DNA of 21,244 nt from a virus: IMG/VR virus record IMGVR_UViG_3300021414_000013, positions 1 to 21,244 of that record; one strand, given 5' to 3'. Below, in pieces: positions 1 to 21,244 of this stretch; positions within the stretch are counted from its first letter, which is position 1, and each line of letters starts with the position of its first letter. Position numbers and translations under genes: made by a program. Below the pieces are notes generated by a model. The model saw nothing but the letters and a program-made list of their open reading frames with translations. It was not told where the DNA came from and did not search any database.

Positions 1-1
1 T

Positions 2-208
2 ATCTGGGCAGACCGGGCCGAACTGACCCCCGGGCTGGTGGTCCTCGCGAAGATGCAGGACGGGGCCGGGGAGGCCACCTGGCATGACCTTGACAAGGAA
101 GACGTCGCGCCGCTGACGAAGGCCATTCACCTGACGGATGAGGAGCTGCTGGCGGAGCTTTCATATCGTTTTCGTAACTATAAAAACCTGACAACAGGCT
201 GCGAATAG
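2..208 (+). CDS. C-terminal end of an unidentified protein (5' truncated)
   Basis: An open frame enters from the left edge and runs 68 codons to a TAG at 206-208. The readable part is acidic and charged, with a TDEELLAELS stretch and an aromatic-basic end (SYRFRNYKN). I do not recognise a family. Codon use is high GC until the last 15 codons, which are noticeably AT-richer. It lies upstream of the ImmA-like gene and integrase on the same strand, so it may belong to the immunity/early region. A stem-loop follows immediately. The start and most of the gene are outside the window. Reading the strand as coding is well supported; function is unknown. Confidence 0.6.
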   Translation: MWADRAELTPGLVVLAKMQDGAGEATWHDLDKEDVAPLTKAIHLTDEELLAELSYRFRNYKNLTTGCE

Positions 209-209
209 G

Positions 210-243
210 CCGGGAACCCGCCTTCCCCGGCGGTGATTCCCGG
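210..243 (+). terminator. Stem-loop after the truncated gene
   Basis: CCGGGAA (210-216) pairs with TTCCCGG (237-243), and inside it CCGCC (218-222) pairs with GGCGG (229-233), leaving a small loop. The stem begins two bases after the stop codon of the truncated gene. There is no clear T-tract, so it could be a weak terminator or a 3'-end stabiliser. Confidence 0.45.
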
Positions 244-332
244 AAATACGTTCTAGTAACTTCTGGCAACACTGTTACGGTTACCCCGAATGCGGCACGG
301 CGCCGCACTCCACGCACACAGGGGACAATGCC
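244..332 (+). promoter_or_regulatory. Possible promoter/operator region upstream of the ImmA-int pair
   Basis: This stretch is AT-richer than its surroundings. It contains GTAAC (256-260), GTTAC (274-278) and a second GGTTAC (279-284), that is, an inverted plus a direct repeat of the same 5-mer. No convincing -35/-10 pair could be assigned. The position, between a stem-loop and the first gene of the ImmA-integrase pair, fits a promoter/operator, but this is inference. Confidence 0.25.
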
Positions 333-644
333 ATGACCACCACCACCGACGAGCTCTACACCCGCGAGGCCCTGACCCGGTCCATCGCCGAGCACCGCCG
401 CGGCCACGCCTACTACGGGACCATCTGCCCGAACGGATGCACCGAGGCGGGGAAGTGGGCCGCCCGCCGGCTCATCACCCCGCGGGCCATGCTCGCCGCA
501 GGACGGGCCGCCGGACGCTTCGACGGGATCGCCGCGAACCTCGGCGTCCTGCCGCGGGACGTCTACGCGTACATCTCAGACCTTGACGTCGACGAGTGGC
601 TGATCATGCAGCGGCTCCTCGGCCGGGACCTGACGGGCAGGTGA
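333..644 (+). CDS. ImmA/IrrE-like protein, short, with altered HExxH motif
   Basis: This 103-residue protein resembles the core of ImmA/IrrE (DUF955) metallopeptidases, which inactivate phage or ICE repressors by cleavage. The family pattern is a HExxH helix, then an E-A-x-x-[FW]-A-A-x-x-L-[LI]-x-P helix, then a helical DNA-binding-like tail. Here H21-R-R-G-H25 occupies the HExxH place, E38-A-G-K-W-A-A-R-R-L-I-T-P follows, and residues 63-90 carry the IAANLGV...VYAYISDL part. Both histidines and the third ligand glutamate (E38) can be placed, but the catalytic Glu is Arg (R22). The protein is short at the N terminus. The ATG at 333 follows AGGGG at suitable distance. The integrase starts 4 nt after its stop, so the two are probably co-transcribed. 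Family assignment is from pattern memory. Confidence 0.55.
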   Translation: MTTTTDELYTREALTRSIAEHRRGHAYYGTICPNGCTEAGKWAARRLITPRAMLAAGRAAGRFDGIAANLGVLPRDVYAYISDLDVDEWLIMQRLLGRDLTGR

Positions 645-648
645 AGCG

Positions 649-1755
649 GTGCGAGTGGAAGACCGCTGGGTGAGGCGGGACCGGACCCGTACGCCCGAAT
701 ACGGGAAGGGTAAGCGCTGGCGGGCCGTGTGGACCGAGGCCGGGGTCGAGAAAAAGAAGTCCTTCATAGTCAAGGACGCCGCCGCCAAGTTCCTCGCTGA
801 CAAGACGCTCAACGGCCCGGCGAACCCCGCCGCAGACCTGACCATCGGGGATATCTGGCCCGGCTACCGATCCACGAAGAACAGGATCGGCGCCGGGTCC
901 CAGGGCGCCTACGATGCCGCATGGAACCATCACCTCAAGGCCCGGTGGCAGGATGTCCGGGCCGCTGACGTCACCGCCGCCGCGATCAGGGAGTGGATCC
1001 CGTCCCTGCTCACCGTCCACGGCAAGCCGCTGTCCGCCGCCTATGAGGGCTACCTGATGGGCGTCATGAAGGCTGTCCTGGAACACGCGGTGGAGGCGAA
1101 GGCCATCACCGCTAACCCCATGGCCCGGGTGAAGCGCCGGAAGAAGCGTACCGTGCCGCGCCGGTACCTGACCGTGGCGCAGGCCGACGCTCTACTCGAG
1201 GCCGTCAAGCCTCACGATCTGGTGGTGCTGTTCATGCTCCGGACTGGGGCCCGGCGGGGCGAGGCGGCCACGGTGCGCGTATCGGACCTGGACGTGCGCC
1301 GGCGGCGGGTGCGGATCGAGTCGGCGATCGACGGCGACGGCACGGACGGGGAGACCAAGTCCGGGGAGCACCGGGACGTGCCAGTCTCCCCGGACCTGCT
1401 CGCCCGGCTCAAGGACGCCGCGAAAGGCAAGGGCCGGGATGCCTACCTGATGCCGGATCCGGACGGGAACGCCTGGACCCGGCACAAGTGGCGGCCGGTG
1501 TGGAACAAGGTTCGCGGGGTGACGGGCATACCTGACTTCGACACTCACGAGCTCCGGCACACAGCCATAAGCTGGGCGATCCATGCCGGGGCGAACGTCA
1601 AGACGATCCAGCGCATGGCCGGGCACGCCTCGGCGGCCATGAGTCTGGACGTCTACGGTCATCTGTGGGACGACGAACTCGACGCCGTTGTCAGTCGGGT
1701 GGATGAGATGCTGCAGGCCGAACGGGCTGGGGTCCGGAAAGCTGAACCTGACTGA
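649..1755 (+). CDS. int: Tyrosine recombinase (phage integrase)
   Basis: This 368-residue integrase carries out site-specific recombination between attP and a host tRNA gene. Residues 1-55 look like an AP2-like/arm-binding N-terminal domain (basic, RWRAVWTE...), 63-160 a SAM-like core-binding domain, and 170-355 the catalytic domain. The full catalytic set is visible: R202 (TGARRGE), K237 (TKSGEHRDVP), H300/R303 (HELRHT), H326 (AGH) and nucleophile Y336 (LDVYGHLW). It starts with GTG at 649 (GTG at 655 is an alternative), with an AGGTGA stretch overlapping the stop of the upstream ImmA-like gene. Length is normal for an actinophage tyrosine integrase. The probable attP core begins about 40 bp after its stop, as expected for this enzyme class. 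Confidence 0.96.
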   Translation: MRVEDRWVRRDRTRTPEYGKGKRWRAVWTEAGVEKKKSFIVKDAAAKFLADKTLNGPANPAADLTIGDIWPGYRSTKNRIGAGSQGAYDAAWNHHLKARWQDVRAADVTAAAIREWIPSLLTVHGKPLSAAYEGYLMGVMKAVLEHAVEAKAITANPMARVKRRKKRTVPRRYLTVAQADALLEAVKPHDLVVLFMLRTGARRGEAATVRVSDLDVRRRRVRIESAIDGDGTDGETKSGEHRDVPVSPDLLARLKDAAKGKGRDAYLMPDPDGNAWTRHKWRPVWNKVRGVTGIPDFDTHELRHTAISWAIHAGANVKTIQRMAGHASAAMSLDVYGHLWDDELDAVVSRVDEMLQAERAGVRKAEPD

Positions 1756-1797
1756 ATCCTCCCTAAGCCCGGAAATTCCGCGTATTCTAGGGGTTTC

Positions 1798-1846
1798 CGC
1801 ACGACTCATAATCGTGAGGTCGGGAGATCGAGCCTCCCCACCGCTA
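1798..1846 (+). other. attP: Probable attP core: 3' half of a tRNA gene with CAT anticodon
   Basis: The sequence folds as the 3' part of a tRNA. The anticodon stem is CACGA (1800-1804) with TCGTG (1812-1816), and the 7-base loop carries anticodon CAT (1807-1809). The variable region is AGGTC, the T-stem is GGGAG (1822-1826) with CTCCC (1834-1838) around loop ATCGAGC, and the 3' acceptor strand is 1839-1845 with discriminator A1846. No D-arm or 5' acceptor strand can be found upstream, so it is not a functional tRNA gene. The arm resembles elongator tRNA-Met more than initiator or Ile2, but this is not decisive. A tRNA 3' fragment beside int is the usual attachment core. Exact ends need the host tRNA. 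Confidence 0.8.
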
Positions 1847-1855
1847 CAGGTTACG

Positions 1856-1899
1856 AACCCCGCCATTCCGGTAAATTCCCCGGGATGGCGGGGTTTTTT
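1856..1899 (+). terminator. Strong rho-independent terminator beyond the attP core
   Basis: A 16-bp stem (1856-1871 with 1880-1895; one T-G pair) closes an 8-base loop and is followed by T's at 1894-1899. It ends rightward transcription from int. Because it lies on the opposite side of the core from int, integration would separate it from int and place it directly behind the restored host tRNA gene. Confidence 0.9.
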
Positions 1900-2021
1900 C
1901 ATGCCCTCGCATTTTCCTGTTGGAGCGTGCTACGTGGAGCATGTCGGCATGAATGCCCGAAAGTTACTAGGGGTAAAAGCGTCGTGCTGGATACAAACCT
2001 CCCGGAGGACTCCCTGGAAAC
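1900..2021. other. Non-coding region between the two convergent terminators
   Basis: This roughly 120-bp spacer holds no plausible gene. It separates the rightward int unit from the leftward late operon, and contains AAGTTACTAGGGG (1961-1973), which shares CTAGTAACTT in inverted orientation with 253-262. It may belong to the attP arm region. Confidence 0.4.
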
Positions 2022-2056
2022 ACAAAAGGCCCCGCCCTCCGGGTGGAGGACGGGGC
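2022..2056 (-). terminator. Terminator of the leftward late operon
   Basis: On the minus strand, a 12-bp stem with one mismatch (2045-2056 with 2029-2040, loop 2041-2044) is followed by TTTT (plus-strand A's at 2024-2027). It sits just after the holin-like gene and ends the late transcript. Confidence 0.85.
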
Positions 2057-2068
2057 GTCATGTTCGGG

Positions 2069-2323
2069 CTATTTCGTGTCGGGTGCCAGCCACGGGACGA
2101 ATCGGCGGATCAGGTCGTCCACGGCGGGCAGGGCCATGACGCGGGTGATGCCGGCGGCGACGGTGAGGGAGGTTGCCGCCCACTCGAGGCCGGGGTCGAT
2201 CCCTGCGGCCTCGATGATGAGCGCCCACGCGGCCGCCAGGCCGACCAGGAAGGCGAAGGCGGTACGGACGGTCGCCCGCCACGGGTAGGCCGTCTGGGTG
2301 GACGCCATGACATGCTCAGCCAT
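2069..2323 (-). CDS. Putative holin (two membrane segments)
   Basis: This 84-residue protein has a short polar N terminus and hydrophobic segments at about residues 20-40 (TAFAFLVGLAAAWALIIEAAG) and 46-65. A short charged C-terminal tail follows (DDLIRRFVPWLAPDTK). Size, two-segment topology and position directly after an amidase fit a class II-type phage holin, which permeabilises the membrane so the endolysin can act. The ATG at 2321-2323 overlaps the amidase stop (TAATG), indicating translational coupling. A second ATG at 2308 (MASTQ) would make a form five residues shorter, so dual starts are possible. No family is recognised by sequence; the call rests on topology and context. Confidence 0.7.
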   Translation of the reverse strand: MAEHVMASTQTAYPWRATVRTAFAFLVGLAAAWALIIEAAGIDPGLEWAATSLTVAAGITRVMALPAVDDLIRRFVPWLAPDTK

Positions 2324-3024
2324 TAGTCAGCCAGCCTTGCTGCTGCGCCGTCGAGTACCTTTTTGGTGATGGCGTCAACGTCAACGGCTCCAGCCTTGAT
2401 GCCGTTGATCCCTACAGCTACCTGCTGGATGAGGCGCTGCGTGACTTCCTCGGTGGCCCAGTTGTCGCTGATCGCCTTGTTGACGCAGGTCTGGATCCAC
2501 TCTTTGATTTCTTTCATCTGAGCAGGTGTCACTTCGTCCTCCTGGACTGTCGTTGATTGGGGATTGATGGCTGCGGATCCGGCGAGGCGGTCAATCTTGG
2601 GCAGGTCCCAGATGCCGGGGCAGGCGGTCGCGTTCCATTGCCGGTGCGGGGAGAGTGGCAGCGTGCCGTACTGGTCGCGCAGGTAGCGGACGAGCTCGGC
2701 GACGGTGGCGTAGTCCGCGTCGGTCGCTTCGGGGTGGCATTCGATGCCGATGGTTGTGGCGTTGCCCACGGCGTTGCCGGAGTGCCAGGCTGCGTCTTGC
2801 GGGCTGACGAGGCAGTCGATGCGGCCGGCACTGACGACGAAGTGCGCGGAGGTGGTGCCGGGGCCGCTGACGAAGAACTTCACGACGTCGTCATGCCGCT
2901 GGCCCGTGACGCCCCAGTGATGGATCACGATCCCGTCGATGGTCCTGGGACGACCGAACGCGGCGGGCACGAGCGCGGCGGGCGTGTAACCCTTCGCGGT
3001 CTGGGCTTCGTTGATGGTTGTCAT
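2323..3024 (-). CDS. Endolysin: N-acetylmuramoyl-L-alanine amidase (Amidase_2)
   Basis: The protein cleaves the bond between N-acetylmuramic acid and L-alanine in host peptidoglycan at lysis. Counting from the upstream GTG at 3030, the amidase fold spans roughly residues 25-150. It shows IDGIVIHHWG with zinc ligand H37 or H38, SAHFVV, AWHSGN (H83), IGIECHP (E97) and HRQWNATACPG with H129 and C137, the His/Cys zinc pair of the T7 lysozyme-like family. Residues 160-235 are a helical, probably cell-wall-binding or regulatory tail. No signal peptide is present, so it needs a holin. I prefer the ATG at 3024 (233 residues): AGGAGG lies 8 nt upstream of it but only 2 nt from the GTG. Holin-like and membrane coiled-coil genes flank it. 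Confidence 0.93.
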   Translation of the reverse strand: MTTINEAQTAKGYTPAALVPAAFGRPRTIDGIVIHHWGVTGQRHDDVVKFFVSGPGTTSAHFVVSAGRIDCLVSPQDAAWHSGNAVGNATTIGIECHPEATDADYATVAELVRYLRDQYGTLPLSPHRQWNATACPGIWDLPKIDRLAGSAAINPQSTTVQEDEVTPAQMKEIKEWIQTCVNKAISDNWATEEVTQRLIQQVAVGINGIKAGAVDVDAITKKVLDGAAARLAD

Positions 3025-3042
3025 TTTCACTGCCTCCTGGGC

Positions 3043-3435
3043 TTAGCGGCGGGCGTTGATGGCCTGCCACTGCGCGGCGACTGACTTCTCGAGGATGTCG
3101 ATCTGCCCGGCCGTGGTGGCGTCGGCGTTGGTGAGGGTCTGCACGTTCTCGTGGACGGCGGCGAGGTCGTTGTTCACGGCGGCGAACCCTTCGGTCACTT
3201 CGGCCTTGATCGCGTCGAGCCGGTCACTGATGGACGTTGGCCGGTTGTTGATGGATTGCTCTATGGCGTTGACTGTGGCCCGGGTTTCCTGCCCTTCGGC
3301 GCGGGTGTCCTGCGCTTCGATTTTCGCGGCCCGGGCTTCGGCGTGGGTTTTCTTCGTGTCGAAGTGTCCCTTGATGATCGCGGACAGTTGCAGGCCGAAC
3401 ATGCCGATGAGGGCGAGGATGACTGGCTCGCTCAT
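3043..3435 (-). CDS. Membrane-anchored coiled-coil protein (DUF2746-like)
   Basis: This 130-residue protein has an N-terminal hydrophobic segment (about residues 5-21) followed by a long charged helix. That helix is rich in Lys, Glu, Ala and Arg with heptad character (residues 28-130), and no enzyme motif is visible. This architecture, next to the lysis cassette, matches small actinophage membrane proteins annotated as DUF2746. Its job is unproven; a second holin, a lysis regulator or a spanin-like role are possible. It begins 3 nt after the tail-fibre stop with only a weak ribosome binding site, and ends about 20 nt before the amidase. Existence as a gene is well supported, function is not. 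Confidence 0.75.
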   Translation of the reverse strand: MSEPVILALIGMFGLQLSAIIKGHFDTKKTHAEARAAKIEAQDTRAEGQETRATVNAIEQSINNRPTSISDRLDAIKAEVTEGFAAVNNDLAAVHENVQTLTNADATTAGQIDILEKSVAAQWQAINARR

Positions 3436-3438
3436 GGG

Positions 3439-4953
3439 TCATGCCAGCCTTGTGAGCTTCAGGTACGAGCCGGCGTGCAGCACGGTGTCCGTTGCGTCAA
3501 GGGTGTTTTGGGCGAACATGAGCTGTACTGTTCCCGCCGTTGAACTGGTGATCAGCATGCCCTTGGGGAACGCGAAAATCTTGGTTCCCACTGCCGCGCC
3601 GCCGATGGAGCCGCCTTCCGTGATGGCGCGCACTTGCCGGGCAATGGAGTTGGTGGCGCTGGTGGAGCCGGTGGAGATGCCGTCGGGGATCCAGTTCATG
3701 GCGCACCCGGCCGGGTAGGTCCACGTGAAGGCGATGTCAGCGGCCTGGGACGCCGAGTAGATGAGTGAGCCGCTGATCTCATAAGTGGTGTTCGCCGCGA
3801 CGGGCAGGGCAAGCCCTGTTGCCGTTACGGGTGTTGTGGAGTTGTTGACGGTGATGTCGCTGCTGGTCTGGTAGAGCTTGATCGCGTCCTGTTTGAGCGC
3901 GTCGGCGGCGGCCTGGGCGGTGCTGACGGGCTTGTTCGCGTCGGAGGTGTTGTCAACATTGCCGAGCCCGACGTGGGTCTTGGTGATGCCGGTAGGGGTG
4001 CCAGTGAACGCGGGGGACGCGAGCGGGGCCTTGGCGTCAAGCGCTGCTTGCGCAGCGGTGCTGACGGGTTTGTTCGCATCCGACGTGTTATCCACGTTCC
4101 CGAGCCCGACGTCCGTCTTCGTGAACGTCTTGTTGCCGGCCATTGCCGTCGTGCCCGTGGTGCCGAGGGCGAGGCTGGATGTTCCGGCGCCGATCGCCGT
4201 TCGGGCAGCGGCTGCGTCCGCGGCGGTGACCACGGCCCGCCCGACCGTCGTCGAATCGCTGATGTCGGCGGCCGGGTGCGTGTGGGCAAGGGCGGCCCGG
4301 GTGGCGACCTGCGCGTCCGTGTAGCCCTTCGTCGCGGCGTCGGCGGCGGCGGCGGGGTCTCCGAACTTCGCCCGCCCGTTACTGTCGCGCTTGACCAGGG
4401 CCGAGGCGGTGGCGGTGGCGGTGGCGTTGTCGAACATGGCCTGCACCGCGTCAGCGGAGTCTGCGGCGTCCGCGGCGTAGGTTGCCGAGGCGGTCGCCGC
4501 TGCCTGCGCCGTGGCAGTCAATGCCGCGGCCTGCGCAGTCCCGACACCGGTAGAGGTGGGAACCTTGACGATGGTCGTCAGATCCAGCACCCCGTCGGAG
4601 GGGAGGAAGAACGCGTGGTCCGGGATGGTGAACTCGGCGTTCGTGAAGGCGTAGTGCGCCGTCCACGTCCAGCCCTGCACGGACAGGTCCGGGTCATCCC
4701 CGGCGATCAGGACCGCCCCGTGCGCACCCGGCAGGGTGGGGTCTGTTTCGTCCGGCCGGCAGAGGAAGCCCTCGACGTCCAGCACGCCCGTGACGGGGTC
4801 GTTGAGGATCGTTGCCGGCCACGGCGCCGCGGTCGGGTCCGGGAGGTACTGCACGCCCGGGGTGAACCGGATTGTACCCTGCGCCGGGGTGCCGTCCGGG
4901 AGGAAGAACTGGCCCGATACAAGGCCGGTAGAGAGGTTGGTGGGGAGTGGCAT
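3439..4953 (-). CDS. Tail fibre / minor tail protein
   Basis: This 504-residue fibre protein probably binds the host surface. Residues 1-130 form a beta-rich N-terminal domain, likely the attachment to the tail tip. Residues 135-185 are Ala/Thr-rich and probably coiled. Residues 222-232 carry AHTHPAADISD, an HxH motif seen in trimeric tail fibres. Residues 282-300 and 328-346 are two near-identical copies of a VGLGNVDNTSDANKP repeat common in phage fibres. Residues 360-504 form a C-terminal beta domain, probably the receptor-binding tip. The ATG follows GGAG with 7 nt spacing. A terminator-like pair of hairpins lies between it and the upstream tailspike gene, so its expression may differ from the rest of the operon. 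Confidence 0.88.
   Translation of the reverse strand: MPLPTNLSTGLVSGQFFLPDGTPAQGTIRFTPGVQYLPDPTAAPWPATILNDPVTGVLDVEGFLCRPDETDPTLPGAHGAVLIAGDDPDLSVQGWTWTAHYAFTNAEFTIPDHAFFLPSDGVLDLTTIVKVPTSTGVGTAQAAALTATAQAAATASATYAADAADSADAVQAMFDNATATATASALVKRDSNGRAKFGDPAAAADAATKGYTDAQVATRAALAHTHPAADISDSTTVGRAVVTAADAAAARTAIGAGTSSLALGTTGTTAMAGNKTFTKTDVGLGNVDNTSDANKPVSTAAQAALDAKAPLASPAFTGTPTGITKTHVGLGNVDNTSDANKPVSTAQAAADALKQDAIKLYQTSSDITVNNSTTPVTATGLALPVAANTTYEISGSLIYSASQAADIAFTWTYPAGCAMNWIPDGISTGSTSATNSIARQVRAITEGGSIGGAAVGTKIFAFPKGMLITSSTAGTVQLMFAQNTLDATDTVLHAGSYLKLTRLA
3916..4110 (-). repeat. Two-copy fibre repeat, 46-codon period
   Basis: The DNA starting at 3917 and at 4055 repeats with a 138-bp period inside the tail-fibre gene, encoding VGLGNVDNTSDANKPVSTA twice. 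The copies differ mostly at third codon positions, so the protein repeat is conserved by selection. It is a possible site for homologous exchange with other fibres. Confidence 0.85.
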
Positions 4954-4968
4954 GGTAGTGCTCCGTCC

Positions 4969-5009
4969 TGCCCCTGATCAGGGCATAAAAATAGCCCCGG
5001 TCAGGGGCA
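4969..5009 (-). terminator. Intra-operon terminator with a competing hairpin
   Basis: Read leftward, GCCCC (5008-5004) pairs with GGGGC (4998-4994) and is followed by TATTTTTAT (4993-4985), an intrinsic-terminator layout. It is followed by a second palindrome, CCCTGATCAGGG (4972-4983). The segment 5001-5009 can instead pair over 9 bp with 4969-4977, which would abolish the first stem. It lies between the tailspike stop and the tail-fibre start. Confidence 0.6.
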
Positions 5010-5023
5010 GGGCAAGGGGTGGG

Positions 5024-7288
5024 TCAGATGAGGTTGTTGCTGACTGACTGGCTGGTGGCGTTATCGACCTTGATCTTGGACCCGGAGTTTCGGGCGTTCA
5101 CGAGCTGCACGATGACGCCGTCCGTGTTAGTCGTCCACACAGCCCAGCGGGCCTGCGCGTAGATGCCGCCGATGACCGTGACATCCGCGGAAGCGTCCGC
5201 CCGCACACCGTCAGCGATGCCCGCGTTCGTGGAGCCGCGCATCTCGCACCCGTTAACCTGGTGCCGGGCGCCGCCGCTAATGAAGATCCCGCCGTACCCG
5301 CCCGCGATGCCCTTGAAAGCGCTCGTGATCGTGTCGTTGCAATCGGTCATCTGCAGCGGATACTGCCCCGGAGTGTCCGCGGTACCGCCGACAAGGTTGA
5401 TGTCATCGATGTAGCGCAGGTCGTAGGCGCACTGCGCGGCACCGTTGATGTCGTTCGCCCACATCGTGAGCTTGCTTGACCGCACCGTCGAAGAGGCGCC
5501 TTCGAGCCGGATCGAGTGGCCGGCGCCGCCGTTGATGGTGTTCCCGCCAACCTTCGCCCCGATGAAGTTGCGGAGCCGGATCGGGTTCGTCCCGCAGTCG
5601 GTGAACTTGTTCCCGGTAACCTCGACATCGTAGGAGACGTACTCGTACTCACTGCCGGTCCTGCCGACGCTGAGGCCGTAGCCGGTCCGGTTGGCCGTGT
5701 TGTCAATGACCCTGATGCCGCGCTGCTCCTGGACGCCGTCGAACGTGTGGACCGCGAACGCCTCACCCGAGCAGTCGGAAATCTCATTGTTGCGGGCCGT
5801 GATGTACTGCCCGCGGAGGTAAAAGCCGTGCGTGGCGCCCTCAACCGTGTTCCCGTCGAACGTCCAGTAGTGGCACGGTTCGTGGCAGTCATACCCTGCA
5901 GAGCTCGCCCGCTGCCCGTCGTTGCCCTTGACGTCCACGAACGCGGGAGGCCACGCGCCGCCGCCGGCCACGAAGTGGCGGCAGTCGTAGAAGTAGCTGT
6001 CCTCCACGGCGATATGCCGGGACCCGTCCCACACGACGGCACCGTAGCCGGTGGGGCCGAAGTTTGGCCCGGTCTTGGTAGATGAAGTGGAGTGGCGGGC
6101 GGTGCTGTTGGTGATCCTGCCGTTGAGGACGGCGCGGAGGCCGAGGGCGGTATCTTCCGCGCCGTCCACACTGACCCGGTCAATGGTGATGTCGCGCCCG
6201 TAGGCGACCTGCACGCCGTTGTGGGCCGAGTCCACCCCGCCCATGAGGATATTCAGGGACTCCACGCCCACGCCCTCAACGGGGGTGACCTTGCGGATGG
6301 CGAGGTCTGTGGAGGCGTAATCGAACAGGGCCCCGTAGCGGAGCGTGACCTGCGTGGGGGAATCGACGGAGGCTATTTCGTTCAGTTCGCCCTTGGACCG
6401 GTCGGTGCGTGTCATGCCGATCACGGGCCGTTCGCCGTTGGAGATGAGGACCATGTCTCCCGCCACGAGTCCGCTGGCGGCGATCCCCGGCGTGGTGTTC
6501 ACGTTGGTGACGGTCTTGCCCCATTTGGTGATCGGCGCGTCAACGAGGACCGTGTCGCCGAGGGTCCCGTCGGAGCGGATCGCGTACCGCTGGGACAGGT
6601 GGTCGGCGTCCGCCATGCCGGTGCAGTCCAGGGTCGCGTAGTTGCCCAGCAGGAACGTCTTCGTCGGAAGGGTCAGCCCGTTCGGCGTGATGTACGTCGC
6701 GGCCGTGCGCAGCGATAGGACTTTCCCGGCGTTCGCTGCCACGAAGGTATCCAGCATCATCGTGTCGTCGGCGCCGGTCGGCTCCGGGGCGATCACAGTC
6801 GGGAAGGCTTCCGCTACGGCGGCAAGGAGTGCCGTGCGGGTCAGAGACTCACCCTCCGTGCTGATGTATCCGGCAACGGCCGCATCGGCGGGGACAGCGT
6901 TGGTGCCGGGAAGGCCCTGCGGTCCACGTGGAAGGGTCAGGTTGATCTTCTGCTCCGGGGCGGTCCCGGTCAGCGCCACACCCGGCGACGTGCCAACAGC
7001 CACGGTTCCGACACTGAGACGGTTCGCGGGCCCGGTCTTGCCGATATCGCCCTTGGCGCCCCTGTCGCCCTTCGCGCCCTGCGGCAGCGTCAGATTCAGC
7101 TTCTGCGCCGGGGCGAGCCCGGTAAGGCTGGCGCTGGCAGCCGCGCCAGCAACAACCGTGCCGACGCTGATCTGGTTCGCCGGCCCCACAGCACCCGGAG
7201 AGCCGGGAGCGCCTGGCGCACCAGGTGCGCCGGGAGTCCCCGGGGTGCCGGCCGGACCCTTGAGGTTAGCTTTTAGGATCCAAGGCAT
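5024..7288 (-). CDS. Tailspike-like minor tail protein: collagen-like neck plus beta-helix
   Basis: This 754-residue protein begins with a short anchor, then Gly-X-Y collagen-like repeats (about 11-36, 71-87, 121-128). These are interleaved with two copies of a roughly 51-residue module starting GPAN at 35 and 86 (SVGTV...LTG.AP.QK.NLTLP). A linker and small domain (about 130-290) lead into a long right-handed parallel beta-helix (about 300-740) with short N/D/G-rich coils, such as the NGVQVAYGRDITIDRVSVDG stretch. Such folds occur in tailspikes and polysaccharide-degrading depolymerases. No catalytic triad could be assigned from sequence. Several cysteines (for example YDCHEPCHYW) are unusual for such a fold. 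The ATG is one base after the upstream stop, behind GGAG. Confidence 0.88.
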   Translation of the reverse strand: MPWILKANLKGPAGTPGTPGAPGAPGAPGSPGAVGPANQISVGTVVAGAAASASLTGLAPAQKLNLTLPQGAKGDRGAKGDIGKTGPANRLSVGTVAVGTSPGVALTGTAPEQKINLTLPRGPQGLPGTNAVPADAAVAGYISTEGESLTRTALLAAVAEAFPTVIAPEPTGADDTMMLDTFVAANAGKVLSLRTAATYITPNGLTLPTKTFLLGNYATLDCTGMADADHLSQRYAIRSDGTLGDTVLVDAPITKWGKTVTNVNTTPGIAASGLVAGDMVLISNGERPVIGMTRTDRSKGELNEIASVDSPTQVTLRYGALFDYASTDLAIRKVTPVEGVGVESLNILMGGVDSAHNGVQVAYGRDITIDRVSVDGAEDTALGLRAVLNGRITNSTARHSTSSTKTGPNFGPTGYGAVVWDGSRHIAVEDSYFYDCRHFVAGGGAWPPAFVDVKGNDGQRASSAGYDCHEPCHYWTFDGNTVEGATHGFYLRGQYITARNNEISDCSGEAFAVHTFDGVQEQRGIRVIDNTANRTGYGLSVGRTGSEYEYVSYDVEVTGNKFTDCGTNPIRLRNFIGAKVGGNTINGGAGHSIRLEGASSTVRSSKLTMWANDINGAAQCAYDLRYIDDINLVGGTADTPGQYPLQMTDCNDTITSAFKGIAGGYGGIFISGGARHQVNGCEMRGSTNAGIADGVRADASADVTVIGGIYAQARWAVWTTNTDGVIVQLVNARNSGSKIKVDNATSQSVSNNLI
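6905..7186 (-). repeat. Collagen-flanked tandem module in the tailspike
   Basis: Two copies of a roughly 51-codon unit (residues 35-85 and 86-128) alternate with Gly-X-Y tracts. The second copy reads GPANRLSVGTVAVG..., the first GPANQISVGTVVAG.... Tandem units like this can lengthen or shorten a trimeric stalk by recombination. Confidence 0.8.
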
Positions 7289-7289
7289 G

Positions 7290-7718
7290 TTATGCGCTCC
7301 ATTCGGAAAGGTCGCCGGTCGTGGTATTCAGCCACCACGTAGCGATAGCGGGGCTGGAAGGTGCGGTGGGGGACGCATAGACGGACGTCGGGGCGAAGTC
7401 GAGCGCGGCAAGGTCGCCGATCGCGCCGCCTGTCGATGGCACTCGGAACTTTTCGATGACGTCCACGCCGATGTAATTGCTCGCGGAGTCAAGCCATGTG
7501 GCCTTCACCGTGTACCAGGCGTCCGGGCGCAGGTCCGCGGTACTGGACAGCGTCACGCTGAACGCGCCGCCGCTATCCGGGGTGACCGTGACCGGCGTTG
7601 TGGCAAGGAATAGGGAGCCGTTGAATGCCGGCCCGGACGGGGTGAAGGTGATTTGTGGCTGCCTCGCGGAAATGGACGCAAGCCCGAAGTCCTTCAGCGT
7701 GCCGGTAACGGTGGGCAT
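7290..7718 (-). CDS. Small minor tail protein (beta-rich)
   Basis: A 142-residue protein rich in Thr, Ser, Pro and beta-strand-prone stretches (FTPSGPAFNGSLFLATTPVTVTPDSGGAFSVTL...). The central part reads like an Ig- or fibronectin-type beta sandwich. The C terminus (ATWWLNTTTGDLSEWSA) resembles the short sequences found just ahead of actinophage tailspike genes. The ATG at 7718 follows AGGAGG with 4 nt spacing. The stop at 7290-7292 is one base before the tailspike start, so translation is likely coupled. It is probably a tail-tip adaptor for the spike; the exact family is not recognised. Confidence 0.72.
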   Translation of the reverse strand: MPTVTGTLKDFGLASISARQPQITFTPSGPAFNGSLFLATTPVTVTPDSGGAFSVTLSSTADLRPDAWYTVKATWLDSASNYIGVDVIEKFRVPSTGGAIGDLAALDFAPTSVYASPTAPSSPAIATWWLNTTTGDLSEWSA

Positions 7719-7735
7719 GGTGCCTCCTGGGCATG

Positions 7736-7768
7736 AGAAAGCCCGCGCATGGCAGGCTGGGTTTTTAA
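7736..7768. terminator. Weak two-way hairpin between moron and tail gene
   Basis: AGCC (7739-7742) can pair with GGCT (7756-7759), flanked by A's on the left and a T-run (7762-7766) on the right. It could be a weak terminator in either direction at the junction between the rightward lipoprotein gene and the leftward tail genes. The stem is short. Confidence 0.3.
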
Positions 7769-7785
7769 TCGGGTGCGCGGTCGGC

Positions 7786-7791
7786 TACACT
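7786..7791 (+). promoter_or_regulatory. -10 element for a leaderless lipoprotein transcript
   Basis: TACACT fits the TAnnnT consensus of an actinobacterial -10 box, and its last base lies 6 nt before the ATG at 7798. Transcription would then start at or next to the start codon. No Shine-Dalgarno sequence precedes the ATG, which supports a leaderless mRNA. No good -35 is visible; TTTTAA at 7763-7768 is the best candidate. Confidence 0.55.
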
Positions 7792-7797
7792 CACGGC

Positions 7798-8130
7798 ATG
7801 GGAAGACTTGGGGGAATCATTCTTTTGGCATCACTCGCGCTCAGCGGGTGCGCGTCCTCTACGGCCGCCAGCGCGGAGCCGACGCGGCGCGGTGTAGTCC
7901 AGCCCGCCACCGTCGTGAACGAGGCGAAGGTTGGCGAGTTCGTCAAAGACGTTCAGAGCTCCGGGACCGCCTACGCCGCCCTTCCGCCCGCTGACATTGC
8001 CGGGATGGCGCTGGAACTCTGCCAGCACTACGACGGTGGCTTCACCACCGAAGACCTGCGCAAGTCAGCAGGCGACAAGCTAGCCAAAGCCGGAGAAACC
8101 GCTAGGCTTACCGTCTGCCCGCCGCGCTAG
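7798..8130 (+). CDS. Secreted lipoprotein, DUF732-like (moron)
   Basis: This 110-residue protein begins with a lipoprotein signal: Arg3, a hydrophobic core (residues 5-15) and lipobox LSGC with lipidated Cys18. After a Ser/Ala/Pro-rich linker, residues 44-108 form a small helical domain with C75 and C107 probably disulphide-bonded. The pattern FVKDVQSSG...LELC...TVCP resembles DUF732 of actinobacterial secreted proteins. It is the only rightward gene inside the leftward tail module, with its own -10 box and no ribosome binding site. The shadow frame extends upstream to 7477, but ATG 7798 is chosen because it starts the signal peptide and follows the promoter. The layout suggests expression from the prophage, perhaps altering the host surface or blocking superinfection; that is inference. 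Confidence 0.82.
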   Translation: MGRLGGIILLASLALSGCASSTAASAEPTRRGVVQPATVVNEAKVGEFVKDVQSSGTAYAALPPADIAGMALELCQHYDGGFTTEDLRKSAGDKLAKAGETARLTVCPPR

Positions 8131-8813
8131 AACGTCGCCGTGGACCTGTAGAGTAGCTTCGTTGTCGGGTCAATGTAGAGGTTTGGCTTCAGCGCCGTGG
8201 TCGGCAGCCCCAGAAGTGTCACGCCTGAGTCGTTTGCGATCACCGCTCCAGCCCCCGCGCCAATGTCCGCCTGGGACGACGAGACCGTGACCGCCCCTCC
8301 GCCGCCCGTCTTGACAAGCTGCGCGCCGTTCGGGGTGGCGGCTACATAGGTTCCATTCGAGAACCGGAGGCTCCCGGAAAGGTAACTGGGGTCTAGGCTG
8401 ACGCCGCCCGCGGTGACCTTGCCCGCACCCGTCACGTTCACGTCATTCTTGAGCGTTGTCACACCTTCAACGTCCAGGGTGTCGGTGGTGGTCATTGGCC
8501 CGTCGACGTCGAAGTTGCCGGTCACGTCCGTGTTGCCCTCGAAGTGAGTGGGCCCGGTGAAGGTCGACTCGCCCTCCTGCGTAAGCGTCCCGGTAAAGGT
8601 CAGGGTCCCGGAAGCGATCAGTTCCCCGATGACATCAATGGACCCAGTGACTTTGATGCCGCCGTTGGATACGGTAATCAGGCCGCCGTCGTAGACCTCG
8701 ATGCCGCCGCGGCCGATAGCCGCGTTGTTCATCGGGGTTCCGCGCTCGAGGCGTTCCAGCCTGCGCAGGATGTCCGGGAACTGCGAGTCGTTGAGGTTGT
8801 CGAACTTACCCAT
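8127..8813 (-). CDS. Minor tail protein with repeated beta strands
   Basis: A 228-residue protein. Residues 1-25 are a charged helix (FPDILRRLERLERGTPM), a common tail-attachment start. Residues 35-140 are a run of short valine/threonine strands separated by Gly/Asp turns (GGIKVTGSIDVIGELIASGTL and similar), typical of a beta-solenoid. The C terminus (PNLYIDPTTKLLYRSTA) is a short strand-rich cap. Such proteins sit between the tail hub and the spike genes in actinophages. The ATG follows AGGAGG with 4 nt spacing. Its TAG stop overlaps the TAG of the opposite-strand lipoprotein in a shared CTAG (8127-8130). Confidence 0.8.
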   Translation of the reverse strand: MGKFDNLNDSQFPDILRRLERLERGTPMNNAAIGRGGIEVYDGGLITVSNGGIKVTGSIDVIGELIASGTLTFTGTLTQEGESTFTGPTHFEGNTDVTGNFDVDGPMTTTDTLDVEGVTTLKNDVNVTGAGKVTAGGVSLDPSYLSGSLRFSNGTYVAATPNGAQLVKTGGGGAVTVSSSQADIGAGAGAVIANDSGVTLLGLPTTALKPNLYIDPTTKLLYRSTATF

Positions 8814-8821
8814 GCCGCCTC

Positions 8822-9895
8822 CTAGACTGACTGAAATTCAAGATGGACCTTCAGGGAAAGATCCCCGGAGTATTCGATGAGGCGCGAGGACTGCCAGCCC
8901 GTACCGAGCCAGGGATCATCCTGCGTGTGCCATTTGACCGTGCCGCCAAGCTTGAGCATGTCAACGCTGAAATCCGCGTCCATCTGGACATCCATCGAGA
9001 CCTGCTCGGTAGGCTTGGAGAACTTCGCCAGGTCGGCGCGGGCGCGGGCGGCGAGGTTCGCTTGGACCTTCTCGTCCTTGTAGCTGACGACCTTGTCCAG
9101 CGGCAGGAAGCTGGAGGCCGCCGAACCGTCAGCGACGGACAGGAGCATCTTCTTTTCCGAGCCCTCACCGACCGCGGCGATCCGGTTCGCCATGCCCGTG
9201 CCGTCCGTGCGGACCTTCAGGCCCGACGCCGTAGTCGTGTTCGTGTCGAGCATCCATGACCAGGTGCCGGAAGTCAGGGAGCCGGACCGCATCTCCCACT
9301 CGAGGGACCCGTCATCACGCCAGCGCGGCGCGAAGTCCAGGTCCGGGGCGCTCTCCGTGCTGGTCAGGTCGTCAATAATGGACGCGACGGTCGGCAGGTT
9401 CCACGGATCATACGACCGCGCATACCCGCCCGACGCGTCCGCCGGAAGAGCGATCGGAAGGTTGAACCGGGCCGCATCATTCTGGCCCTGGAACACGGCC
9501 TGCTTGATCAGCATCGACAGGGACGCGCTCGAATAGGACAGGCCCGCCCGCGCCTGCACCCCATCGGACAGGATGTCGCACATGACACGCCGTGCGAACA
9601 CCGAATTGATGTCCTCGTGCGTGACCGTCACGGTCCCGGCGCCGCGGTCATAATCCGCGGAAGTGATGAGCCCGGCGTAAACAACCTGCCCGTAGAAGTC
9701 CATGACGATCATGCGTTCCCACGGGGCAAGGTTCGCTTTCGTGGCCGTCAACGCAACATCCGGATCCCGGACCTTGAACTCGGACGAGCCGCCCTTGCCG
9801 GACCCCAGCGCCCGCGCCCACGGGGACGCGGACGGGGTCAACTCCACCTTCGAGGACCAGTTGGAAGTACTTACGGAGAACACGCGCCAGGCCAT
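8822..9895 (-). CDS. Tail-tip hub / minor tail protein (Tal-like)
   Basis: A 357-residue protein lying right after the Dit gene, where siphophages place the tail-associated hub (gp27-like/Tal). The N-terminal part has the pattern WERMIVMDFYGQVVYAGLITSADYDRGAGTVTVTHEDI, which matches the start of actinophage baseplate hub domains that process a position (force-field-like strand pairs) and a tag such as VYAGLI. Residues 100-250 contain a mixed domain with LPTVASIIDDL. The C terminus (KVHLEFQSV) is strand-rich. ATG 9895 follows AGGAGG with 4 nt spacing. No peptidase or lysozyme motif is visible. Role: nucleates the tail tip and connects the tube to the fibres. Confidence 0.75.
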   Translation of the reverse strand: MAWRVFSVSTSNWSSKVELTPSASPWARALGSGKGGSSEFKVRDPDVALTATKANLAPWERMIVMDFYGQVVYAGLITSADYDRGAGTVTVTHEDINSVFARRVMCDILSDGVQARAGLSYSSASLSMLIKQAVFQGQNDAARFNLPIALPADASGGYARSYDPWNLPTVASIIDDLTSTESAPDLDFAPRWRDDGSLEWEMRSGSLTSGTWSWMLDTNTTTASGLKVRTDGTGMANRIAAVGEGSEKKMLLSVADGSAASSFLPLDKVVSYKDEKVQANLAARARADLAKFSKPTEQVSMDVQMDADFSVDMLKLGGTVKWHTQDDPWLGTGWQSSRLIEYSGDLSLKVHLEFQSV

Positions 9896-9904
9896 GCGGC
9901 CTCC

Positions 9905-10657
9905 TTAGATATAGGTGTCGATGATGGTCATGTCCGCGGAACCGGATCCGGTCGTGAACGGGTACAGCCCAACGGCGACAGACTTGCCCGGCGGGATGGG
10001 TTGCGTCGTGGTCACAATTCCCACCGACCCCTGAGTCAGGACGCCGTTGCGGTACAGCCGCCCGTTGTCATAATCAATCCGGTGCGGCTGCCCCGTTACC
10101 AGCGCCGACGTGACCGTGTAATTCCAGCCGTCAACCGTGATCGTGTACCCGCCCGGCATGTCGCCCCGGACAATAAACTTGGGCATCGCGTTGTAGTTGC
10201 CGCGATGGCTCACCGCCACCGGGGAGCCCGTAGCAACCGCGACGGTCTGCGAGTTCCCGAACCGGCGCGGGTCCGGGGCGCGGAGCTGGTACTGGAAGCG
10301 GACCAGCCGGCCGGAACGTTTCGCGTCTACCCTGTCGGCGAGCTTCACGTCCGCCCAAGTTGTCTCGCCCAGGGCCGTGACCTGCGCCCGGACCTTGCCG
10401 GCCACAAGCCCGGTAAGCCTGGTCCGGGCCTGCTGTGCCGCCGACTCCGACGGGCAGATGACCCGCCCGCCGATCGTGACCAGGCGGGCCCCATACCGGA
10501 CCGGCAGGTCGTGGTCGCCGTCCTGGTTGGTCCGGGCCGTATCTTCGACCCGGACCGGCGGGGACTCGCCCCAGCCCTCGAGTTGGGTGACCAGCCAGTG
10601 CCCGAACCGGTCGCTGCCGTGCAGGACCTGCCCGTTGAGGAAGACGCTCTTAGACAC
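9905..10657 (-). CDS. Distal tail protein (Dit-like)
   Basis: A 250-residue protein directly downstream of the tape measure, the canonical place of Dit, the hexameric ring joining tube and tip. The N-terminal domain has strand-turn features (VFLNGQVLHGSDRFGHWLV, then YGARLVTIGGRVICPSESAA...), followed by the YQLRAPDPRRFG motif typical of Sipho_tail/Dit proteins. A C-terminal galectin-like beta domain follows (GNYNAMPKFIVRGDMPGGYTI..., TVDGWNYTV). The start is GTG at 10657, overlapping the last codons of the tape-measure gene by 8 nt, which suggests coupled translation. Confidence 0.85.
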   Translation of the reverse strand: MSKSVFLNGQVLHGSDRFGHWLVTQLEGWGESPPVRVEDTARTNQDGDHDLPVRYGARLVTIGGRVICPSESAAQQARTRLTGLVAGKVRAQVTALGETTWADVKLADRVDAKRSGRLVRFQYQLRAPDPRRFGNSQTVAVATGSPVAVSHRGNYNAMPKFIVRGDMPGGYTITVDGWNYTVTSALVTGQPHRIDYDNGRLYRNGVLTQGSVGIVTTTQPIPPGKSVAVGLYPFTTGSGSADMTIIDTYI

Positions 10658-13115
10658 GGATACCTGCTTCCTTGGCCTTGTGCTGGAACTTGGTCCAGAC
10701 CTTCTGCACGATCTCGTCCGTGTTGGACGCCTCGTTGATGGTGACGTTTTGGGTGAACCCGGAGGATGCCGGGGCCGCGGCCGGTGCGGGGCCGGCTAGG
10801 GCCGCCGTGCCGGTGGCCGAGACGTTCATGGTCGGACTGACTCCGTCCGTGATGGAAGCCGCGACCCCGCCCAGGGTGTCCTTCAGGGCGGGCAGGCCGG
10901 ACTTGATGCCCGTCTCGAGGGACTTCATGATCCAGCCGCCATTAGGGACCAGGAGCGCGAGGTCGTAGGCCTTCGGGCCCTTGTTTTTCGCGATCCATTC
11001 GCCGATGCCGCCGACGAAGTTCTTCACGGACTCGAAGCCATCCTTCAGGCCGCCGAGGAAGCCGTCCATGATATTCTTCGCCGCGTCCGAGAGGAGGTTG
11101 GGGTTAGCGAACAGGGCGACGATGTTGTCCCAGGCCTCGGTTGCGAACTTGGAGATGTTCGCCCACGCCTCGGACGTGAATTTGGAAATCGACTCCCAGT
11201 TCGCGATGATCAGGGCGGCTAGTGCGACGACGGCGACGACGATCAGTGCGATCGGCCAGAACGCGACCAGCCACGCCGCGGCCATGATGGCGGCGTTGAC
11301 CATGGCGCCGGCTGCCATGGCGATCCAGCCGCCTACGACCGTTGCGACACCGATCAGGAAGGTGATGGCCGCTGCCGCTGCCGGAACAACGACGCCGATG
11401 GTCCAGCCGAGAGCCATCTTGACCGCGTTGATCGTTGCGGCGGTAGCCATCGCTACCCAGCCACCGACCACGAGGGCCGTCTGGACGAGGAAGGACACGA
11501 CGGACGTTACCGCAGTCGCGACGACCTGCGCGGTCCACACGGCGGCGGTCTTGATGCCGGAGGCCACAGCCGCCGCGGACATCGCAACCCAGGCGGCGGC
11601 AACCCTAGCGGACTGCGCCACATACACGGCGGCGCCCTTGATCGCCTCGACCTTGTAAAGGGTCCAGATCGCCACGGTTTCAGCGCCGGACACGACGGCG
11701 GCGGCGGCCATCGCTACCCAACGGCCGATCATGATGTAGGACTGGGCGACGTAGATCGCGGCCGTTTTTATCGCGCCGGCCCCAGCGCTAGCCCATGCGA
11801 CGACCTGCGCGGCGGCCGAGACGGTCGCGGAGATCGCGATCCGCAGGAACAAAGGGATCAGGAGGAACCCGATACCCTGTGCCCAGTTCGTGATCACCGG
11901 AAGGTTGTCGGTGAACCACTTCGAGAACCGGCCGAGCGCCGGAAGGGCGTCGTCGTCGATCCAGCCGTTGATCTTCTGGATTGCCGGGCCTACGTCAGTG
12001 CTCAGGAAGGACGCAAAATTTGCGACGGATGGCATGATCTTGTCCTGGACGAACTTAATCAGGGCAGCGTCCGCCTGGCGCTGGAAGCTGGCAAAACCGG
12101 CCTTCGCGTTCGAGTTCAGGTCAGTGTTCATCTTGTCCGCAGCGCCCGCCACGGAATCGAATGCGTCCCCCATCGGGTCAAGCTGGCCGAGGAACGCCGG
12201 GATATTGTCGGTGCCGAGGTCTTCGAGCGGGGTGCCGAACAGGGCGATCGCGGTCTGGGCCTGCAGTGCCGGGTCCTTGATGCCTTGGAGCCCGGCGATG
12301 GTCTTGGCGAAGGCTTTCTGCCCGGCCTCGCCGCCCTTCGCCATGCCATCGGCCATTTCCTTGGTGCTGAGCCCGATCTCCTCGAACGCTGCCGCTACGG
12401 ATTCGGACGGGTTGGTCGCCAGCAGGGTGAACTCTTTTAGGCTGTCGCCGATTTTGTCCATGCCGATGGCGCCGTTCTGGGCGGCCGCTTTCACGATGCC
12501 GAACGCCGTCGTCCCGTCGATGCCGAGTGTCTTGAAGTGCTTCCCGTATTCGGACATGATCGGGAGGATTTCGCCGCGCATCGCTTCCGGGACGCCTTGC
12601 ATGGCGTTGGTGATGAGGTCCATCGCCTCGGTGGCGTCCTTGGCGAGGCCGTCCTTGATGAGCTGGCCCGCCACTCCTGCAGCCTCGCCGACGTCCACCT
12701 CGAACGCGGAGGCAAGATTCAGGGCCTTCATGGTGATGTCTTCGATGTCGGCCTGTGAGGCGTCCCGCATTCCTGATATGGAGGACATGACCGAGCCCGT
12801 CGCGGCTTGGATCTGTTCCATGGAGTCGCCGTAGTTGTTGGCGTACAGGGACCCGGCCGCTTTTCCTGCCTTGCCGGCCTGGTCCTCCGTGAGCCCGAGC
12901 TGGGCCTGGATCTTGTCGTTCCCTGCCGCGATGTCGATGGAGTCGACGACACCCTTGGTGATGGCGACGCCGATGGCCGCCGCCGCCGTTGCGGCAAGCG
13001 CCGCGCCGGCCACGCCGAACTTCTTCAGCGACCCCTGGGCGCCTTTGAGTTTCTTGTCCCAGTCGGAGGCGTCGAGGCCGATGGTGCCGAACAGCTCACC
13101 GAGATTTAGAGCCAC
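10650..13115 (-). CDS. Tail tape measure protein
   Basis: An 821-residue protein that sets tail length and probably forms a DNA channel at ejection. Residues 1-60 start with LGELFGTIGLDASDWDKKLKGAQ, the usual opening of siphophage tape measures, followed by an Ala-rich hydrophobic helix. Residues 65-400 are helical with TP901-type character. Residues about 410-640 are strongly hydrophobic and contain four tandem units of about 44 residues. Trp residues at 640, 651 and 662 show the 11-residue periodicity of the family. The C terminus is a globular tail. The start is GTG at 13115, 6 nt after AGGAGG. Length is at the short end; at about 1.5 angstrom per residue the tail would be roughly 120 nm. 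Confidence 0.95.
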   Translation of the reverse strand: MALNLGELFGTIGLDASDWDKKLKGAQGSLKKFGVAGAALAATAAAAIGVAITKGVVDSIDIAAGNDKIQAQLGLTEDQAGKAGKAAGSLYANNYGDSMEQIQAATGSVMSSISGMRDASQADIEDITMKALNLASAFEVDVGEAAGVAGQLIKDGLAKDATEAMDLITNAMQGVPEAMRGEILPIMSEYGKHFKTLGIDGTTAFGIVKAAAQNGAIGMDKIGDSLKEFTLLATNPSESVAAAFEEIGLSTKEMADGMAKGGEAGQKAFAKTIAGLQGIKDPALQAQTAIALFGTPLEDLGTDNIPAFLGQLDPMGDAFDSVAGAADKMNTDLNSNAKAGFASFQRQADAALIKFVQDKIMPSVANFASFLSTDVGPAIQKINGWIDDDALPALGRFSKWFTDNLPVITNWAQGIGFLLIPLFLRIAISATVSAAAQVVAWASAGAGAIKTAAIYVAQSYIMIGRWVAMAAAAVVSGAETVAIWTLYKVEAIKGAAVYVAQSARVAAAWVAMSAAAVASGIKTAAVWTAQVVATAVTSVVSFLVQTALVVGGWVAMATAATINAVKMALGWTIGVVVPAAAAAITFLIGVATVVGGWIAMAAGAMVNAAIMAAAWLVAFWPIALIVVAVVALAALIIANWESISKFTSEAWANISKFATEAWDNIVALFANPNLLSDAAKNIMDGFLGGLKDGFESVKNFVGGIGEWIAKNKGPKAYDLALLVPNGGWIMKSLETGIKSGLPALKDTLGGVAASITDGVSPTMNVSATGTAALAGPAPAAAPASSGFTQNVTINEASNTDEIVQKVWTKFQHKAKEAGIRV
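11196..11720 (-). repeat. 44-residue tandem repeats in the tape measure
   Basis: The motif W-[VI]-A-M recurs at residues 466, 509, 553 and 597, spaced 43, 44 and 44, each followed by a hydrophobic Ala/Val stretch and a second Trp about 18 residues on. A degenerate earlier unit is visible near residue 441. The unit equals four 11-residue tape-measure turns. Confidence 0.8.
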
Positions 13116-13133
13116 GACGGACCTCCTGTTTAG

Positions 13134-13849
13134 TTATCGTTTGCGGGGTGCTTCGATCGGGTGCAGGGCCAGGCCGAGGCGGGTGGCGGCGATGACCCGG
13201 CCGTCGGGGTGGAACGTCGGTGGCTTGCCGATCAGGCCGATGATGCGGACCTGCAGCCACCGCCACGAACGGGCCCGCAGGATGCCGGAGCTAAGGTCGA
13301 TGCCGGCGTCCTGCAGGTCAGCTTCGATCGCGTTCCAGTGCTTGAGGATTTCGGACCATTTCAGGCCCGGCTTGCCGTGCCCTTCGGGGTAGTCGTACCA
13401 GTCCGAGAGGCCCGTTTCCGGGTCGTAGTCGCCGCGGCCGTAGATATCCGGGTCGCCGTTCGGCGCTGTTCCCGATTCTGGGCCGGCGCTTTTCCCTCTG
13501 CCTTCCAGAAGGTTTCGGCCGTGGCGAAGTCCTGCGTGTGCCACAGGAGGGCGGTGGAGCCGATGAACTTCAGGGCCGGGAAGGATGCGCCGTCAGCGAT
13601 CAGTTCGGGGTAGACGGGGCCGAGGATCTGCTCATAGAAGCCCAGCTCCTCGGCGTCGTTGACGAGTTCGATGGACGCCGGGTCGAGGCTTTCCTCGGTG
13701 GCGGCGCGGATCCCGGCGGAGACGAGCTTCTGCAGCCGGAGGCCGGTTTCGGCGGACACGGCGGGAACCTGGTAGGTCTTCCCGCGGAACGGTACGGCGA
13801 GGAACGGGTCCAGGAAGGAGCCGAGCTGTTCAAGGTTGGGGGTAGTCAC
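13134..13849 (-). CDS. Tail assembly chaperone GT fusion (by -1 frameshift)
   Basis: This is the long product of the chaperone pair. The first 120 codons are shared with the short G-type protein (13849 to 13490). A -1 slip on GGGAAAA then moves ribosomes into the overlapping frame, adding 118 residues to a TAA at 13134-13136 and giving about 238 residues. The extension begins KSAGPESGTAPNG, contains DPETGLSDWYDYPEGHGKPGLKWSEILKHWNAI, and ends in EAPRKR. In lambda and many siphophages, G and GT bind the tape measure and load the tail-tube subunit, with the fusion made at low frequency. Both genes lie between the major tail protein and the tape measure, exactly as expected. Confidence 0.9.
13361..13849 (-). 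CDS. Tail assembly chaperone G
   Basis: The short chaperone ends at TGA 13361-13363 without frameshifting, giving 162 residues. It has an N-terminal acidic/hydrophobic helical domain (LEQLGSFLDPFLAVPFRGKTYQVPAVS...) and the typical ALKFIGSTALLWHTQDFATAETFWKAEGK end. After the slip site the zero-frame tail is basic and Thr/Arg-rich, with the low-complexity look of an unselected extension. I chose GTG at 13849 because GGAG lies 6 nt upstream; the TTG at 13861 has no such site. A strong hairpin with complementary downstream repeats sits in its leader. Confidence 0.88.
   Translation of the reverse strand: MTTPNLEQLGSFLDPFLAVPFRGKTYQVPAVSAETGLRLQKLVSAGIRAATEESLDPASIELVNDAEELGFYEQILGPVYPELIADGASFPALKFIGSTALLWHTQDFATAETFWKAEGKAPAQNREQRRTATRISTAAATTTRKRASRTGTTTPKGTASRA
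13490..13496 (-). promoter_or_regulatory. Programmed -1 frameshift site GGGAAAA
   Basis: In the G frame the codons read GAG GGA AAA, so the heptamer G GGA AAA fits X XXY YYZ with X=G, Y=A and Z=A. After a -1 slip the reading continues AGC GCC GGC into the 13134 frame, which matches the start of the extension. GGGAAAA is a known slippery heptamer in phage tail chaperone genes. Confidence 0.9.
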
Positions 13850-13855
13850 GATGTT

Positions 13856-13926
13856 CTCCAAGGTGTAGGGGTTCCAAGGTCCAAGGGTGGAGCCCGGCGC
13901 GCAGCCCTTGGAAACTGCGCGCCGGG
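13856..13926 (-). promoter_or_regulatory. Hairpin with three CCTTGGA copies before the G gene
   Basis: On the minus strand, CCCGGCGCGCAG (13926-13915) pairs perfectly over 12 bp with CTGCGCGCCGGG (13904-13893), closing the 10-base loop TTTCCAAGGG (13914-13905). Three copies of CCTTGGA follow: 13887-13880 (CCCTTGGA), 13879-13872 (CCTTGGAA) and 13863-13856 (CCTTGGAG, which contains the ribosome binding site). The loop can pair with 8, 8 or 7 bases of them. Confidence 0.75.
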
Positions 13927-13937
13927 AGTAGAGGGGG

Positions 13938-14402
13938 TTACGGGGTGATGACGACGTCCGCGAGCGGGCCGCGGCCGGAGAGGCTGAAGGAGGCCGTGGT
14001 CAGGTCGGTGTGTGCGCCGCCCTCATCGGTGAACGACGCGTCGGCGATGCCGGTACGCCCCTCGGTCGGCTTCGTCGCGTTGACGATGCGGACGTGCACG
14101 AGGCCGTCCTCGAGCATCCCGGAACCGGCCGCCCGCAGGATCGCCTGGCCCGGGTCCTCGGTCAGGGAAGCGCGGGCCCGCTTGACGGTGCCCTCCACCT
14201 TCCAGCCGAGGCCGGTGGCGATCTCGGACGCCCAGCCGTCGGAGTCGAAGGACGAGTCGTCCTCGAGGTTTTTCTCGATGGCCGGCGGGGTGAAGTTGGT
14301 AATGCCCTTTACGCGGGTCCAAGCTGTCGGTTCGGCGCCGTCGGTGTACGCGGCAACTTCCAGCTGCCAGTCGCGGACAACGCCACTGATGATTTCGGTC
14401 AT
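13938..14402 (-). CDS. Major tail (tube) protein
   Basis: This 154-residue protein forms the tail tube. It shows the alternation of strands and the patterns usual for lambda V/SPP1 gp17-like tube proteins: DWQLEVAAYTDG at the start, VKGITNFTPPAIEKNLEDDSSFDSDGWASEIATGLGWKVEGTVKRA in the middle, and ASFSLSGRGPLADVVITP at the end. It sits between the tail terminator and the chaperones, the standard place. ATG 14402 follows GGAG with 6 nt spacing. A perfect hairpin begins 12 bases beyond its stop, as also happens after the capsid gene; both are the most abundant structural proteins. Size is at the lower end for the family. Confidence 0.9.
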   Translation of the reverse strand: MTEIISGVVRDWQLEVAAYTDGAEPTAWTRVKGITNFTPPAIEKNLEDDSSFDSDGWASEIATGLGWKVEGTVKRARASLTEDPGQAILRAAGSGMLEDGLVHVRIVNATKPTEGRTGIADASFTDEGGAHTDLTTASFSLSGRGPLADVVITP

Positions 14403-14411
14403 TTGGTGCTC

Positions 14412-14855
14412 CTAGTCTTCCCGGTGGGTGCCGGATCTGATGAGTTGGATATAGAAATTTGCGGTGTGCTCAGGACGGTTCAGCGAGTCCGGGCCGAGGT
14501 TCGCACCGGACTGCCACCAGATCCGGATGACGGGGACTCCGCCGATCGTGACCGCCTCCAAGTCGTGGAGGGTGTCGAACAGCCGGTCCAGGATGTCTTT
14601 CGCGGCCGTGCGGTCCTTGGGGTTGCCGCGGACCCGGCACTGCAGGCCCATGACGGAGCCCGTCCCGCCGGTATGTTCGACGTCGTACAGGGTCAGGGCG
14701 ATACCCTTGTCCGGTGACGCGCCGAGCGAGTCGACGACGATGGCCGTGTCCGTGGCGGTGAAGGTCTGCCCGGAGCCCTGGGGTACCCAACGGCCGACGT
14801 TCTCGGCGTGCAGTAGCTCCGCCACGCCGGCGAGGAGGTTGGTGGTGAATCCCAT
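14412..14855 (-). CDS. Tail terminator protein
   Basis: A 147-residue protein with an N-terminal helix (TTNLLAGVAELLHAENVGRW), a central strand-rich part containing IALTLYDVEHTGGTGSVMGLQCRVRGNPKDRTAAKDI, and a C-terminal part with VPVIRIWWQSG..RPEHTANFYIQL. This matches the minor-capsid-protein/tail-terminator family (DUF3168-like; lambda gpU/SPP1 gp17 type), which caps the tube and joins it to the head connector. The ATG at 14855 directly follows the TAG of the upstream gene. Position between the gp10-like protein and the tube protein supports the call. Confidence 0.8.
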   Translation of the reverse strand: MGFTTNLLAGVAELLHAENVGRWVPQGSGQTFTATDTAIVVDSLGASPDKGIALTLYDVEHTGGTGSVMGLQCRVRGNPKDRTAAKDILDRLFDTLHDLEAVTIGGVPVIRIWWQSGANLGPDSLNRPEHTANFYIQLIRSGTHRED

Positions 14856-15197
14856 CTACAGATCCCCCCTGATGGTGTCGGCGATGATCTTCGCGGCAGT
14901 TTCGACTTCGGCGTTCATGGCGTTCTCGAGCCATTTCGCGGTGCGGCCGTCGTCGTGCCGGTTGTGCATGTCCTCGTGCTGGCGGGCAGCGTAGGGCGTG
15001 TCGTAGCTGACGGCGGCGGCGAAGTTCTCCGGGTCGGTGGAGACGGTCCCGGACTTCAGCAGTGTCGATTCCTCGATGGGGACCTTCTCGTTCGCGACCC
15101 CGAGCAGGTGCTCAGCGGCCAGCGCCACGCCGCGGTTCGCGGACCCGTTGAGGATGTCCTTCGCCTTGGGGTTGATGGAGACTTTCCACGCCTTCAT
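14856..15197 (-). CDS. Minor capsid / neck protein (HK97 gp10-like)
   Basis: This 113-residue protein starts at ATG 15197 (MKAWKVSINPKAKD). The upstream extension of this frame to 15932 is a shadow of other genes. It has a helix ending ...ANEKVPIEESTLLKSGTVS and a AAVSYDTPYAARQHE...HDDGRTAKWLENAM block, the hallmark of HK97 gp10/Minor_capsid_2 proteins, which sit at the head-tail joint. The ATG overlaps the upstream stop (ATGA), and no separate Shine-Dalgarno sequence is visible, so translation is coupled. Confidence 0.88.
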   Translation of the reverse strand: MKAWKVSINPKAKDILNGSANRGVALAAEHLLGVANEKVPIEESTLLKSGTVSTDPENFAAAVSYDTPYAARQHEDMHNRHDDGRTAKWLENAMNAEVETAAKIIADTIRGDL

Positions 15198-15514
15198 GTC
15201 AGCGTGACGGCGATGTGGTCGGGGAGGTCCAGCGGGCCGGAGTCGGCGGTCTTGCACCGGATCACGGTGGACGCCCGGTCGGGGAGGTTCACCAACGATT
15301 CGGGGGCGAACAGGGCCGCGTGTTCCTTGCCGGTGTAGAACGTCGACTCGGACACGACCTGATCCCCGGACGCGGAACGGACGAGCGCCCGGGAGTCGTC
15401 GAGGAACCCCGGGATGGGGTCGGAGGTGACGGTGTTGACGTTGCCCCAGGAGTCCTCGCCCGTCTTGGTTTCCACCGTGACCTGATGGACCATGAACTCC
15501 TCGAAGCCCTTCAC
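15194..15514 (-). CDS. Head closure / head-tail stopper
   Basis: A 106-residue, beta-rich protein (FMVHQVTVETKTGEDSWGNVNTVTSDPIPGFLDDSRALVRS..., VNLPDRASTVIRCKTADSGPLDLPDHIAVTLT). Position between the adaptor and the gp10-like protein and its small strand-rich build fit the head closure (SPP1 gp16/Minor_capsid_1) role: sealing the portal channel after packaging. The start is GTG 15514, overlapping the adaptor stop (GTGA). An internal ATG at 15493 has GAGGAG 3 nt upstream and would give a form seven residues shorter. The C terminus overlaps the next start by 4 nt. Confidence 0.8.
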   Translation of the reverse strand: MKGFEEFMVHQVTVETKTGEDSWGNVNTVTSDPIPGFLDDSRALVRSASGDQVVSESTFYTGKEHAALFAPESLVNLPDRASTVIRCKTADSGPLDLPDHIAVTLT

Positions 15515-15930
15515 AGCAGGACCACCGGGTTACCCAACAGTCCGGCGTCGTTGAGGATGTACCAGGCGTCGGGGCCGAGGGTGCCGGCCGCGTTCGCCCG
15601 CGCCTCCGCCGTGGACACGTACGTCGAGTACTGGATGGAGGCCCCGCCGATGGACTTGGACGCCGCGAGCGGGGCGACACCGGCCGCGCCGAGGGACGGG
15701 TCGATGCCGTGGTCTGCCCAGAACTTCGCCTGCGCACAGGCGGCGTCCTTGAACGCGGCCCGGGTATCAGTCGCTGAGGGGTAGCCGTCGGCGTCGGTGG
15801 CATAGATCGCGGTCTTCGTCTCGGACCGGAGCAGCCCGGACGCTGAACGCAGGAGGCCCGTGGCGTTCGCCGGGGCGGTGTCGGGGTCCAGCCATGCGGC
15901 CAGGTCCTCGGGGGTGGCGTAGATCCGCAC
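15511..15930 (-). CDS. Head-tail adaptor (Ad1-like)
   Basis: A 139-residue mostly helical protein opening with MRIYATPEDLAAWLD, the usual start of actinophage adaptor proteins (gp6/gp15 type) that bind beneath the portal ring. Residues 20-75 (TGLLRSASGLLRSETKT..., RAAFKDAACAQAKFWADHGID) are two helices with a TRAAFKDA.C.Q..FW motif common in the family. GTG 15930 is 6 nt downstream of AGGAGG. It couples to the closure gene downstream. Good context and motif match. Confidence 0.85.
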   Translation of the reverse strand: MRIYATPEDLAAWLDPDTAPANATGLLRSASGLLRSETKTAIYATDADGYPSATDTRAAFKDAACAQAKFWADHGIDPSLGAAGVAPLAASKSIGGASIQYSTYVSTAEARANAAGTLGPDAWYILNDAGLLGNPVVLL

Positions 15931-15948
15931 AACGGGCCTCCTGTTCGG

Positions 15949-16227
15949 TTATTCGGGCTTGGCGTTGCGGCGGGGCTTGGGCGCCGGTTCCGGCTCAGGC
16001 GCCGGTTCGGGCTCGGGCTCGGGCTCGGGTGCCGGTTCGGGGTCTACGGGTTCAATCCCGGAGGCCAGGGGCTCGGGCTCGGGCAGCTCGTCGAGTTCGA
16101 CCGTGTAACCGGCGCCGGCGCAGTAGCTGATGACTGCCTCGTTGTCGGTTTCTGTGGTGCCGTTGCTGAACTGGACCCCGGCGATGTCGCCGTTGAAGTC
16201 CTTGACGGGGGCGGTGATCTTCGCCAT
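15949..16227 (-). CDS. Small protein with Pro-Glu repeat tail, after the capsid gene
   Basis: A 92-residue protein. Residues 1-45 form a compact domain with the pattern VKDFNGDIAGVQFSNGTTETDN...SYCAGAGYTVEL, seen in small actinophage head-region proteins of unknown function. Residues 48-84 are almost only Pro, Glu and Ala (EPEPEPEPAPEPEPAP), and the end is basic (KPRRNAK). The repeat is mirrored in DNA as GGCTCG units around 15980-16080. ATG 16227 follows GGAG. It may be a decoration or connector-region protein; an extended acidic PE tail could reach solvent or bind a basic partner. No function is proven. Confidence 0.7.
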   Translation of the reverse strand: MAKITAPVKDFNGDIAGVQFSNGTTETDNEAVISYCAGAGYTVELDELPEPEPLASGIEPVDPEPAPEPEPEPEPAPEPEPAPKPRRNAKPE

Positions 16228-16251
16228 GGTGGCTCCTAAAGTGTTGTGGGT

Positions 16252-16280
16252 GCGCGGGCGCCCATGACAGGCGCCCGCGC
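16252..16280 (-). other. Perfect 11-bp hairpin after the capsid gene
   Basis: GCGCGGGCGCC (16252-16262) and GGCGCCCGCGC (16270-16280) are perfect inverted repeats around a 7-base loop, 8 bases beyond the capsid stop on the minus strand. There is no U-run, so it is more like a 3'-end stabiliser or processing structure than a classical terminator. Confidence 0.7.
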
Positions 16281-16288
16281 AGGTGGTG

Positions 16289-17266
16289 CTACTGGACCTT
16301 GATGTTCTTCGCGACCGCAGCGGCCTTCGTGGCCTTCAGTGCGACGGCGACCGGGCCGAGTTCAACCTCGCCCTTCTTCACCGCGCCCGGGGTGGAGAAG
16401 TCCGGCAGCCACGTGCTGACCAGCGAACCGCCCGCGGTGGACACGCCGTGGAAGCCGTCCAGGCCGAAGCGGACCGCGTACAGGGCCGTCGAACCGGCGA
16501 CCAGCGGGCCCGTGGTGTCCGGGTCCGCGACGTTGACCGGAATGACGTCCGAAGCCGAACCGGACTTCAGGCCGGCGTCGATCAGGGTCGCGCCGGCGTA
16601 GGACACGAGGGCCGTGTTCATCGGGCCGACGTGCTCGACGTACTGGTTCGCGAAGCGGGACGCCGCCTTGATCAGGGCGAGGACCTTGCGGTTGCCGATC
16701 AGGCCGCCCGCTGCACCGTCCAGCAGGGAGAGCAGGTTGTCGACGTCCGTGAGGATCGCGAAGGCCTTCGCCTGGTCCATGGTGCCGGTCCAGTCGTGCA
16801 CGGCCGTGTCCTCGGTGGAGGTGCCGACGAGGGCCTTGGCGAGGCCGTCGAAACCGTTGGCGTCAACGGCGGTGTCGCCGTTGATGACGAGGTCCCCGAA
16901 CAGGGCCTGGGTGGCCTTGATCTTCTGGGACATGTTCAGGGCCACGGCGCCGGACGCGGACGGGCCGATCTTCGCCACGACACGGTCGACGTCGAAGCTG
17001 CCACCGAGGACGCCGAGGTTCACGGTCTTCTGCTCGGTCGTGACCGACTGGGCGGAGTACTCGGAGTTGATCGCACGGGTCGCGGCGGTCGGGGCGGTCA
17101 GGAGGCGCCGGTAACCGTAGGTCATCGTCGCTCCGCCGCCAGCCGGGTTCACGGCGTCATCGAAGGTGATGAGGTCGAGGATGGGGTTGGTCCGGAACTC
17201 GTCGATCACGGAGACGTCGAGGTCGGTCTGGGCGTTGAGCTTTGCTTCAGCGAGGGTGATCGCCAT
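16289..17266 (-). CDS. Major capsid protein (HK97 fold)
   Basis: A 325-residue capsid subunit without visible N-terminal protease cleavage extension. It shows N-terminal helix LAEAKLNAQTDLDVSVIDEF, a strand-turn block with YGYRRLLTAPTAATRAINSEY, LGGSFDVDRVVAKIG, ALFGDLVINGDTAVDANGFDGLAKAL (E-loop/spine helix region of gp5-like capsids), the helical P-domain DVDNLLSLLDGAAGGLIGNRKVLALIKAASRF, and the A-domain PLVAGSTALYAVRFGLDGFHGV. It follows a scaffold gene, as in SPP1-like assembly. ATG 17266 follows GGAG with 6 nt spacing. A perfect hairpin is placed just after its stop. Confidence 0.93.
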   Translation of the reverse strand: MAITLAEAKLNAQTDLDVSVIDEFRTNPILDLITFDDAVNPAGGGATMTYGYRRLLTAPTAATRAINSEYSAQSVTTEQKTVNLGVLGGSFDVDRVVAKIGPSASGAVALNMSQKIKATQALFGDLVINGDTAVDANGFDGLAKALVGTSTEDTAVHDWTGTMDQAKAFAILTDVDNLLSLLDGAAGGLIGNRKVLALIKAASRFANQYVEHVGPMNTALVSYAGATLIDAGLKSGSASDVIPVNVADPDTTGPLVAGSTALYAVRFGLDGFHGVSTAGGSLVSTWLPDFSTPGAVKKGEVELGPVAVALKATKAAAVAKNIKVQ

Positions 17267-17284
17267 GGTGTTCTCCTAAGCGGT

Positions 17285-17953
17285 TTAGGTGCGGTAGTGG
17301 TTGGCTACGGCACCCGCGAGGGTGGTGGGTTTCTTTGCGCTCTCCCCGGAGCCTCCCGGGAAATTCGCGCCACTCGCGCCGGCCGCCTGGACCGTCTTGA
17401 GCTGGGGGTGTGCTGCTACTGCATCCTTGACCAACTTGTCGAGGTCCGCCTGGAACGTCGAGGATTTGGGGTCTAGGTCGGTGAGCTTGCCCTCGCCTTT
17501 GAGGACAGCAAGAATCAGCGGGTTGCCTTCGGGGCTGGCGATGATGGCCGAGTCGATCCGGAGGTTCCTGTTTTCGGTCCTGAGCGCTTCCGTTTCCGGG
17601 TCCGGGACCACGGGGGCAGGTTCGGCCGGTGCGGGCGCCACAGGGGCGGCCACGGGCGCGGGGGCGGGTGCTGATGGCGCGGCCTTGGCTTTCAGTTCGG
17701 CGCGCAGGTTCTCAATCAGCGTCCACGCCTTGTCCGGGTCGAACTGGGAGTCGTCACCCCACGGCTTCGCGGCGGCCGGGGGAGCAGGGGGCGCGGCCGG
17801 GGCCGGGACGGGTGCGGCAGGCTCCGCGGGTGCGGGCTCACCGGGCGCGACGGACATCGTCGCATCCCCGAAGGTCAGCCGGTGGTGGGCGAGCAGGGCG
17901 TCGATGCCGCCCGGGGCGTAGGGGTCGATCCCGTGGATGGTTTTGCGCTTCAT
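17285..17953 (-). CDS. Capsid scaffolding protein
   Basis: From ATG 17953 the protein has 222 residues. Residues 36-63 and 93-118 are Pro/Ala-rich linkers. Between them is PWGDDSQFDPDKAWTLIENLRAELKAKAA, and residues 118-190 hold a helix and a PLILAVLKGEGKLTDLDPKSSTFQADLDKLVKDAVAAHPQ region, as in actinophage scaffolds. It lies just upstream of the capsid gene. TTG 17971 is a possible earlier start, but ATG 17953 has GGAGGG close by (3 nt, slightly tight). A second ATG at codon 33 (MSVAPGEP) has GGGGA upstream, so two forms are possible. An intrinsic terminator lies immediately upstream of the gene. Confidence 0.82.
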   Translation of the reverse strand: MKRKTIHGIDPYAPGGIDALLAHHRLTFGDATMSVAPGEPAPAEPAAPVPAPAAPPAPPAAAKPWGDDSQFDPDKAWTLIENLRAELKAKAAPSAPAPAPVAAPVAPAPAEPAPVVPDPETEALRTENRNLRIDSAIIASPEGNPLILAVLKGEGKLTDLDPKSSTFQADLDKLVKDAVAAHPQLKTVQAAGASGANFPGGSGESAKKPTTLAGAVANHYRT

Positions 17954-17970
17954 GTGCCCTCCAAGTGGCA

Positions 17971-18001
17971 ATAGAAAAGCACCCGGGGTTAGCGGGTGCT
18001 T
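17971..18001 (-). terminator. Intrinsic terminator between MuF-like and scaffold genes
   Basis: On the minus strand AGCACCCG (18000-17993) pairs perfectly with CGGGTGCT (17985-17978) around a 7-base loop, followed by TTTCTAT (17977-17971). This is a normal rho-independent layout, although it lies inside the late operon and only about 18 bases before the scaffold start. Confidence 0.75.
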
Positions 18002-18020
18002 CGGTGATGGGGTGGTGTGT

Positions 18021-19103
18021 CTAGCGGGCCTTCAGCGAGGTCCGATACGACAAGTCCTTGCGGTCGTTTGTCTCGCGCCATTCGCGGAACTCGGCCTGTT
18101 TGGCGCGAAGTTTGCCCCGGGCCTGCGTGGCTTGCGGGCCGCCGAACTCGGCCGAGATGGCGTCCTGGCGTTTCAGTTCCCGGATGCGGCGCTCATAGGC
18201 GCGCTGTTGCTGCCGGAGCGCGTCCCCTGCCGGATCGGCGAGGTCGGTGCCGGGTCCCTTCGTGATGCCGGGAAGGTAGATCGAGTGCGAGTGACGGCAG
18301 TTGTTGTGGAACAGTCCGGCGCTCTTGGCCTGAGCCAGTGACGCGACGACCGTGCGCCCGTCCTTGAGCCTGCCCGTGGTCCGTCCGGAGAGGGAGAGGA
18401 CCTTGCCCTCGAACGGGCGGCAGATCTTACACTCCTCGGGCGCGTTGGACACGATGACCGTGTCAATACCCAACTCCTGGATCCGGTCGGTGTGGCCCTG
18501 CAGCATGGCGTTCGACGTCGCGGACCTCGCGGCCATCTCCGCGTAGCTTGCCATGTTCCAGTTCCGGCCGGCGGTGTCCCGGAACCCGGTCACACCCTGC
18601 GCGGCCAGCCTCGTGAGGATGTCGCGGGACGCTTCCCGCCGGGTCATGGTCCCAAGCGCGGTCTGCGCGGCCACGCGGGTGACGACCTGCTGGTAGACGT
18701 CCATCGTGGCGCGGCGGATCTGGAAGCTCATCGGCGTGAGCCGGGCCGTGGTCTCGGAGATGATCGCAGCGGCGGCCGAGGTGGCCTGCACTTCCCCGAA
18801 CGCGCCGTGCACGAGGCCCGCGGCGGTCAGTTCCGTGCCCGCCGTTGCGATGCCCCGGTTGTACGCCAGCCCCACGGCGCGCTCCACAGCCCCGGGCACG
18901 TTCGCGGCAAGGTCAGCGAGGATGCCGTCGACCTGCCTCGAGAGTGCCTGGATGTTCAGGAGCTTCTGTTCAGCCCAGTCCGGGGCGTCCGAACCCTTGG
19001 CGAGGGCCGCCGCGATGCGTTGGAGCAGGCTGGTTTCGGCCTCCGCATAGAGTTCGCGGAGGTCCTTGGCCAGCACAGCGGCATCGTCCGGGCGGATCGC
19101 CAT
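18021..19103 (-). CDS. MuF-like minor head protein (phage minor capsid 2 family)
   Basis: A 360-residue protein placed after the portal, where SPP1 gp7/MuF proteins sit; they enter the prohead and bind the portal. Residues 1-120 are helical. Residues 150-195 (TRREASRDILTRLAAQGVTGFRDTAGRNWNMASYAEMAARS) match Phage_min_cap2. Residues 218-275 carry NAPEECKICRPFEGK (C225, C228) and LFHNNCRHSHSIYLPG (H266, C269, H271, H273), a likely metal-binding set typical of MuF domains. The C terminus is a charged helix. ATG 19103 is 7 nt after AGGA. No toxin extension is seen, so a structural role is likely. Confidence 0.9.
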   Translation of the reverse strand: MAIRPDDAAVLAKDLRELYAEAETSLLQRIAAALAKGSDAPDWAEQKLLNIQALSRQVDGILADLAANVPGAVERAVGLAYNRGIATAGTELTAAGLVHGAFGEVQATSAAAAIISETTARLTPMSFQIRRATMDVYQQVVTRVAAQTALGTMTRREASRDILTRLAAQGVTGFRDTAGRNWNMASYAEMAARSATSNAMLQGHTDRIQELGIDTVIVSNAPEECKICRPFEGKVLSLSGRTTGRLKDGRTVVASLAQAKSAGLFHNNCRHSHSIYLPGITKGPGTDLADPAGDALRQQQRAYERRIRELKRQDAISAEFGGPQATQARGKLRAKQAEFREWRETNDRKDLSYRTSLKAR

Positions 19104-19112
19104 GGGTGCATC

Positions 19113-19355
19113 CTAACGGTAGGTCGAGAGTGTCACACCCGGGATGCCTTCGAGGTCGCTGCCATCGTTAGCAGAGGCACCATCCCAGTCCCAGTCGCTC
19201 ATCTCATAGTCTTCTTCGTGGCGAGACGGGACGAGGGCGGCGGTTTGGTCTTTCAGCCACCCTCGCCCTTCCATTCGGCGCGCTTGCCCCGCCGTGAACT
19301 CGACAGTGCCGCAGCATTGGCAGAAGTGGCGTTTATTCCGGAGCATGTTCGCCAT
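19113..19355 (-). CDS. Small CxCC-containing hypothetical protein
   Basis: An 80-residue protein with HFCQCCG near its start (Cys at 12, 14 and 15, with His 10) and a charged C-terminal half (HEEDYEMSDWDWDGASANDGSDLEG). The Cys-His cluster looks like a small metal site, but no complete four-ligand finger can be assigned. It begins after the portal stop at 19365 with AGGA 7 nt before the ATG, and its start region is nearly identical to that of the MuF gene next door. I do not recognise it; similar small proteins occur between portal and MuF in other phages. Confidence 0.65.
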   Translation of the reverse strand: MANMLRNKRHFCQCCGTVEFTAGQARRMEGRGWLKDQTAALVPSRHEEDYEMSDWDWDGASANDGSDLEGIPGVTLSTYR

Positions 19356-19364
19356 GGTCGCATC

Positions 19365-20957
19365 CTATCCGGTGAAGGTTGGGGCCTGCTGGGGTATAAT
19401 TCCGGCCCCGTCGATCCCGAGGTTGGCGGGGTCGGTCAGCGGGGCGAGGCCGAACTCGTCCTTGATCCGGGTGACTTCCTCCTGGACCTTGGCGTCGTCC
19501 CAATCCGGGTTGCGCTTCCGGACCCGCTCCTCGATGGAGGATGACTGGGAGTTGTAGTCCAGCTGGTTGGTTTCCGCGATCGCCTTGGGGTCATCGGACA
19601 CGCCGTCGGGGAACTCGCACTCCACCCGGAACGGCTGCGCACCCCCGGCAGGGAAGATGACCGCGTCCACGGCGAGGGCCTTGGACAGGATCGCCTCGTC
19701 GGCAGGCTTCACGCCCAACACCTTGCGTTTGCGGGTGGTGAAGGACAGTTGCTGCCGTGCCGCGACCTCCGTGGCCGTCATGGCGGCCCCGTCGTCGGTG
19801 AGCCCGAACGTGGAAGGGCTGTAGCCGGCGGCGGCGAGGATGATGCGGCGGAAGTGGTCGATGGCCTTCAGGAAGTCGTCCGTGCGGATGCTGAACTGCA
19901 CGGCTTCGATCGCCATCTTCTCGGACCCTGCCGAGGACGGTGCGGCCTTGACCGGGGTGAAGATGGTCTCGTCCAGGTCGAACCCGGCACCGAGGCCGGC
20001 GCCAAGGTCCCGGAGCATGGACTCGCCCACGATCAGGCGGCCCTTGCCGAGCCGGATGTCCTTCAACCATGCACTGTAGAGCTCGTCGAGGGCGTCGAGC
20101 ATCTGCTCAATGCCTTCAAGGTCGCTCCGGCCCAGGTTGCAGCCGAGCGGGTCGTTGCGCCACATGGAGGAGGGCAGGATGTTCGGCGCGTACACGGCGC
20201 CGAGCCCGGGGGTGAGGGTGGAGAGCGTGTTCCCGTCGATGAGTTCGGACAGCACGTCGGGGCGCATGAGCCATTCCGTGGCCTTGTGAGCGTCGAAGGC
20301 CTGCGCGGTGCCGAGGTTTTCGTCGGTGCCCATGTAGAGCCCGTACACGATCACGCCAACACCGGCCGCGTCGAGTTCGTGCCGTTCCAGCAGGCGCCAG
20401 ACCGTGGAGTTGGTCCGGCCCACAACCTGCCAGAACGTCACGGCGGTGAGCTGCCCGGCGGTGAACTCCGGGTGCGCGGCGTCCGCGTCGACCTTCGTGA
20501 TGAACACGTGATCCTTGACCGTGGCGTCCCAGGTGATGCGTTTGAACACCCCGCCCAGTGCCGCGGAGATCTCGGCCGCACTGATGGACAGCTGTTCGAA
20601 GCCCGGGCCCGCGATGGTGTCCAGCCGCTCCTGCGCCCGCGTCACGTCCGTGCCCTCGGTCGGCGGGATGACCGTCGCCTTCGGAGGTTCGGAGTAGAGC
20701 AGGTTCGCGGCGGTCCGGCAGATCTCCTGACCGAGCGGGACGTGGATGGAGTTCGTCTCAACGGCGCCGTTCGTCTTCGCCCCCAGGAACCAGGTCCGGA
20801 GGCGGGACAGGACACCCTTGCGCCCGGTCGCCCGGGTGTAGATGTCCGTGAGGGTTTCGACGTCGTTGGCGTACCAGCTGGCAAACTCGCGGTACTTGGG
20901 CAGGATCGCGGCGAGTTCGACCGGCGGCCATGCTGTGCCGTTTTCGGGCAGTGCCAT
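19365..20957 (-). CDS. Portal protein (SPP1 gp6-like)
   Basis: A 530-residue portal, the dodecameric vertex through which DNA enters and exits. N-terminal helix WPPVELAAILPKYREFASWYANDVETLTDIY is typical of Phage_prot_Gp6. Then follow VPLGQEICRTAANLLYSEPP, an ALGGVFKRITWDA block and ...ADAAHPEFTAGQLTAVTFW (clip/wing region). The C-terminal part (LSFTTRKRKVLGVKPADEAILSKAL, PDGVSDDPKAIAETNQLDYNSQSSSIEERVRKRNPDWDDAKVQEEVTRI) matches the crown end. Two ATGs are present at 20960 and 20957; GGAGG is 5 nt before the second but only 2 nt before the first, so I use 20957. It is followed downstream by a small CxCC gene. Confidence 0.93.
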   Translation of the reverse strand: MALPENGTAWPPVELAAILPKYREFASWYANDVETLTDIYTRATGRKGVLSRLRTWFLGAKTNGAVETNSIHVPLGQEICRTAANLLYSEPPKATVIPPTEGTDVTRAQERLDTIAGPGFEQLSISAAEISAALGGVFKRITWDATVKDHVFITKVDADAAHPEFTAGQLTAVTFWQVVGRTNSTVWRLLERHELDAAGVGVIVYGLYMGTDENLGTAQAFDAHKATEWLMRPDVLSELIDGNTLSTLTPGLGAVYAPNILPSSMWRNDPLGCNLGRSDLEGIEQMLDALDELYSAWLKDIRLGKGRLIVGESMLRDLGAGLGAGFDLDETIFTPVKAAPSSAGSEKMAIEAVQFSIRTDDFLKAIDHFRRIILAAAGYSPSTFGLTDDGAAMTATEVAARQQLSFTTRKRKVLGVKPADEAILSKALAVDAVIFPAGGAQPFRVECEFPDGVSDDPKAIAETNQLDYNSQSSSIEERVRKRNPDWDDAKVQEEVTRIKDEFGLAPLTDPANLGIDGAGIIPQQAPTFTG

Positions 20958-20983
20958 CATGGCCTCCTAATGCTTGGGGTGGG

Positions 20984-21187
20984 TTACAGGTCGAGGACGA
21001 TACGGAGGCGGCGCTGGAAGTTCGCCAACTCGGTCCCGAATGGCGTCTGGGCTTCGACTGTGTCGCGGATCAGCCGGAGCTTGTCCTCACTGGACACGCG
21101 GAGACGTTCTGGGTTCAGGCCTTCACCCATCGATACGGGCGAACCTGCGGACACCGTGATCGGAGCGGGCTCTCTGGGGATGATCAT
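20984..21187 (-). CDS. Small hypothetical protein between terminase and portal
   Basis: From ATG 21187 the product is about 67 residues (MIIPREPAPITVSAGSPVSMGEGLNPERLR...). GGAG sits 6 nt upstream. The GTG at 21199 in the same frame would place the ribosome binding site inside the coding region. The second half is helical and charged (SEDKLRLIRDTVEAQTPFGTELANFQRRLRIVLDL). The function is unknown; the position is between terminase and portal. Confidence 0.6.
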   Translation of the reverse strand: MIIPREPAPITVSAGSPVSMGEGLNPERLRVSSEDKLRLIRDTVEAQTPFGTELANFQRRLRIVLDL

Positions 21188-21203
21188 GTTGTTCTCCACG
21201 GGG

Positions 21204-21244
21204 TTAGGCGGCGAGGTCCACGTAGGGGCGCCAGTTCGTTTCCG
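21204..21244 (-). CDS. C-terminal end of the terminase large subunit (5' truncated)
   Basis: Reading leftward from the right edge, 12 codons (ETNWRPYVDLAA) end at TAA 21206-21204. The W-R-P-Y-V-D-L ending and the position just before the portal-side genes fit the end of a large terminase, but only 12 residues are visible. The call rests on gene order. Confidence 0.5.
   Translation of the reverse strand, partial: ETNWRPYVDLAA

Follow-up and report, generated by a model that had tools for sequence, protein, structure and literature searches.

SAM-II and preQ1 translational riboswitches hide or free the Shine-Dalgarno sequence (SD) by pseudoknot formation, and in the repZ/repA leaders activation comes from pairing of a hairpin loop with a short stretch next to the SD of a downstream gene. 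The leader pseudoknot of repZ/repA in the I-complex (ColIb-P9) and IncL/M plasmids is described, in titles cited in PMC10724649, as a translational switch. In the gene 32 operator of phages T4 and RB69 a leader pseudoknot is followed by tandem repeats overlapping the ribosome-binding site, RBS (PMC535899). Cluster K mycobacteriophages carry short sequences at translation starts (SAS/ESAS), some with an upstream inverted repeat, SAS being one conserved 13-bp sequence that recurs 11-19 times per genome, in its right half (PMC3203893).

The element analysed here, a hairpin followed by loop-complementary repeats between tail-tube and tail-chaperone genes, resembles each of these in part. As in the repZ/repA leaders, its loop complements sequence at the SD, the last copy overlapping, abutting or lying near the SD in eight loop classes; the plasmid leaders serve a plasmid initiator gene and have a single partner sequence, with a leader peptide and an antisense RNA as regulator, whereas the phage element has tandem partner copies in a late operon, and no antisense RNA was identified. 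Judged by eye, a leader peptide gene does not seem to fit between the hairpin and the chaperone start. It likewise places a putative pseudoknot (suggested by covariation) before repeats over the RBS, as in T4 gene 32; the repeats of that replication gene (UUAAA/UAAA) are binding sites of its known regulator, gp32, and are not described as loop-complementary, and here the candidate regulated product is a chaperone, not a single-strand-binding protein. Like SAS/ESAS, it is a short sequence at an actinophage translation start, but it occupies a single structural-gene junction, its sequence differs between lineages while the complementarity stays, and the other RBS of the operon differ from it. 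In contrast to SAM-II and preQ1, there is no conserved core, the loop sequence changes freely between lineages, and no Rfam match was obtained (Rfam 15: no family at gathering score in the window; a further search gave only RF03071, 15.9 bits against a cut-off of 40.5, on the other strand). None of the closest systems found has several loop partners in tandem that exclude one another, and the searched literature, in which subscription papers were thinly covered so that absence is weak evidence, held no description of such an element. The element is best placed with the RBS-controlling RNA pseudoknots, outside any named family, and has the look of a control element in RNA that has not been described before, not of a coincidence.

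Anatomy of the leader in the window

The window, the whole stretch of DNA analysed, is an IMG/VR virus record of 21,244 bases with its structural genes on the minus strand (gene families: portal, major head, connector, major tail, chaperone, tape-measure). A leader of about 90 nt lies on this strand between the major tail gene and the chaperone GTG. Its features and their neighbours, in window coordinates, are:

13938-14402, minus strand: major tail (tube) protein gene (phrog_3884, E 2.7e-32)
13893-13926, minus strand: hairpin S1, perfect 12 bp, 3' of the tail-tube stop codon (CCCGGCGCGCAG-TTTCCAAGGG-CTGCGCGCCGGG)
13915-13926, minus strand: S1 5' arm CCCGGCGCGCAG, read directly; covaries in relatives (29 distinct stems)
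13905-13914, minus strand: hairpin loop TTTCCAAGGG (RNA: UUUCCAAGGG), putative 5' partner of pseudoknot helix S2
13893-13904, minus strand: S1 3' arm CTGCGCGCCGGG, read directly; covaries in relatives
13880-13887, minus strand: copy 1, CCCTTGGA, 8-nt loop complement, duplex -12.8 kcal/mol
13872-13879, minus strand: copy 2, CCTTGGAA, 8-nt loop complement, duplex -10.5 kcal/mol
13857-13863, minus strand: copy 3, CCTTGGA, 7-nt loop complement, -9.5 kcal/mol, overlapping the chaperone RBS
13856-13859, minus strand: GGAG, RBS of the chaperone gene, six nt 5' of the GTG at 13847-13849
13361-13849, minus strand: tail assembly chaperone gene (G-like), GTG start (phrog_3860, E 2.6e-29; Pfam DUF7426, E 2.4e-39)
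13134-13544, minus strand: open frame overlapping the 3' part of the chaperone gene (GT-like extension; phrog_13398)

In transcript order the leader RNA reads: hairpin (loop UUUCCAAGGG), CUCCA, CCCUUGGA, CCUUGGAA, a short gap, CCUUGGAG and AACAUC-GUG. The first-pass annotation had described a perfect 12-bp stem closing the loop, three CCTTGGA copies able to pair with it (8, 8 and 7 bp) and a last copy over the GGAG before the chaperone GTG, and each of these is present at the positions listed above. Copy 3 covers the GGA of GGAG (extended reading CCTTGGAG, 13856-13863, minus strand), and the chaperone RBS reads TTGGAG, most of the other clear RBS in the window operon being AGGAG(G).

Over both strands of the window, 2.35 occurrences of the heptamer CCTTGGA would be expected; here it was found three times within 31 nt of one strand, adjoining a complementary loop, and the loop complementarity of the spacer was reached by 0 of 1000 dinucleotide shuffles. 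The folding energy of the leader was unremarkable (z -1.65), so thermodynamic folding alone would have missed the element: what marks it out is that loop and repeats are complementary and that this is conserved, not the folding energy. Predicted SD accessibility without the pseudoknot was not uniformly high (0.05-0.62), a point against the repressing reading set out below, and the accessibility predictions were uninformative. An intrinsic terminator was rejected, there being no minus-strand site at the locus and the stem being followed by CTCCACC with no T run; no promoter-like site was detected either, by a scan that covers actinobacterial promoters poorly. A role of CCTTGGAG as a genome-wide, SAS-like start sequence was also rejected, as within the window it occurs only at the chaperone start.

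Other observations were made in the window. Inside the chaperone gene, a GGGAAAA slippery heptamer was read by eye at 13490-13496 (minus strand, frame G.GGA.AAA) which, with the overlapping -1 open frame to 13134, has the form of a G/GT-type frameshift. Two tail genes are separated by an ORF that runs the other way (7477-8130, plus strand) and gave no Pfam match as a whole; from an internal methionine it reads lipoprotein-like (MGRLGGIILLASLALSGCASS...) and is perhaps a lysogenic-conversion gene. The tail-fibre-like protein at 5024-7288 (minus strand) has a short collagen-like repeat and, after it, a right-handed beta-helix domain.

Covariation of loop and repeats among relatives

A total of 83 distinct tube-chaperone gaps were collected, and about 40 of them share the same plan; the combination of hairpin and loop-complementary repeats is not chance, and it occurs in many phages of soil actinobacteria. 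In the first relatives the loop TTTCCAAGGG is unchanged while the stem changes on both sides, two or three copies are kept, the last being CCTTGGAG at the RBS, and hairpin and repeats persist ahead of chaperones with identities to that of the window down to about 40-45%: the leader has stayed constant while the chaperone gene behind it was exchanged. Two loci (L009, L010) have sister tube proteins, the same leader plan and different chaperone subtypes (77% and 40% identical to that of the window), placing a gene-exchange boundary at the element. Stem S1 covaries: 29 distinct stems gave 336 of 348 cells paired, with at least three pair types at every position, counted on explicitly located stems (the MAFFT leader alignment misplaced L033/L053 in the loop).

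The loop is constant in most Micrococcaceae-type relatives and is swapped along with the repeats in other lineages, the two having changed together in at least eight. Eight loop/repeat classes were distinguished (for example CCAAGGG/CCCTTGG, GTCGAGG/CCTCGAC, CTGACTGGG/CCCAGTCAG and CGGGTTGTT/AACAACCCG), and a ninth was found by way of the chaperone family DUF7426 alone. Loops and copies outside the first relatives are:

Brevibacterium prophages: loop CCAAGTGG, repeat CACTTGGA in three or four copies
Class C (L047-L052): loop GTCGAGG, one CCTCGAC, directly 5' of AAGGAG in L048, L049 and L052
Class D (L237): loop TGTCCTGACTGGG, copies CCAGTCAG, CCCAGTCAGGACA and CCCAGTCAGGAG
Class E (L284 and L266): loop TTCCTGG or TCCTGG, CCAGGA three times, the last running into the SD
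Class F (L272): loop TGGCTGAG, copies TCAGCCA and CTCAGCCA
Class G (L234-L278): loop CGGCTGTGG (GGCTGT loops), ACAGCC(G/A) copies, one on the start codon
Class H (Curtobacterium phage Parvaparticeps): loop CGGGTTGTT, copies AACAACCCG and ACAACCCG before GGAGG
Class I, the ninth (L304): TGGGGATG/CATCCCCA before AGAAAGG

Compensatory changes were found within this set: CCAAGGG/CCCTTGG became CCAAGTG/CACTTGG in Brevibacterium (a double change), TCCAAGG/CCTTGGA became GTCGAGG/CCTCGAC in L047-L052, altering three pairs on both sides, and at the seventh pair of class G a loop C or T goes with a copy G or A. The loop-by-spacer matrix is near block-diagonal, loops finding a match only in the spacer of their own locus or of close relatives. 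When each of the eight classes was represented once, a single one of the 40,320 permutations of loop-spacer assignments, the true one, reached 166 nt (mean 31.5), the classes having been assigned after viewing the sequences and related loci not being independent. Locus by locus, dinucleotide-shuffle values were 0.011 or less in nearly all element-bearing gaps, and loop-copy duplex energies, -9.5 to -12.8 kcal/mol in the window, ranged from -8.5 to -25 elsewhere. Loop-repeat co-variation in related phages had been proposed in the first-pass annotation as a check of its reading, and in these eight classes the co-variation is strongly evident. In Parvaparticeps (L064 1198 and 1255, MZ357096.1) the annotated TTG chaperone start falls inside the hairpin, and the in-frame ATG after GGAGG (record position 27405) is a likelier start.

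Placement and distribution of the element

The element has a fixed position at the tube-chaperone junction. A scan of 1.92 Mb on both strands for stems of 9 bp or longer whose loop has two or more complements further downstream returned 41 distinct hits from a fetched set enriched in such gaps, all of them in the tube-chaperone gap except three unrelated ones and one antisense reading of the element; the element was found once in the window and once in the complete Parvaparticeps genome. A viral-contig search for GTCGAGG..CCTCGAC..AAGGAG gave mostly chance matches and was reused as scan background, a search with a closer chaperone alignment yielded no new lineage, and a broad chaperone alignment offered no searchable stretch.

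In the tube-protein tree, one supported clade is occupied by classes A, B and C in 28 of its 29 rows and another by E and F, G makes up most of a third, and D and H each stand alone. Well-supported branches of this tree force at least five changes between presence and absence, and the plan would thus be either old and often lost, or have arisen or moved repeatedly. About half of the 83 gaps are without the plan: their hairpin is plain or terminator-like, or the two genes have no space between them; since so many relatives have no repeats, the element is dispensable. Repeats are absent from the named phages of Microbacterium, Gordonia, Streptomyces, Rhodococcus and Micromonospora that have related tubes or chaperones, in which this place is taken by a hairpin or other genes or the gap is missing; Parvaparticeps is the only named phage examined that has them. 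One locus inside the element clade (L030) has a hairpin without a complement in the spacer; in L030/L300 (Arthrobacter sp. GMC3) the loop is GCACCTCGG, and an 8-nt complement, CCGAGGTG, lies inside the chaperone coding sequence. The gap L104 from 1978 (genome G783) has two successive hairpins, the first loop, CAGCTAC, complementing GTAGCTG at the end of the second, and is possibly a variant of the element.

Proposed control of chaperone initiation and its alternatives

Base pairing in cis probably acts on the initiation of chaperone translation, whether up or down, and on balance we favour a repressing RNA pseudoknot in which tandem upstream copies compete with the copy at the RBS. Such an element would act in cis on the late mRNA from the junction of the tail-tube and tail-chaperone genes, where a GC-rich hairpin (about 12-15 bp) would present a loop able to pair with any one of one to four tandem copies lying between the hairpin and the chaperone start, giving mutually exclusive H-type pseudoknots, one copy at a time. 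Pairing of the loop with the last copy (overlapping or abutting the SD, with a further copy over the start codon in one class) would block 30S binding, and pairing with an upstream copy would leave the RBS free. The upstream copies, transcribed first and matching better in the window, would vie with the last copy for the loop. Chaperone starts relative to the abundant tube protein from the same transcript would then be set by how many copies there are and how strongly they pair, and chaperone output would be lowered. Loop-copy pairing is well supported; we infer that it forms in vivo and represses, that the upstream copies are decoys and that the purpose is stoichiometric. More tentatively, the leader may be a ratio-setting RNA, its loop stochastically shared by N tandem copies of which only one lies over the RBS; if so, copy number and match length would encode the tube:chaperone output, and loop and repeats would evolve in concert, the sequence replaced many times and the pairing kept.

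The mutually exclusive pseudoknots at the RBS put forward in the first-pass annotation fit initiation control in that classes A, B, D and E have a last copy overlapping the SD; hiding of the RBS did not hold across all relatives, class C having a single copy that abuts the RBS rather than hiding it. The copy also abuts the SD in G and H, and since the RBS core lies outside the last upstream copy in classes C, F, G, H and I, occlusion there would be steric. In several classes a linker of 3-5 nt would have to span a stem of 12-14 bp to bring in the nearest copy, which is short in terms of pseudoknot geometry and seems strained if the fold is of the classical H type; the stem may have to open in part for these copies, or they may pair more weakly than base pairing suggests.

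Because the copy abuts rather than covers the SD in several classes, the main rival is an activating, repZ-like form, which we consider unlikely, in which the loop paired with upstream copies would hold the RBS open or form a standby platform and so raise chaperone translation. The copies of classes C, G and H, which end directly or 2 nt before the SD (CCTCGACAAGGAG, ACAGCCAAAGGAG, ACAACCCGCCGGAGG) without covering it, are consistent with this form, as are the upstream copies of the window, which match better than the SD copy (-12.8 vs -9.5 kcal/mol), and ColIb-P9 offers a precedent for an activator with its loop upstream of the SD (reference titles in PMC10724649). An activator, however, would not need the SD itself inside the last copy, as it is in classes A, B, D and E, class G has an extra copy on the start codon, and no repZ-like competing inhibitory hairpin over the RBS was identified.

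T4 gene 32 joins a leader pseudoknot to repeats lying in tandem over its RBS (PMC535899), and by analogy the tube protein, the chaperone or some other late product of the phage might bind the pseudoknot, spread over the repeats and shut off chaperone synthesis. Conservation of the architecture, not the sequence, could be expected for structure recognition of this sort, but all classes have repeats complementary to the loop, a match not called for if a protein bound the repeats in unstructured form, and no candidate RNA-binding protein was identified; we regard such an operator as improbable.

Repeat-free hairpins, some terminator-like with a T run, fill the same gap in many relatives, and the hairpin could accordingly be read as an ordinary transcript-end or mRNA-stability structure after the tube gene, beside which the repeats are incidental. 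This is very improbable given the loop-specific complementarity reached by one permutation alone and the low shuffle values in nearly all element-bearing gaps, and the window locus has neither a T run nor a terminator-like site; a stability role of the hairpin could coexist with loop-copy pairing. Operator or recombination sites in both orientations, read by one DNA-binding protein, would also produce loop-repeat co-variation through shared protein specificity and would suit the exchange of chaperone subtypes behind a constant element, but are hardly credible, as the inverted copy always lies in a hairpin loop with a covarying stem and the other copies all have the opposite orientation, all copies fall between tube stop and chaperone start, at the chaperone RBS, and the Parvaparticeps genome has no second such element.

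Siphovirus tails need the tube protein and the chaperone in very different amounts from one transcript, and control is known to act at the G/GT frameshift, close to where the chaperone gene ends; a described mechanism setting how often the chaperone starts was not found in the searched literature. The element, with pairing-based repression as our preferred reading, is a covariation-supported candidate for control of the chaperone start, and its code, the loop and its copies, is directly testable. Since multi-partner, mutually exclusive pseudoknots with sequence turnover and kept complementarity are invisible to sequence-based RNA families, other elements of this kind may hide at phage gene junctions.
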